In this document: piece after piece, positions 1-64,000 of the stretch
Layout of the letters: the number at the start of each line of letters is the position of its first letter
Numbering within the stretch: the first letter of the stretch is position 1
From: an uncultured Barnesiella sp.
Lineage (GTDB): Bacteria > Bacteroidota > Bacteroidia > Bacteroidales > Barnesiellaceae_A
Direction: 5' to 3'
Assembly: GCA_944321085.1 (NCBI GenBank)
Contig: CALUJY010000005.1
Coordinates: forward strand, 104,123-168,122
DNA length: 64,000 nt
The notes under the pieces: model-generated
What the model was told of the DNA's origin: nothing
The model's input: the letters and a program-made list of their open reading frames with translations, nothing else
The model's database searches: none
Made by a program: the position numbers and the translations under genes

Positions 1-425
1 ACCCGTGCAACAACATAGACAATGAGATTGCATTACACAATATGCTTATCCAACTCTATAACAAGGCTTATAAGGAGAATACGGATGAATACTACTCCAA
101 GATTATAGATTTGGCAGAATACAGCAAACTTCATATTCTTGGATTGCTTGATAATGAGCAATACATACCATATTACATACATAACCTGACTTCTTTAGTA
201 GATTTATATATGTGTGCCAACCGTCATGCAGAAGCCATACGGACAGGCAAGGAGCTGTGCGAGTTTACCAAGGACAAAGACAATAGCATACATATCAGGT
301 GTGTCCTGCTATTGGGAAGCCTTTATAAAGAGTTAAATATGACAGAACAACAGGACAGTTGCATCAACAGCGTCAAGCATCTGCCTGAATTTGAAGCAAT
401 ATATGATGATTATATGAAGCAATAA
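1..425 (+). CDS. Hypothetical helical repeat protein, 5' end outside window
   Basis: The reading frame is open to the left edge (frame beginning at base 3) and ends at the TAA at 423-425. The first in-window ATG is at 42, but codons before it are also open, so the gene probably begins outside the window. The visible part is almost wholly alpha-helical in character. It has an alternation of aromatic and small residues like TPR or SEL1-type repeats, for example around residues 45-110 counted from the ATG at 42. No catalytic motif, signal peptide or membrane segment is visible. It lies upstream of a lipoprotein in the AT-rich accessory stretch. I do not recognise a specific family; a TPR-like scaffold protein is an inference from composition only. 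Confidence 0.5.
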   Translation, partial: PCNNIDNEIALHNMLIQLYNKAYKENTDEYYSKIIDLAEYSKLHILGLLDNEQYIPYYIHNLTSLVDLYMCANRHAEAIRTGKELCEFTKDKDNSIHIRCVLLLGSLYKELNMTEQQDSCINSVKHLPEFEAIYDDYMKQ

Positions 426-500
426 AAGTTGTCTGATTTTTCTTCCTGCCACTCTTAAAAGAAGAAATGAGATAAGTTGAATTTTAGACAGTAAAACATC

Positions 501-1337
501 ATGAAAATAGTTTATATAGTTACTATGTTTTTAATTGCAATGGCTTTCCTTAACCTTACAGGATGCAACAGGGCAAGTAAGTCAAACGATGAAAGACAAA
601 GAGATATTGCCGTTGAAAAGGAAATTGCCAATTTCTGGGGGCATGGTACACGTACTTTTATTTCAGACAATTTACCAAACGGTTATAAGGTTTCTGTTTT
701 CTACAAAGAAAAGAACAACTTGTGCATTTGGCATTTCCAGCGAGGAGACAGCATTGACAGATGTATTGCTGGACACAGGTTGCCATTGTCACTAATTTTT
801 GAATGCAATGCTGCTCTTTATGATGAGAATTTGGATAAGCATTATGAGCCACTTGATACCACTCTGACACTAACCATTGATATTCCTATTGTCAAACAAT
901 TGGATATGGACGCTGCCGATGGCGACATCTGCTTCATGGATGTTAATTTTGACGGTCAAGAAGAGTTTATAATAGCCCATCCGGGATATAACCGTACATA
1001 TTATGCCTGTTTTGATTTGGTGAATGGAGATGATTCTAATAGTATCTGCCCCGGCTTTTTAACATCTATGGATGGTGAAGTGTACGGTAACTTGGTTGGC
1101 GGGTTATGTGGGAAAACAGAATTTGACCATAAAAAGAAAATTATTCATATCACAGAGCAAATAGGTTGCTGTACGAAGGTTGAAACTTGGGCAAAACCCG
1201 GACTTGGAGTATTTGGAGAGGCCAAAGTGTTTAAGAAAATAAAAAGTGAACTATGGGCAAATAGAGAAAAACACATCGTGACATATCAATTAGTGAACGA
1301 TACCTTAAAACAAATATCGCATGAAATTATAAAATGA
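501..1337 (+). CDS. Hypothetical lipoprotein with VCBS-like DxNxDG motif
   Basis: The 278-residue protein has an N-terminal hydrophobic stretch ending in a lipobox (L-T-G-C, Cys22), so it should be lipid-anchored in the envelope. Around residue 150 a DVNFDGQEEFII segment resembles the calcium-loop motif of VCBS/FG-GAP-like repeats seen in many uncharacterised Bacteroidota lipoproteins. The C-terminal half is rich in beta-type sequence. No enzyme motif is seen. It sits alone between two other unrecognised genes in the accessory stretch, and the AT-rich third codon positions differ from the core genes further right, consistent with transfer. The function is unknown. Confidence 0.7.
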   Translation: MKIVYIVTMFLIAMAFLNLTGCNRASKSNDERQRDIAVEKEIANFWGHGTRTFISDNLPNGYKVSVFYKEKNNLCIWHFQRGDSIDRCIAGHRLPLSLIFECNAALYDENLDKHYEPLDTTLTLTIDIPIVKQLDMDAADGDICFMDVNFDGQEEFIIAHPGYNRTYYACFDLVNGDDSNSICPGFLTSMDGEVYGNLVGGLCGKTEFDHKKKIIHITEQIGCCTKVETWAKPGLGVFGEAKVFKKIKSELWANREKHIVTYQLVNDTLKQISHEIIK

Positions 1338-1406
1338 TGAAAAGACCTTTTTAGAAGAAAGTCCATTTTGTAGGGAGAAATAGAAAAAGGTACTCGTTAG
1401 AAAATA
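1335..1406 (+). repeat. Imperfect direct repeat, copy 1 (before the 122-aa gene)
   Basis: Read by eye, this spacer shares a run of blocks with 1789-1850: a lysine-stop junction AAAATGA, then CTTTTT, AAGAA, TCCATTTT, TAGAAAAA, GT.CTC.TTA and AAATA in the same order with small gaps. Roughly three quarters of positions match. It is not an integron attC site by the usual core motifs. Confidence 0.4.
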
Positions 1407-1426
1407 ACAACAGATAAACATTAGAT

Positions 1427-1795
1427 ATGAAAGTCTTTTCATTCTTATATAAACACTTTTGGAGAATAAACAGGAATACATCATTAGGTAAGTTGAAAAC
1501 TGGCTTGCCGCAGACACTTGTAAGTGCCCCATCGGACATCTTCTTGTACATTTTCTTAGACGAGAAGATACACTTGCCATTTCATGTAGAAAGCATCCCA
1601 AGTAAAACTTACAACATCACAATTCGTAGGGTTAAAGGCTCTTCTGTAATAGAGGAACATCCTGCAGACCTTTATTATCTGCATCATTTGGATGAATTGC
1701 TGGAAAGTGAGGGAGTTATGGTCGAAAATGGCAAATGGACTGTGATTGAATGTGAAAAGAAACCTGCAATATGCCCAAAGAGAAACAGAAAATGA
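1427..1795 (+). CDS. Hypothetical protein, 122 aa, bracketed by imperfect direct repeats
   Basis: The protein is small and basic (C-terminus rich in Lys and Arg), with no signal peptide, no membrane segment and no motif I recognise. The start at 1427 is the first ATG of the frame and follows an A-rich leader. The flanks are unusual: the roughly 60 bases after the stop of the preceding gene and the roughly 60 bases after this stop resemble each other (see repeat entries), as if the gene were a cassette or arose next to a duplicated spacer. Codon use is AT-rich like its neighbours. It could be a real accessory gene; no function can be assigned. Confidence 0.5.
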   Translation: MKVFSFLYKHFWRINRNTSLGKLKTGLPQTLVSAPSDIFLYIFLDEKIHLPFHVESIPSKTYNITIRRVKGSSVIEEHPADLYYLHHLDELLESEGVMVENGKWTVIECEKKPAICPKRNRK

Positions 1796-1850
1796 CTTTT
1801 TCAAGAATAATCCATTTTATAAAAGGATGGTAGAAAAAAGTTCTCATTAA
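1789..1850 (+). repeat. Imperfect direct repeat, copy 2 (after the 122-aa gene)
   Basis: Partner of 1335-1406, with the same ordered blocks. It begins at the stop codon of the 122-aa gene and ends just before the promoter of the MNT-HEPN cassette. Confidence 0.4.
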
Positions 1851-1876
1851 ATAGCATTATTATAGCGCAACTTTAC

Positions 1877-1884
1877 TATCTTTG
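1877..1884 (+). promoter_or_regulatory. Bacteroidota -7 element (TATCTTTG) of the MNT-HEPN cassette
   Basis: The octamer matches TAnnTTTG exactly and lies 20 bases before the ATG at 1905, which supports that start. No TTTG box is present at the expected -33 position, so expression may be weak or activator-dependent. Confidence 0.6.
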
Positions 1885-1904
1885 CATTATAGGTAAGTTC
1901 ATTT

Positions 1905-2204
1905 ATGAAGTTGATAGAAACCAACATACAGAAGATTGCAGCTTTGTGCAAGAAGTACAAGGTAAACAAGTTGTTTGTGTTCGGCTCTATTCTTACCAAC
2001 CGTTTCAACGACAATAGCGATGTGGACTTGGTAGTTTCTTTCAATAAAGCAGAGGTAAGCGACTATTTCGATAATTACTTTGATTTCAAATACGCTTTGG
2101 AGGAATTGTTTGGCAGGGAAGTGGACTTGTTGGAAGAACAGACTATAAAGAATCCATATTTGAAAAAGAATGTGGACACAACAAAAGCATTGATATATGG
2201 ATGA
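1905..2204 (+). CDS. mntA: MNT-domain nucleotidyltransferase antitoxin (MntA-like)
   Basis: This 99-residue minimal nucleotidyltransferase carries the full MntA signature GSX10DXD: Gly27-Ser28, then Asp39 and Asp41 as metal ligands. In characterised HEPN-MNT pairs (Shewanella MntA-HepT, for instance) such a protein silences the HEPN RNase by adding AMP to a tyrosine in its RX4HXY motif. That tyrosine is present in the next gene. The stop codon overlaps the start of the HEPN gene by 8 bases, so the two are translationally coupled. The start at 1905 is supported by the TATCTTTG element 20 bases upstream. Assignment to the family is firm; the antitoxin role is inferred from the pairing. Confidence 0.88.
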   Translation: MKLIETNIQKIAALCKKYKVNKLFVFGSILTNRFNDNSDVDLVVSFNKAEVSDYFDNYFDFKYALEELFGREVDLLEEQTIKNPYLKKNVDTTKALIYG

Positions 2205-2538
2205 TTTGATAAAGAAGCACTTGCAGGACATTCTGACTGCCATTGAAGAGATAGAAAGTTTCTTTGGTGACAAGCCTAAGCTGTTTGATGATTTTTACAG
2301 CAATCTCTGCCTTAGACGTGCCATTGAACGAAACATAGAGATTATAGGTGAAGCCATGAACAGAATCTTAAAGACAGACAGAAACATATCTATCACCAAT
2401 TCACGCAAAATAGTGGACGCAAGAAACTATATCATTCATGGATATGACAGCTTATCGGCTGATATTCTTTGGAGCATGGTAATCAATCATCTGCCAAGAC
2501 TAAAAAATGAAGTAGTGGCTTTATTGGATAATGAATGA
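2197..2538 (+). CDS. hepT: HEPN-domain RNase toxin (HepT-like)
   Basis: This 113-residue all-helical protein has the HepT active-site motif RX4HXY intact at Arg76, His81 and Tyr83. The preceding helix, with R-N-I-E-I-I-G-E-A around residues 45-53, is also typical of the family. Known HepT proteins are dimeric metal-independent RNases; the tyrosine is the site modified by the cognate MNT enzyme. It overlaps the MNT gene before it and a second MNT gene after it, by 8 bases each (start and stop interlocked as ATGGATGA and ATGAATGA). The motif argues for an active toxin. The RNA target cannot be told from sequence. Confidence 0.88.
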   Translation: MDDLIKKHLQDILTAIEEIESFFGDKPKLFDDFYSNLCLRRAIERNIEIIGEAMNRILKTDRNISITNSRKIVDARNYIIHGYDSLSADILWSMVINHLPRLKNEVVALLDNE

Positions 2539-2836
2539 AATGCCTGTTAATATAGAGAAAGCGATTGAAATTGCGAAAGAATACAAGGATTTGGTCGCAG
2601 AACATTTGCCTCTTAAAGCTTTATACCTTTATGGCTCATACAGCAAAGGCAACCATACAGAGGACAGCGACATTGCTGTTGTGGTGGAACGAATGAGCGA
2701 TGATTACTTTGAAGATACTCCATTACTGTGGAAACTGAAACGTAAGATAAGCAATCTTATAGAGCCTGTTCTACTTACAGAGGACACAAATAATCCTCTC
2801 TATGCAGACATTCTCAAAACGGGAATACTGATATAA
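2531..2836 (+). CDS. Second MNT-domain protein, catalytic Asp missing
   Basis: This 101-residue nucleotidyltransferase-fold protein keeps Gly35-Ser36 and the first metal ligand Asp47 but reads D-I-A where family members read D-I-D followed by Ile/Val and Ala. The sequence is as expected if one GACATT unit (Asp-Ile) had been lost from a tandem pair, removing the second catalytic Asp in frame (about 2669-2677). The rest of the family pattern is intact: a VVVE strand, a long helix from about residue 58, and E-P-V-L-L near residue 79. It probably folds but may not transfer nucleotides; a structural or accessory antitoxin role is possible. It overlaps the HEPN gene by 8 bases and ends the cassette. 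Confidence 0.8.
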   Translation: MNEMPVNIEKAIEIAKEYKDLVAEHLPLKALYLYGSYSKGNHTEDSDIAVVVERMSDDYFEDTPLLWKLKRKISNLIEPVLLTEDTNNPLYADILKTGILI

Positions 2837-2918
2837 ACAGGAATATAGAGAACCTATCCAATATAGGGCAACTATATCTATATGAGATAAGTAATACAAT
2901 TATTAACAATTACGGATT

Positions 2919-2954
2919 GTGTAAACCGAGGTGTAAACTACGGTGAGTAAACAA
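2919..2954 (+). repeat. Three 12-bp direct repeats next to tRNA-Phe (candidate recombinase arm sites)
   Basis: Three head-to-tail 12-bp units begin at 2919, 2931 and 2943: GTGTAAACCGAG, GTGTAAACTACG and GTGAGTAAACAA. The third is the most diverged. They lie 40 bases before the tRNA-Phe gene at the edge of the accessory stretch. Closely spaced direct repeats beside a tRNA are typical of arm-type binding sites of tyrosine recombinases at the ends of integrated elements. No integrase gene is visible in the window. Confidence 0.5.
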
Positions 2955-2994
2955 TAAGATTACGAGTGATTTTTACAACTCCACTGATTCATAA

Positions 2995-3110
2995 GGTGCA
3001 ATAGCTCAGTTGGTTGCTTCCAAAAGTGAGCGTCAGCGAACTTTCGGAAGCCGAAGAAGAGCAAAGGACTGAAAATCCTTGTGTCCCCGGTTCGATTCCT
3101 GGTGGCACCA
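2995..3110 (+). tRNA. tRNA-Phe (GAA) interrupted by 43 nt in the D loop
   Basis: Acceptor, D-stem, anticodon arm (GAA at 3071-3073), T arm and discriminator A are all present and in order, but only if 43 nt (3015-3057) between the G-G-T of the D loop and the 3' strand of the D-stem are removed; the remainder is a normal 73-nt tRNA. The insert folds on itself: GCTTCC at 3016-3021 pairs with GGAAGC at 3046-3051, and the stem continues inward to a 12-nt loop with a single A.C mismatch. The acceptor has an A6.G67 mismatch where C6 would pair. CCA is not encoded. It may be a pseudogene, a disrupted attachment site, or a tRNA with an enlarged D arm. The anticodon assignment is firm; function is uncertain. 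Confidence 0.75.
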
Positions 3111-3114
3111 CAAG

Positions 3115-3149
3115 AAAACCCATATCGTCATCGACGATATGGGTTTTTT
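3115..3149 (+). terminator. Rho-independent terminator after tRNA-Phe
   Basis: A perfect 12-bp stem (ACCCATATCGTC / GACGATATGGGT) with a three-base loop is followed by six Ts. Confidence 0.9.
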
Positions 3150-3303
3150 GTATTGGCATTTGACTCATTTTGCGATGCTTGTTGTTTTATTTACGTAGTA
3201 TTCTGCTGTATAGTTATGTAATGGGTATATTTCGGGTAGAAATTTGCGATGATATGAGTTGTGGGTATGCCTCTGTCGGGTAGAACTATTATGATGAGCC
3301 GCT

Positions 3304-3552
3304 CTATTCGGACGCGACTATGTCGTGTATTTGCTCGATAAAGTGGTGAATAGTTGCTTCGATGTCGTACTTTGAGCACCCTGATATTTGTGCGATTTCG
3401 TCGGTGGTAAATCCACGAATGTAGCAAGAGACGATTTCCTGTCTTGTGGTGTCGAGTTTCTTGATTTTGTTTTCCAGCTCCGCCATTGAGATGGTGGCGC
3501 ATTCTTCTTCCTCGCATGGCCGGTTTTGCGCAGGTATAATATGATTTCTCAT
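3304..3552 (-). CDS. Small HTH protein, sigma-70 region 4-like
   Basis: The 82-residue protein has a coiled N-terminal third and a helix-turn-helix of the sigma region 4/LuxR type at about residues 38-75 (E-I-V-S-C-Y-I-R-G-F-T-T-D-E-I-A, then a turn and a recognition helix). There is no sigma region 2, so it is not a complete sigma factor. The start at 3552 gives the full frame; a shorter product from the Met at residue 23 (3486) would still contain the HTH. A perfect 12-bp inverted repeat lies 10-45 bases upstream and could be its own operator. It stands alone between tRNA-Phe and the YeiH gene. DNA binding is likely; the target is unknown. Confidence 0.65.
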   Translation of the reverse strand: MRNHIIPAQNRPCEEEECATISMAELENKIKKLDTTRQEIVSCYIRGFTTDEIAQISGCSKYDIEATIHHFIEQIHDIVASE

Positions 3553-3561
3553 ATACGTAGT

Positions 3562-3597
3562 GTTTTTATATCGATATAGTCTATCCGATATAAAAAC
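3562..3597 (-). promoter_or_regulatory. Perfect 12-bp inverted repeat upstream of the HTH gene
   Basis: GTTTTTATATCG at 3562-3573 is the exact reverse complement of 3586-3597, with 12 bases between. The inner sequence adds a smaller palindrome (TATATCGATATA). No run of Ts follows on either strand, so an operator is more likely than a terminator. The rest of the 3553-3858 gap holds only the hairpin described next. Confidence 0.55.
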
Positions 3598-3770
3598 AAA
3601 GAAATCGAGTAAATTGTTCCCTCTCTATGCAAAATTTATTATTTGTTTGGTCTCGTTGGGGCATTTCCTTGATGATTAATGAATCTCTGTTTCGTTCAGG
3701 GTAAATATGAGATAATGTGGTGGTAATAATGTAAAACGTGTCTCGGATATGGTATAGTCGACCGATGTCA

Positions 3771-3818
3771 TGAAAGAAAACAGGCGATGTGCATGGAACT
3801 AAATGCACACCGTCTGTT
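3771..3818 (-). terminator. Hairpin terminator of the YeiH gene
   Basis: A 16-position stem (AACAG...TGTGCAT with ATGCACA...CTGTT, one mismatch, one wobble) is followed on the minus strand by TTTTCTTTC. It lies 41 bases beyond the yeiH stop. Confidence 0.6.
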
Positions 3819-3858
3819 CACTGATAATGATATGTAAAGTCTGTTTTCTCTGTACGTA

Positions 3859-4818
3859 TTATAACAGGATGACGGCAAGGCTGAGCAGAGCTATGACAAT
3901 CCAGAGCAAAATGCCTTGTATCATCGGCTTGATTCCTACGCTTCGCAACACGTCTACCGAGAGGCCGCTACCTATAAGGAAGAGTGTTATGGTAAGACCT
4001 TTCTTAGCCAGCCATACGATGCTGCCTGTAACTTGTGTGGGCAGGGCTATGTAGGTGTTGGCTACCATGGCGAGGACGAACAAGAAGATAAACCAAGGAA
4101 TGTATATTTTGCTGTTTTTCTCTTTGAAGATAAGCGTGGTGACGAGAGCCAGCGGTATAATCCAAAGGGCTCGTGTACACTTGATGAGGGTGGCTATCTG
4201 CAATGCTTTCCCTTCGGCGTCGGGGAAGTAGCTGCGGTCGAATGCTTCGCCGGCACCTACTACCGAACTGGTGTCGTGAATGGCTATGGCTGCCCACTCG
4301 CCGAATTGTTCTTGGGTCATGCCCAACCAATGTCCGATGGGCGGGAAGATGAAGAGTGCTATGGCATTGAGTACGAAGATGGTACCTAACGAGACCGACA
4401 TTTGGTTGTCATCGGCTTTTACCACCGGTGCAACGGCTGCAATGGCGCTACCGCCGCAGATGGCAGTTCCCGACGATATGAGGTAGGCGGTTTTGCGGTC
4501 TACGCGCAACCATTTCCCTACGAAAAATCCGATGACCATGACGACTACAACCGATACGATGGTAAATAACATACCTTCTTTGCCCGAGGCCAATGATTCG
4601 TGCAGGTTCATGCCGAAACCTAAACCTACGACCGATGCTTGCAGCAGGTATTTCGATGTCTTTTTGGCAAGTTTGGGATATGCTTGTCCGGAAATGAGAG
4701 CTAAGGCCAGACCCATAAACAGTGCGATTGCCGGGGTAACCTGTGGGAGGAAGGTGATAAGCAACAGTGCTATAAACAGTATTTTGTTGTAGCGTTTAAG
4801 TAGATTGACGAACGACAT
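3859..4818 (-). CDS. YeiH/UPF0324-family putative anion (sulfate) exporter
   Basis: This 319-residue polytopic inner-membrane protein has about ten hydrophobic segments. Family-typical stretches are visible: an N-terminal P-A-I-A-L-F-M-G-L-A-L-A, a G-L-G-F-G-M-N motif near residue 67, S-S-G-T-A-I-C-G-G-S-A-I-A-A near 116 and H-D-T-S-S-V-V-G-A near 182. YeiH proteins are annotated as putative sulfate exporters, and YeiE-type LysR regulators commonly sit beside them, as here. A TACTTTTG element on the minus strand (4864-4871) could give it its own promoter besides read-through from the lysR gene. Transport direction and substrate are inferred from the family only. Confidence 0.88.
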   Translation of the reverse strand: MSFVNLLKRYNKILFIALLLITFLPQVTPAIALFMGLALALISGQAYPKLAKKTSKYLLQASVVGLGFGMNLHESLASGKEGMLFTIVSVVVVMVIGFFVGKWLRVDRKTAYLISSGTAICGGSAIAAVAPVVKADDNQMSVSLGTIFVLNAIALFIFPPIGHWLGMTQEQFGEWAAIAIHDTSSVVGAGEAFDRSYFPDAEGKALQIATLIKCTRALWIIPLALVTTLIFKEKNSKIYIPWFIFLFVLAMVANTYIALPTQVTGSIVWLAKKGLTITLFLIGSGLSVDVLRSVGIKPMIQGILLWIVIALLSLAVILL

Positions 4819-4884
4819 TGTGTAAAGATTATTGAGTTAATAAATGTTGTTTGTTTTCGACTGCAAAAGTAGTATATCTTTTAT

Positions 4885-4905
4885 AACATTGTTTATCAAT
4901 AATCT
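4885..4905 (-). promoter_or_regulatory. Possible LysR-type binding site upstream of yeiH
   Basis: ATTG and CAAT are inverted around TTTAT, fitting the general T-N11-A pattern of LysR operators. The site is in the gap between the lysR stop and the yeiH promoter element. The signal is short and AT-rich, so support is weak. Confidence 0.25.
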
Positions 4906-4925
4906 TTATACTCTATAACGGCAGG

Positions 4926-5822
4926 TTATAACCGTTGTCCGTTTTCTATCATATAACTGATAAAACCTTTGGCTATGCCGCCTGTTTCTCCCATTTTCTG
5001 TACGAAAGAGAACTCTCGTTCAAATGAGATTCCTGCAATATCTATAACTTTTAGTTTTCCTGTTGTGATTTCGTTCAATACGGCTTGCACCGATATGATG
5101 GCGAGGCAGTCGGCATGGATGATATATTGCTTGATGCTTTCGGTGCTGCCCAACTGCATGACGATGTTTAATGCCGAGAGGCGTATGTGATGGTTGTTGA
5201 GGGTGTGTTCTATCACGTCGAGGCTGCCCGAGCCGTTCTCGCGGATGACGAGTGGTAATTGCATCAGCTCTTCGGGTGTCACCTCCTCGGTATAAGCCCA
5301 CTTGCTGCGGGTGGAGGCTACAAGAACGAGTTCGTCGCGCATAAAAGGGGTGTACCGCAGATGCTGTTGCCGGCTGCGGCCTTCTACCAAACCTATGTCT
5401 ATGCGTTGTTCGTCTACGGCACGTTCTATATCGACTGTGTTACCGTTGATAAGCGAGAGTTTTATTTGTTTGAATTTGGCCGAGAACGTAGCCAAATAGG
5501 CCGGCAGTACATATTGGGCGATGGTGGTACTTGCGCCGAGCCGGAGTTCGCCCACCTGTTCGTGCGAGAGCATGTGCATGTCGAAGTCGAGTTGACGGTA
5601 ACGTTCCAATATCTCTTCGGCATGTGTCAGCATTATTTCGCCGGCATGCGTCAGTGTGATGCGGTTGTTGTTGCGGTCGAAAAGTCTTACGCCATACTCT
5701 TGCTCTATTTCTTGTATGTGCTTGCTGATGGCGGGTTGCGATATGAACAACTCGCGCGATGCTTTGGTGAAGCTAAGGTTGTGGGCTACGCTGCAAAAAA
5801 CTTTCAGCCTGAAATCTATCAT
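4926..5822 (-). CDS. LysR-family transcriptional regulator
   Basis: The 298-residue protein has the standard layout. The N-terminal winged HTH occupies residues 1-60 (F-C-S-V-A-H-N-L-S-F-T-K-A-S-R-E-L-F-I-S-Q-P-A-I-S-K-H-I), followed by a linker helix and a periplasmic-binding-like effector domain from about residue 88. It lies between aroE and the YeiH-type exporter on the same strand, 22 bases after aroE. Pairing with yeiH suggests control of that gene, as with YeiE/CysB-like regulators of sulfur metabolism, but the effector is not predictable. Confidence 0.92.
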   Translation of the reverse strand: MIDFRLKVFCSVAHNLSFTKASRELFISQPAISKHIQEIEQEYGVRLFDRNNNRITLTHAGEIMLTHAEEILERYRQLDFDMHMLSHEQVGELRLGASTTIAQYVLPAYLATFSAKFKQIKLSLINGNTVDIERAVDEQRIDIGLVEGRSRQQHLRYTPFMRDELVLVASTRSKWAYTEEVTPEELMQLPLVIRENGSGSLDVIEHTLNNHHIRLSALNIVMQLGSTESIKQYIIHADCLAIISVQAVLNEITTGKLKVIDIAGISFEREFSFVQKMGETGGIAKGFISYMIENGQRL

Positions 5823-5844
5823 GGTATGTGCGTTGAGTTGTAGG

Positions 5845-6591
5845 TTATTTGTTCCATATTTCCCATGCAGCGTCGGCCTGCCCGTACAGCATTTGCAGGC
5901 CGTTGCTTACCGTAGCGCCTTGTAGGGCGGCACGTCGCATGAAGGTCGTTTCTGTGGGATTGTATATGGCATCGTAGCAGATATGTGCCGGTGTTATCAG
6001 TTCGTAGGGGATGGGCGGGCAGGCATCGGTAGCCGGATACATGCCTAATGGTGTAGCGTTGACGATGATGGTGTGGCTTGCCATCACGGTAGTGTCTAAT
6101 TCATGATAAGCGAGTTGGCCGGCTGCGGGGTGTCGCGACACTTTCGTTACGACAATACCCCTGTCGCGGAGGGCAGCGGCAATGGCTTTCGACGCACCGC
6201 CGGTGCCCAATACCAAGGCTTTCTCGTGCGTGCCGTCAGTCAGCAGCGAGGCAAACGAGCGGGCAAATCCTATGTAGTCGCTATTGTAACCTGTGAGGTG
6301 TACCTGCCCGTCGTGGCGCATGATGCGTATTACGTTGACGGCGTCTATGGCACGTGCCGTGTCGTCCATCTCGTCCAAGTAAGGTATGACAGCCTCTTTG
6401 TAGGGGATGGTGACGTTGAGCCCCTCGATGCTGCTGTCTGAGGCGATGAGTTGCGGCAGTTGTGCAATATCGGGCAGCTCATAGTTGTTATATATGGCAT
6501 CGATGCCGAGACGCGAAAAGCGTTCGTTGTGGTATTGTCGGGAGAAAGAGTGCCCGAGCGGATAGCCTATCAGTCCGAATTTGCGTGTCAT
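5845..6591 (-). CDS. aroE: Shikimate dehydrogenase
   Basis: AroE reduces 3-dehydroshikimate to shikimate with NADPH in aromatic amino-acid synthesis. The protein opens with the shikimate-binding G-Y-P-L-G-H-S-F-S, carries N-V-T-I-P-Y-K with the catalytic lysine near residue 66, and has a G-T-G-G-A-S-K-A dinucleotide motif near residue 120. The frame runs open to 6699, but that stretch overlaps gldB and lacks family similarity, so the Met at 6591 is chosen; it gives 248 residues, close to the family norm. It starts 13 bases after the gldB stop and is followed closely by lysR, suggesting one minus-strand transcript. Confidence 0.95.
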   Translation of the reverse strand: MTRKFGLIGYPLGHSFSRQYHNERFSRLGIDAIYNNYELPDIAQLPQLIASDSSIEGLNVTIPYKEAVIPYLDEMDDTARAIDAVNVIRIMRHDGQVHLTGYNSDYIGFARSFASLLTDGTHEKALVLGTGGASKAIAAALRDRGIVVTKVSRHPAAGQLAYHELDTTVMASHTIIVNATPLGMYPATDACPPIPYELITPAHICYDAIYNPTETTFMRRAALQGATVSNGLQMLYGQADAAWEIWNK

Positions 6592-6604
6592 GACAGTAAT
6601 GATT

Positions 6605-7609
6605 TTATTTACCTGTGTAGTGCGAAAGTCGTAAAACGTCGGTTGCCGATGTGGTGTCGGCGGCAAGTTGTGCGGGCGATAGCCCCTGCTTGTCGGCATA
6701 GCGTTCGATAATGCGCCAACCTACCCAGCGGCCTATGCGTCCCGGTACATCTTGCGAGAGCGGGGCGGTAAACGGGGCAGGGGCGATATACTTGCGCAGG
6801 GTCATATTGTCTGAGGCAAAGAGGTGGTTGTTGTTTACTATGGCATCCCAGATACTTTTTTCGTTGCTTGCACACCATTGCGCCTCGTCGGGGGTATAGC
6901 TGGTGAGGAGAGCCGCTTCGTTGTTGTCGAGCAATCCGGCCAGCAGGTAGAGAATTTTGCCTTCGTATACCATGGCGTCGAGCAGCGTGGCGATATGTGG
7001 CGCCGGCAGTGCGTTGCGTAACAACACTTCGCCCGCATCGGGTACGATGCGGGAACGGTCGTGGCTATCGAGCTCATAGCTGTTGTAACGTTGCCGGTAT
7101 AGGGGATAATCTTTGCCCAAATAGCAATCGAGCGATATCGATACCAAGCTGTCGACGGTGACAACCGACTGGTTGAGCCCCGACACATGAGTTTGGAAGA
7201 CCGGGGTGGGACGATGCGGAAAGAGCACGGTATAGCGTGCAGCAAGAGCTGCCATTTGTCGTTCTTCGTCCGAGAGGTCGGTAAACGACTGTTCCGTATC
7301 GGTATACAATCGGGCGATGGTCGTGTCTTGGAGGAAACGGTGTATGCCGTCGCGGAAATAGGGGGCATCGCCAAGTCCCAAAATATGTCGCCCGTAGATG
7401 TTCCAAAAAGGAGTGAGGCTCTCGGCCATTTGCCGGTACGATGCCGTGTCGGCAAGATTGTCATATTGCAAGAGTAGCGAGTCGAAGCGTATGATGTGGC
7501 TTTCTGTCACCGTTCGCGGCTCTATGCGGTAGCCGGGCGACTTGTCGCAACCCGTCCATGCTGTTGCGGCCATAACCAAAAGAACTGTCCCTAACAGGTA
7601 TCGTTTCAT
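6605..7609 (-). CDS. gldB: GldB-family gliding/secretion-associated lipoprotein
   Basis: The 334-residue protein has a signal peptide and a lipobox at W-T-G-C (Cys20). The body matches the GldB family in having R-F-D-S-L-L near residue 41, a middle domain with S-L-D-C-Y-L-G-K-D-Y-P-L-Y near residue 160 and a C-terminal G-R-W-V-G-W-R-I-I. GldB was first linked to gliding in Flavobacterium, but homologues are widespread in non-gliding Bacteroidota. The promoter is well formed on the minus strand: a CAA at 7660 (read as TTG), 20 bases, then TAACTTTG at 7639-7632. aroE follows in the same transcript. Confidence 0.85.
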   Translation of the reverse strand: MKRYLLGTVLLVMAATAWTGCDKSPGYRIEPRTVTESHIIRFDSLLLQYDNLADTASYRQMAESLTPFWNIYGRHILGLGDAPYFRDGIHRFLQDTTIARLYTDTEQSFTDLSDEERQMAALAARYTVLFPHRPTPVFQTHVSGLNQSVVTVDSLVSISLDCYLGKDYPLYRQRYNSYELDSHDRSRIVPDAGEVLLRNALPAPHIATLLDAMVYEGKILYLLAGLLDNNEAALLTSYTPDEAQWCASNEKSIWDAIVNNNHLFASDNMTLRKYIAPAPFTAPLSQDVPGRIGRWVGWRIIERYADKQGLSPAQLAADTTSATDVLRLSHYTGK

Positions 7610-7631
7610 ATCGAGCGTGAGTATATGATGA

Positions 7632-7663
7632 CAAAGTTAATCTATTCCTTTCATAAAAACAAT
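7632..7663 (-). promoter_or_regulatory. Promoter of gldB-aroE-lysR
   Basis: Read on the minus strand: ATTG, a 20-base spacer, then TAACTTTG, about 20 bases upstream of the gldB start. This is the Bacteroidota -33/-7 layout. Confidence 0.65.
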
Positions 7664-7743
7664 TTTGCGTCGTATCGGCCGCTTATCGTTATGTCGTTAT
7701 GCACTTTTCTTTCGGGCAAATGATGCAGATAATAAAAAAATAA

Positions 7744-7801
7744 TAACTTTGTGATGCATTTGCATGATGGTGCCGGCGGTATTGCAATAACATCGCCGGC
7801 A
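7744..7801 (+). promoter_or_regulatory. -7 element and leader hairpin of the nfnA-nfnB operon
   Basis: TAACTTTG at 7744-7751 is a good -7 element without a clear -33 box. The leader then contains an 8-bp perfect hairpin, TGCCGGCG at 7771-7778 with CGCCGGCA at 7794-7801, ending 50 bases before the nfnA ATG. No T run follows. Confidence 0.45.
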
Positions 7802-7851
7802 AGATATAACCAAAGAATGAAAAACACTTTAACACATCATATAGCATAGAT

Positions 7852-8643
7852 ATGAATCGAATTATCAGTAAGGAATACTTCTCGGAACGAGTGGTGAAGC
7901 TCGTTGTAGAAGCTCCGCTTATTGCCAAAGCCCGCAGAGCTGGGCATTTCGTAATTGTGAGAGTTGGAGAGAAAGGCGAGCGTATCCCCTTGACCATTGC
8001 CGAAGCCGATACGCAGGCCGGCACTATTACGCTGGTTGTGCAGGCCGTAGGCAAGTCAACACAGAAGTTGTGCGCTCTCAACCCCGGCGAGTATGTCACC
8101 GACGTGGTTGGTCCTCTCGGGCAAGCCACCCGCATTGCCAAGGTCGGTACCGTGGTATGTTGCGGCGGTGGTGTAGGAGTGGCTCCGCTTCTGCCCATTG
8201 TGCAAGCCATGAAGGCTGCCGGCAACCGTGTAGTGAGTGTCTTGGCAGCTCGCAGTAAAGACCTCATTATTCTTGAAGAGGAGATACGGCGCAGCAGCGA
8301 CGAGGTAATCATCATGACAGACGACGGTTCGTATGGCGAAAAAGGCCTTGTGACACAAGGTGTAGAGAAAGTCATATTGCGCGAGAAAGTAGATGCGTGC
8401 GTGACGATAGGTCCTGCTGTGATGATGAAATTCGTGGCACAACTTACGGCTCGTTACAATATTCCTACCGAGGCATCGCTCAATGCCATCATGGTCGATG
8501 GCACAGGCATGTGCGGAGCTTGTCGTGTCACCGTAGGAGGTAAAATGCGCTTTGTGTGCATCGATGGTCCCGAATTCGATGCTCATCAAGTCGATTTCGA
8601 CGAGCTGATGATGCGCCTCAGGTCATATAAAGGATTGGAGTAA
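7852..8643 (+). CDS. nfnA: NfnA-like FAD/[2Fe-2S] electron-transfer subunit
   Basis: The 263-residue protein resembles ferredoxin:NADP+ reductase alpha subunits and dihydroorotate dehydrogenase electron-transfer subunits. It has an N-terminal FAD barrel with R-I-P-L-T-I near residue 45, a NAD-binding G-G-G-V-G-V-A-P-L near 105, and a C-terminal cysteine set (M-C-G-A-C-R near 222-226 plus a later C) for a [2Fe-2S] cluster. It is followed 22 bases later by a GltA/NfnB-type large subunit. Together they fit NfnAB, the electron-bifurcating NADH-dependent ferredoxin:NADP+ oxidoreductase, or the related sulfide dehydrogenase. Exact specificity cannot be told from sequence. Confidence 0.85.
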   Translation: MNRIISKEYFSERVVKLVVEAPLIAKARRAGHFVIVRVGEKGERIPLTIAEADTQAGTITLVVQAVGKSTQKLCALNPGEYVTDVVGPLGQATRIAKVGTVVCCGGGVGVAPLLPIVQAMKAAGNRVVSVLAARSKDLIILEEEIRRSSDEVIIMTDDGSYGEKGLVTQGVEKVILREKVDACVTIGPAVMMKFVAQLTARYNIPTEASLNAIMVDGTGMCGACRVTVGGKMRFVCIDGPEFDAHQVDFDELMMRLRSYKGLE

Positions 8644-8665
8644 CGTTAAGAGAAGAGTATTTATT

Positions 8666-10141
8666 ATGGATAAGCAAGATATAACTGCCCGTCGTGCCGA
8701 GGCTTGGCGCGAGGAGTTGCGTAAAAGCAAAAAAGCCAAAGAGCGTACCGATATACCGCGTGTGACGATGCCCGAGCTCGATGCCGCCTACCGCGTGACG
8801 TGCAATGAGGAAGTCAACCAAGGCCTTACCGAAGAGCAGGCATTGGTAGAGGCACAACGTTGCCTCGATTGTCCCGAGCCTACCTGTATGACCGGCTGCC
8901 CGGTAGAGATAAACATACCTACCTTTATCAAACATATAGAGAAGGGCGAGTTTATGGCTGCCGCTGCCACGTTGAAAGAGACCAGTTCGTTACCTGCCGT
9001 TTGCGGTCGCGTGTGTCCGCAAGAAAAGCAATGCGAGTCGCAGTGCTTCTATGTGAAGAAACTGCATAAGCAACCTGTTGCAATAGGCTATCTCGAACGT
9101 TTTGCAGCCGACTATTCGCGGCAGCACGATACGGGCGAGCTGCCCGCCGTGAAACCTTCTAACGGTATAAAAGTGGCTGTGGCAGGTTCAGGCCCCGCCG
9201 GTCTGTCGTTTGCGGGCGATATGGTGAAGTTGGGTTACGATGTGACGGTCTTCGAGGCGTTGCACGAGATAGGCGGCGTACTCAAATACGGTATTCCTGA
9301 GTTCCGTTTGCCCAATGCCGTTGTCGATGTCGAGATAGATACGTTGCGGCGCATGGGAGTAAAGTTCGTTACCGATTGCATCATAGGTAAGACCTTGTCG
9401 TATGACGATTTGCATCAAATGGGTTTCAAAGCCATTTTCGTAGGCAGCGGTGCCGGTCTGCCCCGGTTTATGAATATTCCCGGTGAGAACCTTATCGGTA
9501 TCATGTCGAGCAATGAGTATCTGACACGTGTCAATCTGATGGGAGCTTCGCATGCCGATTGGGATACGCCTGTGTTGAGCGGGAAACGGGTCGCTGTGAT
9601 AGGCGGCGGCAATACCGCCATGGACTCGGTGCGCACTGCGTTGCGTCTGGGTGCCGAGACGGCTATGATTGTATATCGTCGTAGCGAGGAGGAGATGCCT
9701 GCCCGTGTCGAAGAGGTGGCGCATGCCAAGGCCGAAGGCGTACAGTTTATGACTTTGCACAATCCTGTGGAGTATCTTGGCGACGAGAATGGCCGCGTGC
9801 GTGCCATGCGTCTGCAAAAAATGGAACTCGGAGAGCCCGACGAGAGCGGCCGTCGTTCGCCTGTGCCTATTGAAGGCGCCATAGAAGAGATAGCCGTCGA
9901 TACAGTGATAGTGAGCGTGGGCGTTTCACCCAATCCGTTGATACCTAATGCTATATCGGGTCTCGAAATAAGCCGTCGCGGTACTATCGTTGTCGATGAG
10001 GCTACGATGCGTTCGTGTCTGCCCGATATTTATGCTGGTGGCGATATTGTGCGGGGCGGTGCGACGGTCATACTTGCCATGGGCGACGGCCGACGTGCGG
10101 CGGCTGCCATGCACGCCCGTTTACAAGGTGAAGAGGCATAA
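8666..10141 (+). CDS. nfnB: NfnB/GltA-like NAD(P)H-dependent flavoprotein with two [4Fe-4S] clusters
   Basis: The 491-residue protein is of the type annotated as homotetrameric NADPH-dependent glutamate synthase small chain. Cysteine motifs for two [4Fe-4S] clusters occupy roughly residues 70-130 (C-L-D-C-P-E-P-T-C and C-G-R-V-C-P-Q-E-K-Q-C). A first dinucleotide motif, G-S-G-P-A-G-L-S-F, is at about 174, and a second, G-G-G-N-T-A-M-D-S, at about 315. Because the adjacent gene encodes the matching NfnA subunit, an Nfn-type transhydrogenase is more likely than glutamate synthase. The operon ends at the strong terminator at 10163. Confidence 0.85.
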   Translation: MDKQDITARRAEAWREELRKSKKAKERTDIPRVTMPELDAAYRVTCNEEVNQGLTEEQALVEAQRCLDCPEPTCMTGCPVEINIPTFIKHIEKGEFMAAAATLKETSSLPAVCGRVCPQEKQCESQCFYVKKLHKQPVAIGYLERFAADYSRQHDTGELPAVKPSNGIKVAVAGSGPAGLSFAGDMVKLGYDVTVFEALHEIGGVLKYGIPEFRLPNAVVDVEIDTLRRMGVKFVTDCIIGKTLSYDDLHQMGFKAIFVGSGAGLPRFMNIPGENLIGIMSSNEYLTRVNLMGASHADWDTPVLSGKRVAVIGGGNTAMDSVRTALRLGAETAMIVYRRSEEEMPARVEEVAHAKAEGVQFMTLHNPVEYLGDENGRVRAMRLQKMELGEPDESGRRSPVPIEGAIEEIAVDTVIVSVGVSPNPLIPNAISGLEISRRGTIVVDEATMRSCLPDIYAGGDIVRGGATVILAMGDGRRAAAAMHARLQGEEA

Positions 10142-10162
10142 CAGTATAATTGCCATAGAGTA

Positions 10163-10195
10163 GGGGCTGCCGTCTTATCGGACGGCAGCCCCTTT
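10163..10195 (+). terminator. Terminator of nfnAB
   Basis: A 12-bp perfect GC-rich stem (GGGGCTGCCGTC / GACGGCAGCCCC) with a six-base loop is followed by TTTCTTT. Its 3' arm is the first of four tandem copies of a 36-39 bp unit (next entry). Confidence 0.9.
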
Positions 10196-10333
10196 CTTTA
10201 TACTTTGAAATACTTACAGGATGGCAGTTTTTTTTATGCTCTCTAATACGAACAAGACGGCAGCTCCCTTCTCTGTATTTTCCAACACAAACAAGATGGC
10301 ACCCCTTGCTTCATATTCTCAAATACTCCCTAA
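10180..10333 (+). repeat. Four imperfect tandem copies of a 36-39 bp unit starting in the nfnAB terminator
   Basis: The motif GAyGGCA recurs with its A at 10182, 10221, 10257 and 10296 (spacings 39, 36, 39). Each copy continues with a pyrimidine-rich tract, then an A-rich end near AAnACnnACA. Copy 1 begins with the terminator's 3' arm. Copies 3 and 4 (GACGGCAGCTCCC, GATGGCACCCC) could still pair partly with the 5' arm. The 3' boundary is approximate. The short frame through it (10221-10430) encodes a matching NTNK repeat but runs into sprA and is not called a gene. Confidence 0.55.
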
Positions 10334-10367
10334 CGAAAGGTCGTTTTTTTCGGCGTGTGTCGAGCGA

Positions 10368-13300
10368 TTATTTTACCAACGACAGTTGTATGGAAATACC
10401 GTAGTTGCTGTTGGTTACGGGGTAGGCTGACGATGACACGAGCGGCGTGTTTACCTGATGGTCGAAATAGACACCCAGCGTGATACGGCGGCTCAGCACA
10501 TAGTTGGCTGTCGCTTTTATGGCGATGGTACGTGTGCCGGTAGTAGCCTGTGTGTAGTTTTCGTCGATACGGCGTATCAGCGACATGGTGTTGCGGTACG
10601 AGAAGTCGGCCGTAATATCCAAGTCGTTATTGATACCCGTTTGTGTGCTTCCTATCTTAATGATTTTGTTGAAGTTGGCAATCTTATAACTCAGTCCTAC
10701 CGTGATGTCGGTCGTGGTAGCCTCAACGATTTGTCCTGCCGACGAGTTGAGTGTCAGCACACGCGAGTCGTTGTATTCGGCACGGCAGGTAAGGTTATTT
10801 TTCATCGTCATGTTGACGCCTATAAGGGGCGAGAACCGCTCGGTGATAGATACCGACGAAATATCGTATGGCGACGACGGTACGGGGTTGCCCGAGAGCT
10901 CGTCGAGTGTGTAACCCATTTCGCCGTCTATGCCTATCCAATTGAGGAACGACGAGTAAGAACCCACAGAATAGGTGCATTGGTAGGCATGATTGATGGT
11001 GAAATTCTTGAAGTATTTTTTGAATACGGGTATTTGCATCAATCCGTCGTAAGTAATACGCCAGTTGGGCAGTATGCTCGATATGGCGGGGAATGCCGTC
11101 AGAGCTACGTTGTTGGCGCTCATTCCCGAATAGGCAGCGATAAAGGCCGGTATCATCACGTCGGGTGACGATTTGTTTACACCTCCGTTGTTGGACGAAT
11201 AGGGTTGCCCGGCGAGCGAGTGGGTTTGCATGAAACCCGTCGAGGGGTATTTCGTACTGGCATATAGATTCTCATAGCGCGCGGCGATAATATCTCTGTT
11301 GCGCAAGAAAGCGTCGAAGGCATCCGATTGGTAGCCGTTGTCAACCGAAGAGGGGCGCAGAGCCGTGAGGATAGCGACATGCGTTTTGGTAAAGCTACCG
11401 CCGTATATGGTGGGCGAGCCTTCGTACATAAATTGTATCTGGTTGCTGTTGGTGCGGCTCCAATTGCCTGTCAGTTTTATTTTCAGCCCTGTTATAGGTT
11501 CTATATCGGCATCGATATTCAGTTCGCGTGTCATACCGGTGATGGCGGGGTTGGTCATCAGTTCGTCTTGTATGAGCCAGCCGTTGTCGAGAGCGCGTTG
11601 CACATAACTGTCGTCGGTAAATCCGAAGGCAAAGTCGAGTCCCGGCGCCATCGGTCCGTAGGCCGTAGTCTGACCGAATCCGTCGCCTATCGTAGGCTTA
11701 AAGAGCGGCAATGTCATAGACCGCGTCTCGCGATACCTACCGCTCATGTTGCGTACCATCATGAGGAAGCGGCTGGTGTATTGTGCCGCCTCAGACCAGA
11801 AATTGTTCTCCTTTTTGGGCAGTGTCGCCAAAACTTTTATTTGTCGGTTGCCGCGCGTGAGTATCTCTACGCTGTTTTCGTCTATGACACGGGTTTTTAT
11901 GGGGAACGGTTGCCCGCCCAAGGTGGTGGCCGTAACTTTTACCTTTTTATTTTTCAGGTTATGGCGTATGACTACGCCGGTATCGTTTTTCAGTGTGATA
12001 GTGCGTTCGAATTTCTTTGACTTTTCTCTTGCGTCGCGGCTGTTGCTGCTGCGTGCGGCAAAGCGTTTATTTACGTTGCGCAAATAGGGAACCTTGTTAT
12101 AAAGTTGTTCTATATTGACGCGGCCGTCGAGATTCCATTGCGACTGGTTCGAGATGGAGTTACCCATGTCGACATCTTCCAGCTCGGTACCTTTTTCCCA
12201 ATTGTAGGTTGCATTGTATTTGACCGATAAAGTGAGGAAGTCGGTAGCCGGTATTTTATTGAACGGAACCGTCCACGATGCGTTGAATACTTGATCGTAT
12301 TCCCATGGCGTACCCAACCCTTTGATGCTGTTCCATACCGAGTCTTGCCATATTTTATAGGCGTCGGGGTATAGGCTGCGGTTGACCGAGCCGGCGGGTT
12401 CATCGACGCGGGCGTTGGTCATCGTTTGCAGCGAGAAGTTGAGTGTTTTGGTAAGATTCCATTGTATCGATAGCTGTCTGTCCCATAGGAAGTTCTTGCT
12501 TACCGATGCAGGCAGTTCTATACCTTTCACTCCCGATACGATAGCGTTGAGGTCGCGCACCTGTTCCTCGTAGTAGTAACGCGAGATGTTGGTACTGAAC
12601 GAGATGTTGGTGGGGAGATAATTTATTTCCCACTCTTTGAAGAATTTGACATTCTTCGATTTGCTCTTAATCCATCCGAAGGGTTTCAGCGGTTTGAAGT
12701 AAGGCGTATATGAGTACAGGAGGCTGCCTCGGTGGTCGTAGGTATTTTCGTATTGTGTGGTAGGATTCTCATTGCTTTGGCGGTTGTATGAATAACCGAG
12801 GGTGAAGTTTGCCGGGTCGTAAGGCATGGGATTTTTGCTCTTGATGTTGACTTTCACACCGGTGATACTGAGGCTCTCTACCTTTACGCGGTCTAATGCA
12901 ATATTCGATATAGAATCTTTCTCTTGTTGGGTCTGTGCTGCATCGAGGGCGTCAGACAGCTTCACGTCTTCGTCTATGGGATTGTATTGCGGTGCCGTGA
13001 TTTGTTCCGAATAGGAGTAGTATAAGGGTGCCGATACCTGTGCTTTTTCGGGCAGGAAGCGACCGAAATCTATTTGCGTGGCGATATTGTATTGGTAGTA
13101 ATCGTCCATGCGGCGTTGCGTCAGGCTTTGGTCAATGGCACCGAATCCCGCTGTTTCCATGTGTCCGCCGATGTTGATGGTAGCTATATCGGAGATGCCC
13201 AAGTTAATGTTGCCTTTGGCCGCCCAACCGCCGCTTTGGTCGAAGTCGGTGAGGCGCAGCTCATTGACCCATATTGTACCGTTTTTCACCGAACCCGAAT

Positions 13301-16300
13301 TGTTGCGGATACCTATGAGCATGGTACGTATGTTCGAGAGCGAGGGGTTACCTACGACCGTCATTTTATTTTGTTCGTTGTCGGGGTCGTAGATAGAGTA
13401 GGGCTCGGTAAACGAGACGGTCGAGTTTTCGGTGTTCTTATCGCGGTTGCGTTGCGTTTTCAGCTCGGGCAGTCGTTCCAAGGCGAAATCGAACATGTTT
13501 TCCATCGGCCATACGCTATATTGGTCGCTGGCGTTGTAGGTACTGTAATGTCCCTCGGGCGTGAGGGTGAGAGGTATTTCGTATTCGTAATAGTTCGAGC
13601 GGCTGTCGCTACCCATGCGGATGAATACCGAGAGGTCGCCGTTTTGCAGGTTGGTATAGTCGTCTATGAGACGTTCGGCGTGTACAAACATCTGTATGCG
13701 TTTGTAGTAGCGCAAGTCCATGTTGATGTTTTTATATACGGCACGTGCGTCGCCCGATTGCAGATCGGTCACTTTCAGTGAGAGAGCTTGTTCGTTGAGC
13801 TGAGTAGCCTGCGACTGGCTGGGGTCGATGATACGGGTTACTCCCGGCGGCAATACATAGTTGACAGGACGTTGTCCGGCATTCTCTTCGATGTTGACAA
13901 CACCCATTTCGAGGCTGCCCTGAGCCGGTACTTCGCCGGTAGAGTTGAGGTTATATTGGTAGCTGCGCCACTCGCCGTGCACCAGTTCGAAGGTGGCAAA
14001 TCGCAAGTGCGTAGGACGCTTGAAGCCCGTCATGAACATACGCATGAAACGGATGGTCTTGAAGTCGTTGATGGAACCCACTTTCTCTTCGTATTCCGAG
14101 ATGGGTACTTTGAACTGATACCATACAGCGCGTGCCGTCTGTCCGTTGCGCAATGTCACTTCGGTTGATGCCGAGTCGGTGATGAAGTTCTTGCCTACGA
14201 CAAGGTCTTCGGGACGGATAGAGATACGGTATTGGAAGTAACGCTCATATTCGTTGAGCGTGTTATCTTGGTTGATGTCCTCGACGTCGGGCACGCTGCG
14301 TGCCGATTGGTAGTAGGGGTCGTCGACGTCTTCGCTCGATGCCGAGTTGCCCTCTACGCCGTTGTAGTGTTTGTAGCGTTCGAGTACATTGAGTTGTTGG
14401 TTGTCGTAGTCGACACCGCGGTAGAAGTGGTAATTGTCGCTTGCCGGGTCGTTGTAGGGCGAGAATTGGTCTTCTCTCATGCGGGCTTGTGCATCGGGAG
14501 ATAATTTGGTATTGAGTTTCTCCAAGAAGTCGCGGTATGAGTGGAAAGTGTATTCCTCGTCATTTTGCAAGCCGTCTAATCCCACATCCTGTTTCTTGCG
14601 TGCTCCCGATGCGTTGTCGAAAGCGTATGTGAGCGATTGGTTGCGCGACACACGTCCCCAATTCGTGGTTGTCAGATGTGTGGTATCGCCGTCGATGGGC
14701 ATACCGTTTTCGAACGATTTCATACCGTCTTTGAGAATATCTTCCGATATTTCGCCCAGATTGATATAAAGGTCGCCGCCCTCGGTGTTGTCGTTCTCGG
14801 GGTCGAGGAAGGGGTCCATGAGCCAAAAGCGTATGGTCTCTATGTTGCCGGTTTCGAAGTCGGTGTTATCCATTTTGCGCATGATACCACCCCAACGTTT
14901 TTCGGGATTGAGCAAGTTGCCGTCAGCGTCTATGTTGTCGGCATCGAGGTTGTACGGGCCTCTTTCCTCGGGATAAAACGAGAGGTTGAGTGTCTGTATC
15001 GTCGTGCTCTCGCCATAGCTCAGTTCGCGGTTGGGGAACATTTCGTGGATACTTACCTCACGGATGTAGGGGTTTGAAAGCTGGTCAAGGTCGTTTTTGA
15101 TATGCGACGGTGTGAGCGACGAGTTCTTGTCGGTGAAGAGGCGGTCTATATAGTACCATGCCAGCAAGGCGCGGTTTTTGCCGTAGTCGATGTTATCGTT
15201 GAGTTTCGACTCCTCAAACATGGATGGCGTAGAAGCCAAAGTCCATGAGTAGGGCGAACGCAAGTCTATACCCGTTTGTGTCGACTCGAAGTCGTCCAAG
15301 TATGACATGCCGTTTTGGCTGCCCTCTTTTGCCTTGTGAGCGACAAGTTGGGCAAACTCGGCCGTGACGGCGAGGGTCGAGGGTGCCGTGGCATTGACCG
15401 TCGGGATGGCATTCAACCAATTAGTTAGCCAGTTGAATTGCGTGTTATACGACAGGTTGAGTCCCCATATCGTATTATTGAGTAGTTCATCGCCGGTATT
15501 CACCTTGTTGGTAAGGGGTTTCTCCGATAGGTGCATGATGGTACCGCCTATCTTGAAGTCTTTGGTGAAAGCATAGGTAAGGTCGAGCCCGAGCATTGTT
15601 TTGCGCTGCATGTTGAAGAGCGACTGGTTTTCGAGCGATACGTTGATGGGGGTACCGGCGTCTATGATGCTTTGGTTGAGGATAGTAACCGTTCCCATCG
15701 TATAGTCTACGGTGTAGTCGCTGTTTTCTACCAGCGTAACACCACCGGCCGTGACGACAACCGAGCCTCGCGGCACATTCATGGCGCCGAGGCTTATTTC
15801 CGACCCCGATGATGCCTTGTATTCACCTGTGATGACGAACTTATTTTTGTCCGTGACTTGTTGTGCTACGGTCAGTGTCGAGTCATACAGTTCCTTATAC
15901 ACATAACGGTCGGCAATGGCCGGGTCGCCGATGACTTTTTCGAGGTGGCTGCCGAAAGGCTCTACGACGGGGAATATGATGCGTCCGTTGCTCGATTGTA
16001 CGGTGTAGCCCTCGATGTAGTCGAAGATACCGTCGGGATTGCTTTGCTGGTTGGCATCGAGACGGTCGAGATTCATGGCCTGTAACAAAGTCTTGTTGGC
16101 TATGTTGCCGGCCGGGATGTAATTGAGCAATACGCCCGTGGTATCGCTGAGATATTTTATGTCGAGCCTGAACTCGTCTTTCTGTAATTGATAGGCATTG
16201 AGAGAATAGACGTTTTTCATCATCAAGTCCCATGTGGGGAGTTGAGGCGATACAGTAGTACCTTTCAGCAGTTTCAGGAAGAGGCATTGGTCGGTAGCCG

Positions 16301-17750
16301 TTATGTCCGAGGCAAATTCACCCACTTGGTAAACCTGTCCGTTATATGTGTATTCGTAGGCCACAGCCACCATTTCGTCAGAGTTGAGCGCCACCCGCAG
16401 CGAAATGTATCCCAGCGAACTGTTGAGTGTATATTCGCTCGTCTCCAATTTACGGGCACTCTCAATCTTCACATAGTCTTGCCCGCCCTCTATGCCATAG
16501 ACAGCCAAAGGTTCCAACGCTTGCGATACCATACTGATGTTGCGCGCATTGGGGTATTGGGTTTTTATTTCGTTGAGCAACGAGTTCGAGTTGTTGGTCG
16601 GCAGGTCGCTGGCCGAGCTGCCCACCCAGTGGCTGTTGTATATGTGGGTATTCTCGCCGAGGTCCATGAAACCTACGATGTTGCGCGACTGGTCGTAGTT
16701 ACCCTGTTTATTAGTCACCCAAACTTCTATGCGGTTGATGGTGATACCCGATTGTACGTAGGGCAACTTAGAAGCAAATTGGTCGTAATTGTCTCTGAAA
16801 TAGTGCGCAAGGAAGAAGTGACGGTTTTCGTCGTATTTGTCGGCATTGAATTCAAAGGGAGTAGTTTGTACGCCGCCGCTGGTGCTTACGGTTTTCGATT
16901 CCGATTGTTGTTGCGACACGAGGGCTGTGGCGGTGAGCTTGCCGAATTGCATGGTCGTCTTGAAACCGAAGAGCGATGTGCTGCCTCGTATCAGCGACGA
17001 ACCGGTAGTCATGCTCACGTTACCGGCCTCGATGTTCTTGATGATGTCGTCCTCTTTTCCTTCATATTGCAGTTTGAGGTTTTTCGAGTCGAAGTCGAAC
17101 GTAGCGTCGGTGTTGTAGGTCATATTGAACGACAGCTTGTCGCCCACTTTGGCATTGACGGTAGCCTGTATTTGCTCGTCGAAGTCGAAGTAGGTTTTCG
17201 ACCGCGCCTCTACCGAAAGAGCCGGGTTGTCAACCTTGTTGTATTTCACACCCATATTCAGCTCTACCGTACCTTGTGTTTTCAGTTGTACACCGCCGGG
17301 ACCGAATACTTTTTCCAACGGGCCTAAGCTGAAATTCATGTCGAGGAAGTCGAATGCACTCTTTTCGTCTTTCGACAAGTCTATGCTGTTTTTCTCTTTG
17401 TAATACTCCTCCATAGACTTGCGGAAGGCGTAGTTGTTATACTCGTCGGCTGTTAGGATAAAAGGAGTGGTAATATCTATCTCTCCTACGCGGGTGTGTA
17501 CCACGTAGCAGTTCGTTTTGGGGTCGTATTCTATAACTGTTTTGATGTTACCCGGTGTGCGCAAGTCGACGGCCTCTTTCTCGCCTATCTCATCGTAGTT
17601 TTCGGGAACGGTTTTCGATACGGGATAGAGCAGAGTCGTATCGGCGGCTGCCGTTGCGGTAGTCGTCTGGGCTTCGGCCGGCAATGGCATGAAGCCTATG
17701 CAAGCACATAATAATAGAATGACGATAAAGACTCTTTCTCTATTCTTCAT
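10368..17750 (-). CDS. sprA: SprA, outer-membrane translocon of the type IX secretion system
   Basis: At 2460 residues this is by far the largest gene here, the usual size for SprA (Sov in Porphyromonas gingivalis). SprA forms the very large beta-barrel through which type IX substrates cross the outer membrane. A cleavable signal peptide ends at about residue 28 (A-E-A-Q). The remainder is rich in aromatic and alternating polar/hydrophobic beta strands with long Asp/Asn-rich plugs and loops, and it ends in a terminal strand with S-I-Q-L-S-L-V-K as expected of a barrel protein. It lies 38 bases downstream of ruvA on the same strand, a common Bacteroidota arrangement. porQ and gldB elsewhere in the window support a type IX context. 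Confidence 0.95.
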   Translation of the reverse strand: MKNRERVFIVILLLCACIGFMPLPAEAQTTTATAAADTTLLYPVSKTVPENYDEIGEKEAVDLRTPGNIKTVIEYDPKTNCYVVHTRVGEIDITTPFILTADEYNNYAFRKSMEEYYKEKNSIDLSKDEKSAFDFLDMNFSLGPLEKVFGPGGVQLKTQGTVELNMGVKYNKVDNPALSVEARSKTYFDFDEQIQATVNAKVGDKLSFNMTYNTDATFDFDSKNLKLQYEGKEDDIIKNIEAGNVSMTTGSSLIRGSTSLFGFKTTMQFGKLTATALVSQQQSESKTVSTSGGVQTTPFEFNADKYDENRHFFLAHYFRDNYDQFASKLPYVQSGITINRIEVWVTNKQGNYDQSRNIVGFMDLGENTHIYNSHWVGSSASDLPTNNSNSLLNEIKTQYPNARNISMVSQALEPLAVYGIEGGQDYVKIESARKLETSEYTLNSSLGYISLRVALNSDEMVAVAYEYTYNGQVYQVGEFASDITATDQCLFLKLLKGTTVSPQLPTWDLMMKNVYSLNAYQLQKDEFRLDIKYLSDTTGVLLNYIPAGNIANKTLLQAMNLDRLDANQQSNPDGIFDYIEGYTVQSSNGRIIFPVVEPFGSHLEKVIGDPAIADRYVYKELYDSTLTVAQQVTDKNKFVITGEYKASSGSEISLGAMNVPRGSVVVTAGGVTLVENSDYTVDYTMGTVTILNQSIIDAGTPINVSLENQSLFNMQRKTMLGLDLTYAFTKDFKIGGTIMHLSEKPLTNKVNTGDELLNNTIWGLNLSYNTQFNWLTNWLNAIPTVNATAPSTLAVTAEFAQLVAHKAKEGSQNGMSYLDDFESTQTGIDLRSPYSWTLASTPSMFEESKLNDNIDYGKNRALLAWYYIDRLFTDKNSSLTPSHIKNDLDQLSNPYIREVSIHEMFPNRELSYGESTTIQTLNLSFYPEERGPYNLDADNIDADGNLLNPEKRWGGIMRKMDNTDFETGNIETIRFWLMDPFLDPENDNTEGGDLYINLGEISEDILKDGMKSFENGMPIDGDTTHLTTTNWGRVSRNQSLTYAFDNASGARKKQDVGLDGLQNDEEYTFHSYRDFLEKLNTKLSPDAQARMREDQFSPYNDPASDNYHFYRGVDYDNQQLNVLERYKHYNGVEGNSASSEDVDDPYYQSARSVPDVEDINQDNTLNEYERYFQYRISIRPEDLVVGKNFITDSASTEVTLRNGQTARAVWYQFKVPISEYEEKVGSINDFKTIRFMRMFMTGFKRPTHLRFATFELVHGEWRSYQYNLNSTGEVPAQGSLEMGVVNIEENAGQRPVNYVLPPGVTRIIDPSQSQATQLNEQALSLKVTDLQSGDARAVYKNINMDLRYYKRIQMFVHAERLIDDYTNLQNGDLSVFIRMGSDSRSNYYEYEIPLTLTPEGHYSTYNASDQYSVWPMENMFDFALERLPELKTQRNRDKNTENSTVSFTEPYSIYDPDNEQNKMTVVGNPSLSNIRTMLIGIRNNSGSVKNGTIWVNELRLTDFDQSGGWAAKGNINLGISDIATINIGGHMETAGFGAIDQSLTQRRMDDYYQYNIATQIDFGRFLPEKAQVSAPLYYSYSEQITAPQYNPIDEDVKLSDALDAAQTQQEKDSISNIALDRVKVESLSITGVKVNIKSKNPMPYDPANFTLGYSYNRQSNENPTTQYENTYDHRGSLLYSYTPYFKPLKPFGWIKSKSKNVKFFKEWEINYLPTNISFSTNISRYYYEEQVRDLNAIVSGVKGIELPASVSKNFLWDRQLSIQWNLTKTLNFSLQTMTNARVDEPAGSVNRSLYPDAYKIWQDSVWNSIKGLGTPWEYDQVFNASWTVPFNKIPATDFLTLSVKYNATYNWEKGTELEDVDMGNSISNQSQWNLDGRVNIEQLYNKVPYLRNVNKRFAARSSNSRDAREKSKKFERTITLKNDTGVVIRHNLKNKKVKVTATTLGGQPFPIKTRVIDENSVEILTRGNRQIKVLATLPKKENNFWSEAAQYTSRFLMMVRNMSGRYRETRSMTLPLFKPTIGDGFGQTTAYGPMAPGLDFAFGFTDDSYVQRALDNGWLIQDELMTNPAITGMTRELNIDADIEPITGLKIKLTGNWSRTNSNQIQFMYEGSPTIYGGSFTKTHVAILTALRPSSVDNGYQSDAFDAFLRNRDIIAARYENLYASTKYPSTGFMQTHSLAGQPYSSNNGGVNKSSPDVMIPAFIAAYSGMSANNVALTAFPAISSILPNWRITYDGLMQIPVFKKYFKNFTINHAYQCTYSVGSYSSFLNWIGIDGEMGYTLDELSGNPVPSSPYDISSVSITERFSPLIGVNMTMKNNLTCRAEYNDSRVLTLNSSAGQIVEATTTDITVGLSYKIANFNKIIKIGSTQTGINNDLDITADFSYRNTMSLIRRIDENYTQATTGTRTIAIKATANYVLSRRITLGVYFDHQVNTPLVSSSAYPVTNSNYGISIQLSLVK

Positions 17751-17788
17751 TGATGCGTCACGCCATATTCAACATGCGGCCGCGAGCG

Positions 17789-18373
17789 TTACAATAGTTT
17801 AAGTGCTTGTTTTATAACCTCTTCGACCTGTATGCCGGGTGTATTTTGCAGCAGCTTCTGTACAACCTTTTGCGAGGCTTGCGGGGGAAATCCGAGCATC
17901 GAGAGCGCAGCTACCGCCTCTTCGTAGATTTCCGATACCCTCGGCATACTACTTACTAACGTAGAGGTAGCGGGTTTTATTTTATCTTTGAGGTCAACAA
18001 TTATTCTTTGGGCAGTCTTTGCGCCTATGCCCTTGACGGCTTTCAGTACGCCTATGTTTTCTGTGGCTACAACCTGCTCTATCTCGTCGGGAGAGAGTGA
18101 CGATAAAATCATGCGGGCGGTATTAGGCCCTACGCCCGATACCGAGATAAGCAGTTGGAAGATTTCGCGTTCTCGTCGTCCTTTGAACCCGTACAGTACA
18201 TACGCATCTTCGCGTATGGCCTCGTGTACGTATAGTTTGGTACATTCTCCTTGTTTCAATGCCGAGAAAGTTCCCAATGATATATTTAGGAAATATCCCA
18301 CACCTCCGGCAGTCTCTATGACGGCCGATGCAGGTGTAAGTTCGGTTACCGTACCGTTGATATATTCTATCAT
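17789..18373 (-). CDS. ruvA: Holliday junction DNA helicase subunit RuvA
   Basis: RuvA tetramers bind Holliday junctions and recruit the RuvB motor. The 194-residue protein starts with [11 protein letters not shown] (OB-fold), has two helix-hairpin-helix motifs ([11 protein letters not shown] at about 77 and [12 protein letters not shown] at about 109), and ends with domain III, which contacts RuvB (A-L-S-M-L-G-F near 156). The length is normal. It is the middle gene of a DUF4250-ruvA-sprA unit, starting 12 bases after the DUF4250 stop. Confidence 0.97.
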
Positions 18374-18385
18374 AAAAAGGTGCTA

Positions 18386-18562
18386 TTATATGAATTTGTT
18401 GAGCCGCTCATCGTATTGGTAGCCTATGGCTTGCAAAGTCGATGTGAGCGCGTCGCCGTCTATGCCCATACTGAGGCACATTTCATGCAACGAGGGGTAT
18501 TCGTCGCGCAGTTTCGTATTGACGAAGCTGAGCAGGATGACAGGGTCTTTGGGTAGTTCCAT
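18386..18562 (-). CDS. DUF4250-family small protein
   Basis: The 58-residue protein matches the DUF4250 pattern: M-E-L-P-K-D-P-V-I-L-L-S-F-V-N-T-K-L-R-D at the start, a conserved middle around Y-P-S-L-H-E-M-C, and a C-terminal Y-Q-Y-D-E-R-L-N-K-F. The open frame extends to 18673, but the extra 37 residues are unlike the family, and a TATTTTTG promoter element (minus strand, 18598-18591) lies just ahead of the Met at 18562, so that start is used. It is the first gene of the ruvA-sprA transcript. Its function is unknown. Confidence 0.85.
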   Translation of the reverse strand: MELPKDPVILLSFVNTKLRDEYPSLHEMCLSMGIDGDALTSTLQAIGYQYDERLNKFI

Positions 18563-19042
18563 GATGAAACGATTGAATAATATGAAATGACAAAAATACA
18601 TCTTTTTTCCGGCTTGTGCTATATAAAGATGAATTTTGAGGTGCGTTGTATGATAGTGGGACGATGCAATCATGTTATGACCTTGCAGAAGTTACTTTCC
18701 GTTACTTGGCGTACGGCTTTTCATACAAGCAGAATGTATGAATGTGCAAATTGTGTGACAGACTGAATGTTTGTTTTATAGAAACGTTGTTTGTTGCCCC
18801 GATAACATCGTTGCAAGGCTGCGTTACGATGGTAGAAAGAGGGCGTAAATTTTTGTTATGCGATGTGTGTAACAGATTTATGCGTTGTAAATGTTTGTAC
18901 GACAACGGCCTACGAACGTATTGCGTGTAATCGTGCTGCGTTAAGAATTTTTTGTAGAATATTTTTCAATTTGACACTGTTATTATATAGGAAGTCATGA
19001 AAGTTTTTGATACATTTGTGAAGTCCTCAAAAACCAAGAAAT
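18563..19042. other. Divergent intergenic region between DUF4250 and iorA
   Basis: This gap of 480 bases has no convincing gene; the short frames on both strands lack start signals and family features. It holds the minus-strand TATTTTTG element at 18591-18598, the inverted repeat at 18720-18742, and TACATTTG at 19011-19018 (plus strand), 25 bases before iorA, a possible -7 element with no -33 partner. Confidence 0.6.
18720..18742. repeat. Inverted repeat TTCATACA-N7-TGTATGAA
   Basis: A perfect 8-bp inverted repeat with a seven-base loop and no T tract on either side. It could be a binding site for a dimeric regulator of the divergent genes. Confidence 0.4.
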
Positions 19043-20638
19043 ATGAAAAACACGAAGTTACTTTTAGGCGACGAGGCTATTGCCTTAGGGGCTATCCATG
19101 CCGGTCTTTCGGGTGTGTATGCCTATCCGGGAACGCCTTCAACCGAGATTACCGAGTTTATACAGACTTATCCTTTGGCTGCCGAGCGGCACATACATTG
19201 TCAATGGTCGTGTAATGAAAAAACAGCTATGGAAGCTGCCCTCGGTATGTCGTATATGGGAAAACGTGCTATGGTGTGCATGAAGCACGTGGGTATGAAT
19301 GTTGCTGCCGATGCTTTCGTCAATGCTGCGATGACAGGTACAAATGGCGGGTTGGTAGTGATAGCAGCTGATGACCCTTCGATGCACTCATCGCAAAACG
19401 AACAGGACTCGCGCTTCTATGGAAAATTTGCCATGATTCCTATTATGGAACCCTCTACCCAACAAGAGGCATACAAAATGATAGGTGAGGCATTCGACCT
19501 ATCCGAAAAATACAAAGTCCCTGTATTGATACGTCTTGTCACCCGTTTGGCACACTCGCGTGCCGTGGTAACCGTAGGCGATATTCGTGAGCAAAATCCT
19601 ATGACTTATCCTTCCAATCCGCGTCAGTGGGTATTGATGCCTGCCGTAGCGCGGGTGCGCAACAAAGAGCTTATAGCGCATAACGTCGATTTCCTTGCCG
19701 AGGCAGAGCAATCGGCTCATAACTGCTATACCGATGCCGCCGACAAGAAGATGGGTGTTATCGCCTCGGGTATTGCCTATAACTACCTAATGGAATATTT
19801 CCCCTCGGGAGCGCCGTTCCCCGTGCTTAAAATTTCGCAATACCCCCTGCCCATAGAGAAGATACGTCGCATGGCAGCCGAGTGCGAGAGCATTTTGGTG
19901 CTTGAAGACGGGCAGCCGTTTATCGAGGAGCAGATACGCGGTATCATACCTCCCGAAGGTATCGTTGTAAAAGGACGTCTTACCGGCGAAGTTCCCCGTA
20001 CGGGAGAGCTTACCCCCGATAACATACGCGAGGCGTTGGGTGTACCTACGGCCGAGGTGTTCGACCCCTCGCCGCTGGTAGTGCCGCGTCCGCCCGCATT
20101 GTGTATGGGTTGCGGCCACCGCGATATGTATGCAGCTTTGAACGAGGTCGCCAAAGAGTTTGTCGACTGTCGCGTATTCAGCGACATAGGTTGCTACACG
20201 CTCGGCTTCCTGCCTCCTTATAAGGCTATACATTCGGTGGTAGATATGGGAGCCTCCATCACTATGGCAAAAGGTGCAGCCGATGCCGGGCAATATCCTT
20301 CGGTGGCTGTCATTGGCGACTCTACTTTTACCCACTCGGGAATGACGGGACTGCTCGATGCCGTCAACGAAAAGAGCGACATTACCATCATTATTTCCGA
20401 TAACCTTACCACCGGTATGACCGGCGGACAAGACTCGGCCGGAACCGGACGCTTGGAGCAGATATGCCAAGGTATCGGTGTAGAACCCGAGCACATCAGG
20501 GTAGTAGTGCCGTTGGCCAAAAATATGGAGGAGATGAAACAAATCATACGCGAAGAGATTGCTTATCACGGCGTATCGGTCATCATCCCGCGCAGAGAGT
20601 GCATACAAACAGCAAGACGTCACAATAAAAAATCGTAA
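19043..20638 (+). CDS. iorA: Indolepyruvate:ferredoxin oxidoreductase, alpha subunit (short form)
   Basis: IorA binds thiamine diphosphate and decarboxylates aryl-pyruvates to aryl-acetyl-CoA while reducing ferredoxin. Visible are the N-terminal pyrimidine-binding domain (G-V-Y-A-Y-P-G-T-P-S-T-E-I at about 25-37) and the C-terminal thiamine domain (C-M-G-C-G-H-R-D near 355; G-D-S-T-F-T-H-S-G near 428; a metal-binding D-N following). At 531 residues it ends where longer archaeal IorA proteins add a two-cluster ferredoxin domain; only a lone C-I-Q near the end remains. iorB begins 4 bases later. Electrons must therefore pass to a separate ferredoxin. Confidence 0.93.
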   Translation: MKNTKLLLGDEAIALGAIHAGLSGVYAYPGTPSTEITEFIQTYPLAAERHIHCQWSCNEKTAMEAALGMSYMGKRAMVCMKHVGMNVAADAFVNAAMTGTNGGLVVIAADDPSMHSSQNEQDSRFYGKFAMIPIMEPSTQQEAYKMIGEAFDLSEKYKVPVLIRLVTRLAHSRAVVTVGDIREQNPMTYPSNPRQWVLMPAVARVRNKELIAHNVDFLAEAEQSAHNCYTDAADKKMGVIASGIAYNYLMEYFPSGAPFPVLKISQYPLPIEKIRRMAAECESILVLEDGQPFIEEQIRGIIPPEGIVVKGRLTGEVPRTGELTPDNIREALGVPTAEVFDPSPLVVPRPPALCMGCGHRDMYAALNEVAKEFVDCRVFSDIGCYTLGFLPPYKAIHSVVDMGASITMAKGAADAGQYPSVAVIGDSTFTHSGMTGLLDAVNEKSDITIIISDNLTTGMTGGQDSAGTGRLEQICQGIGVEPEHIRVVVPLAKNMEEMKQIIREEIAYHGVSVIIPRRECIQTARRHNKKS

Positions 20639-20642
20639 TACC

Positions 20643-21227
20643 ATGCGTACCGACATTATACTTTCAGGCGTGGGCGGACAAGGTATCCTCTCTATCGCCA
20701 CCATCATAGGCGCTGCCGCCATTAAAGAAGGTCTTTATATAAAACAAGCCGAGGTACATGGCATGAGCCAGCGGGGAGGTGATGTGCAATCGAATTTGCG
20801 TATCAGCTCTTCGCCTATCAGCTCTGACCTTATTCCGTTGGGCGGTGCCGACCTTATCATTTCGTTAGAGCCTATGGAGGCGCTGCGCTATCTGCCATAT
20901 CTCACCAAAGAGGGTTGGATTATCACCAATACCGTGCCTTTTGTCAACATAGACAACTATCCCGACAAAGAGAAGCTCGACCAAGAGCTTGCCGCTCTGC
21001 CGCATGTGATAGCACTCGACGTTGACGGCATGGCTAAGTCGGTGGCTTCGCCTCGTGCTGCCAATATTGTGTTGTTAGGTGCTGCTGCTCCTTTCTTGGG
21101 TATCGATGCCGAGAAGCTCGAAGAGGGTATCGCTTCGGTCTTCGCACGAAAGGGTACAGACGTTATTGAGATGAATGTGAAGGCATTCCGTGCCGGATTG
21201 GAGTATGCCAAAAGTAATTTGAAGTAG
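20643..21227 (+). CDS. iorB: Indolepyruvate:ferredoxin oxidoreductase, beta subunit
   Basis: IorB is the gamma-type domain subunit of the 2-oxoacid:ferredoxin oxidoreductase family that completes the CoA-binding part of the enzyme. The protein of 194 residues opens with T-D-I-I-L-S-G-V-G-G-Q-G-I-L and carries the family's E-V-H-G-M-S-Q-R-G-G near residue 44. The frame is open upstream to 20559, but that part overlaps iorA in another frame, and the Met at 20643 has the family N-terminus directly after it. It is sandwiched between iorA and an aminotransferase with 4-5 base gaps. Confidence 0.95.
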   Translation: MRTDIILSGVGGQGILSIATIIGAAAIKEGLYIKQAEVHGMSQRGGDVQSNLRISSSPISSDLIPLGGADLIISLEPMEALRYLPYLTKEGWIITNTVPFVNIDNYPDKEKLDQELAALPHVIALDVDGMAKSVASPRAANIVLLGAAAPFLGIDAEKLEEGIASVFARKGTDVIEMNVKAFRAGLEYAKSNLK

Positions 21228-21232
21228 TAGTT

Positions 21233-22543
21233 ATGCAGATACCATTCAAACAAGAGCTTATCGACGGTGTTCTCGCTGATATGCATATACCTCATATAGG
21301 ACGTGCCACCATACGGCAAACGGTGGCGGTATCGAAACGAATAGAGCGAGAGACAGGCGAGCGTTTCTTGCACTTCGAGTTGGGCTCGCCGGGACTGCCT
21401 CCCGAGCAGGTGGGCGTTGAGGCGCAGAAAGCCGCATTAGATCGTGGCGTGGCGTCGTCATACCCCGACATCAACGGCATACCCGAGTTGAAAACCGAGG
21501 CTTCGCGTTTTATCAAAGCATTTCTCGATGTTGATGTCAATCCCGAAGGGTGCATTCCCACCGTAGGTTCTATGATGGGTTCGTTTGCTTCGTTTATGTT
21601 GTGTACACATCTGGACGAAAAGCGCGATACAGTACTCTTTATCAATCCCGGTTTCTCTGTACAACCCTTGCAATGCAAAATTTTGGGTTATAAGAGGATT
21701 GACTTCGATGTATATCAATATCGCGGCGATAAGCTCTACGAGAAACTCGACTCTATCTTATCGCAGGGAAATATTGCAGCCATCATTTACTCGAATCCCA
21801 ACAATCCTACGTGGGTGTGCCTCACTGAGCAGGAGCTGAAACATATAGGTACGCTTGCGACCCGCTACGATGCCGTGGTTATCGAAGACCTTGCCTATCT
21901 CGGCATGGATTTCCGTCGCGACCTCGGTGAACCCTTCCAACCGCCTTTCCAAGCAACGGTAGCCCGTTATACCGGCAATTATATCCTCATGCTGTCGGCC
22001 TCTAAGATATTCAGCTACGCAGGCGAGCGTATTGCCGTGGTGGCCATATCCGATGCCTTGTATCATCGCGGTTATCCTTATTTGAAGCAGACGATGGGCA
22101 TGGATACCGTGGGTAGTGCATTTATATATACGATATTGTATGCCCTTTCGTCGGGAGTGACCCACTCGTCGCAACATGCTTTGGCCGCCATGTATCGGGC
22201 AGCCTGCGACGGAAAGCTCAACTTCGTGCAACACACCCATGTGTATGCCGGACGTGCAGCGCGGCTGAAAGAGATATTCCAACGCCACGGTTTCCACATT
22301 GTCTATGATAAAGACCTCGACCAAAACATCAGCGACGGTTTCTTCTTTACCATCGGACGAAAAGGCATGACCGGCGACGAGCTGCTGGCCAAGTTGCTCA
22401 ACTATGGCATATCGGCTATATCGCTCAGCACAACCGGAAGCCGTCAGGAGGGTATCAGAATATGTACGTCGGTAGTGACCGATGCCGATTATCCTGTCCT
22501 CGACGAACGCTTGCGCATTTTTGATATGAATTATAAATCGTAA
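21233..22543 (+). CDS. Fold-type I PLP-dependent aminotransferase
   Basis: This 436-residue class I/II aminotransferase has N-P-N-N-P-T at about 184-189, the E-D-L-A-Y substrate/PLP region near 218, and S-A-S-K-I-F-S-Y-A-G-E-R-I near 255-267, in which the lysine forms the Schiff base with PLP. The start lies 5 bases after iorB. Its position between an aryl-pyruvate oxidoreductase and a CoA-transferase suggests that it removes the amino group from aromatic (or branched) amino acids to feed IorAB. Substrate choice is inferred from context only. Confidence 0.9.
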   Translation: MQIPFKQELIDGVLADMHIPHIGRATIRQTVAVSKRIERETGERFLHFELGSPGLPPEQVGVEAQKAALDRGVASSYPDINGIPELKTEASRFIKAFLDVDVNPEGCIPTVGSMMGSFASFMLCTHLDEKRDTVLFINPGFSVQPLQCKILGYKRIDFDVYQYRGDKLYEKLDSILSQGNIAAIIYSNPNNPTWVCLTEQELKHIGTLATRYDAVVIEDLAYLGMDFRRDLGEPFQPPFQATVARYTGNYILMLSASKIFSYAGERIAVVAISDALYHRGYPYLKQTMGMDTVGSAFIYTILYALSSGVTHSSQHALAAMYRAACDGKLNFVQHTHVYAGRAARLKEIFQRHGFHIVYDKDLDQNISDGFFFTIGRKGMTGDELLAKLLNYGISAISLSTTGSRQEGIRICTSVVTDADYPVLDERLRIFDMNYKS

Positions 22544-22547
22544 TCTT

Positions 22548-23849
22548 ATGACAGAAGCCAAATGGACAACGGCTGAAGAAGCCGTAAAGTTGATAAAATC
22601 TTACGACCACATCTATATCCAAGGCAGTACCTCCATTCCCGAGATATTGTGCGATGCGCTTGCCGCACGAGCCGGCGAGTTGCGTGGCGTGGTAGTTTAT
22701 TCGGGATTTGCCATAGGTAAGCGCGAGGCACCCTATTGTCGCAGCGAATATCGCGAGTCGTTTTTCCCCGTCAGCCTTTTCATCGCCAACAGCGTGCGCG
22801 ATGCCATAGGCCGGGGTGAAGGTCAGGCGATACCCGGCTTTTTGGGTGAGATACCGTCGCTCTTCCGTGACGGATTGGCACCTGTCGATGTTGCTGTACT
22901 CAACGTATCGCCTCCCAACGAAGAGGGATATTGCAGTTATGGCATTTCGGCCGACCTCGCTGTTTCGGCAGTGGAGTGTTCCAAGAAGGTTATTGCACAA
23001 GTCAACAAACAGATGCCGTTCTCTTATGGCGATGCCCTTATCCACATATCCAAGATAGATGCTTGTGTAGAAGTGGACGACCCGCTGGTATGCCTGCCTA
23101 TTGCCGAACCCGACGAGAAAGAGACAATGATAGGCCGGTATATTGCCGAGCAGATACCTGATGGAGCCACCTTGCAGATAGGTGTGGGCGGTATTCCCAA
23201 CGCCGTATTGTCGGCATTGACTTCTCACAAAGACCTCGGTTTACACACAGAAGCTCTTACCGATGGTGTGGTACCCCTGATACAGAGCGGAGTCATCAAC
23301 AACAAGCTCAAAAAGGTGATGCCCGGTATAACGGTAGCTGCGCTGGCTTTGGGTTCGCAAAGGCTTTACGATTACATGGATTACAATAAAGATGTGATTG
23401 TGAAAGATGTGGCGTGGACCAATTATCCGTTCCGCATCATGCAGAATCCCAAGGTTATGGCTATCAACTCGGCCATAGAGATAGATCTCACGGGGCAGAT
23501 ATGCGCCGACTCGATAGGCGAGCGCATGTTCTCGGGCGTGGGCGGCCAGCATGACTTCATGTATGGCGGTGCCCTCTCGGAGGGTGGCAAGACCTTCATT
23601 GCCATTAAGGCAGCCTCGGCAAAAGGGGTTTCCAAGATTGTGCCTACCCTGAAACCCGGTGCCGGTGTGGTAACGACCCGTGCGCAAGTGCAATATATCG
23701 TCACTGAGTATGGCATTGCCTATCTGCGTGGCAAAGACCTTGCACAACGTGCCAAGGCGTTGATAGAGATAGCCGATCCCTCGGCACGCGAAGAGTTGGA
23801 GCGCGCCGCTTGCAAACGTTTCGGATACAGTTTCTTGCGATTGAGGTAA
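22548..23849 (+). CDS. Acetyl-CoA hydrolase/4-hydroxybutyrate-type CoA-transferase
   Basis: This 433-residue protein of family I CoA-transferases keeps the glycine-rich G-V-G-G-I-P-N-A-V at about 211-219 and the catalytic glutamate in H-T-E-A-L-T-D-G at about 236-243. A C-terminal lobe has G-G-A-L-S-E-G-G-K near 343. Such enzymes move CoA between acyl-CoA and acetate or succinate. As the last gene of the ior operon, 4 bases after the aminotransferase, it could release aryl-acetates while saving the thioester as acetyl- or succinyl-CoA. A strong terminator follows. Confidence 0.9.
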   Translation: MTEAKWTTAEEAVKLIKSYDHIYIQGSTSIPEILCDALAARAGELRGVVVYSGFAIGKREAPYCRSEYRESFFPVSLFIANSVRDAIGRGEGQAIPGFLGEIPSLFRDGLAPVDVAVLNVSPPNEEGYCSYGISADLAVSAVECSKKVIAQVNKQMPFSYGDALIHISKIDACVEVDDPLVCLPIAEPDEKETMIGRYIAEQIPDGATLQIGVGGIPNAVLSALTSHKDLGLHTEALTDGVVPLIQSGVINNKLKKVMPGITVAALALGSQRLYDYMDYNKDVIVKDVAWTNYPFRIMQNPKVMAINSAIEIDLTGQICADSIGERMFSGVGGQHDFMYGGALSEGGKTFIAIKAASAKGVSKIVPTLKPGAGVVTTRAQVQYIVTEYGIAYLRGKDLAQRAKALIEIADPSAREELERAACKRFGYSFLRLR

Positions 23850-23864
23850 TATTTTCAGACAAGT

Positions 23865-23904
23865 GCGGCTGTGGCAAAATACATTTTGCCACAGCCGCTT
23901 TTTT
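23865..23904 (+). terminator. Terminator of the ior operon
   Basis: A long stem (GCGGCTGTGGCAAAA / TTTTGCCACAGCCGC) with a tight loop is followed by six Ts. Confidence 0.92.
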
Positions 23905-23962
23905 GTATATCGGTCGTCTGTCGGGGTGTAGTTCCGTAGGCACGAGTGTCCGGTTGTCTTTG

Positions 23963-24844
23963 TCAGGTCTCGGACGGTTGTATGCCGAGCAGGCTCTCTA
24001 TGCGCGACTGGAATTGTGCCATGAGCCAGCGGGGCGTCGAGGTAGCACCGCAGATGCCTATATTTTCTTTTCCGGTGAGCCATGCGGGGTCGAGTTCGTC
24101 TATGTCCGACACCATGTGCGTGCACGGATTGATGGCGCGACACTCTTCGTAAAGTACTTTGCCATTGGAGCTTTTTTTGCCGCATACAAAGAGTATGAGG
24201 TCGTGATGCCGGGCAAACTCGCGTATGTTGGGAATGCGGTTGGCCACTTGTCGGCATATCGTGTCGTACCACTCGAAGTCGCCCTCTTTTGTATGTTCTT
24301 TGATGAGCGATACCATCTCAGCAAAGTGTTCTACCGACTTGGTGGTTTGCGAATACAGGGTAATGTGTTTTGTAAAATCAACCTTCGCAAGGTCGTCGGT
24401 GTTCTCTATGACAATGGCTTCGCCGTTGGTCTGTCCCACGAGCCCGTTTACCTCGGCATGTCCTGCTTTGCCGTATATGAGTATCTGGTCGTCTTTGTTG
24501 AGCCTTGCGTCGTAGCTTTTCTTTATTTTCTTTTGTAATTGCAATACTACGGGGCAGGTTGCATCGATGATGGTGATATTGTTTTCGCGGGCTATGCGGT
24601 ACGTTTCGGGCGGTTCGCCATGGGCTCGCAACAGCACCTTGACGTTGTGCAAACGGCGCAACTCGTCATGGTCTATCGTGACAAGACCTTTGGCTCTGAG
24701 GCGTTCCACTTCGTTGCTGTTGTGTACAATATCGCCTAAACAATATAAGCGGCCGCTTTTGTCCAACTCCTCTTCGGCAGCCCGTATGGCGGTGACTACA
24801 CCGAAGCAGAATCCCGAATTTTTGTCTATCTCTACCGTTGCCAT
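23963..24844 (-). CDS. ispH: 4-hydroxy-3-methylbut-2-enyl diphosphate reductase
   Basis: IspH makes isopentenyl and dimethylallyl diphosphate in the last step of the MEP pathway with a [4Fe-4S] cluster. The three cluster cysteines are visible in G-F-C-F-G (near 13), D-A-T-C-P-V-V (near 96) and G-I-C-G-A-T-S-T-P (near 270). The frame opens at 24868, but the Met at 24844 has the family N-terminus M-A-T-V-E-I-D and does not overlap cmk, so it is used (293 residues). It is the last gene of porQ-cmk-ispH, 4 bases after cmk. Confidence 0.95.
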   Translation of the reverse strand: MATVEIDKNSGFCFGVVTAIRAAEEELDKSGRLYCLGDIVHNSNEVERLRAKGLVTIDHDELRRLHNVKVLLRAHGEPPETYRIARENNITIIDATCPVVLQLQKKIKKSYDARLNKDDQILIYGKAGHAEVNGLVGQTNGEAIVIENTDDLAKVDFTKHITLYSQTTKSVEHFAEMVSLIKEHTKEGDFEWYDTICRQVANRIPNIREFARHHDLILFVCGKKSSNGKVLYEECRAINPCTHMVSDIDELDPAWLTGKENIGICGATSTPRWLMAQFQSRIESLLGIQPSET

Positions 24845-24848
24845 AAGA

Positions 24849-25562
24849 TTATGCTTTGGAGGTCGCAATGCGGTCGATTGTTTCGCGATAGCGTGCGAGC
24901 AACCATTCGTTCTGTTCGTCGATGCTCATGTGCGAGTTGTCGAGTTCTATGGCATCATCGGCTTTGCGCAGCGGACTTATTTCGCGGGTGAGGTCGTTGT
25001 GGTCGCGTTGTGCGATGTTTTGTTCTATCTCATCGATGTTTACCGGCGTGCCTGCTGCTTTCATCTCGTCAGCCCGGCGTTGTGCGCGGGTACGGGCTGA
25101 TGCTGTGACGAATATTTTCAACTCGGCATCGGGAAATACGGTTGTACCTATATCGCGTCCATCCATGACAATGCCTTTCTCTTGGCCGATACGACGTTGG
25201 GCATCGACGAGAGCCGTGCGCACAAACGACAGTTTGCTCACCGTACTGACGTGTCGCGACACCTCCATACTGCGTATGGCTTGTTCTACGCATACGCCGT
25301 TGAGGTAGGTGCATTGTTTTCCGCTTTCAGCATCGGCGGCGAATGTAATATGCAAGTCGTTTATTTCGGCTTCGAGGCGGCGGGTGTCAACCGAGTCGCC
25401 GGTGATGATGCCGTTCTGCAAGCAATACAGTGTGACGGCGCGATACATGGCGCCACTGTCTATGTAGGTGTATCCTATGCGTCGGGCAAGGTCTTTGGCC
25501 ATGGTACTTTTTCCGCATGAAGAGAAGCCGTCGATGGCTATGATGATGCGAGGTGTTTCCAT
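24849..25562 (-). CDS. cmk: Cytidylate kinase
   Basis: CMP/dCMP kinase phosphorylates CMP to CDP using ATP. The 237-residue protein has a P-loop near the start ([12 protein letters not shown]), [10 protein letters not shown] near 32-41 for CMP recognition, and [11 protein letters not shown] near 135-145. The length is normal. It follows porQ by 18 bases and precedes ispH; the cmk-ispH pairing is common in Bacteroidota. Confidence 0.96.
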
Positions 25563-25580
25563 AATTGTTGAGGTTGATGG

Positions 25581-26609
25581 TTATCGTCGGTTAAGGAAGT
25601 CGCCGATACTTGTCGTCAGGTTCAGCATCAAGGTTGTCCCCGAAACGTGGTGGCTTGCCACCGCTACGTCGAGAGAGAACATTTTTACTTTGATGCCTCC
25701 GCCGATACTGAATCCTGAAAGGAAGTAGCGGTTATCGGTGCGCATGTCGCTTGCGGTCTTGTAATTGTATCCTATACCGAGGTAGAAATTGTTGTTGAAA
25801 AGGTATTCGACACCGAAGATGAGGTGACGGAAAAAGTGCTCGAAAAACTTGTCGTTTGTCACAATGCCATCGCCGTTGTCGGTCGTCGTGGGATAGGGTA
25901 TTTTCCATCGCCATAAGTCGTGGGCGGTGATAGAGATGCGTACGGGCGTATTGTTGATGACCTGTGAATAGCCGAAACAGATGTCCCACGGGAGGTTGCC
26001 ATATACGTTGGCGTAGCGTTTGAGCTGTCCGCCGAGGTTACGTGCCACCAGCGAGAGAGAGTATTCTTTCTCGGCGTTGTAATAGTTGAGACCCAAGTCT
26101 ACGGCCAAAGCCATAGCCGTGTACTGTTCGTAGTTGGAGTAGACAAATTTGAGCATGGCGCCACCGCGCAGCCCTTCATAAATATCGTGCGAATAGGCAC
26201 ACTGAATCTGTATGTCCTGCGGACTGAAATTGCCCAAGACTTGCCCTGTCTCGTCGGTAAGAGGCATGGAACCGTAGCCATAATATTGGATACCTGCGGC
26301 GAGAGCTCCGCGGTCTGAGGTAGCAACGCCGAATGTCGTGCCGGCAAAGTGTATGCCGGCCACGTACATCATGTAGTTGATGCCCCATTTCATGTCCATT
26401 TCGGGGCCTAATAGTGCAGGGTTGTTATTGATAAGGGTGATGTCCTCTTCTATGATGGAGATATTGTTACCGCCGAGGGTGTAGGCATGAGCCGAGGGGG
26501 TAATGTTGAGAAAGTCGTACGATGTACGGCCTTCTTGGCAATATCCCGTAAAAGGAAGCAGCAATAACAGAGCTGCAACGAGGGTTCGCGTAGCGAGGTT
26601 ATATCTCAT
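25581..26609 (-). CDS. porQ: Type IX secretion system protein PorQ
   Basis: PorQ is an outer-membrane beta-barrel protein of the type IX machinery that works with PorU, PorV and PorZ in the attachment complex. The Met at 26609 gives a clean signal peptide (L-L-L-L-L-P-F-T-G-Y-C-Q); an earlier Met at 26660 would add residues that spoil it. The mature part begins with Y-D-F-L-N-I-T-P-S-A-H-A-Y-T-L-G-G-N-N, a family hallmark near residue 30-48, followed by alternating barrel strands. A TACTTTTG element lies on the minus strand at 26649-26642, followed by a leader of about 26 bases. It heads the cmk-ispH transcript. Confidence 0.9.
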   Translation of the reverse strand: MRYNLATRTLVAALLLLLPFTGYCQEGRTSYDFLNITPSAHAYTLGGNNISIIEEDITLINNNPALLGPEMDMKWGINYMMYVAGIHFAGTTFGVATSDRGALAAGIQYYGYGSMPLTDETGQVLGNFSPQDIQIQCAYSHDIYEGLRGGAMLKFVYSNYEQYTAMALAVDLGLNYYNAEKEYSLSLVARNLGGQLKRYANVYGNLPWDICFGYSQVINNTPVRISITAHDLWRWKIPYPTTTDNGDGIVTNDKFFEHFFRHLIFGVEYLFNNNFYLGIGYNYKTASDMRTDNRYFLSGFSIGGGIKVKMFSLDVAVASHHVSGTTLMLNLTTSIGDFLNRR

Positions 26610-27083
26610 TGTCGTATTCTCGGGCATCGGTTTCCAAATTGCAAAAGTACTCAATTTCACGTTGGCGGTTGCGGTAAAATGAAAAATTTCGTAACCGTCT
26701 GTGATGCGTGCTGTTGCAAGAGAAGTGCAAGTCTATGAGAGTCGGGCATGTCGGTATTTTGCAAAAATCCGGTTTTTGCCTCAATAGTAACATTGCAGGT
26801 TGCTCATTGCAGCACATTGTCTTTTACCGAATATCATATAAACGGAGTTTTTGTCTCGAAAGTATGTGATTGTTGTTTTATTTTTATTGAAACCCTCTTC
26901 GCTTTTGCCCAAGGCGGGCTTGAATAGGGACGATAGGTATATCGCGATTGGAGATGTAAAAAAGCAGTATGGCACAACTTTTATTGTACGCCGTGTGTTG
27001 TATATGACGTGCGGCGCCGCGCTGTTGTTCTTTTTATGGCAGGCGCATGAGCCGTAGTGTGTAACTTTTAATTATGTAATACA
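26610..27083. other. Divergent intergenic region between porQ and the fimbrillin-like gene
   Basis: This gap of 474 bases holds the porQ -7 element (26642-26649) and a small hairpin GCAAAAA-N5-TTTTTGC around 26761-26780. Frames of 60-70 codons occur on both strands (such as 26851-27057) but have no recognisable features. No strong plus-strand promoter is visible; TAACTTTT near 27062 is a one-mismatch candidate. Confidence 0.5.
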
Positions 27084-28067
27084 ATGATGAAAAATGTGTC
27101 TATCGCGGCCTTGTGTTTTTTGATGCTCTTTACTGCATGTTGCAAGGATAGCAAGGATGAGCCTCAATCTGATTCCTCCGGGGACGAGCCTGCACCTGCC
27201 TCTCTTGTTACACCTCAATTGCGTATGTCGGTGGCCGACCCGCTTGCTCCGAGTCTCTTTACAGGTATTCTCGAAATATATCCGTGTAACGAAAACTCGT
27301 CGGTATATTTCGGTAATTACATGAATGGAAGCCTTACGATATTCAATGGGTATTATGTTGTTGTCGATGGTTCGGTTTATGGGAAAAACAATCGAGAACT
27401 GCATTTGCCTATCGGTACTTATAATATGGTGTATTGGGGAACTCCCAAATATGAAGAGCCTATTTATAATGAGCCTGCTATCGTCTCTCCCGGACTCACG
27501 CAGAAAGCTGACCTTTCGGAGCTCTATTTCTCTTTGCGTCCCAACGGCGATGGTACATACAAACCTGTTTATGACCTCGTTCATGCAGTACGGCCTGCAA
27601 ACATTGGAAGCGAGGACTTGCAAGCCTCGCTTACACGGGTCGGTTCAGGATTAAAGGTCGTAGTGACTCAGTCCGATAATAGCATCTTTTCAGATGCGGT
27701 TGTAAGCATGACAGTGGAAATAAATGGTATTGCCGAGAAACTCAATTTCTATACTGCCGAGGCTGTAAATATGACGAAGACAGTGGCATTCGACTTGTCG
27801 CGCTCGTCAAACGGTGCGGTGATGAGTAATGCCACGGTAATGCTTTTCCCGTCGGCTCCCAATCCTCAACTTAACCTTATCATCACGTTGGCCGACGGTA
27901 CGCAACACACTCTTTCAAAGGCGCTTTCATCGACGCTATCGCCTAATACGCGGCTTACCCTCAATATCGTAGTGGGCAAGATTCTTCCCGATGGCAGCCC
28001 CGGCGATTTTACGATAGAGGCGTGGAACGAAGAGAGCGAGACCATAGAGTTTCCCGTTATCAATTGA
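27084..28067 (+). CDS. FimB/Mfa2-like fimbrillin-type lipoprotein
   Basis: The 327-residue protein has a short signal sequence and a lipobox-like F-T-A-C (first Cys near residue 20), followed by a Ser/Asp/Glu/Pro linker. The body shows two beta-rich halves with L-P-I-G-T-Y-N-M-V-Y-W near residue 113, a pattern typical of Mfa2/FimB anchors and related fimbrillin-like proteins that cap or anchor surface pili in Bacteroidota. It stands alone, with no stalk or tip subunit nearby, so it could equally be an orphan adhesin. Family assignment is by pattern and moderately sure. Confidence 0.6.
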   Translation: MMKNVSIAALCFLMLFTACCKDSKDEPQSDSSGDEPAPASLVTPQLRMSVADPLAPSLFTGILEIYPCNENSSVYFGNYMNGSLTIFNGYYVVVDGSVYGKNNRELHLPIGTYNMVYWGTPKYEEPIYNEPAIVSPGLTQKADLSELYFSLRPNGDGTYKPVYDLVHAVRPANIGSEDLQASLTRVGSGLKVVVTQSDNSIFSDAVVSMTVEINGIAEKLNFYTAEAVNMTKTVAFDLSRSSNGAVMSNATVMLFPSAPNPQLNLIITLADGTQHTLSKALSSTLSPNTRLTLNIVVGKILPDGSPGDFTIEAWNEESETIEFPVIN

Positions 28068-28136
28068 TACAGTAAGGGGACAGAAAAGTAACCTCGTGTA
28101 AAATTTTATTTCGGTATTGAGCTTATCCCTTTCCGC

Positions 28137-28201
28137 AGGGCTGCTATATGTTACGATGTCTGTTCGATATGTTTATCGGCTTCGTTACATATGGCAGCCC
28201 T
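28137..28201. repeat. Long imperfect hairpin between convergent genes
   Basis: The arms 28137-28154 and 28184-28201 pair at 16 of 18 positions (AGGGCTGC...AT with its complement) around a 29-base loop. It lies between the stop of the fimbrillin-like gene and that of miaA. No T run follows on either strand, so it may be a Rho-type or RNA-stability structure rather than a classical terminator. Confidence 0.55.
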
Positions 28202-28247
28202 ACACTATGCTTCGGAGATATTTTGTGTAATGAGGCTTATATGTCGG

Positions 28248-29183
28248 TTATCGGGGTTGAGAGCCTTCTTGTTGTTGTATGAGGTCGAGAATCAGTTCCG
28301 TTTTGTCGTCGGTGGGCAGGGTAGCATCTATCCAATGGATGGGGATACCGCGCCGTTCCATGCCGCGGAACCATGTCATCTGGCGTTTGGCAAATTGGTG
28401 TATGGCTATTTCGAGCCGTTCTACCATCTCGTCGTAAGACAATTTTCCGATAAGATATTCGGTCACAAACTTGTATTCGAGACCATAGTATATGAGCGAT
28501 TCGGGAGGGATGCCGCTCTCTAACAATGACTTTATCTCCTCTACCATCCCTTCGTCTAAGCGTTGCCTGAGGCGGTGGCTTATGCGGGCACGTCTGAGGT
28601 CGCGTTCTATCTCGATGCCTACTACCAAGGCATTGCGCATAGGCCGCGGTTGCAGCATCTCGGCGGGTTGTCGGCTGTAATATTCGGCAATCTCTATGGC
28701 GCGGATGGCACGTTTACAGGTGTCGGTATCGGTCGTGTTGTGCAGCGTTTTGTATTGTTGCAGTATAGACGTCAGTTCGTCGAGCGATTTGCCTTGCAGG
28801 GCGGCACGCAGCGAGGGATTTTCGGGTACTGGAGGTAAGGCATACCCTTTGAGTACGGTCTCGACGTATAGCCCGGTGCCGCCGCATAGCAAGGGCTGTT
28901 TGCCGCGCGTCTGCATATCGGCATATACGGCGTTGAAGTCGCGTACATATTCATACAGGTTGTAGCGATACCCTGCCGGGCAGATGTCTATGAGGTGGTA
29001 AGGGACAGGTGTGCCGTCGACGGTATATTCGCCGAGGTCTTTGCCGGTACCTATATCCATGTCCCGATATATCTGACGCGAGTCGGCACTGATTATTTCG
29101 GTATTTAACCGATGTGCCACGGCGACCGCAAGCGTAGTCTTGCCCGATGCCGTAGGGCCTACGATGGCGATGAGGTCGAGCAT
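28248..29183 (-). CDS. miaA: tRNA dimethylallyltransferase
   Basis: MiaA prenylates A37 of tRNAs that read codons starting with U. The P-loop G-P-T-A-S-G-K-T-T is at residues 9-17, D-S-R-Q-I-Y at 34-39, and the conserved G-G-T-G-L-Y near 101. The 311-residue length is normal. The start lies 7 bases after the dipeptidyl peptidase stop, so the two are probably co-transcribed. Its substrates include tRNA-Phe and tRNA-Ser, both of which have genes in this window. Confidence 0.96.
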   Translation of the reverse strand: MLDLIAIVGPTASGKTTLAVAVAHRLNTEIISADSRQIYRDMDIGTGKDLGEYTVDGTPVPYHLIDICPAGYRYNLYEYVRDFNAVYADMQTRGKQPLLCGGTGLYVETVLKGYALPPVPENPSLRAALQGKSLDELTSILQQYKTLHNTTDTDTCKRAIRAIEIAEYYSRQPAEMLQPRPMRNALVVGIEIERDLRRARISHRLRQRLDEGMVEEIKSLLESGIPPESLIYYGLEYKFVTEYLIGKLSYDEMVERLEIAIHQFAKRQMTWFRGMERRGIPIHWIDATLPTDDKTELILDLIQQQEGSQPR

Positions 29184-29190
29184 AGAGCGG

Positions 29191-31368
29191 TTATTTCAGC
29201 TTGTCGTTGAAGAATTTGCACACGCGTGTGTATATGTGATAGCGCGAGTTCCCGCCGTTGATGCTATGCCCTTGGTTAGGATAGACCATCATGTCGAACT
29301 GTTTTTCGGCTTCAATCAGTGCGGCTACAAAAGCCATGGTGTTGCTCATGTGCACGTTGTCGTCGGCCGTACCCGTGATGATGAGCAAGTCGCCTTGCAA
29401 TCCGGCGGCATGTGTCACGGGTGCTCCGTAACGGTAGCCCTCGGTATTTTCGTTCGGCGTACGCATGTAACGCTCGGCATATATCGTGTCGTAGTAACGC
29501 CAATCGGTGACAGGCGCTATGGCTATACCGGCAGCGAAAACGCCACCTCCGGTTGTCATGGCCATAAGCGTCTCATAACCGCCATAGCTCCATCCCCAGA
29601 TGCCTATCTTGGAGGCATCGACAAAAGGTAGTGTCGCGGCGTAGCGGGCTGCTGCTATTTGGTCTTGCGTCTCGTAACGGCCGAGTTTTTGGTAAACCGT
29701 CGTCTCGAAGGCTTTGCCGCGGCCTCCCGTTCCGCGTCCGTCGACGCAGATGATAACATATCCTTGTTCGGCAAGGTAATGATACCAGTCGATTTCCCAT
29801 TTGTTGAGTACCTGTTGCGAGCCCGGTCCGCTATACTGATTGAGTACGACCGGATATTTGCGTGACGGGTCGAAGTCGGACGGTTTGACGATATAGCCGT
29901 TCAGTATAGTCCCGTTGCCGTTGGTCATGGTGAAAAACTCTTTTGAGGGGAGCGTCGTTTGTGCGACTTTCTCCCTGAGAGCGGTATTCTCTACGATAGG
30001 ACGTATCTCTTTTCCGGCGGCATTGCGCAGGGTGTATGTGGGAGGAGTGGTGACAGAGTTGTATCCGTGTATATAATATGTGCATGAGGGGTTGAATTGT
30101 GCCGAGTGTGTACCCTCTTCGGGTGTGAGGTTTACGATGCCGTTTTTGCTGTCATAGCGATATATAGCACGGTTCAGAGCTCCGGCAGTAGCTTGGCAAT
30201 AAAATGTCTGTGTTGTCGGGTTGCAACCCAAGAAGGCTGTTACCTCTTCGCGTTCGGGCGATAAAGCCTGTTGTACGATGCCGTTGTTGTTGCATTTATA
30301 TATGCATAAGAATCCGTCGCGGTCGCTGGCAAAGGTGAAGAAATCGGGATAGAAGGCAAACATGTCGAGAACCTTTTGGTCTATCCAAGCATCGTTGCGC
30401 TCTTCTATCAGCAGACGTGTTACTCCCGAACGGGCGTTGAGCCTGTATAGACAAAGTTGGTTTTGAGTGCGGTTGAGCGTGACAACGGCCAGACAGTCGG
30501 CCTCGGGCATGGCGAATATACGAGGTATATAGCCGTCGGCAGCCATCGGTATGTCGTGCTTTTTGAGGGCGCGGGTCTCTACCGTATAGGTGACTACCGA
30601 TACTTGCGAGTTGGCTTCACCGGCTACGGGATATTTATATTGCATGCTACCGGGATACAGTTCGTATTGTGGATAGTCGGGACTGTAAGAGCCGTAGAGC
30701 GGGAACGAGAATTGTTTGACCTCCGTCTCGTTGAAGCGGATAAACGAGAGCAACTCGCTGTCGCTGCTCCATTGCATGGCCGACGAAAAACCGAATTCTT
30801 CTTCATATACCCAGTCGGGAACGCCGTTGATGATTTTGTTCTTTTCACCATCGTTTGTGACGGCAATTTCGGTGCCGTAGTCGAGTTTTTTCAAGTATAT
30901 GTTGTTGTCGCGTACGAAAGCCACCATACGTCCGTTGGGCGAGTAGACGGCAGCTTGTTGTTTGCCTCCTTCCGAGAGGGGTTTGAGCAGATTACGTTTT
31001 ATCTCGAATGTGTAATAGTCGGCTTTGAAAGAGCGGCGATATATAGGTTCGCTTTCGGTATAAATGAGCAGGCGTGTTTCGTCGTCGCTCAGAGCGTAAC
31101 CGTCGAACGATTTCAGGTTACACTCGCGGGCTGTATTCACATCGAAAAGAGTTTCCACGACTTTACCCGTGCGATAGTCGTATTTCTCTATGCGGGTGTT
31201 GTCGCTATTGGAGGCTACATAGTGTATGCCATCTTTCAGCGGGGTGATTTGCGATGCTGTTTCGCCTTTGAATACGTTGTCGGTGATGTCGCGCAAGTCG
31301 AGTTTGGCGGCTGTTGCGACGGTTAGCGTTGATAGGGCAATGAGAATGCCTGCGATAAGTCGTTTCAT
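29191..31368 (-). CDS. Dipeptidyl peptidase IV (S9 family)
   Basis: This exported serine peptidase removes X-Pro dipeptides from peptide N-termini. The Met at 31368 gives a signal peptide (M-K-R-L-I-A-G-I-L-I...A-T-A-A); the open frame from 31413 would add a poor leader. An eight-bladed beta-propeller fills roughly residues 40-490, followed by the alpha/beta hydrolase domain. The catalytic Ser is in G-W-S-Y-G-G, the Asp in G-T-A-D-D-N and the His in N-Q-G-H-S, all in the last 130 residues. The double-Glu of the propeller (Y-E-E-E near 190) that binds the substrate N-terminus is visible. A TATTTTTG promoter element (minus strand, 31398-31391) sits 23 bases ahead. Confidence 0.93.
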   Translation of the reverse strand: MKRLIAGILIALSTLTVATAAKLDLRDITDNVFKGETASQITPLKDGIHYVASNSDNTRIEKYDYRTGKVVETLFDVNTARECNLKSFDGYALSDDETRLLIYTESEPIYRRSFKADYYTFEIKRNLLKPLSEGGKQQAAVYSPNGRMVAFVRDNNIYLKKLDYGTEIAVTNDGEKNKIINGVPDWVYEEEFGFSSAMQWSSDSELLSFIRFNETEVKQFSFPLYGSYSPDYPQYELYPGSMQYKYPVAGEANSQVSVVTYTVETRALKKHDIPMAADGYIPRIFAMPEADCLAVVTLNRTQNQLCLYRLNARSGVTRLLIEERNDAWIDQKVLDMFAFYPDFFTFASDRDGFLCIYKCNNNGIVQQALSPEREEVTAFLGCNPTTQTFYCQATAGALNRAIYRYDSKNGIVNLTPEEGTHSAQFNPSCTYYIHGYNSVTTPPTYTLRNAAGKEIRPIVENTALREKVAQTTLPSKEFFTMTNGNGTILNGYIVKPSDFDPSRKYPVVLNQYSGPGSQQVLNKWEIDWYHYLAEQGYVIICVDGRGTGGRGKAFETTVYQKLGRYETQDQIAAARYAATLPFVDASKIGIWGWSYGGYETLMAMTTGGGVFAAGIAIAPVTDWRYYDTIYAERYMRTPNENTEGYRYGAPVTHAAGLQGDLLIITGTADDNVHMSNTMAFVAALIEAEKQFDMMVYPNQGHSINGGNSRYHIYTRVCKFFNDKLK

Positions 31369-31526
31369 GAGGTAATGTTTTATGATGTGGCAAAAATAGT
31401 AAATTGCCGTCATATATCTGTTGCGGCGACAGCCTGTTTTCGCAACTTGTCAGCTATTTTCTTTGTTGTTTTTGTGCAGGGGTTTGGCTTTATACGACCG
31501 AGCGACGACGTGTCGTGCAGATGGTA

Positions 31527-31566
31527 TGTAACATGTTTGTAATACGATGCTACATATATGTTACAT
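31527..31566 (+). promoter_or_regulatory. Four 11-bp spaced heptamers upstream of pstS (candidate PHO box)
   Basis: TGTAACA (31527), TGTAATA (31538), GCTACAT (31549) and GTTACAT (31560) follow one another every 11 bases with AT-rich 4-bp spacers, the geometry of PhoB/PhoP boxes. The outer pair also forms an inverted repeat (ATGTAACAT / ATGTTACAT). The site is about 58 bases upstream of the -7 element. The regulator is not shown by sequence. Confidence 0.45.
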
Positions 31567-31623
31567 ATTGATTATAAAGCTATTAAAAATTGCTGCGTCA
31601 CTCGGTCGATATGTGTCGATGCC

Positions 31624-31631
31624 ATATCTTT
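31624..31631 (+). promoter_or_regulatory. -7 element (TATCTTTG) of the pst operon
   Basis: Exact TAnnTTTG match without a -33 box, as expected of an activator-dependent promoter. Transcription from here would begin near 31637, which excludes the earlier in-frame Met at 31590 as start. Confidence 0.6.
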
Positions 31632-31676
31632 GCGAGCGATATAATGAATAGAATGACGACAAGCAGGATTTTTTTG

Positions 31677-32519
31677 ATGAACAGAGTTTTATTGTCGATA
31701 CTATGCGGCGTGTGTGGGGCGGCGTTGATGAGTGCCTACGCACAGCGTATCAAGGGCAGCGATACGTTGCTGCCGCTTACGCAAGAGTTGTCGGAATCGT
31801 ATTTGAAAAGAAACCCGGCATCGGAAATAGTAGTAACAGGGGGCGGCACCGGTGTGGGGCTCGCCTCGTTGTTGGAGAATACTACCGATATAGCAATGGC
31901 CTCGCGGAGGGTAAAATTCGGTGAAAAGATGAAGTTTGCCAAGGCCGGTTTCGATATGATTGAGGAAGTGGTGGCTTACGATGCGCTTGCTGTGGTGGTC
32001 AATCCCGAGAATCCGGTAAACGAACTTACCCGGGAGCAGTTGGAAGGAATTTTCAGAGGTAAAATTACCAACTGGAAGGAGGTCGGCGGTGAAGACCTTA
32101 GAATTGTTGTCTATTCGCGCGAGACTTCTTCGGGAACATACGAGTTTTTCAAAGAGAGTGTTTTACATAACAAAAACTATATGAGCGGAGTTCTTTCGAT
32201 GCCTGCAACGGGTGCCGTCATACAGTCGGTGCGACAGACGAAAGGTGCAATCGGTTATATCGGGTTGGCTTACCTGAACCCATACGTGAAGGCATTGGCC
32301 GTTTCGTACGACGGTGGCCGGCGTTATGTGCTCCCTTCGGTAAAGAATGCCTCCGACGGTACGTATCCCATAGTGCGTCCGTTGTATTACTATTATGATG
32401 TAGAGAAAGCGGCGATGGTGCAACCTTTTGTATCGTTTATAAAATCGGCCGATGGGCAGTGCATGGTCGAGAAGCAGGGTTTTGTGCCGGTGAGAAACGA
32501 AGATGTAACGATAAAGTGA
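31677..32519 (+). CDS. pstS: Phosphate ABC transporter substrate-binding protein
   Basis: This periplasmic phosphate-binding protein has a signal peptide of 23 residues from the Met at 31677 (cut near A-Y-A-Q). That Met has an AGGA nine bases ahead; Mets at 31644 and 31653 are alternatives. The mature protein starts I-K-G-S-D-T-L-L-P-L-T, carries the ligand-binding G-G-G-T-G-V-G near residue 55, and has L-T-R-E-Q-L-E-G-I-F-R-G-K-I-T-N-W-K near 120, a classic PstS stretch. R-E-T-S-S-G-T near 150 is the second phosphate loop. There is no lipobox, so it is soluble. The pstC start follows by one base. Confidence 0.93.
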   Translation: MNRVLLSILCGVCGAALMSAYAQRIKGSDTLLPLTQELSESYLKRNPASEIVVTGGGTGVGLASLLENTTDIAMASRRVKFGEKMKFAKAGFDMIEEVVAYDALAVVVNPENPVNELTREQLEGIFRGKITNWKEVGGEDLRIVVYSRETSSGTYEFFKESVLHNKNYMSGVLSMPATGAVIQSVRQTKGAIGYIGLAYLNPYVKALAVSYDGGRRYVLPSVKNASDGTYPIVRPLYYYYDVEKAAMVQPFVSFIKSADGQCMVEKQGFVPVRNEDVTIK

Positions 32520-32520
32520 T

Positions 32521-33717
32521 ATGAAAAAGTTTTTTGAAGCGATAGTCCGAGGAGTCCTTACGTGCAGCGGCTTTGTCACAAGTCTGGTCATATTGCTGAT
32601 TATAGGATTTCTTTTTACCGAAGGCGCAGGACTTTTCAACGAACCTATGGTAGAGGAGGGTTACGTGTTGGCGTTGAATAAAGAGAATGATGTGTCATCG
32701 CTCACCGCCGAGCAGATAAAAGCTGTTTTCGATGAAGATATTGTCAATTGGAAAGAGATAGGTGGCAGGGATATGCCTATAACGACATTTCGCCTCGAAG
32801 ACGTTGAACGCTATTTCACTGTCGAGGAGCTTGGCAGCGAATACGAGCATGTCGGTATGTGCATTGCCTCACTCATAGCCCGGTCGCCCGGCATGATAGC
32901 CTTTGTGCCGCAGTCAATGCTACCCGCCGATGCCGAGGTACGTTACATTGACGATAGCACCATATCGTTGAGCGAGGTCTTTGCCGGTACCGAGTGGTTT
33001 CCTACGGCAACGCCTGCGCCGTTGTTCGGAATCGTTCCGCTGTTGGCCGGTACGTTGTGGGTAAGTTTGTTTGCCATTTTATTTGCATTGCCTTTCGGGT
33101 TGAGCGTGGCGGTGTATATGTCAGAGGTTGCGTCGGAGCGCATGCGTTCGGTGTTGAAACCTGTTATAGAGCTGCTCAACGGAATACCGTCTGTAGTATA
33201 TGGTTTTTTCGGGCTCATTGTTATCGTACCGCTGTTGCAACAAGGGTTTAATCTTCCTGTGGGAGAGAGCGGTTTGGCCGGCAGTATTGTGCTTGCCATC
33301 ATGGCTTTGCCTACGATGATAACCGTGGCCGAAGATGCCATGCGCAGTTGTCCCCGTTCGCTGCGGGAGGCAAGTCTCGCATTGGGAGCGACACGCTGGC
33401 AGACGATTTGCAAGGTGGTGATACCATCGTCTATGTCGGGTATAACCTCGGGTATTGTATTGGGAATAGGTCGCGCCGTGGGTGAGACTATGGCTGTACT
33501 TATGGTGACGGGGAATGCTGCTATCATACCCACCTCTATCGTAGAACCTTTGCGTACGATACCTGCTACGATAGCCGCCGAGTTGGGCGAGGCTCCTGCT
33601 GGCGGGGCGCACTATCAGGCGTTGTTCCTGTTGGGTGTCATCCTGTTTTTTATAACGCTCGTTATCAACATGAGCGTAGAGTATATATCGTCAAGAAACA
33701 AATATAAACTACGGTAA
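32521..33717 (+). CDS. pstC: Phosphate ABC transporter permease PstC with PstS-like periplasmic insert
   Basis: The permease is longer (398 residues) than standard PstC (about 300). After the first membrane segment (about residues 12-33) comes an extra 120-130 residue periplasmic part that resembles the C-lobe of PstS: L-T-A-E-Q-I-K-A-V-F near 60, then I-V-N-W-K-E-I-G-G-R-D near 75-85 and S-P-G-M-I-A-F-V near 122. Normal PstC resumes near residue 168 with five more membrane segments and the ABC-coupling loop E-A-S-L-A-L-G-A-T near 281. The insert lacks the phosphate loop, so it likely docks or gates rather than binds the ligand. One base separates it from pstA. Confidence 0.93.
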   Translation: MKKFFEAIVRGVLTCSGFVTSLVILLIIGFLFTEGAGLFNEPMVEEGYVLALNKENDVSSLTAEQIKAVFDEDIVNWKEIGGRDMPITTFRLEDVERYFTVEELGSEYEHVGMCIASLIARSPGMIAFVPQSMLPADAEVRYIDDSTISLSEVFAGTEWFPTATPAPLFGIVPLLAGTLWVSLFAILFALPFGLSVAVYMSEVASERMRSVLKPVIELLNGIPSVVYGFFGLIVIVPLLQQGFNLPVGESGLAGSIVLAIMALPTMITVAEDAMRSCPRSLREASLALGATRWQTICKVVIPSSMSGITSGIVLGIGRAVGETMAVLMVTGNAAIIPTSIVEPLRTIPATIAAELGEAPAGGAHYQALFLLGVILFFITLVINMSVEYISSRNKYKLR

Positions 33718-33718
33718 T

Positions 33719-34600
33719 ATGAAAAGTGTGGAGTATCCGTCCCGGTATGCTGTGCGTAAACGGTACGCGCAACGGGTCGCATTTTGGTTATTCAGGTTTT
33801 TCAGCCTTTTCATAGCTTTCATCTTGTTTGCCATTCTCGGTTTCATCATATACAAAGGCGCCGGTGTGTTGAGTTGGGACTTTCTGACGAAAGCCCCGTC
33901 GGATGGCATGACTTCGGGCGGTATCTTTCCGGCCATTGTAGGTACGCTTTGCCTGATGGCCGGTAGTGCCGTGGTAGCCTTCCCGATAGGTATCATGAGC
34001 GGTATATATATGAGTGAATTTGCATCGAAAGGATGGGTGGTGAAATTTATTCGCCTTATGACCAACAACCTGAGCGGAGTGCCTTCGATAGTATTCGGTT
34101 TGTTCGGCATGGCATTGTTTGTAAAGTATCTCAACTTTGGCGACAGCATTCTTGCCGGTTCGCTCACCCTTGGGATGCTTTCGCTGCCGTTGGTGATACG
34201 CACTACCGAAGAGGCTCTCAAAGATATTCCCGACAGCATGCGCGAGGGTAGTCTTGCCTTGGGCGCAAGTAAGTTGCAGACGATATGGAGAGTGATATTG
34301 CCGATGGGTATGCCTCGCATCATCACGGGGCTTATTCTCTCTTTGGGACGTGTCTCGGGCGAGACGGCTCCTATCCTTTTTACCTGTGCGGCCTATTTCT
34401 TCCCGCAACTGCCCACGTCGATATTCGACCAGTGCATGGCATTGCCGTATCACCTCTATGTCTTATCGACGAGCGGTACCGATATGGCGGCGCAGCAACC
34501 TATCGCTTACGGTACGGCTTTGGTTTTAATAGTGATTATTTTGATTATAAATTTGTTGTCGGGGGCTTTGCGACGTTATTTCGAGAACCGACTGAAATAA
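33719..34600 (+). CDS. pstA: Phosphate ABC transporter permease PstA
   Basis: Second membrane subunit of the phosphate importer: 293 residues with six membrane segments, the coupling-loop motif E-G-S-L-A-L-G-A-S near residue 177, and the periplasmic L-S-G-V-P-S-I-V-F-G-L-F near 113-124 that PstA and PstC share. The start overlaps nothing; pstB begins 3 bases after its stop. Unlike PstC, it has no insert and is of ordinary length. Confidence 0.95.
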   Translation: MKSVEYPSRYAVRKRYAQRVAFWLFRFFSLFIAFILFAILGFIIYKGAGVLSWDFLTKAPSDGMTSGGIFPAIVGTLCLMAGSAVVAFPIGIMSGIYMSEFASKGWVVKFIRLMTNNLSGVPSIVFGLFGMALFVKYLNFGDSILAGSLTLGMLSLPLVIRTTEEALKDIPDSMREGSLALGASKLQTIWRVILPMGMPRIITGLILSLGRVSGETAPILFTCAAYFFPQLPTSIFDQCMALPYHLYVLSTSGTDMAAQQPIAYGTALVLIVIILIINLLSGALRRYFENRLK

Positions 34601-34603
34601 AAT

Positions 34604-35359
34604 ATGATTATGAAGATAGAGGTAAAGGATATTGATTTTTATTACGGTAGTTTCCATGCCCTGAAAAATATTTCGATGGGCATAGAGCAAAACAAGGTGG
34701 TAGCGTTTATAGGCCCGTCGGGATGCGGAAAATCTACGTTTTTGCGGCTCTTTAATCGTATGAACGACCTGATACCCGATACGAGACTTACCGGACAAAT
34801 ACTTATCGATGGTAAAGATGTGTATGCTCCCAAGGTCGAGGTCGATGTGTTGCGCAAAGAGATAGGCATGGTATTTCAGCGTCCCAATCCTTTCCCCATG
34901 AGCATATTCGAGAATGTCGCTTATGGTTTGCGTGTAAATGGCGTGAAGGACAAAGTCTTTATAGCGCAGCGTGTCGAGGAAACTTTGCGTGGTGCGGCTT
35001 TGTGGGATGAGGTGAAAGATAAGCTCAAAGCATCGGCTTATGCTCTTTCGGGCGGGCAGCAGCAACGCCTGTGCATAGCAAGGGCTATGGCCGTCTCACC
35101 CTCGGTTTTGCTGATGGACGAACCGGCATCGGCTCTCGACCCTATTTCTACCGCCAAGGTGGAAGAACTTATACGCGAATTGCGTAAAGAGCTTACTATC
35201 ATTATTGTCACACATAACATGCAGCAGGCTGCCCGCGTGAGCGACAAAACGGCATTCTTCTATATGGGCGAGATGGTAGAATACGACGACACGAAAGTGA
35301 TATTTACGCACCCTCGTAAGACAGAAACGCAGAACTATATAACGGGACGTTTCGGATAA
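34604..35359 (+). CDS. pstB: Phosphate ABC transporter ATP-binding protein
   Basis: The ATPase of the phosphate importer, 251 residues: Walker [10 protein letters not shown] near 38-46, Q-loop at F-Q-R-P-N-P-F-P, signature L-S-G-G-Q-Q-Q-R near 148, Walker B L-L-M-D-E-P and H-loop T-H-N-M. An alternative start two codons later (34610) is equally possible; both fit the family. phoU follows after 22 bases. Confidence 0.96.
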
Positions 35360-35381
35360 AACAAAAATTGGAGACAGAAAT

Positions 35382-36083
35382 ATGGTAAGATTTATAGAAA
35401 ACGAACTCTCTTCCCTGCGCGACGAAGTTGTGCAGATGTGGAATTTGGTTTACAGCCAATTGCAACGTGCCAAGACGGCAGTGATAAACCTCGACCGCAA
35501 GGCGGCGCAGCAAATTGCCGTGCGAGAGCGGCGCGTAGATGCTTTCGACCTGAAAATAGATAGCGATGTAGAAGACTATATCGCCCTCTACACCCCTGTT
35601 GCGGTAGATTTGCGCTTCGTGTTGGCGATGCTGAAAATAAATACCGACTTGGAGCGTATCGGCGACTACGCCGATGGGATAGCCCGTTTTGTGGGAGATG
35701 TGGAGGTCGATGCCATAGATGCCGCATTGCTGAAAGATTTGCAACTCGAAGAGATGTTTGGTATCGTGTTCGATATGATGGAGGGGTTGCAACATGCTTT
35801 CGTTACCGAAAATGTCGAGGAGGCTTTTACAGCTCTTGCACAAGATGATATGCTTGATAAGATGAACCGGGCGGCCACGACAGCTCTTGTGGAGTATGCC
35901 CGTAAGAATCCCGACGATGTGGCGTTGTGTCTTGCATTGGGCGGTGTCGTACGCAAGCTCGAACGTACGGGCGACCACATGACCAATATTGCCGAGGAGA
36001 TTATCTTTTATGTAGATGCCAAGGTGTTGAAGCACGCCGAGAAGATGCGTACCCGTGAGCAAGGAGACGATGTGGAGGTGTAA
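35382..36083 (+). CDS. phoU: Phosphate signalling protein PhoU
   Basis: PhoU couples the state of the Pst transporter to the PhoR-PhoB type two-component system and restrains phosphate uptake. The 233-residue protein is two repeated three-helix bundles with metal-site motifs, E-R-I-G-D-Y-A-D near residue 90 and E-R-T-G-D-H-M-T-N-I near 193. It is the last gene of the pst operon, the usual place. No phoR or phoB gene is in the window. Confidence 0.94.
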   Translation: MVRFIENELSSLRDEVVQMWNLVYSQLQRAKTAVINLDRKAAQQIAVRERRVDAFDLKIDSDVEDYIALYTPVAVDLRFVLAMLKINTDLERIGDYADGIARFVGDVEVDAIDAALLKDLQLEEMFGIVFDMMEGLQHAFVTENVEEAFTALAQDDMLDKMNRAATTALVEYARKNPDDVALCLALGGVVRKLERTGDHMTNIAEEIIFYVDAKVLKHAEKMRTREQGDDVEV

Positions 36084-36216
36084 CGGCTTGTGAAGAGGCC
36101 GCAATGCCTACATGGTTTCTCTATTGCGCAGGCAAAAGGCTGCGTCGACAGGGAAAATGCAGGTACGGCTATGTTTATGCGTCGGCACTCTCTTTATAGA
36201 GAAGACGAAATCCGTG

Positions 36217-36251
36217 GGGCAAAAAGCATAAGTAAACTTTGCTTTTTGCCC
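36217..36251 (+). repeat. Perfect 11-bp inverted repeat straddling the lgt -33 box
   Basis: GGGCAAAAAGC at 36217-36227 pairs exactly with GCTTTTTGCCC at 36241-36251 across a 13-base loop. The right arm overlaps the TTTG box and spacer of the lgt promoter. It may terminate the pst-phoU transcript, be an operator, or both; no T run follows beyond the stem. Confidence 0.6.
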
Positions 36252-36269
36252 TTGCTTGCACTATCTTTG
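36238..36269 (+). promoter_or_regulatory. Promoter of lgt
   Basis: TTTG, a 20-base spacer, then TATCTTTG: both Bacteroidota boxes at ideal spacing. The predicted start near 36275 leaves a leader of about 84 bases before the lgt ATG. Confidence 0.75.
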
Positions 36270-36358
36270 CCATGCAGTAACCGTGGGTGTATGCCCGACT
36301 ATGCGTTATCGGGCACATGCGACTGCCATAAACTGACGAACGACAGACATATATAGCA

Positions 36359-37237
36359 ATGATACTGGATTATATAACGTGGAGCGTGCATCCTGCCATA
36401 TACGACGGGTTTGTAGAGATACGCTGGTACGGATTGTTTTTTGTGATAGGTTTTGCCTTCGGATACTATTTGGTAGGCAAGATGTTTAAGCACGAGGGTA
36501 AGCCCGAGTCGTGGCTCGATGTGTTGTTGCTCTATCTTTTCATAGCCACGCTGGTAGGCGCGCGCCTCGGACATTGCCTCTTCTATCAGTGGGACTATTA
36601 CTCGCAACACCCCGTAGAGATACTGAAAGTATGGGAAGGAGGCCTTGCCAGCCACGGCGGTGCCATAGGTATCATTATAGCCATGTGGATATTTTCGCGG
36701 CGCGTGACGCACGAAAATATTTTATGGATATTAGACCGCATTGTCGTCCCCATTGCATTTGTGGGTATGCTCATACGTTTGGGCAACCTTATGAATCATG
36801 AAATATACGGTCATGCCACCGACGTGCCATGGGCTTTTTGTTTTATTCTCAATCTGCGTGAGTGGGAGCAAGGGGCTGCACCGATATACAGCGCACCGTC
36901 GCATCCCACACAACTCTATGAGGCAGGAGCTTACTTACTGCTTTTCGTATTGCTCATGTATATGTATTGGCGGCGACATGCCGAGCAGCGTCCCGGTTTG
37001 ATGTTGGGTGTATTTTTTATCGGCACATTCCTGTCGCGTTTCTTTATAGAGTTCGTAAAGAACGACCAAGTGGCATTTGAGGCCGGTATGACATTGAACA
37101 TGGGGCAATGGCTCAGCATACCCTTTGTAATTGCCGGTATTTGGTTGGTGGTGCGAGCCATGCGTCGCCCGCCTGTTCCCATACGATATACCGATGACAA
37201 AAGTAAGCTGGTAACTAAAAAACATGATATGCAGTAG
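36359..37237 (+). CDS. lgt: Prolipoprotein diacylglyceryl transferase
   Basis: Lgt attaches diacylglycerol to the lipobox cysteine, the first step in maturing the lipoproteins encoded elsewhere in this window. This 292-residue inner-membrane protein has about seven segments: R-W-Y-G-L-F-F-V near residue 22, G-A-R-L-G-H-C-L-F-Y near 64-73, the signature region G-G-L-A-S-H-G-G-A near 94-102, then R-L-G-N-L-M-N-H-E near 141. The C-terminal tail is basic. A clear promoter and terminator flank it, so it is transcribed alone. Confidence 0.95.
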   Translation: MILDYITWSVHPAIYDGFVEIRWYGLFFVIGFAFGYYLVGKMFKHEGKPESWLDVLLLYLFIATLVGARLGHCLFYQWDYYSQHPVEILKVWEGGLASHGGAIGIIIAMWIFSRRVTHENILWILDRIVVPIAFVGMLIRLGNLMNHEIYGHATDVPWAFCFILNLREWEQGAAPIYSAPSHPTQLYEAGAYLLLFVLLMYMYWRRHAEQRPGLMLGVFFIGTFLSRFFIEFVKNDQVAFEAGMTLNMGQWLSIPFVIAGIWLVVRAMRRPPVPIRYTDDKSKLVTKKHDMQ

Positions 37238-37573
37238 CAGATATTGAAGAAGTCGAAGTTCGGATTTCGTGAAGATGGATTTATTATCTTAATTTTGACC
37301 ATCCTCATCTACAATACCAAGAGCCCTATCATGTTCCCTTTCGGGTGATAGGGCTTTTTTATGTATTCTCTATAATCCGTATTTATAGGATGCAAAGTTT
37401 CGTTTGGGCGCACCCTCTGCCCTTTATAAAAATAAATTCGGGTTGTATATTTTGTCGGGTAGCTGTTTTACGGCATAGTATCCGGCGTGCACATCTTTTG
37501 TGTTGGCAGCTTCTTGTTGCATGACAGCCCGATGGGAAATTCCTTATATATAGGTCTTCCGGTGTAAGAAGCC
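37238..37573. other. Convergent intergenic region between lgt and the DUF5686 gene
   Basis: The gap of 336 bases holds the lgt terminator at 37319-37360; beyond it I see no gene or clear regulatory signal. Confidence 0.5.
37319..37360 (+). terminator. Terminator of lgt
   Basis: AGCCCTATCA pairs with TGATAGGGCT around a 14-base loop, followed by six Ts. Confidence 0.9.
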
Positions 37574-40138
37574 TTAGAACGAAGCATGCAAGGCAATGCG
37601 TACGCCACCCAGATTGGCGCCCGGGGTATCGCGGTAGGTAACGCGGAAAACGTATTCTATGCGCAATATGGTAAGTATATTGTCGATACCTACACTTACC
37701 TCCATATAAGGCATGTTGGTCATGCGTTTCACGTTCCATGAGTCATTGAAAGCGAAGAGGCCGCTCGTTTCGGGATGGAAATTGGCATCGTTGATGGTAC
37801 CGTACATACCGCGGAAAGAGACGACTTCACGGAAATGAAGAGCATTTAGGAACGGGATGTGGTTGAACAAAAGCCCATTGGCAAAATAGGTGAGGTCCCA
37901 CGATATGTATTGGTCGAAAAGAAACTCCATCGGTGTGAGCAAAGAATATGACTCGGGCTGTATCGTGTATGACATGTTGGCGTAGGGGATGATAAGCAGG
38001 GGATAGGGTACTTCGTCCCATACCTTACCGGCCTTGACGATAATATCTGTATAGCCGAATTTCGAGAGGTGAAATCGTTTGCTGGCAGCTATCTCGGTGT
38101 GGTTGTAGTTATAGTCGCTGAGAAATCCTTTGTGAGCGAAAACGTGTCGCAGCGTGAATACCGGGGCATCGTCGGTTACCGAATAGCGTTCGCCATAAGC
38201 CGTGTAATACTTCTCGAAAGGCGAGTAGCGAAGGCATATTTCGGCCATAGTTTGGCTGAATGAGTTGAGCGAAGTAATAGAACCGTCTGCATTATAGCGG
38301 TTGAAAGGCATGTAAACGGTACTTTCCTGCCGTTCGTTACGCAATCCTAATTCGAAGGAGAAGCCACCGTCGAACTCGTGTTTGTAGGTTACGCCGCAAG
38401 AACGCTGGTAGGTGGCATTGAAGTCGGGTGCGCGACGCAGCGAGAGCACGAAATTGTCTTTGCTCGTGTGCAGATATTTTTGCGACAAATAGTTGACGTC
38501 GTAGTCGTAGAAAGCCTTTATGGAGCGTATGGGATACTCCATCGGATTTTTTTTCTTTTTGTTGAACGAGTATTCGAGCGAACCTCCGTATTTGAATTTC
38601 TCGTCGCCAAAACCGTACCCGAAGTAGCCTTTGGCGAAAATCTGGGGATGAAGTTTTGCGGTAGTAGTACCGGCAATTTTCAGTCGCAGACCTTCTACGC
38701 TGTTGCCGCTGATAAATGAGTTTACCGGTCCGAAGTCGAATCGGCTTTCGTCGGCATCGGCGTTGGTATGTATATATCCCGAGAAGAGGATACCGATGAT
38801 GCGGGTTGTCCACTTGACAAAGGGTTTCTCTTTGAGGCGGTCAACGATTTCCGAAACGGCATCTTCTTGCTGTTTGATGGGGATAGTACGGTGCTGAGCC
38901 CAAAACTCATCATTATGTTTTTCTGCCGAGGGCAGTGTTATCTCGCGCGTTTTCATGTCGAAGACGTCGGCATTCAGTGGCGGGTCAAACGAGAAGTTGC
39001 TGTAATCGATAGTACGCCGGGCATACAATCCGGCCGTACCCGGATAGAGCCTGAATTCGGCAACGATGTCATCTCTTACCTTGATACGTCTCCCCACAGA
39101 GTCTCTCTTGTAGTCCTGTTGCAGGTACATGCGATCAACGTAATTCATGTTGATGTTGCGCGGGATGCTGTATTTGGCGCGTTTGATGAAGTATGACGAG
39201 TCTTCATATACTACGTAGAGATGTCCGGCAAAACCGAATGACTCGGAATTATACGGTGCAAAACCAAAGTCGATACATCGTTCGCCTTCTATATCGAGAG
39301 TGTCTAAAAGATAATATTTGTAGAAAGAGACACCATAATGCGACAGCGGGCTTACAAAACGTTGCTCGAAGAGTGCAATATCGTTTTTGAAAAGATCTAC
39401 CTCTTGGAACATTTGGTTGAGGTAGGTCTGCACATTCTCTTGGTCGATAAAGTCGTCGAGTCCGGCGCGGTTGATGGCATAAATGACATCCCGTTCGGTA
39501 CGTGGCTCTTTACGGTAATAATAGTCTATGATACGCTCTTTGAGCGAGAAATTAAGGATAGGCTTCCCCGTCACGTCCGACGTGTCGGTGTAGTCGAAGA
39601 GATATGGAGTGCTTTTGAAGAGGGCATGCGAGCGTTTGTCTTCGGTAAATTCGTCGTAAGCGATGGTAATCTTTTCGTATTTGGTATATGAAAAGAAATC
39701 GTTTTGCAGCGGGTCGCCTGTCTCGCGTCGGTCTATCAGTTTACGGGCAAATTCTACGGCAGGGTTGTTTTTCTTGCTGTATTTCTCCTTCTTGGGCTTT
39801 ACGATAACCTCATTGAGAGTGATGTACGACGGCACCATTTTGATGTCGAGCTTGTTGATGCTGCCGAGTTCTACGGGAATATCTAATGTCTTGTATCCGA
39901 GAGTAGAGACTCGCACGTGTGAAAAGTCAACGCGTACAGTAATTGAAAAGTTGCCGTCGAGGTCGGTACGTGTACCACGGTCGGAGCCCATCAGAAAAAT
40001 CGATGCATAAGGGATGGGCTCGTTTGTAAGCGAGTCGGTTATTGTGCCTCTGACAGTGGTTAGTGGTTGCGCCGACAGCGAGAGGGGTAAAAGAAGCAAT
40101 ATAAAAATTATATATATTCGCGTTCGCTTTACAGCCAT
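37574..40138 (-). CDS. DUF5686 outer-membrane protein with carboxypeptidase-like N-domain
   Basis: This large (854 residues) exported protein has a signal peptide ending near L-S-A-Q (23). A CarboxypepD_reg-like beta-sandwich follows (V-R-G-T-I-T-D-S-L-T-N-E-P-I-P-Y-A near 29-45), as found at the front of TonB-dependent and other Bacteroidota outer-membrane proteins. The remaining 700 residues match the DUF5686 pattern, with aromatic alternating strands suggesting a C-terminal beta-barrel ending in L-H-A-S-F. There is no TonB box or plug, so it is not a SusC homologue. A TAACTTTG element lies at 40219-40212 on the minus strand. Its function is unknown. Confidence 0.85.
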   Translation of the reverse strand: MAVKRTRIYIIFILLLLPLSLSAQPLTTVRGTITDSLTNEPIPYASIFLMGSDRGTRTDLDGNFSITVRVDFSHVRVSTLGYKTLDIPVELGSINKLDIKMVPSYITLNEVIVKPKKEKYSKKNNPAVEFARKLIDRRETGDPLQNDFFSYTKYEKITIAYDEFTEDKRSHALFKSTPYLFDYTDTSDVTGKPILNFSLKERIIDYYYRKEPRTERDVIYAINRAGLDDFIDQENVQTYLNQMFQEVDLFKNDIALFEQRFVSPLSHYGVSFYKYYLLDTLDIEGERCIDFGFAPYNSESFGFAGHLYVVYEDSSYFIKRAKYSIPRNINMNYVDRMYLQQDYKRDSVGRRIKVRDDIVAEFRLYPGTAGLYARRTIDYSNFSFDPPLNADVFDMKTREITLPSAEKHNDEFWAQHRTIPIKQQEDAVSEIVDRLKEKPFVKWTTRIIGILFSGYIHTNADADESRFDFGPVNSFISGNSVEGLRLKIAGTTTAKLHPQIFAKGYFGYGFGDEKFKYGGSLEYSFNKKKKNPMEYPIRSIKAFYDYDVNYLSQKYLHTSKDNFVLSLRRAPDFNATYQRSCGVTYKHEFDGGFSFELGLRNERQESTVYMPFNRYNADGSITSLNSFSQTMAEICLRYSPFEKYYTAYGERYSVTDDAPVFTLRHVFAHKGFLSDYNYNHTEIAASKRFHLSKFGYTDIIVKAGKVWDEVPYPLLIIPYANMSYTIQPESYSLLTPMEFLFDQYISWDLTYFANGLLFNHIPFLNALHFREVVSFRGMYGTINDANFHPETSGLFAFNDSWNVKRMTNMPYMEVSVGIDNILTILRIEYVFRVTYRDTPGANLGGVRIALHASF

Positions 40139-40360
40139 GAAATGCGGAAAAACTTGTTATACAATATGTTACCGTATCAACGGGCTTGCGCTCCGGAGTG
40201 GAAAACAGCTGCAAAGTTAATTATTTAACCATTTCAAAACGAATAACCGGACTTATGTTTTGTCGTTTTATATTTTTTTGGAAAATCAAAGAAGGAAAAG
40301 TGCCTCATAGCATGCCGAAAAATATTATATTGCGAAAAATTTTATAAATTATCAGACATT

Positions 40361-40843
40361 ATGGCAACCGAAATAGAACATAAATATAAGGTGTTGAGTG
40401 ATAGTTATCTAACGGGATATACGTCGGCACAGTATTTCAGGCAGGGTTATCTGACTGTCGAGAAGGATTGTGTGGTGCGCGTACGTATTGCGGGCAAAAA
40501 GGCGTATCTTACCATCAAAGGTAAAAATCGCGGTTGCAGTAGGGTGGAGTATGAGCTACCCATAGACCTTATGACTGCACAATCGATGCTCGATAACTTG
40601 TGTCATACACCTATCATCGAGAAAACCCGTTATATCTATTTTTATGCCGGCCATAAATGGGAGATAGACCGTTTTCACGGTGCGAACGAAGGTCTTGTTG
40701 TGGCTGAGATAGAGTTGCAGAGTGAGCAGGAACTCTACGAATTGCCTCCCTTTGTGGGTGACAATGTAACGGGAATTCCCCGGTATTACAATTCGTGTCT
40801 TGCCGAGCATCCCTATTCCGCTTGGGATGACGCCGATAAATAG
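40361..40843 (+). CDS. CYTH-domain protein (triphosphate tunnel enzyme family)
   Basis: The 160-residue protein starts with E-I-E-H-K-Y-K-V, the ExExK metal/triphosphate signature of CYTH proteins, and continues with alternating charged strands (V-V-R-V-R-I, A-Y-L-T-I-K-G and V-E-Y-E-L-P) that line the tunnel. Family members hydrolyse inorganic triphosphate or thiamine triphosphate; a few are adenylate cyclases. Small stand-alone bacterial forms like this one are mostly triphosphatases. It sits alone between the DUF5686 gene (divergent) and tRNA-Ser. Confidence 0.88.
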   Translation: MATEIEHKYKVLSDSYLTGYTSAQYFRQGYLTVEKDCVVRVRIAGKKAYLTIKGKNRGCSRVEYELPIDLMTAQSMLDNLCHTPIIEKTRYIYFYAGHKWEIDRFHGANEGLVVAEIELQSEQELYELPPFVGDNVTGIPRYYNSCLAEHPYSAWDDADK

Positions 40844-40937
40844 CGTGTTGTAGGGTGAAACAGAGGCCGTACCTTGTGAAAAACAGAATATCGAAAAAAT
40901 TTTTTCGGGAAAATGCTGTTTGAAAAGAAAAAATAGT

Positions 40938-40945
40938 TACTTTTG
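40938..40945 (+). promoter_or_regulatory. -7 element (TACTTTTG) of tRNA-Ser
   Basis: TAnnTTTG match 23 bases before the mature tRNA. A TTTG at 40919-40922 is only 15 bases upstream, closer than usual. Confidence 0.45.
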
Positions 40946-40968
40946 CACTCGCAAAGCAAAACTGCGAA

Positions 40969-41055
40969 GGAAAGATGCCGGAGTGGTCGATCGGGACGGT
41001 CTCGAAAACCGTTGTACGGGTAACTGTACCGAGGGTTCGAATCCCTCTCTTTCCG
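40969..41055 (+). tRNA. tRNA-Ser (CGA)
   Basis: The 87-nt tRNA has a long variable arm (TGTACGGGTAACTGTACC region), 7-bp acceptor GGAAAGA / TCTTTCC, T loop TTCGAAT and anticodon loop CTCGAAA with CGA, reading UCG. Discriminator is G; CCA is not encoded. Confidence 0.96.
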
Positions 41056-41063
41056 CAAAGACA

Positions 41064-41102
41064 AAAAGAGAAGCACTGCAATGGCGGTGCTTCTCTTTTT
41101 TT
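41064..41102 (+). terminator. Terminator after tRNA-Ser
   Basis: AAAGAGAAGCAC pairs with GTGCTTCTCTTT around a 10-base loop, running into a T tract. Confidence 0.88.
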
Positions 41103-41130
41103 ATTGACATTCCCGACAAACGGGTGGGGC

Positions 41131-41688
41131 TTATAATTTCTCTATCCACTCTTTTATGGTGCTGCGGTTGGCATGATTCAGCAATCTGCCTTTTTCCCAA
41201 TGCAAATCGGGGTACTCTTTCTTCAAGGCAGCCACACTGTTGCCAATGCCGCTGCTTCCCGACGTGGCAAACGGGATGAGAACTTTTCCTGCTAAGTTGT
41301 GGCTTTCGATAAATGTATTGACAGCCCTCGGTGCAAGGTCCCACCAAATAGGATAACCGATAAAGATGGTATCATAATCGGCTATATTCTCTTTATCGGC
41401 TTTTATGGCCGGGCGGGATTGCGGGTCGCTCATCTCTACCGAGCTGCGCGATTGCGGGTTGTTCCAGTTGAGGTCTGCATCCGAATACGGCGTTTGCGGG
41501 TCGATTCTGAAAAGTTTGCCGCCGGTTACATCGGCAATTTCATGCGCAACGCGTGCTGTTGTGCCGGTTGCCGAGAAATAGGCAACCAAAGTTCGTTGAG
41601 TATTCATATCGGTTCTTCCTTCTTTTTGTGCGCAGGCCGTGACACATATCGATGCCACAGCCGCAACAGTTAATAGAAAATGTTTCAT
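41131..41688 (-). CDS. Exported flavodoxin-like lipoprotein
   Basis: This flavodoxin-fold protein of 185 residues has a lipobox-like leader (V-T-A-C-A-Q, Cys near 20), so it is an envelope flavodoxin, unlike cytosolic ones. The FMN phosphate loop reads Y-F-S-A-T-G-T-T-A-R near 40, and I-G-Y-P-I-W-W-D near 108 is typical of the flavodoxin_4 group common in gut bacteria. The frame runs open to 41949, but the Met at 41688 starts the signal peptide and lies 61 bases after a TATTTTTG element (minus strand, 41763-41756). The redox partner is unknown. Confidence 0.9.
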   Translation of the reverse strand: MKHFLLTVAAVASICVTACAQKEGRTDMNTQRTLVAYFSATGTTARVAHEIADVTGGKLFRIDPQTPYSDADLNWNNPQSRSSVEMSDPQSRPAIKADKENIADYDTIFIGYPIWWDLAPRAVNTFIESHNLAGKVLIPFATSGSSGIGNSVAALKKEYPDLHWEKGRLLNHANRSTIKEWIEKL

Positions 41689-41860
41689 ATAGGTTGTTTT
41701 TATGAGAAAATAAGTATTTCGCAAGACACCCCGTTTTGTCGTGTATCTTTGTATGCAAAAATAGTGCTTTTCTTGTGTTGTGACGATAGTGTTATTACGG
41801 ATGCTTTTACCTCGATTACTTATTTTTACTTTCAGCTCTCTTGCAGCGTTTCTCGATAAG

Positions 41861-42997
41861 TTATGCCTTCTCGTCGATATGGAAAAGGTCGGCGATGATG
41901 CTGTCGGAGATAAAAATGCCGCGTCGTGCAATGCGTAAGTAGGGCGCATCGTACTCCATGCAACCTTGTCGTAGGTAGGGCGTTGCCTGTCGTAGCAGAT
42001 AACGTGACAGCTTGTCGCCGAAAGAGGTTCTTACCGTGTCGCAATTTATGCCGCGTCGCGTGCGCAGGCGGGTAAGCAGCATGTCATTGAAGCGGTCGTC
42101 GGTCGAGAGATGCTCTTCTGCATAGCAGCATCGGTGCGCCTCCATGCTCTTGATATATAGCATAGTGTCTTGTGGATTGTAACGGCGGCATAAACCGTCG
42201 TAGCTGTGAGCGGCAGCTCCCAAACCGAGGTACGGGATATTTTGCCAATACGATGAGTTGTGGCGTGAGTGGTATCCCGGTAGTGCGAAGTTCGATATTT
42301 CATATTGTTCGAATCCGGCAGCTTGCAGTCGGTCTATCAGCGTTTCGTACATAGCAAGCGACAGTTCATCGTCGCACTCTTTTACTGAACCGTTTTGTCG
42401 GAGGGTATATAAGGCAGTCCCCTCTTCGTATGTGAGGGCGTATGCCGATATGTGCTGTATGCCCAAGGCGATAGCGGTGTCGATGTTGCGTTGCCACTGC
42501 TCCAAGGTCTGTCCGGGCAATGCGTATATGAGGTCGATGCTGATGTTTCCGAACCCGGCTTTTTGGCATCGTTTTACGGCGTCGATAGCTGCTTGCGAAG
42601 TATGTCGGCGTCGTAGAAAACGGAGGTCGGTATCGCTGAAACTTTGTACACCCATGCTGATGCGGTTGATGGGCAGTTGTGTGAGAGCCTCTATATATAT
42701 AGATGTAAGGTCGTCGGGGTTGCACTCGATGGTCGTTTCGGTGCAGTCTCCTATCTCTATGTGGCGTGCTATGCCCGAGAAGAGCCTGTGCAGCAAGGCC
42801 GGCGACAGTTGTGAGGGTGTCCCTCCTCCTAAATAAAGGGTTTCTGTTGCCGAGGGCAGCTCATGGGCGCGCATGGAGGCCTCGATGCACAATGCCTCGA
42901 CGTATCGTTCTTGCAGCGATGCGTCGGTACCCGAGTGAAAGTCGCAATAGATGCAACGGGTACGACAGAATGGAATATGTAGGTACAGTGCGCTCAT
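41861..42997 (-). CDS. hemW: HemW-like radical SAM protein
   Basis: The 378-residue protein begins with L-Y-L-H-I-P-F-C-R-T-R-C-I-Y-C-D-F, the radical SAM cluster motif CxxxCxxC with the preceding H-I-P-F of the HemN/HemW group. It also has Y-L-G-G-G-T-P-S near 60 and N-P-D-D near 107. HemW proteins are haem chaperones rather than coproporphyrinogen oxidases. The Met at 42997 is preferred over the open frame to 43090 because the family starts there; a TACCTTTG element lies 17 bases ahead on the minus strand (43021-43014). It is transcribed alone. Confidence 0.92.
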   Translation of the reverse strand: MSALYLHIPFCRTRCIYCDFHSGTDASLQERYVEALCIEASMRAHELPSATETLYLGGGTPSQLSPALLHRLFSGIARHIEIGDCTETTIECNPDDLTSIYIEALTQLPINRISMGVQSFSDTDLRFLRRRHTSQAAIDAVKRCQKAGFGNISIDLIYALPGQTLEQWQRNIDTAIALGIQHISAYALTYEEGTALYTLRQNGSVKECDDELSLAMYETLIDRLQAAGFEQYEISNFALPGYHSRHNSSYWQNIPYLGLGAAAHSYDGLCRRYNPQDTMLYIKSMEAHRCCYAEEHLSTDDRFNDMLLTRLRTRRGINCDTVRTSFGDKLSRYLLRQATPYLRQGCMEYDAPYLRIARRGIFISDSIIADLFHIDEKA

Positions 42998-43410
42998 ATA
43001 GGTAGAGGTATTGCAAAGGTAATGTATAACGGCCGAATGTGGAAGAGAGTTATGCCATGGCGGCGAAAAAAGAGAAAAAACAGTCGGCAAGTTTTATATT
43101 CTGCTCGTCATGCACTATCTTTGTAATGCCTACCGCGGTAGGATATTTGTTTTACAGAGGCGTTTGCCTTATCCTTGACACCGAAATTCGCCAAATTTTC
43201 TATTCCGAGGATGATGCGACACGCCTGCACTTGATGTTTGTTGTATCTCTGCGCCCGCTGTGCGGTTGCAGGGTACAATAAGTATAAGCGTGGGTATTGT
43301 GGTCGATTCGGAATACGGTGTTTGGCGATACCGGGTGTCAGATTGGCAACAGTTCCCACGTCTCATGAGTGCATGCGCCCGCACGGGAACAAGGGCAAAA
43401 ACAAAACAAG

Positions 43411-43569
43411 ATGAAGCAGATAGAGAGTGTCATTGCCTGTGTTTTTTACGCTTTATGTGCTGTCAATGGCAGTTTTGCATGGTGGGTAATATCGGCTACA
43501 ATATGCTATGAAGCAGTTGTGCGGTTGTGGTTAGGATTGCAAATTGTCGCTTTTTGTATAGGTGGATGA
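43411..43569 (+). CDS. Possible small two-helix membrane protein
   Basis: A 52-residue frame with Met at 43411 after an A-rich leader. It contains two hydrophobic stretches, roughly residues 6-32 and 36-50, separated by a short polar turn (Y-E-A-V-V-R). No family is recognised. It ends about 27 bases before the EF-G2 -7 element, so it would be an independent unit. Lack of a clear promoter makes it uncertain; it may be chance. Confidence 0.25.
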   Translation: MKQIESVIACVFYALCAVNGSFAWWVISATICYEAVVRLWLGLQIVAFCIGG

Positions 43570-43573
43570 CAAA

Positions 43574-43603
43574 ATATGTTTTCTAACATATAGGGTAAGT
43601 TTG
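43574..43603 (+). promoter_or_regulatory. Palindrome plus -7 element at the EF-G2 promoter
   Basis: ATATGTT-TTCT-AACATAT (43574-43591) is a perfect 7-bp inverted repeat ending 4 bases before TAAGTTTG (43596-43603), where the -33 box and spacer should be. There is no TTTG box. This is a good place for an activator that contacts polymerase, or a repressor site. In B. thetaiotaomicron the EF-G2 gene is activated by the CRP-like regulator Cur; whether this is a Cur site is not known. Confidence 0.55.
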
Positions 43604-43629
43604 CACAATACATATAAATTATATAATTT

Positions 43630-43657
43630 GCTGCCGCTTTCGCAAAAAAGCGACAGC
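43630..43657 (+). ncRNA. Leader hairpin of EF-G2 mRNA
   Basis: GCTG-c-CGCTTT pairs with AAAGCG-a-CAGC (one mismatch) around a six-base loop, within a leader of about 87 bases. It ends 39 bases before the start codon. No riboswitch class is recognised. Confidence 0.45.
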
Positions 43658-43696
43658 ATAAACCAATATATACTTATAACCTTAAAAGCCAATATT

Positions 43697-45853
43697 ATGA
43701 AGGTCTATAATTCACAAGAAATCAAAAACATTGCCCTTTTGGGAAGTAAAGGAGCCGGTAAGACCACTCTCGCTGAAGCTATGCTTTACGAGTGTGGCGT
43801 GATAAAACGTAGAGGAAGTGTCGATGCCGGTAACACGGTATCGGATTATTTCCCGGTAGAAAAAGAGTATGGCTACTCGGTATTTCCCACGGTATTTTAT
43901 GCCGAATTCCTCAATAAGAAGCTCAATGTGATAGATTGCCCCGGAGCCGATGATTTTGTGGGAGGAGCCATTACAGCATTGAGTGTTACCGATACGGGCG
44001 TGATAGTGATAGACTCGCAATATGGCGTCGAGGTAGGTACCCAGAACATATTCCGTACTGCCGAGCGGTTGGAGAAACCCGTGATATTTGCCATGAATCA
44101 GCTCGACGGCGAGAAAGCCGATTACGATAATTCGATAGAGCAGCTGCGCGAGCATTTCGGTAATAAGGTGGTACAAGTACAATATCCCCTCTCTTGTGGC
44201 CCTACGTTCAATTCTATGATTGACGTACTGTTGATGAAAAAATACAGCTGGGGTCCCGATGGCGGTGTTCCTACCATATCGGAAATTCCCGAGGAAGAGA
44301 TGGAAAAGGCCAAAGAACTGAACCAGAAGTTGGTAGAAGCTGCTGCCGAGAACGACGAGACATTGATGGAAAAATTCTTCGACCAAGGCTCTCTTACAGA
44401 AGACGAGATGCGCGAAGGCATCCGTAAAGGTCTTGTTACACGTAGTATTTTCCCGGTATTTTGCGTGAGCGCATTACGCGATATGGGCGTACGTCGTATG
44501 ATGGAGTTCCTCGGCAACGTGGTACCGTTCGTAAACGATATGCCCAACCCTGTAACGACCGACGGCGTAGAGGTAGCACCCAATCCCGAGGCTCCTGCAA
44601 GCATCTTCGTCTTCAAGACAAGTGTCGAGCCGCATATTGGCGAGGTATATTATTTCAAAGTAATGTCGGGTGTGCTGAAAGAGGGCGACGACCTTCAAAA
44701 TATGAATCGCGGCAGCCGTGAGCGCATGGCGCAAATCTTCTGCGTATGCGGGCAGCTGAGAACCAAAGTAGAGCAGCTCGTTGCCGGTGATATAGGTGCC
44801 AGCGTGAAGCTGAAAGATGTGCGCACCGGCAATACGCTCAACGAAAAGGGTTGCGACTATGTATTTGATTTCGTACGCTATCCGGCTCCCAAATTCCAGC
44901 GTGCCATTAAACCGCTCAATGAGGCCGATGCCGAGAAACTGAGCGAGATATTGACTCGCATGCACGAGGAAGACCCCACATGGGAAGTAGTACAATCGAA
45001 AGAGTTGAAACAAACTATCGTGTCGGGACAAGGCGAGTTCCACTTGCGTACTCTCAAATGGCGTATCGAGAATAACGACAAGTTGCCTATCGAGTTCATC
45101 GAACCTCGTATCCCTTACCGCGAGACCATTACCAAGCCCGCACGTGCCGACTATCGTCATAAAAAACAATCGGGCGGTGCCGGACAGTTCGGCGAGGTAC
45201 ACCTCATCGTAGAACCTTATTATGAGGGAATGCCTGCCCCCGATACCTATAAATTCGGTAACCAAGAGTATCGCATGAGTGTGCGCGACACACAAACCAT
45301 CGATTTGGAGTGGGGCGGTAAGTTGGTAGTTGTAAACTGTATCGTAGGTGGTGCGATAGATGCCCGCTTCATACCTGCCATTGTCAAAGGTTTGATGGAC
45401 CGCATGGAGCAAGGCCCGCTCACAGGGTCGTATGCCCGTGACGTACGTGTATGCGTTTACGATGGTAAGATGCACCCGGTGGACTCTAATGAAATATCGT
45501 TCCGTTTGGCTGCACGCAATGCTTTCAGCGAGGCATTCCGCAATGCAGGGCCGAAGATTTTGGAGCCTATCTACGATGTAGAAGTGATGGTTCCCGGTGA
45601 CAAGATGGGCGATGTTATGAGCGATTTGCAAGGACGTCGTGCTATCATCATGGGTATGACGAGCGAAAAGGGCTTCGAGAAAATTTCGGCCAAAGTTCCT
45701 TTGAAAGAGATGTCGTCATACTCTACGTCGCTCAGCTCTATTACAGGCGGACGCTCGTCGTTTACGATGAAATTCGCTTCGTACGAGCTTGTTCCCGGCG
45801 ACGTACAAGACAAACTGTTGAAGGCTTACCAAGCCGAACAGACCGAAGAATAA
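43697..45853 (+). CDS. fusA2: EF-G2, elongation factor G paralogue lacking catalytic His
   Basis: The 718-residue protein has all five EF-G domains but an altered G domain. The P-loop reads G-S-K-G-A-G-K-T-T (16-24), G3 is D80-C-P-G-A84 instead of D-T-P-G-H, so the GTPase-activating His is Ala, switch I lacks the usual R-G-I-T, and G4 is N-Q-L-D (134-137). Domain IV with its tip (K-Q-S-G-G-A-G-Q-F-G-E near 494) is intact. This is the pattern of EF-G2 of gut Bacteroides, reported to translocate ribosomes without GTP hydrolysis and to matter under carbon starvation. The Met at 43697 is preferred over 43562, which lies upstream of the -7 element. Confidence 0.92.
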   Translation: MKVYNSQEIKNIALLGSKGAGKTTLAEAMLYECGVIKRRGSVDAGNTVSDYFPVEKEYGYSVFPTVFYAEFLNKKLNVIDCPGADDFVGGAITALSVTDTGVIVIDSQYGVEVGTQNIFRTAERLEKPVIFAMNQLDGEKADYDNSIEQLREHFGNKVVQVQYPLSCGPTFNSMIDVLLMKKYSWGPDGGVPTISEIPEEEMEKAKELNQKLVEAAAENDETLMEKFFDQGSLTEDEMREGIRKGLVTRSIFPVFCVSALRDMGVRRMMEFLGNVVPFVNDMPNPVTTDGVEVAPNPEAPASIFVFKTSVEPHIGEVYYFKVMSGVLKEGDDLQNMNRGSRERMAQIFCVCGQLRTKVEQLVAGDIGASVKLKDVRTGNTLNEKGCDYVFDFVRYPAPKFQRAIKPLNEADAEKLSEILTRMHEEDPTWEVVQSKELKQTIVSGQGEFHLRTLKWRIENNDKLPIEFIEPRIPYRETITKPARADYRHKKQSGGAGQFGEVHLIVEPYYEGMPAPDTYKFGNQEYRMSVRDTQTIDLEWGGKLVVVNCIVGGAIDARFIPAIVKGLMDRMEQGPLTGSYARDVRVCVYDGKMHPVDSNEISFRLAARNAFSEAFRNAGPKILEPIYDVEVMVPGDKMGDVMSDLQGRRAIIMGMTSEKGFEKISAKVPLKEMSSYSTSLSSITGGRSSFTMKFASYELVPGDVQDKLLKAYQAEQTEE

Positions 45854-45859
45854 CCTTCT

Positions 45860-45893
45860 TGCGTCACTTTGAGTAAAGTATCAAAGTGGCGCA
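45860..45893. repeat. Hairpin just after EF-G2 stop
   Basis: TGCGtCACTTTGA pairs with TCAAAGTGgCGCA (12 of 13 positions) around an eight-base loop. No T run follows, so it may protect the mRNA 3' end; a true terminator comes 30 bases later. Confidence 0.5.
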
Positions 45894-45921
45894 TTGAAGT
45901 TAAATACAAGGTTAAATAATC

Positions 45922-45955
45922 AAAAAATGCCGCTTTTTTTTAAGGCGGCATTTTT
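45922..45955 (+). terminator. Terminator of EF-G2
   Basis: AAAATGCCGC pairs with GCGGCATTTT around a T-rich loop and runs into TTTTT. It overlaps the -33 box of the rprX promoter. Confidence 0.85.
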
Positions 45956-45983
45956 GTTGTTAAACATTCATTTGTTAATTTTG
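45953..45983 (+). promoter_or_regulatory. Promoter of rprX-rprY
   Basis: TTTG, 19 bases, TAATTTTG. The predicted start near 45990 gives a leader of about 124 bases. Confidence 0.65.
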
Positions 45984-46113
45984 CAGAGTAATGTTAATGG
46001 AGAGCGTGCGCAGCTTTTACCATTTGTAAACATAACTACTAAATAGTTTGTTTATTTCATAAAAATCGGCGTGCATACTCCTATGGCAAAAGGTAAAAAA
46101 AGGAAGTGAAAGC

Positions 46114-47643
46114 ATGAAAAAATCAACGATATGGGTTCTGACTATTACAATGGCAGCTACGTTCATAGGGTTGCTCCTTACGCAGGTCATGTATATGGAG
46201 AACATGATAAAAATGCGCAAAGAGCAGTTTACCGAGGCTGTCAAGCGTAGTCTTTATGCCGTATCGACTTCGCTCGAACGCGATGAAACACGCGCCTATC
46301 TTGCCGAGGCAATAGACGAAGAGTTGCTCTCGACGTACGAAGAAGATGCGACAGGCGAAGTGGTGATACCGCAACTCTCCATTACTGCACCCGACGGCAC
46401 GACGATAACTTTTCCCTTCAAGACCGTGTCGCCCATGATAAAATCGCCTTCGTTGTCGTCTTCGACAAGTAAGGGTACGCCTATCATGGACAAATACAAG
46501 CACATGCAAGAGTTGCTCAAAGGGCAATATCTCTATCAGAGGGGAGTTCTCAACGATGTGATACTTCGCATTCTGTCGCGTGCCGGTACACGCCCTGTCA
46601 TGGAGCGTATCAATGTTGACAAGTTGGATAGCTACTTGCAGACCGAGCTTGAAAACAACGGATTGAATTTGCCCTTCCGTTTTGCTATCATTAATAATAA
46701 AGGAAAGATTGTGTACAACAGTCCGGGATACGACCCGGCTGTATCGGGTAATTTGCTCTTTTCGCAAATTATATTTCCCAACGACCCGCCGGGAAGACGC
46801 AATTCGCTGCGCGTTTATTTCCCTACGCAGAACGATTATATTTTCGACTCGGTGCGGTTCATGATACCTTCGTTTATCTTCACCTTCATCATGCTGGTCA
46901 TCTTTACGTTTACGATTATCGTCGTATTCCGGCAGAAAAAGCTCACGGAGATGAAAAACGATTTTATCAACAACATGACGCACGAGTTTAAGACGCCTAT
47001 ATCTACCATATCATTAGCTGCGCAGATGCTCAATGACCCGGCAGTGGTTAAAAGTCAAGGTATGTTTAAGCACATATCGGGAGTAATCAACGATGAGACC
47101 AAGCGTTTGCGTTTGCAGGTAGAGAAGGTCTTGCAAATGTCTATGTTCGATAGGCAGCGCACACAGCTGAAACTGCATGAAGTAGATGTAAATGACCTGA
47201 TAGCCAATGTTATGAGTACGTTCAAAATCAAGGTCGAGAAGTTCGGAGGTACTATCGATGCCGACCTTTCGGCAGAAGATATGATTGTTTCGGTCGATGA
47301 AATGCACTTTACAAACGTTATATTCAATCTGTTGGACAATGCGGTGAAATACCGTCGCGAAGAGGTGCCGTTGGCTCTCTTTATCCGAACTTGTACACAT
47401 GGCGACAAGGTCGAAATTTCTATTCAAGATAACGGTATAGGTATCAAGAAAGAAGACCTTAAAAAAATATTCGATAAATTCTATCGCGTATCCACAGGTA
47501 ACAGACACGATGTGAAAGGCTTTGGACTGGGGCTTGCTTATGTGCATAAGATTATAAAAGACCTCAAAGGCGATATACGTGTGGAAAGTGAATTGAATGA
47601 AGGATCAACATTTATAATTACATTACCATTAGTTAAAAATTAG
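46114..47643 (+). CDS. rprX: Sensor histidine kinase RprX
   Basis: This 509-residue membrane kinase has a first membrane helix at about 7-27, a periplasmic sensor part to about 248 and a second helix near 250-272. The dimerisation/phosphoacceptor helix follows (N-N-M-T-H-E-F-K-T-P-I-S, His near 291), then an HATPase domain with N-box N-L-L-D-N-A-V-K-Y near 411, D-N-G-I-G-I, F-D-K-F-Y and G-F-G-L-G-L. There is no HAMP domain. An AGGAAGTG ahead of the ATG is an unusually good ribosome site for this phylum. It is paired with rprY 4 bases later, as in Bacteroides fragilis, where the pair was named from a tetracycline-related regulatory effect. Confidence 0.92.
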   Translation: MKKSTIWVLTITMAATFIGLLLTQVMYMENMIKMRKEQFTEAVKRSLYAVSTSLERDETRAYLAEAIDEELLSTYEEDATGEVVIPQLSITAPDGTTITFPFKTVSPMIKSPSLSSSTSKGTPIMDKYKHMQELLKGQYLYQRGVLNDVILRILSRAGTRPVMERINVDKLDSYLQTELENNGLNLPFRFAIINNKGKIVYNSPGYDPAVSGNLLFSQIIFPNDPPGRRNSLRVYFPTQNDYIFDSVRFMIPSFIFTFIMLVIFTFTIIVVFRQKKLTEMKNDFINNMTHEFKTPISTISLAAQMLNDPAVVKSQGMFKHISGVINDETKRLRLQVEKVLQMSMFDRQRTQLKLHEVDVNDLIANVMSTFKIKVEKFGGTIDADLSAEDMIVSVDEMHFTNVIFNLLDNAVKYRREEVPLALFIRTCTHGDKVEISIQDNGIGIKKEDLKKIFDKFYRVSTGNRHDVKGFGLGLAYVHKIIKDLKGDIRVESELNEGSTFIITLPLVKN

Positions 47644-47647
47644 AGTT

Positions 47648-48358
47648 ATGGACGAAAAATTGCGTATTCTACTTTGCGAAGATGACGAAAACCTCGGTAT
47701 GTTGCTTCGCGAATATTTACAAGCAAAGGATTACGATGCCGATTTGTTTTCTGATGGCGAGGCCGGATATAAGGCCTTTTTGAAAGGACAGTACGATTTG
47801 TGTGTGCTCGACGTTATGATGCCCAAAAAAGATGGTTTCACGTTGGCGCAAGAGATACGTTCGGTTAATAGCGAAATACCTATTATTTTCCTGACAGCAA
47901 AATCGCTGAAAGAAGATATTCTCGAAGGTTTCAAGATTGGAGCCGACGACTATATCACCAAGCCTTTCTCAATGGAAGAGCTGGTGTTCCGTATCGAAGC
48001 TATATTGCGTCGTGTTAAAGGCAAGAAAGGTAAAGACGTTACATTCTATCGTATCGGACAATTTACTTTCGATACGCAGAAGCAAGTACTTGCCATCGGT
48101 GACAAAACGACAAAACTTACCACTAAGGAGTCGGAGCTGCTCAGCCTGTTGTGTGCTCATGTAAACGAGATTTTGGAGCGTAATTTCGCTTTGAAAACGA
48201 TATGGATTGACGACAATTACTTTAACGCCCGCAGCATGGATGTCTATATCACCAAGTTGCGTAAGCATTTGAAGGACGACCCGTCGATAGAAATTATCAA
48301 CATTCATGGCAAAGGCTATAAGTTGATTGCTCCCGAACCTGCCGAGATAAAGGCATAA
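47648..48358 (+). CDS. rprY: OmpR-family response regulator RprY
   Basis: The 236-residue regulator has a receiver domain with acidic pocket E-D-D near 11-13, phospho-acceptor Asp in V-L-D-V-M-M-P near 55, and K-P-F near 107. A winged-helix DNA-binding domain covers about 130-228 (L-T-T-K-E-S-E-L-L-S-L-L near 157). It is the partner of RprX. It ends at a terminator; a second, bidirectional hairpin separates it from convergent mdh. Confidence 0.94.
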   Translation: MDEKLRILLCEDDENLGMLLREYLQAKDYDADLFSDGEAGYKAFLKGQYDLCVLDVMMPKKDGFTLAQEIRSVNSEIPIIFLTAKSLKEDILEGFKIGADDYITKPFSMEELVFRIEAILRRVKGKKGKDVTFYRIGQFTFDTQKQVLAIGDKTTKLTTKESELLSLLCAHVNEILERNFALKTIWIDDNYFNARSMDVYITKLRKHLKDDPSIEIINIHGKGYKLIAPEPAEIKA

Positions 48359-48380
48359 AATCCTGTTGTGGATATGTAAT

Positions 48381-48424
48381 AGCGTAGCTGTCGAGCCATT
48401 GCGGCGGGGCAGCTGCGCTTTTTT
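48381..48424 (+). terminator. Terminator of rprXY
   Basis: AGCGtAGCTG pairs with CAGCTgCGCT around a 19-base loop, followed by six Ts. Confidence 0.75.
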
Positions 48425-48454
48425 AGTGAGTATATGTGAGTGTGTAAGTGTCAT

Positions 48455-48485
48455 AAAAAAAGCCCGGAAACTCCGAGCTTTTTTG
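48455..48485 (-). terminator. Bidirectional terminator between rprY and mdh
   Basis: AAAAAAGC-c-CGGA pairs with TCCG-a-GCTTTTTT around AAC. T tracts lie on both strands, so it can stop mdh transcription and back up the rprY terminator. Confidence 0.8.
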
Positions 48486-48507
48486 TGATAATGTCTCTTT
48501 TGCTCAC

Positions 48508-49446
48508 TTATTTGAGAGCGTCGGCAAGAGCAGCGTTTGTTTTGTGAACGGCAGCTGCGCTGGCTGCAAAAGCGGCTTTCTCTTCCTCGTTGAGGTCGAG
48601 CTCTACGATTTTTTCGATACCGTTTTTGCCCAATACGCAAGGAACGCCGATGCAGAGGTCGCTTTCGCCATACTCACCTTTGAGCAATGCACTACAAGGA
48701 ATAATGCGTTTTTCGTTGTGGAGAATAGCCGATACTACCATTGCCGATGCTGCGCCGGGAGCATACCATGCCGATGTGCCGAGGAGTTTTGTAAGGGTTG
48801 CACCGCCTACCATTGTGTCGGCAGCCACTTTATTGAAGGTCTCGGCATCGAGTAAGCCCGATACGGGTATGCCTTTGTAGGTAGCAAAACGTTTCAGCGG
48901 TATCATGGTGGTATCGCCGTGTCCGCCTATAACCATACCTTCAACTTCGTTGGCATTTGCGCCGAGGGCTTGGCTCATGTAGTATTTGAAGCGTGAGCTA
49001 TCCAAAGCGCCACCCATACCGATGATGCGGTTTTTGGGAAGTTTGGTTGCTTTATGGATGAGGTAGGTCATAGTATCCATGGGGTTGCTTACGCACAAGA
49101 TGATAGCATTGGGCGAGTGTTTGAGAACGTTCTCAACTACCGACTTAACAATACCGGCATTTACACCGATAAGCTCCTCACGGGTCATACCCGGTTTGCG
49201 AGGAATACCCGAAGTGATGACTACAACATCAGAACCTTCGGTAGCTGCGTAATCGTTGGTTACACCTTTTACTACGGAATTCATGCAGAGCAGAGCTGCT
49301 GTTTGCATCATATCCATAGACTTACCTTCCGATACGCCTTCTTTGATGTCGAGCAATACTACTTCATCAGCTACACCTTTGATTGCCAATACATTTGCGC
49401 AAGTAGCACCTACGTTACCGGCGCCTACAACTGTTACTTTAGACAT
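48508..49446 (-). CDS. mdh: Malate dehydrogenase
   Basis: The protein is of the LDH-like MDH type, 312 residues: NAD-binding G-A-G-N-V-G-A-T-C near 7-15, Asp at the end of the second strand (L-L-D-I-K-E-G near 34), the mobile loop I-P-R-K-P-G-M-T-R with substrate-binding arginines near 80, N-P-M-D near 119, and catalytic His in G-G-H-G-D-T near 174. The Met at 49446 is chosen; the frame to 49539 adds no family similarity. TACCTTTG on the minus strand (49506-49499) is a good -7 element. It serves the reductive succinate branch typical of Bacteroidota fermentation. Confidence 0.96.
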   Translation of the reverse strand: MSKVTVVGAGNVGATCANVLAIKGVADEVVLLDIKEGVSEGKSMDMMQTAALLCMNSVVKGVTNDYAATEGSDVVVITSGIPRKPGMTREELIGVNAGIVKSVVENVLKHSPNAIILCVSNPMDTMTYLIHKATKLPKNRIIGMGGALDSSRFKYYMSQALGANANEVEGMVIGGHGDTTMIPLKRFATYKGIPVSGLLDAETFNKVAADTMVGGATLTKLLGTSAWYAPGAASAMVVSAILHNEKRIIPCSALLKGEYGESDLCIGVPCVLGKNGIEKIVELDLNEEEKAAFAASAAAVHKTNAALADALK

Positions 49447-49842
49447 AGTGTTTCGTTTTATATAGTTGTTAATACTATCCTTGTTTTTACAAGCAAGGCA
49501 AAGGTATAACAATTTTGTATTAAAGAAAAATTTCTTCAATTAAAATTTTACTAAAATTCTGTGTCATGCCTGCAATGACGAGGCGTGTGTGTGCAGCCCC
49601 TTGTTATGCCTATGTGCTGCGTTTGTGCAAGTAGTTGATAACGTGTTCGTTGTGAATGTCGAAGAGAAAAAATCGGGTAAGAAATGATTGCACATTATTT
49701 CATAGTGTGCAATGCTTTTTTATATCATTAATTTTCAAATAATTGTAAGTCTTAACGGCACGACAATTCATTCGGCATACTGTGTGAGTTACCGTACATA
49801 TATATTATAATAGGGCAGAGATTTTGTCCCTTACGTCGTCGG
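49447..49842. other. Intergenic region between mdh and the Sua5/YciO gene
   Basis: The gap of 396 bases holds the mdh promoter element and, near 49687-49721, a hairpin with T run on the plus strand although no plus-strand gene lies upstream. No protein gene is seen. Confidence 0.5.
49687..49721 (+). terminator. Orphan plus-strand terminator (possible small RNA 3' end)
   Basis: ATTGCACA pairs with TGTGCAAT around 11 bases, then GC and six Ts. Both flanking genes are on the minus strand, so this would end an unannotated plus-strand transcript. Confidence 0.5.
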
Positions 49843-50457
49843 TTATTCTTCGATGATGCCTTTTCCTTGGCGAGTTATTTCGGGTTCGTCGCCGGTGCAG
49901 TCTATAATAGTGCTGCTTTCTGTATCGCCGTCGCCACCGTCTATGATATAATCGGCTGTCGCACCATAGCGTTCGGCTATGAGGGTGGGGCAGGTGGTAT
50001 ATTCGGGTTCCCCTTCATCGATGTTTATCGAAGTTGATAGCAAGGGATTGCCCAATTCTTCGACAATGGCATGGGCTATGTTATTGTCGGGAATGCGTAT
50101 GCCTACCGTTTTGCGTTGTTTGTAGAGTTTGGGTAAGTGCGAACCGGCGGGCAATACGAATGTGAATGCACCGGGCAGATTTCTGCGCATGAGCTTGAAG
50201 GTGCGGTCGTCTATCTTGGCATAACGGGCAGCATCGGCAAGGTCGTTGCATATTATGGATAGGTTGGCTTTGGCAGGGTCGATACCCTTGATGCGGCAAA
50301 TGCGTTCTACGGCGCGTACGTTCAGGGCGTCGCATCCGTACGCATAGAGCGTGTCGGTGGGATAGATGATGATTTCGCCTTCGCGTAGCGCCTCTACAAT
50401 ACGGGTTATCTCGCGGCGGTTGGGAGTGTCGGGGTGAATGGTGATGAGTTGTTTCAT
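49843..50457 (-). CDS. Sua5/YciO/YrdC-family protein (threonylcarbamoyl-AMP synthase-like)
   Basis: The 204-residue protein carries the YrdC fold: I-I-Y-P-T-D-T-L-Y-A-Y-G-C-D near residues 29-42 and K-G-I-D-P-A-K near 57, then L-P-G-A-F-T-F-V near 93 and S-T-S-I-N near 140. Family members make threonylcarbamoyl-AMP for t6A37 of tRNA; the short form without the Sua5 domain could be TsaC-like or YciO-like, and YciO proteins may act differently. The Met at 50457 is preferred; the frame to 51045 overlaps the B3/B4 gene. It lies 23 bases after that gene in one unit. Confidence 0.9.
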   Translation of the reverse strand: MKQLITIHPDTPNRREITRIVEALREGEIIIYPTDTLYAYGCDALNVRAVERICRIKGIDPAKANLSIICNDLADAARYAKIDDRTFKLMRRNLPGAFTFVLPAGSHLPKLYKQRKTVGIRIPDNNIAHAIVEELGNPLLSTSINIDEGEPEYTTCPTLIAERYGATADYIIDGGDGDTESSTIIDCTGDEPEITRQGKGIIEE

Positions 50458-50480
50458 GGCAGTGTATGATAAGATGAAGG

Positions 50481-51149
50481 TTAGCCGGCCGATAAGATGC
50501 GGGTATTTATTTCGGTGGCAGCTGCGTATCGGTCGAGTAGTTCGGCCGTGAAACCGAAACATTCTTCCATGGGCATCTCTATGGCGTATGCGTTGATACA
50601 TACGAGCAGCCGTGTGGTAGAGAGGGTGAGTTTGGTACGTTCCTCGTCGCTGGTGGGAGTGCCCACGCCGCCTATGTTGTCGCGATAGACAGGCAGCCCG
50701 GCTATGTTGAGCTGTCCCCGTCCTATACCGTTGAATATATCGTCGGATGTACCTACGCCAAGAGTGAGGCTGCCGTTGATGCAATCGGCATCGAATCCTC
50801 CTATGGAGTAGCCCGAGCGCATGGATACGATATTGAGTAGGTCTACCAGCGTGTTGATGCGGTATAGTCCGGCACCGCGTATGGCACGACGGCACAGAGC
50901 CTCGGACGAAACGCGGTAGCGTGCCGGGTCTTTGCCTAAGGCGCGATAGGCGCGGCGGGTGGCTGCGATGGCAGTGCGTTGTGTGAGTGTCTCTGTCGTA
51001 TAGATAGAGGCAATGCGGCGGGCTTCTTCTTGTACTTCGTTCCAAAGCATCTCCGTTGTGTCGCTATTGGTGACGCATGCCTCTATGACGCCTATTTGCA
51101 GCGCGGGGCATACTTGCGACAGAGCAGGATGGATAGATATTTCAATCAT
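50481..51149 (-). CDS. Solo B3/B4 domain protein (PheRS beta editing-domain homologue)
   Basis: The 222-residue protein matches the B3/B4 domain that, inside phenylalanyl-tRNA synthetase beta, hydrolyses mischarged Tyr-tRNA-Phe. Visible are the G-K-D-P-A-R-Y-R-V-S-S-E-A-L near residue 72, L-V-D-L-L-N near 101, and S-G-Y-S-I-G-G-F-D near 112, which are core strands of the fold. No other PheRS domain is attached. Stand-alone versions are known and poorly characterised; a trans-editing role is possible. A TAATTTTG element is at 51183-51176 (minus strand). It is followed by the Sua5/YciO gene, another tRNA-related function. Confidence 0.85.
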   Translation of the reverse strand: MIEISIHPALSQVCPALQIGVIEACVTNSDTTEMLWNEVQEEARRIASIYTTETLTQRTAIAATRRAYRALGKDPARYRVSSEALCRRAIRGAGLYRINTLVDLLNIVSMRSGYSIGGFDADCINGSLTLGVGTSDDIFNGIGRGQLNIAGLPVYRDNIGGVGTPTSDEERTKLTLSTTRLLVCINAYAIEMPMEECFGFTAELLDRYAAATEINTRILSAG

Positions 51150-51248
51150 GATGGTTATGCAGGAATTTTCGACGACAAAATTAACGATTCGCGGCGAAAA
51201 GTGCTTATGTAGTTATAAAAAGTTTTAGGAGAGAAAATCATCTTATAC

Positions 51249-51280
51249 CTTGTAGCTGTTTATGCTTTTTAGTAACTTTG
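51249..51280 (+). promoter_or_regulatory. Promoter of the 247-aa membrane protein
   Basis: CTTG (-33), 20 bases, TAACTTTG (-7), about 25 bases before the expected transcript leader ends at the ATG at 51311. Confidence 0.7.
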
Positions 51281-51310
51281 CGATAGAAATTATAAACTAA
51301 AATATAGCTT

Positions 51311-52054
51311 ATGAATACATTTAGTGTGCCCGAGGCCATCTCCAACGGGTGGCAGTTGACAAAAAAGTACTTTATTATTTCCTTGGGATTGATATTGGCA
51401 TTTGGAGTTGTTTCGTGGTTGCTTTCTTTCCTCGGAGAGTGCGGCGATGCAATAGGCTGGATTGCTCAGTTGGTAAATATAGTTATTTCCATTACCTTCT
51501 CTATGGGTATGATACGTATAACCATTGATGCCGTAGGAGGTGAAGAACCAAGGTTCGGTGCATTCAAGGATACATTCTCTCGGTTTTTGCCTTATTTTGG
51601 AATGAGTATTCTTGTCAGTATTCTTGCCTTGGTACCGTTTATTATTATTTTCGGCATAGGAGTGGCTATCATAGGAGGCTCGGTTATATTGGGAGACCCC
51701 GATGCGATATTCGATTTGTGGTGGCTGTTATTGTTGGCTTTGATTCCGGTTATATACGTCTCTATCCGTATGTTTTTTACCCCTTATTTGGTGATAGATG
51801 GTAATAAAGGCGTTATGGAATCGATAAAAATGAGTTGGAATGCTTCTGCCCCGATGCAAGGAAAGATATTCTTATTCTATATCGTTTCATTATTGGTGAT
51901 GATATTAGGTGTTATCTGCCTCTTTGTAGGTGTATTTGTCTCTGTATTGGTTGTCATGTATGCTCAGGCATACATATATCGTATGGCATTCCCCACTGCT
52001 ACGCCCGATGTATTGCTGGTCGATGAAGCAAAAATGACAGGGGTGGTTGATTAA
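51311..52054 (+). CDS. Polytopic membrane protein of unknown function
   Basis: The 247-residue protein has about five to six hydrophobic segments (around 20-40, 50-72, 96-125, 135-155 and 192-225). It opens with S-V-P-E-A-I-S-N-G-W-Q-L-T-K-K-Y, resembling small glycerophosphoryl-type or DUF975-like membrane proteins in layout. A conserved-looking cytoplasmic helix E-S-I-K-M-S-W-N-A-S lies near 170-180. No catalytic residue is evident. It has its own good promoter and terminator. The function is unknown; a role in membrane organisation is only a guess. Confidence 0.7.
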   Translation: MNTFSVPEAISNGWQLTKKYFIISLGLILAFGVVSWLLSFLGECGDAIGWIAQLVNIVISITFSMGMIRITIDAVGGEEPRFGAFKDTFSRFLPYFGMSILVSILALVPFIIIFGIGVAIIGGSVILGDPDAIFDLWWLLLLALIPVIYVSIRMFFTPYLVIDGNKGVMESIKMSWNASAPMQGKIFLFYIVSLLVMILGVICLFVGVFVSVLVVMYAQAYIYRMAFPTATPDVLLVDEAKMTGVVD

Positions 52055-52101
52055 TAATCGCTTTTCTTTCGTGCCATTACCCGGCCGGCAGGACGAAATA
52101 C

Positions 52102-52144
52102 AAAACGCCCGCGCACATCGATAGATGCTGCGCGGGCGTTTTGT
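52102..52144 (+). terminator. Terminator of the 247-aa membrane protein
   Basis: AAAACGCCCGCGCA pairs exactly with TGCGCGGGCGTTTT around a 15-base loop. The A tract upstream would also allow it to work on the minus strand for the Fic-like gene. Confidence 0.88.
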
Positions 52145-52283
52145 GTGAGCTTTGTTTGCTTGTTGAGGCGGTTATTGCTCGGTGGTAAAACCGATTGCCT
52201 ATGGCGCACTGCGGTATATCGTTTTGGGTCGGGCGTGTCGTGGGGCGTTTCCCTGTACGAGTCCGGTGACAGGTGTGTCGAAA

Positions 52284-53291
52284 TCAGTTGCGGTAATAAA
52301 CGGTACCTTTCAATACACCTTCTGCCGATATATATCCCTCTTGACGCAGGAGCAACAAATCTTTTTTGATGGTATTTATCGACTCTTTGTGCAGGTATGC
52401 CGCTATGTCGCCCACCTTGACAGGTTGGTTCTTCTCTATGTAACCGAGAATACGGCGTTGGCGCATATTCAAGTAGGAACGATGAGCTGCCGATACCTTC
52501 GGTAGGACAGGCGCGGTAAGTGCCGATGCCTCGCAGGCTGCACGATATACACTCTCGGTCCACAACACTATCCACTCCGAAATATCCTCTTGCGGAGTGT
52601 ATCGGTTTTCCATACCGCTCTTTATCGCATGGTGGTATGCAGCGATTTTTTCGGCCAAAATTCTTGCAGGAGCATATTGTGCTATCCACTTCTGCCCGTG
52701 GTTGTAGAGGTATTGCATGGCAAGCAGCTGAGCTATGGTGCTCTTGCCTTCGTTAAACGGATGTATGGCCAATAATTCGTATATGAAAATGCCGGTCACT
52801 GTGACGGGGTGCAACTCCTGAGCTCCATTGCCCGGAAGCATCCATTCTATCAAGGTACGCAGTTCGCTGTTTACTACGATGCGGGTCGGACGTAGCCGGT
52901 TGTTGCTGCTCCACAATCGCTCTATCGTGCGGCGCGGGCGCGGAGTATCGGTGATGTTATCGAAGAGAAATGAATGGAGCGATACCACTCGGGCTTCATC
53001 GATGGGATTGCGCTCTTTGTCCGTGAGAATATCGGTTATTGCACTGCGGCAACGATGCAGATATTGGGCTTGGGGCGCATTGGTTGTCGAGGTCGATAAC
53101 CTTGCAGCCTCGCCGGTGTCGAGTTCGTTCCCTTCCAGCGAGGCAAAGGCGGCAAGCAGGGCGTCGATATTGACGTCGGCGGGAGTTGTCATGTGTGCCA
53201 ACTGCAAGGATATATGGTCAATGCAGCGCAGTTGTCGTGCCGTTTCTTCACGTTGTGCCCGGGTAAGGTGTATTTTGCTTCCTGTTTTCAT
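52284..53291 (-). CDS. Fic-like protein with degenerate catalytic motif and C-terminal winged helix
   Basis: The 335-residue protein has the layout of class II Fic proteins: an N-terminal inhibitory helix with A-S-L-E-G-N (Glu near 53), a Fic core and a C-terminal winged helix-turn-helix (R-Q-R-R-I-L-G-Y-I-E to the end). The Fic motif, normally HPFxxGNGR, reads HPFNEGKST at 177-185: the catalytic His and Phe stay, but Asn, Gly and Arg that grip the ATP phosphates are replaced. AMP transfer by the usual mechanism is doubtful; it may be inactive or use another nucleotide. The Met at 53291 is preferred to 53324. It stands alone. Confidence 0.85.
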   Translation of the reverse strand: MKTGSKIHLTRAQREETARQLRCIDHISLQLAHMTTPADVNIDALLAAFASLEGNELDTGEAARLSTSTTNAPQAQYLHRCRSAITDILTDKERNPIDEARVVSLHSFLFDNITDTPRPRRTIERLWSSNNRLRPTRIVVNSELRTLIEWMLPGNGAQELHPVTVTGIFIYELLAIHPFNEGKSTIAQLLAMQYLYNHGQKWIAQYAPARILAEKIAAYHHAIKSGMENRYTPQEDISEWIVLWTESVYRAACEASALTAPVLPKVSAAHRSYLNMRQRRILGYIEKNQPVKVGDIAAYLHKESINTIKKDLLLLRQEGYISAEGVLKGTVYYRN

Positions 53292-53727
53292 AATCGTAGC
53301 CCGTGTGGGCAACTCCTTATGCAAAATAAGCGAAACTTAGCGAGATGTGCAACCTCTTTTTCGATGCTCTTTTTGTGAAGTGTCGCGTTATTTTAGGAAT
53401 AGGTGCCGGCTTCTTCTCCTAATATTTGTCTTAAAGTAGCATTGCAAAGGTGAGTGTTGCCATCGACAAAGCCGCTTTGACGGATGCTGTCGTTGGCATA
53501 TCCATTCATGGCCGCAGATACTTTTGGTGTGATAGTGCGTCGGAAAATTATTCTATTTTTTCTTTATATAGTTAATTTGTATCTGTGTCGTAGTCTGAGA
53601 AATAAAAAAATTCGGACTAAATCAGTCCTCGTTAAGCGGTTTTTACCGGTTTTAGATGGTGCATAAAAATAACAAAAACGCCTTGCAATACTCTGCAAGA
53701 CGCTTGTAGAAATGGGATAGTGTTTAT
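53292..53727. other. Intergenic region between the Fic-like gene and tmRNA
   Basis: The gap of 436 bases contains the tmRNA terminator at its right side (53672-53704). I see no convincing gene or strong promoter; a short GGACT/AGTCC hairpin lies near 53616. Confidence 0.5.
53672..53704 (-). terminator. Terminator of tmRNA
   Basis: On the minus strand CGTCTTGCA pairs with TGCAAGGCG (one G.T) around six bases, followed by TTTTTGTT. Confidence 0.8.
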
Positions 53728-54126
53728 TGGTGGAGCTGGAGGGAATCGAACCCTCGTCCAAACGAGGAATCAATGTGCTTTCTACATGCTTATCTTCGCC
53801 TTTATTGTAGGGAGGCGGCAAGCGCGAAGCTGCCAACCGCAACCTTAGCCTCTTGAACTTCGCATAAGCATCGAGGCAATGCTTGTGCTATTCCCGATTT
53901 CCTTGCACCATCGGGTCGGAATGCTTCGGAACAACAGCTTCCGGATGATGTCTCGTTCCGTCACCTTGTGGCGGAATAAAGCTAATCTACTGTACTTCGA
54001 TTAAGCAGCGAGAGCGTAGTTGTTTTCGCCAATTAAATTTTCGATGCCTGAGATTATAGAGCCGGGACAACAAAGCTCTGCATGCTTACACACCGCTTCT
54101 GCCCGCTGTCAAAGCCAGTCAGCCCC
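53728..54126 (-). ncRNA. ssrA: Transfer-messenger RNA
   Basis: Read on the minus strand, the gene begins GGGGCTGACTGGCTTTGACA and ends with a T arm (GGTTCGATTCC) and CAGCTCCACCA, so CCA is encoded. The acceptor strands GGGGCTG and CAGCTCC pair with one G.U. About 100 nt in is the tag frame, reading G-E-N-N-Y-A-L-A-A then TAA, the Bacteroidota type degradation tag. Length is 399 nt, normal for a one-piece tmRNA. A TATCTTTG promoter element sits at 54178-54171, and a leader hairpin (CGCCGCAT with ATGCGGCG) lies between it and the mature 5' end. It releases ribosomes stalled on broken mRNAs together with SmpB. Confidence 0.97.
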
Positions 54127-54344
54127 GGTGCTTTGCTGCGCCGCATCGCTATGCGGCGGGTATAGGATTGCAAAGATAATTATTTCTGCCGAAACGGCAG
54201 CATATATTTTGCCTTTTTTGAGAAAATATTTTCTCTCTTATCGACGTTGCTCGTTTGTGTGTGAAATGACGTACGGCGCTTCATGCTTGGTTCGGTTTTC
54301 TATGATATATGATGTTTTTCGGTGATACAAATGATGCGAGCGTC

Positions 54345-54375
54345 TTTGTATTGCGCACTACTTTCATTACCTTTG
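54345..54375 (+). promoter_or_regulatory. Promoter of the trmH-radA operon
   Basis: TTTG, 19 bases, TACCTTTG. Transcription should begin within about 5 bases of the ATG at 54386, making the mRNA almost leaderless. Confidence 0.75.
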
Positions 54376-54385
54376 TTCGTGCGAT

Positions 54386-55147
54386 ATGATTACGAAAGGA
54401 CAAATAAAATTTTTGCAGTCGTTATCCCGTAAGAAAGGACGCGACGAGAGCGGGTGTTTTCTTGCTGAGGGCAACCGTTTGGTAGAAGATACGCTCGGTT
54501 GTTTTGCCTGTCGGCTCTTGGTGGCTACCCTCGAGTGGATGGAGGCCCATCCTCGTGCGCAGGCAGCAGAGCGTGTTGTGGTGTCGCGCGATGAGTTGTC
54601 GCGGGCTTCGCAGCAGAAAACGCCCCAAGAGGTGTTGGCAGTCTATGAGATACCGTTGCATACTTATGATATAGAGACTGTGACGGGCGAGTTGTCGTTG
54701 GCGCTCGATACTGTGCAAGACCCCGGGAATGTAGGTACCATCATTCGTATTGCCGATTGGATGGGCATACGTCACATTTTCTGTTCGCCCGGTACGGCTG
54801 ATGTATATGCGCCCAAAGTGGTGCAGGCCACGATGGGGGCATTGGCGCGTGTGGCCGTGCATTATGTACCGCTCGAATCGTTAGTGAAGCGTATAGCTGC
54901 TCGTGCCGAGGTATATGGTACGTTCCTCGATGGCGAGAATATATATGATGTACCGCTTACGCGCAACGGCCTGATTGTCATGGGCAACGAAGGCAATGGC
55001 ATCTCGCCGGCCATAGAACGGGCGGTGACGCGCAAATTGCGCATACCCAATTATCCACCGGGAGAGGTGACATGCGAGAGCCTGAATGTGGCTGTCGCTA
55101 CGGCTGTGACCTGTGCCGAGTTTCGCAGGCGTGTAATGAAAGGATAG
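54386..55147 (+). CDS. SpoU/TrmH-family RNA 2'-O-methyltransferase
   Basis: This 253-residue SPOUT methyltransferase has an N-terminal substrate-binding domain to about residue 95, then the knotted domain. Motif 1 is D-P-G-N-V-G-T-I-I-R-I-A-D near 112-124, motif 2 is M-G-N-E-G-N-G-I near 196-203, and motif 3 is C-E-S-L-N-V-A-V-A near 228-236. Such enzymes methylate riboses in tRNA or 23S rRNA; the target cannot be told here. It is first in an operon with radA, starting nearly at its own transcription start. Confidence 0.93.
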   Translation: MITKGQIKFLQSLSRKKGRDESGCFLAEGNRLVEDTLGCFACRLLVATLEWMEAHPRAQAAERVVVSRDELSRASQQKTPQEVLAVYEIPLHTYDIETVTGELSLALDTVQDPGNVGTIIRIADWMGIRHIFCSPGTADVYAPKVVQATMGALARVAVHYVPLESLVKRIAARAEVYGTFLDGENIYDVPLTRNGLIVMGNEGNGISPAIERAVTRKLRIPNYPPGEVTCESLNVAVATAVTCAEFRRRVMKG

Positions 55148-55151
55148 AATT

Positions 55152-56522
55152 ATGGCGAAAGTCAAAAGCATATATTGCTGTAATAATTGCGGGGCTGAAA
55201 GTCCCAAATGGATAGGCCGCTGCCCGGTGTGCGGCGAGTGGAATACTTATGTGGAGCAGGTGGTGGCTGCAAAGCCCACCCATACCCGCGATGGCTTGCA
55301 GCCGCCGACGGGCGCCAAGTCGAAACCGTTGCGTATCGACGAGATAGCGTCGGCCTCGGAACCCCGTGTAGATATGGGAGATGCCGAGTTGAACCGTGTC
55401 TTGGGCGGCGGTTTGGTGCGTGGTTCGTTGGTGCTGATAGGTGGCGAACCGGGTATCGGCAAGTCGACGTTGATATTGCAGACGGTGCTGTCGCTGAACG
55501 ATTGCAAGACCCTCTATGTAAGCGGCGAGGAGAGTGCGCGGCAACTGAAATTGCGGGCGGCACGCATCGGGGATGACAATCCCGATTGTTATATCGTGTG
55601 CGAGACGTCGCTCGAAAACATCATGACCCATGTGCAGAACGTGAAACCCGACTTGCTGGTGGTAGACTCTATACAGACGATAGCTACCGAGACACTCGAA
55701 TCGTCGGCCGGTTCGGTGGCGCAGGTGCGCGAGTGTGCTGCCGTTCTGTTACGATTTGCCAAAGAGAGCGGTACGCCGGTGTTGTTGGTAGGACACATCA
55801 ATAAGGAGGGCAGCATAGCCGGTCCTAAGGTGTTGGAGCATATTGTCGACACGGTACTCCAATTCGAGGGCGACCGTCACTATATGTACCGCATCTTGCG
55901 TTCTATCAAGAATCGCTTCGGCAGTACGGCCGAGCTGGGTATCTATGAGATGCGTCAAAACGGGCTGCGACAGGTGAGCAATCCGTCGGAGCTGCTCCTC
56001 TCGCACGACCATGACGGGTTGAGCGGCGTAGCCATAGCCGTAGCCATAGAGGGCATACGTCCTTTCCTTATAGAGACGCAGGCGTTGGTAAGCAGCGCCG
56101 CTTATGGTACACCGCAACGCTCGGCAACGGGATTCGACCTGCGGCGCATGAATATGTTGTTGGCCGTGTTGGAGAAACGCGTAGGTTTCAAGTTGGGTCA
56201 GAAAGATGTATTCCTCAATATAGCCGGCGGTATCCGTGTCAACGACCCGGCCATGGACTTGGCCGTTATCAGTGCGGTGCTATCATCCAATATGGATATG
56301 AGTATCGAGCAAGGCACCTGTATGACGGGCGAGGTGGGGTTGTCGGGCGAGATACGTTCGGTCACGCGGATAGAACAGCGCATTACCGAGGCCGAGAAGT
56401 TGGGATTTTCTCGCATACTTATTCCCTCGCACAATGTGAGCGGTATGAATCTGTCGAAACTCTCGATAGAGGTGATAGAAGTACATAAAGTTGAAGAGGC
56501 TTTCCGCCTTCTTTTCGGTTAG
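55152..56522 (+). CDS. radA: DNA repair protein RadA/Sms
   Basis: RadA processes recombination intermediates as a hexameric helicase on D-loops. The 456-residue protein has an N-terminal zinc finger with four Cys (C-x-x-C near 10-13 and C-x-x-C near 27-30), Walker A G-G-E-P-G-I-G-K-S-T near 97-106, the RadA-specific K-N-R-F-G near 254, and a C-terminal Lon-like domain (N-I-A-G-G-I near 358). The start is 4 bases after the methyltransferase stop. Confidence 0.97.
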   Translation: MAKVKSIYCCNNCGAESPKWIGRCPVCGEWNTYVEQVVAAKPTHTRDGLQPPTGAKSKPLRIDEIASASEPRVDMGDAELNRVLGGGLVRGSLVLIGGEPGIGKSTLILQTVLSLNDCKTLYVSGEESARQLKLRAARIGDDNPDCYIVCETSLENIMTHVQNVKPDLLVVDSIQTIATETLESSAGSVAQVRECAAVLLRFAKESGTPVLLVGHINKEGSIAGPKVLEHIVDTVLQFEGDRHYMYRILRSIKNRFGSTAELGIYEMRQNGLRQVSNPSELLLSHDHDGLSGVAIAVAIEGIRPFLIETQALVSSAAYGTPQRSATGFDLRRMNMLLAVLEKRVGFKLGQKDVFLNIAGGIRVNDPAMDLAVISAVLSSNMDMSIEQGTCMTGEVGLSGEIRSVTRIEQRITEAEKLGFSRILIPSHNVSGMNLSKLSIEVIEVHKVEEAFRLLFG

Positions 56523-56527
56523 ATGAT

Positions 56528-58090
56528 ATGATACAAGAACAACAACTCCGTTTGCTGCCGTGGCAGGCCGCTTCGGAACAGTCTATTATAGCTTACTTGA
56601 AGAGTACCGGGCTGCAAGGCGTGTGCGCTGTCCGTGTGCTGAAACGCTCCATCGATGCCCGTCGCAAGCCTGTGTACGTCAGTCTGTATGTGCGTATCTA
56701 TATAGGAGAGCAACCCGCCGACGATGAGTATGCCACGATAACGTATGGCGATGTGTCGGCTGCCGCTCCGGTAGTGGTGGTAGGAGCCGGTCCTGCCGGT
56801 CTGTTTGCCGCTTTGCGGCTTATAGAAGCCGGCCTTAAACCCATTGTGGTAGAGCGCGGCAAGTCGGTGCATGAGCGCAGGCGCGATATTGCGCTTATCG
56901 GTAAAGAACAAAAGGTGAACCCCGAGTCGAACTATGGCTTCGGTGAGGGCGGCGCAGGAGCATTCTCCGATGGCAAGCTCTACACCCGCAGCAAAAAGCG
57001 GGGCAATGTCGAGCGCATTCTCGGTATCTTGTGCCAGCATGGTGCGTCGGTCTCTATTTTGTCCGATGCTCACCCCCATATAGGTACCGACAAGTTGCCT
57101 AAGGTGATAGAGAATATCCGCAACCGTATCATAGCCTCGGGAGGCGAAGTGCACTTCGGGACACGTATGACGGCCTTTCTGTTGCATGGCGACAGCGTGG
57201 CCGGTATCGTCACCGCCGACGGACGCACCTTCGCTGGACCGGTTATCTTGGCCACCGGGCACTCGGCACGCGATGTATATTACTACATGCACGATGCCGG
57301 TATAGGGCTCGAAGCGAAAGGTTTCGCCGCAGGCGTGCGCCTTGAACATCCCCAACAACTTATCGACGCTATACAGTATCACGACCCTCGCGGTAGGGGC
57401 GAATACCTGCCTGCTGCCGAGTATAGCTTTGTGACACAGGTAAGGGGCAGAGGGGTATATTCTTTCTGCATGTGTCCCGGTGGCTTCGTAGTTCCGGCGG
57501 CAACCGGCGAGCGGCAGATTGTAGTGAACGGAATGTCGCCCTCCAACCGCGGGTCGCGTTGGGCAAACTCGGGGATGGTCGTTGAGATACGTCCCGAAGA
57601 TTTACCCGGCGCCGATAAAAACGACGTTTTGGCGGGCATAAAATTTCAGGAAGAGCTCGAAGCGTTGTGCTATGTCAACGGTAATTGCAAGCAGACCGCT
57701 CCGGCACAGCGCATGACAGACTTCCTGTCGCATCATAATTCGGCTACGTTGCCGGCTTCGTCGTATGCTCCCGGATTGATAGCTTCGCCGTTACACTTCT
57801 GGATGCCCTCTTTCATAGCTTCGCGTTTGCGCGATGGGTTGGAACACTTCGGTAAAGTATCGCGCGGATTTCTTACTCGCGAAGCGGTACTGATAGGAGT
57901 AGAGACACGTACCTCATCGCCGGTACGCATACCGCGCGATGCCGTGCGATTGTCGCACGTATCGCTGCGTGGGCTTTTCCCTTGTGGCGAGGGTGCCGGG
58001 TATGCCGGCGGCATCGTGTCGGCAGCTATCGACGGAGAACGTTGTGCCGAGGCCGTTGCTGCACAATGGGAAGAGTTGAAGTCGTTGTAA
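56528..58090 (+). CDS. FAD-dependent oxidoreductase (COG2509 type)
   Basis: The 520-residue flavoprotein has an N-terminal region of about 75 residues, then G-A-G-P-A-G-L-F-A-A-L near 85-95 for FAD and E-R-G-K at the end of the second strand. The family signature N-Y-G-F-G-E-G-G-A-G-A-F-S-D-G-K-L near 138-154 follows, and A-T-G-H-S-A-R-D lies near 243. The C-terminus (C-G-E-G-A-G-Y-A-G-G-I) closes the FAD site. Members of this widespread group are annotated only as uncharacterised FAD-dependent dehydrogenases. It starts 5 bases after radA, so it is co-transcribed; a link to DNA repair is not established. Confidence 0.9.
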   Translation: MIQEQQLRLLPWQAASEQSIIAYLKSTGLQGVCAVRVLKRSIDARRKPVYVSLYVRIYIGEQPADDEYATITYGDVSAAAPVVVVGAGPAGLFAALRLIEAGLKPIVVERGKSVHERRRDIALIGKEQKVNPESNYGFGEGGAGAFSDGKLYTRSKKRGNVERILGILCQHGASVSILSDAHPHIGTDKLPKVIENIRNRIIASGGEVHFGTRMTAFLLHGDSVAGIVTADGRTFAGPVILATGHSARDVYYYMHDAGIGLEAKGFAAGVRLEHPQQLIDAIQYHDPRGRGEYLPAAEYSFVTQVRGRGVYSFCMCPGGFVVPAATGERQIVVNGMSPSNRGSRWANSGMVVEIRPEDLPGADKNDVLAGIKFQEELEALCYVNGNCKQTAPAQRMTDFLSHHNSATLPASSYAPGLIASPLHFWMPSFIASRLRDGLEHFGKVSRGFLTREAVLIGVETRTSSPVRIPRDAVRLSHVSLRGLFPCGEGAGYAGGIVSAAIDGERCAEAVAAQWEELKSL

Positions 58091-58121
58091 GCCACAGTCA
58101 TGCCCGATAAGGGCCGATGTT

Positions 58122-58826
58122 ATGAAGCTCACATTTATATACAACAGCGGTTTTTTGCTCGAAACGGGTACCGCCAACATCCTTTTCGATTACTATCGGA
58201 AAGGTCATGACGTCATACGGCAGGTGCTGGCATCGCCGTTGCCCCTCTACGTGTTGGTATCGCACTCACATCCCGACCACTTCAATCCCGATTGCTTGGG
58301 CTGGAAGTCGAAGCACAAAGCCATACATTACATTTTTGCCGATGAGTTGCGCAGTGCAGCGGCGGGACGCGACAAAGAGGTCGTCTATTTGCCGATAGGG
58401 GGTGTATATAGCGATACGTTGTTGACGGTAGAGGCATTTGGCTCGACCGACATAGGCTGTTCGTTTTATCTTACCATAGGCGATACAACGGTATTTCATG
58501 CCGGCGACCTCAATAATTGGCATTGGAGCGACGAATCGACACCCGACGAGACGGAGCAGGCCGAGCGCGATTTCCTGTACCGGTTAGACCAACTTGCAGC
58601 CGCTCACAACACCGTGCACCTTGCCGTGTTCCCGGTCGATGCACGTATAGGTAACGATTATGCCCGCGGGGCGCGTCAGTTTCTCGAAGCGATACATACC
58701 GATGTGTTTGTACCTATGCACTTTTGGAGCGCAGCCGATGCTGCTGCGGCTTTTGCTCCTGAGGCGCAGAAGACCGGGGCGCGATTTGTGATGTTGAGGC
58801 ATACCGGCGAGTGGGTCGATGTGTGA
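58122..58826 (+). CDS. Metallo-beta-lactamase-fold hydrolase (UlaG-like)
   Basis: The 234-residue protein has metal ligands H-S-H-P-D-H near 48-53, H-A-G-D near 127-130 and a later H-F-W near 204, the set used by UlaG-like and other MBL-fold hydrolases for one or two metals. The start gives M-K-L-T-F-I-Y-N-S-G-F-L-L, the usual opening beta strands. It is the last gene of the trmH-radA group, 31 bases after the flavoprotein, and meets the MATE gene tail to tail. The substrate is unknown. Confidence 0.88.
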   Translation: MKLTFIYNSGFLLETGTANILFDYYRKGHDVIRQVLASPLPLYVLVSHSHPDHFNPDCLGWKSKHKAIHYIFADELRSAAAGRDKEVVYLPIGGVYSDTLLTVEAFGSTDIGCSFYLTIGDTTVFHAGDLNNWHWSDESTPDETEQAERDFLYRLDQLAAAHNTVHLAVFPVDARIGNDYARGARQFLEAIHTDVFVPMHFWSAADAAAAFAPEAQKTGARFVMLRHTGEWVDV

Positions 58827-58851
58827 GTGGCCGCCCGTCGGGTAGGAGCGT

Positions 58852-60198
58852 TTAGTGCGGAGAGACAAACTTGTTGTGGCGCACCATCCATATATATACC
58901 GCTACACATATTATCACCGATAGCAGCGACCCTGCCGGCGATGCCAGACCCATAGGGAATAGGGTCGTAGGATATAATGCCGACATGAAATACGAGAGCG
59001 GAATGCGGGCGCATACAATAGAGATGAAGTTGTGGCAGAAAGATATGATAGAGTAGCCGCATGCGGTAAAGAAGCCGCTGAAACTGAAATGAATGCCTGC
59101 AAGAATACAATCCCATACATAGCCTTTAAGGTATTGGCCGCCTAAAACTATCACTTGTGGGTCGTTGGTAAAAAGCCTTACGGCCTGTTCCGGTTCAAAC
59201 TGTATGATGACGGATGCCACCGTGCCAAACAGCACCGTGATGTATATGGCATATCGTAGTGTAGCCTGTGCTCGCTCTATTTTCTTGGCGCCTATGTTTT
59301 GAGCCGAGATGGTAGATACCGTTGACAGCATGGCCGATGGAATGATGAACAGCAATCCTATGAATTTCTCTACAATACCCACAGCTGCGGCGTCGTTCAG
59401 TCCGCGGCCGTTGGCAATGATGGTGATGGCGATAAAAGCTACTTGGATAAAACCATCTTGCAATGCCACCGGCACGCCGATGTTGAGGATACCGCGCAAT
59501 ATATTTCGTTGCGGGCGCAAATCGTTACGGGTGATGCGTATCGACGATTGGCGGCGTGTTATCACGATTATGGCTATAACTACGGCACATATTTGCGATA
59601 CGGTAGTGGCAAGCGCAGCTCCGGTAGGACCCATGCCGAAGTACCCGATGAAAACGAAATCGAGTATGATATTGACCACGCAGGCTATGATTACAAAATA
59701 CATGGGCATTTTCGAGTCGCCCAGTCCGCGGAATATCGAGGCAATAATGTTATAGGCTACGATAAACGGTACCCCCATAAAACAGATGAACAGGTAATCG
59801 CAAGTACCTTCTACGGCTTCGGTCGGAGTGTTTATCCATCGCACAATATCGCTTGTCAGGAGCAGCAACCCTATGGCAAGCACGATTGCAATGGTGAGAA
59901 ACAACGTTATTGTATTGCCTATGGTACGTGCTGCTCCACGAGAATCGCCTGCGCCCACGGCACGAGCGGTGCGTACCGTAGAACCCATGGCAAGCCCTAT
60001 GATAATTACGGTGAGCATGTGCATCACCTGTCCTCCGTTAGAGACAGCCGTAGTACTCTCTACGCCGCAATACATGCCTATGACAAAGAGATCGGCAAGC
60101 CCGTAGAGTATTTGTAGAAAATAAGATAGCATGTATGGCAGGGCAAAAGAGACGATATTGCCCAATATGCCGCCCCGTGTAAGGTCTTTGCTTTCCAT
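58852..60198 (-). CDS. MATE-family multidrug/metabolite efflux transporter
   Basis: The 448-residue protein has about twelve membrane helices in two related halves, beginning G-G-I-L-G-N-I-V-S-F-A-L-P near 9-21 and with the typical V-G-A-G-D near 84. MATE proteins export cationic or other organic compounds by Na+ or H+ antiport. Two minus-strand promoter candidates precede it: TATCTTTG at 60222-60215, and a complete TTTG-N20-TATCTTTG at 60331-60300. The substrate is not predictable. Confidence 0.93.
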   Translation of the reverse strand: MESKDLTRGGILGNIVSFALPYMLSYFLQILYGLADLFVIGMYCGVESTTAVSNGGQVMHMLTVIIIGLAMGSTVRTARAVGAGDSRGAARTIGNTITLFLTIAIVLAIGLLLLTSDIVRWINTPTEAVEGTCDYLFICFMGVPFIVAYNIIASIFRGLGDSKMPMYFVIIACVVNIILDFVFIGYFGMGPTGAALATTVSQICAVVIAIIVITRRQSSIRITRNDLRPQRNILRGILNIGVPVALQDGFIQVAFIAITIIANGRGLNDAAAVGIVEKFIGLLFIIPSAMLSTVSTISAQNIGAKKIERAQATLRYAIYITVLFGTVASVIIQFEPEQAVRLFTNDPQVIVLGGQYLKGYVWDCILAGIHFSFSGFFTACGYSIISFCHNFISIVCARIPLSYFMSALYPTTLFPMGLASPAGSLLSVIICVAVYIWMVRHNKFVSPH

Positions 60199-60692
60199 CT
60201 TTCTGTTTCTTGTGCAAAGATACGGAAAGGCGAGCGGAGAATAAAATGTCTAAACTCGTTTTCAGATATTTTTTATCCCGAGCCGCATCCTGTCTTATCC
60301 AAAGATAGTGAAAGGTGAATGTAGAGACAAACGAAAACGAAGTTTCCAAATTCTACTTGGTAGAACTGCCTCTTATCGCATTATAAATACAAGCTGTGCG
60401 CAAAGACCGTTTAGGGTATCATGTCGAGTGTTTCCCCTCTGTTTTATCGTGACATAGTGTCATTAAAACACTATTATGCAAAATATTCGGTCTGTTTTAG
60501 GTCTGTATTATCTAATTTGCATTATCTTTGTAAAAGGCATTGTTGCATAGGGCAACCTCTTGGAAGATTTGCATCGGACGATGAGGCGTACCGTATGCCC
60601 TTGACCGGGAGAATCGCTGGTATGGCAACGGCATTTTGTGGCAGCCGCTGAGAAAAAATTTGGAGTATTAACTATCATTGTTTATCACGACC
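60199..60692. other. Divergent region between the MATE gene and the transglutaminase-like gene
   Basis: The gap of 494 bases holds two minus-strand promoter candidates (60215-60222, 60300-60331) and one plus-strand -7 element TATCTTTG at 60533-60540, which would leave a leader of about 147 bases before 60693. No protein gene is supported. Confidence 0.55.
60300..60331 (-). promoter_or_regulatory. Complete promoter upstream of the MATE gene
   Basis: Minus strand: TTTG at 60331-60328, 20 bases, TATCTTTG at 60307-60300. The leader would be about 95 bases. Confidence 0.65.
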
Positions 60693-62177
60693 ATGAGAAA
60701 ACATCAATTTATCGCATTAGTGAGTGTGGCAGTGCTATGTGTTATGCAGATGCAGGCTCAATCACAATCACAATCTTTCGACGAGTATAAGAAGAGAGCT
60801 ACCGAGGCTTATAAGAGTTATGTAAAGGAGAAATTAACTGCCTTTGAAAATTATCGTGCCGAGCGTAACAAAGAGTTTGCCTCGTATTTGCAAAAGAAGT
60901 GGATGCGTTACGAGCAACAACCCGAGGTGGAGCCGCCCGTACGTCCCAAACCTGTTGTGCCCGAGCCCAAAGACGATGCAACCATACCGTCGCGTCTGCC
61001 GGTGCTCACGGTGAAACCTATCAAAAAGCCCGATGCTCCGGTCGATGTTACTGTCAAACCCGTTCCTCGTGACGTGAAACCTTCCGAGGCATTGCAGTTC
61101 GATTTTTATGGCACGCGTTGTCGCGTACGTTTTGCCAAGGATAAGGCTTTTGTCCTTAATGACATCAGCGAGCAATACGTAGCGCAGGTGTGGAACCAGC
61201 TTATTTCGCCGGACTATTCGACATTGCTCGACGATTGTATCGCTTATCGTTCCGAGTTGCAATTATGCGACTGGGCGTATGTGAAATTTACCGAGCAAGT
61301 GGCTAAGGCTCTTTTCGGTACCGGAAAACCCAATGAAGCGGCTTTGTTGCAGGCCTTTTTGTTGATGCAGAGCGGTTATGATGCCAAGGTCGTACGATTC
61401 GGCAACGAGCGGTTGATGCCGGCTCTCTCGGCCGACAATCAGATTTACGGCTATACCTTTTTCGTGAACGGCGGCCATCGTTACTATTTGTTGGAGAAGA
61501 TAAAGGAGAAGCAACCTATTTATACCTACAATGAGATGTTCTACGACAAGGCGCGTCCATGTGCTTTGGGAGTGCCTCATGAGCAGCAACTGCCTATCGT
61601 GCAGGCGGCAACCGTTACGCGTGTATCGTCGCACTATCCGGCAGCGCGTGTCGAGACGTGTGCCAATGATAATCTCATGGAATTTTACAACGATTTTCCC
61701 CACTGCGAATGGACGGTGTATGCTCGTACGCCTATGACGAGTCGCATGCGTGACGATGTGCTCTCGCCTCTGCGTGCTGCTATCAAAGGGAAAGGCGAAG
61801 TAGAGGCTGCCAATATTTTGCTCGATTTCGTGCAGACAGGATTTCAATACAAGACCGACGAGCAACAGTTCGGTTATGAGCGTCCGCTATTTGTCGATGA
61901 GGTTTTCTTCTATCCTTATTGCGATTGTGAAGACCGCGCTATTCTCTACGTCTATTTAGTACACGAGTTGCTGGGTCTCGATGTGGCATTGCTCTACTAT
62001 CCCATGCACCTTGCTGCGGCAGTTGCCTTCAATGAGTCGGTCGATGGCGACAGCATGATGATAAACGGGCGCAAATATATGGTGTGCGACCCCACTATTA
62101 TCAGCGGTGCTTCGGTAGGCGAGGCCATGAAACAGTATAAGAATACCAAAGCTACCGTATATACCGTAGAGTACTGA
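60693..62177 (+). CDS. Exported transglutaminase-like protein
   Basis: The Met at 60693 starts a signal peptide (to about A-Q-S at 23). A charged helical, coiled-coil-like part (about 25-80) and a proline-rich linker (E-P-P-V-R-P-K-P, about 80-130) follow. The C-terminal part has a transglutaminase-type triad: Cys in Y-C-D-C-E-D-R-A near 411-415, His in Y-P-M-H-L-A-A-A near 437-440, and Asp in V-C-D-P-T near 466. Such bacterial domains act as peptidases or crosslinking enzymes; this one is probably periplasmic. The gene meets the CAT-like gene tail to tail with one base between. No specific family is recognised. Confidence 0.75.
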   Translation: MRKHQFIALVSVAVLCVMQMQAQSQSQSFDEYKKRATEAYKSYVKEKLTAFENYRAERNKEFASYLQKKWMRYEQQPEVEPPVRPKPVVPEPKDDATIPSRLPVLTVKPIKKPDAPVDVTVKPVPRDVKPSEALQFDFYGTRCRVRFAKDKAFVLNDISEQYVAQVWNQLISPDYSTLLDDCIAYRSELQLCDWAYVKFTEQVAKALFGTGKPNEAALLQAFLLMQSGYDAKVVRFGNERLMPALSADNQIYGYTFFVNGGHRYYLLEKIKEKQPIYTYNEMFYDKARPCALGVPHEQQLPIVQAATVTRVSSHYPAARVETCANDNLMEFYNDFPHCEWTVYARTPMTSRMRDDVLSPLRAAIKGKGEVEAANILLDFVQTGFQYKTDEQQFGYERPLFVDEVFFYPYCDCEDRAILYVYLVHELLGLDVALLYYPMHLAAAVAFNESVDGDSMMINGRKYMVCDPTIISGASVGEAMKQYKNTKATVYTVEY

Positions 62178-62178
62178 T

Positions 62179-62835
62179 TTATAGATGTACTTCGTTGAGG
62201 AAGGCTTGCACTTTCTCGAAGAAAAGCGATACGTGTTCTCCATCGACAAAGGCATGGCTTACTGTCAGTGCGATGGGCATGTAGAGCTTTTCGCCTCGTG
62301 CGATGGCTTTGCCGGCATTCATCAGGGGGTAGTCCATAGAGTGCCCCGTAGCCATTTGTGTGTACGTTACGCCGGTGAAGTATAGTTTGGGTGTCGCGCT
62401 CAACAAGAATACATCGTAGTCGCCTGTTTCGGCAATACCTTTGTCGGTAGCATAGGGGTCGCCGTCGTGCGGAATATGGGTGATGATGTGCCGTGCTTCG
62501 CGATAGAACGATGCAAAATCTTCTTTATAAGGGATGCGAACGGTATAGAAAGTACGTCCCGGTACGGCAATAGGCGATATGACGTCGACAGTGTCGTGCC
62601 ATACGACGTTACCATCTTTGTCCGTACGGTAACGCAACTCTTTTATTTCGTTTACGGCACGTGTCACGGCATATAGGTAATAGAGAAAGAAAGAGCTGTT
62701 GCTCTCTTTGGCACGGTGAAAAGCGTCGGTACACTCTACTTCGCTTGTGATGGCTATCCAAGAGTTGGCAAAGTTTTTGAAGTACAGGTAATTGTCGCGT
62801 CTTACCCAATTATCTATCTCTACGATGTGTTTCAT
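62179..62835 (-). CDS. Chloramphenicol acetyltransferase-like (type A) enzyme
   Basis: This CAT-fold acyltransferase of 218 residues has the catalytic H-A-F-V-D-G (HxxxDG) near 193-198, and an R-x-x-Y-F near the start in place of CAT's N-terminal W-x-R. The fold's D-Y-x-x-M-N stretch appears as D-Y-P-L-M-N near 173. The Met at 62835 is used since the upstream 21 codons precede the TACTTTTG element (62863-62856, minus strand). Family members in gut Bacteroidota are often annotated as antibiotic resistance genes, but most are xenobiotic or metabolic acetyltransferases; resistance should not be assumed. Confidence 0.85.
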   Translation of the reverse strand: MKHIVEIDNWVRRDNYLYFKNFANSWIAITSEVECTDAFHRAKESNSSFFLYYLYAVTRAVNEIKELRYRTDKDGNVVWHDTVDVISPIAVPGRTFYTVRIPYKEDFASFYREARHIITHIPHDGDPYATDKGIAETGDYDVFLLSATPKLYFTGVTYTQMATGHSMDYPLMNAGKAIARGEKLYMPIALTVSHAFVDGEHVSLFFEKVQAFLNEVHL

Positions 62836-63030
62836 AACGTTGTTTTTAACGGGTGCAAAAGTAGAAATTTTTATGCGAAAATAGAGGCCTCGTGCCACGA
62901 TTGTATTTTACCGATGCCGCAAACCTGCGGAAGGCAGGTTTGCATATAATGGGTTACAACCTCTGTTACAGTCTGTTGCTCATGTTGCTAAAAGCTGCCT
63001 GTGCAAGGCCTGTTTTTCGTGAATAGTTTT

Positions 63031-63038
63031 TATCTTTG
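63031..63038 (+). promoter_or_regulatory. -7 element (TATCTTTG) of the debranching-type gene
   Basis: Exact TAnnTTTG match 68 bases before the ATG at 63106; no good -33 box. Confidence 0.55.
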
Positions 63039-63105
63039 CATGAAATGCCATGATAGGAGGCGAAAAGTAACGAATTTTAAGCAATTATTTAATAAACAGA
63101 GTATT

Positions 63106-64000
63106 ATGAAAAACGGCTATGTGATAGGATGTGCCATACTATTGGCAGGGTTGCAAGGATGCTATAAAGGGCCCGAGCCGGTGATGACCGTAGATAAAAT
63201 GGGTATTGATGTTACCCCCGATGAGAATCGGGAGTATTCCTATACCGACAAACGCAGCGGGTATTATTACGGACGTACGCATGAATCGCACTTCGAGGCA
63301 TGGCATGCCGGTTGGAATGTAGCCCAAAGGCGTATCGTGAGCGACTACGACCTCTATGTCGATGATGCTTTGTTGGCTCGCGACAGTGCCGCTGTTACGG
63401 TATATCCGCATTATCTCGAACGCCGTTTTCAACAAGCCGTCGAGCAATTCTATATGGTCGACGACCGTGCTCTCTTGGCATTGACCTTGACCGATGTCAA
63501 AGGCGACAGCATAGCTATTGCCCTCGATACAGCCTTGTTGACTTCGCCCCGTTACGACGATGGTATTTTGTGGTATGTGCCTCGCGAGAGTCCCGACAGT
63601 CTCTTGGCCGTAACCTCCTACAAAGAGGCGCAAGGCAGTTTTGCGGCAGGACGTCTGCAATATCCTGTGGCTGCCAAAGGTTTCTTGTTGGCTTATGGCA
63701 GCGAGAAAGAGTGCCGCGACAATATAGCGGCTTTCCGCAAGGAGGGCTCATCGTGGTTGGATGCACGACGTACGCGCATGAATGGTATAGTAGCATATTC
63801 CAACCCCATGCAGAGCAATTCCGACTCGCTCGACAAAGCCATAGCATGGCTTCTGCTTACGACCGACGAATTGGTGACTCGTCAGCAAGGGCGCGGCATA
63901 TATGCCGGTCTGCCGTGGTTCAACGAGTATTGGGGACGCGATATGTTCATCTCTATGCCCGGTGCGACGCTTGTCATCGGCGAATTTGATGTGACGCGCG
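63106..64000 (+). CDS. Glycogen debranching-type (amylo-alpha-1,6-glucosidase) lipoprotein, 3' end outside window
   Basis: Translation from the ATG at 63106 gives 298 codons to the window edge with no stop. A signal peptide ends in a lipobox, L-Q-G-C (Cys19). Near the visible end is A-G-L-P-W-F-N-E-Y-W-G-R-D-M-F-I-S, the hallmark of the (alpha/alpha)6 catalytic domain of glycogen debranching/amylo-alpha-1,6-glucosidase proteins. An outer-membrane or periplasmic lipid anchor suggests it acts on imported or surface alpha-glucan rather than cytosolic glycogen. No Sus-type transporter is in view; it may lie to the right. The family assignment rests on one strong motif. Confidence 0.82.
   Translation, partial: MKNGYVIGCAILLAGLQGCYKGPEPVMTVDKMGIDVTPDENREYSYTDKRSGYYYGRTHESHFEAWHAGWNVAQRRIVSDYDLYVDDALLARDSAAVTVYPHYLERRFQQAVEQFYMVDDRALLALTLTDVKGDSIAIALDTALLTSPRYDDGILWYVPRESPDSLLAVTSYKEAQGSFAAGRLQYPVAAKGFLLAYGSEKECRDNIAAFRKEGSSWLDARRTRMNGIVAYSNPMQSNSDSLDKAIAWLLLTTDELVTRQQGRGIYAGLPWFNEYWGRDMFISMPGATLVIGEFDVTR

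Follow-up and report, generated by a model that had tools for sequence, protein, structure and literature searches.

At positions 2995 to 3110 of the window (plus strand; the window is the whole 64,000-nt stretch analysed here, C5:104123-168122 of genome G000), every part of a tRNA-Phe with anticodon GAA can be read, and 43 additional nucleotides sit in its D loop. Is this a tRNA gene, the remains of one, or a sequence that serves another purpose? The initial annotation, which had already listed all the tRNA-Phe elements, proposed either a pseudogene at an integration scar or a tRNA-Phe with an enlarged or processed D arm. Our reading agrees with its inventory: the order is GGTGCAA TA GCTC AGTTGGT, the 43 nt, then A GAGC AAAGGACTGAAAATCCTT and onwards, with the acceptor 3' strand TGGCACC at 3103-3109 and A73 at 3110. 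Six of the seven acceptor pairs can form, the exception being the A6.G67 mismatch recorded before. The extra nucleotides, delimited by comparison with an intact tRNA-Phe (3015-3057, plus strand), are indeed self-complementary. They contain the hairpin GCTTCC-A-AAAGT-GA-GC-GTCA-GC-GA-ACTTT-C-GGAAGC (3016-3051, plus strand), which folds as 6 bp, one A.C mismatch, 5 bp and an apex GC-GTCA-GC, that is, a 12-position stem with one mismatch and a GTCA loop closed by GC/GC. The predicted energy of the insert is -17.9 kcal/mol, compared with -8.7 +/- 2.5 in 1000 dinucleotide shuffles (z -3.7; 3 of the 1000 equal it), and the whole tRNA-like sequence of 117 nt has a fold z of -2.1. An alternative GAGC, suggested earlier as a possible competitor for the D-stem, does exist (3028-3031), but it lies in the hairpin apex, where long-type relatives also retain it, and its role is probably a structural one and not competition. 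ARAGORN, and Rfam at its gathering score, called no tRNA at 2995-3110, and a permissive Rfam scan gave a partial tRNA match of 23.5 bits, below the threshold (29 required).

The right junction of a tRNA-Phe-specific integrative element

A same-genome search found that the 54 bp at 3058-3111 (plus strand) occur twice more in G000 with 100% identity, at C5:97863-97916 and C18:4-57, and both further copies belong to intact tRNA-Phe genes. A search for a second, normal tRNA-Phe had been suggested at the outset; with two intact genes present, on C5 and C18, an enlarged-D-arm tRNA-Phe is not needed, and the host is independent of the tRNA-like copy in the window. The intact gene on C5 (C5:97843-97917; L005 5844-5918) precedes the tRNA-like copy by 9.3 kb in the same orientation, and the 3' side of this intact gene is occupied by ORFs with Arm-DNA-bind_5 and Phage_int_SAM_5 domains, followed by Phage_integrase in a separate ORF (Pfam). 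The exact 54-bp direct repeat, which comprises the att core and the tRNA 3' half and is identical to the repeat in this intact gene, together with the intact tRNA-Phe at the far end and the adjoining integrase, shows that the locus is attR, the right junction of a decayed, tRNA-Phe-specific integrative element. Neither the repeat nor the island had been noticed in the initial annotation.

The island as a whole spans C5:97918-107179 (9.3 kb), and its right-hand part occupies 1-3057 of the window (plus strand), including a 5' tRNA half and the hairpin. The 5' half (2995-3014, plus strand), identified from the sequence and by comparison with the host gene, supplies the acceptor 5' strand, the D-stem 5' strand and G18G19. 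It reads GGTGCAATAGCTCAGTTGGT at attR and GGTGCCATAGCTCAGATGGT in the host gene, the two differing positions reflecting its origin in the element. Neither the 5' half nor the hairpin was ever part of the host gene; both are element sequence. Thus the 2995-3110 sequence (plus strand) is composed of an element 5' half, a D-loop hairpin and a displaced host 3' half. The repeats are consistent with an exchange of DNA within the shared 54 bp by the element's tyrosine recombinase, which would have rebuilt the host tRNA-Phe at attL and displaced the host 3' half to attR, where it met the element's own 5' half. Downstream, the intrinsic terminator of the displaced host tRNA locus is found at 3115-3153 (plus strand) as a 15-bp perfect stem with a T run. 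Upstream, two TGTAAAC[CT] repeats 12 bp apart (2920-2939, plus strand) are putative arm-type sites of the integrase and are mirrored near attL (L005 6001); direct repeats TGTAAACC-N-TGTAAACC are located inside both island ends. In most relatives the motif TTATTAAC (2900-2907 in the window, plus strand) is located near -94, counted from the start of the tRNA-like sequence.

The tyrosine integrase of this island is split over two ORFs, so the island is probably unable to excise and move on its own. It is a decayed member with a split integrase, no DUF3871, uncharacterised cargo and a HEPN/MNT pair adjoining attR. The domain scan places an NTP_transf_2 (MNT-like) gene at 1905-2204 (L005 14028-14327) and a HepT-like HEPN gene at 2197-2538 (L005 14320-14661), and the last gene before attR is a putative second small nucleotidyltransferase-like ORF, named by reading, at 2531-2836 (all on the plus strand). 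The HEPN gene is thus flanked on both sides by small nucleotidyltransferase genes (1905-2836), a toxin-antitoxin-like cargo inside the island. As an explanation of the junction these genes were set aside, as they were not seen in other islands with scanned proteins. In congeners the island flanks were not found among the tRNA-Phe loci examined for an empty site. Elsewhere the window carries a tRNA-Ser(CGA) (40969-41056) and, on the minus strand, a tmRNA with the tag GENNYALAA (53728-54126).

A conserved, covarying hairpin in Bacteroidales elements

A comparison of the 43-nt segment with the tRNAs of other genomes had also been suggested, and it was productive. When genome contigs were scanned for the pattern, a single further exact match emerged, L015, in a Muribaculaceae MAG: its D-arm and hairpin are identical to those of the window, but the 3' half that follows is that of a tRNA-Met, and an intact tRNA-Met lies 2.5 kb away. 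Searching 397 genomes of this family at the DNA level yielded eight cases including the L015 genome, mostly divergent. In the 393 genomes of the window's order a pattern search with 3 mismatches found G000 alone, and a covariance model was required. The model (R1, the D-arm plus hairpin, built from nine sequences) gave 20 positive genomes out of 397 in the L015 family and six true positives among the 393, and added no case in a class-level sample of 40 genomes; weak matches in G349, G133 and G256 are ordinary tRNA-Val genes and were rejected. With about 830 Bacteroidales/Bacteroidia genomes searched in all, plus one cultured Bacteroides finegoldii that also has the hairpin junction, the total is 30 junctions in 27 genomes. 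Viral contigs contained no match to the exact 36-mer or to relaxed patterns, and BLASTN of the hairpin against phage and plasmid records gave nothing useful.

The 30 junctions have the insertion point and boundary letters in common, while their 3' halves derive from tRNA-Phe, Met, Lys(CTT), Lys(TTT) and Gly(CCC). At the opposite end, 12 of the 12 islands bounded on one contig have an intact tRNA of matching type, as do those of G412 and B. finegoldii, and in bounded islands the repeat between the tRNA end and attR is 40-65 bp. The elements measure 1.6-13 kb; complete ones encode a full-length integrase of ~400 aa adjoining attL and a member of a ~600-aa protein family; DUF3871 and a RadC/JAB protein are frequent as well. 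The ~600-aa protein (L060 4132-5979 and its kin) shows helicase-like motifs by eye (GIGAT, DESH, SAT, QxxGRFR) and has no match in Pfam, NCBIfam or PHROGs; a relaxase was considered and rejected, with no relaxase or Rep domain match in the same three collections. Some islands carry a second paralogue of it, on the opposite strand in two of them.

Several relatives show features of their own. The IMG/VR contig L096 (1-14396) ends in a direct terminal repeat and is likely the circular excised form of a distant DUF3871-carrying relative; it has the same ~600-aa gene and an integrase from another clade. At L066 18000-18060 (G428) the hairpin top is inverted relative to the near-identical L083 with the stem kept, a loop flipped in place. 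L073 (reverse-complement coordinates 67-232 and 1716-1780) has a tRNA-Gly(CCC) and, close to it, another partial 3' repeat, both left over from successive integrations into a single site. L119 and L120 (NZ_OY725919.1, NZ_OY725920.1) are labelled plasmids, yet they carry trpS, fumarase, rsmI and mutL and look like mislabelled chromosomal contigs of B. finegoldii.

Among 28 distinct sequences, in an alignment fitted to the covariance model, 91.6% of the cells are paired and 10 of the 13 stem pairs have changes on both sides (54 cells compared with 13.2 in shuffles, with the observed level reached in 0 of 500). The covariation score is 0.422, against 0.122 for shuffled and at most 0.092 for slid alignments, and an independent MAFFT alignment of the first nine sequences gave covariation of the same sign. 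The third stem pair, for example, occurs as A-U, U-A, C-G and G-C. The hairpin is therefore conserved and covarying across one clade of elements in gut Bacteroidales. In the integrase tree, the carriers with a sampled integrase fall in one clade with ~47-100% identity to the L060 integrase, the L082 integrase having a long branch and an unsettled placement. Distant relatives lack the 5' half and hairpin, among them G097, whose integrase is 26% identical to that of L060 and whose bounded attR is plain; a plain attR is also seen in a distant DUF3871 element. G544, a clade member with a broken integrase, also has a plain attR without the 5' half. Many other members of the integrase clade are beyond judgement, as their contigs end inside the element. 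That the hairpin has been retained over such integrase divergence, while target tRNAs changed, favours a function in the life cycle of the element itself.

What the folded module may do

A palindrome that is read as a duplex should lack strand bias. Among 24 distinct hairpins, there are 24 G.U pairs on the tRNA-sense strand and 7 on the antisense strand (a count over related sequences that ignores shared descent), and the sense strand folds better by a mean of 3.4 kcal/mol, in 19 of the 24 (Wilcoxon p 0.001, kinship ignored). DNA energies give a bias in the same direction (17/24, p 0.002), and the subfamily containing the window's copy has no strand bias taken alone. Taken over all hairpins, the bias indicates that one strand folds by itself, and the data support a hairpin that works as folded single-stranded nucleic acid of tRNA-sense orientation. 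In the spacer that precedes the tRNA-like sequence, a candidate for another conserved hairpin was rejected (mean z -0.7, no strand bias).

We consider the best overall explanation to be an attR of an integrative element with a conserved hairpin that most likely works as RNA, a reading that has about an even chance of being right as a whole. A Bacteroidetes-type promoter (TTG, 17-23 nt, TAnnTTT[AG]) is present in 13 of 30 upstream regions, compared with 1.0 expected from mononucleotide shuffles, and ten of the 13 are at -141 to -152 and directed at the tRNA-like sequence; in the same scan the window's own copy has no recognisable promoter upstream. A terminator-like hairpin with a T-run, brought by the element, was seen by eye just 3' of the attL tRNA in the loci inspected. 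In this picture, an element promoter ~145 nt upstream would drive transcription of the attP or attR region across the tRNA-like sequence as far as a terminator, and the folded D-arm would serve control of integration and excision of the element rather than translation. The recombination machinery, for its part, may read the region as an ordinary duplex of fixed length. More tentatively still, and with somewhat less than an even chance, the junctions may define a new class of attachment site: an integrase clade whose attP holds a tRNA-like gene with a conserved D-loop 'fifth arm', acting folded, either as a tRNA-shaped regulatory RNA produced by the element or as a strand-specific DNA hairpin, and controlling integration or excision.

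The chief competitor, possible though on balance unlikely, is that the tRNA-sense strand of attP folds as DNA, supercoil-extruded or single-stranded, and is put to use in recombination or replication, for instance to sense supercoiling, as a bend or as a single-strand initiation site. Loops of the form GNA or GNNA occur in 21 of 25 distinct hairpins, with apices GC-GNA-GC or GC-GNNA-GC and free middle letters, as in the published rule for extraordinarily stable DNA mini-hairpins (PMC4686876); this rule fits better than RNA loops do, GNRA accounting for just two of the four-nt loops, and the strand bias also holds under DNA energies. The location of the hairpin between arm sites and core, and the constant length of the tRNA-like 5' part, speak for DNA as well. 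From the tRNA start to the anticodon there are 74-77 or 65-66 nt in spite of differing hairpin and linker lengths, a constancy that suits a role in duplex-DNA spacing of core and arm sites; arm-to-core distances cluster near 115, 127 and 136 (three length classes, with two loci mis-parsed), which is suggestive of helical phasing. Against a DNA hairpin, there is no known factor or single-stranded stage, the ~600-aa protein having no relaxase or Rep match, the orientation matches transcription where a promoter is seen, and the richness in G.U is more RNA-like. We regard RNA as likelier than DNA, by a modest margin and without certainty.

The remaining explanations are improbable to differing degrees. 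Of the earlier proposal of a pseudogene at an integration scar, the scar holds, being the attR of the island, but the decay does not: the 43 nt as chance insertion or debris without function would suit the state of the window's island, the lack of an ARAGORN call and the two remaining tRNA-Phe genes, and is difficult to reconcile with 30 junctions that agree in insertion point, boundary letters and a covarying stem over an integrase clade with members down to ~47% identical. For the family this reading is disfavoured by the covariation and we hold it improbable; loss of function in the window's copy is possible. The other earlier proposal, that the cell makes a working tRNA-Phe with an enlarged or processed D arm (an extra-arm tRNA or a D-loop intron), fared worse and is very improbable, even though an outward arm could be accommodated at the insertion site, which follows G18G19 in the variable D-loop part, and the window's copy keeps most acceptor pairs and intact D, anticodon and T stems. 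The sequence is encoded by the element and not by the host, which has its two intact genes; the D-stem or anticodon-stem is flawed in L015, L042 and L043; and acceptor pairing ranges from 3 to 7 of 7 across junctions (the counts for L039 and L015 are too low, from an indel or mis-parse), falling to 3/7 and 4/7 in the otherwise complete elements L078 and L082. A hand count found no excess of pairing-preserving changes in the acceptor stem. Since pairing is poor in several complete elements, selection for a folded tRNA is not strong; what is selected is the D-arm plus hairpin, not the whole cloverleaf. On present evidence the insert cannot be called an intron. Still less credible is a mobile hairpin of REP/MITE type jumping into tRNA D loops: identical hairpins at a Phe junction (G000) and a Met junction (L015) would fit, but the hairpin is single-copy in G000, the model matches att junctions only, and the site, strand and integrase clade are always the same. 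An assembly or binning artefact is barely conceivable: the carriers are mostly draft or metagenome assemblies with broken contigs, yet there are 27 of them, several with the island bounded on one contig and one a cultured B. finegoldii.

Relation to known systems

What resembled a broken tRNA gene marks a widespread and so far uncharacterised family of integrative elements in Bacteroidales, with a structure-conserved nucleic-acid module inside the attachment site. Retention of the hairpin through changes of target tRNA poses a concrete, testable question on recombination control in tRNA-targeted elements, and there is a warning for tRNA annotation pipelines, by which such att junctions are missed or half-read. 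Among open-licence papers (subscription papers were outside the search) we found no description of a D-loop hairpin at attR, and its novelty is provisional.

tRNA 3' fragments at the attR of tRNA-targeted elements are a known phenomenon (PMC9897764). As in other tRNA-targeted islands with tyrosine recombinases, an intact tRNA is rebuilt at one end next to the integrase, and a direct repeat of 50-55 bp leaves a tRNA 3' fragment at the other; an ordinary attR has this fragment only, whereas here the element adds a 5' half and a D-loop hairpin. The DNA mini-hairpins mentioned above have a GNA or GNNA loop closed by at least 2 G-C pairs (PMC4686876), and the same apex is found here, but atop an 11-12 bp covarying stem in a tRNA-like context and with a putative extrusion as DNA. 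The present module shares an additional stem-loop in the tRNA fold with class II tRNAs and tRNA introns. However, class II tRNAs have their extra arm in the variable loop and tRNA introns are normally in the anticodon loop, whereas here the arm is in the D loop and its sequence is not that of a host tRNA gene. Integron attC sites are folded single-strand recombination sites and offer a further parallel in their covarying stem, a structure that outlives sequence, and their tie to a tyrosine recombinase; the hairpin described here differs in lying away from the presumed core and being flanked by arm-type duplex sites. The locus is therefore ordinary in outline, as the attR of a tRNA-targeted element, and unusual in the module that it carries.
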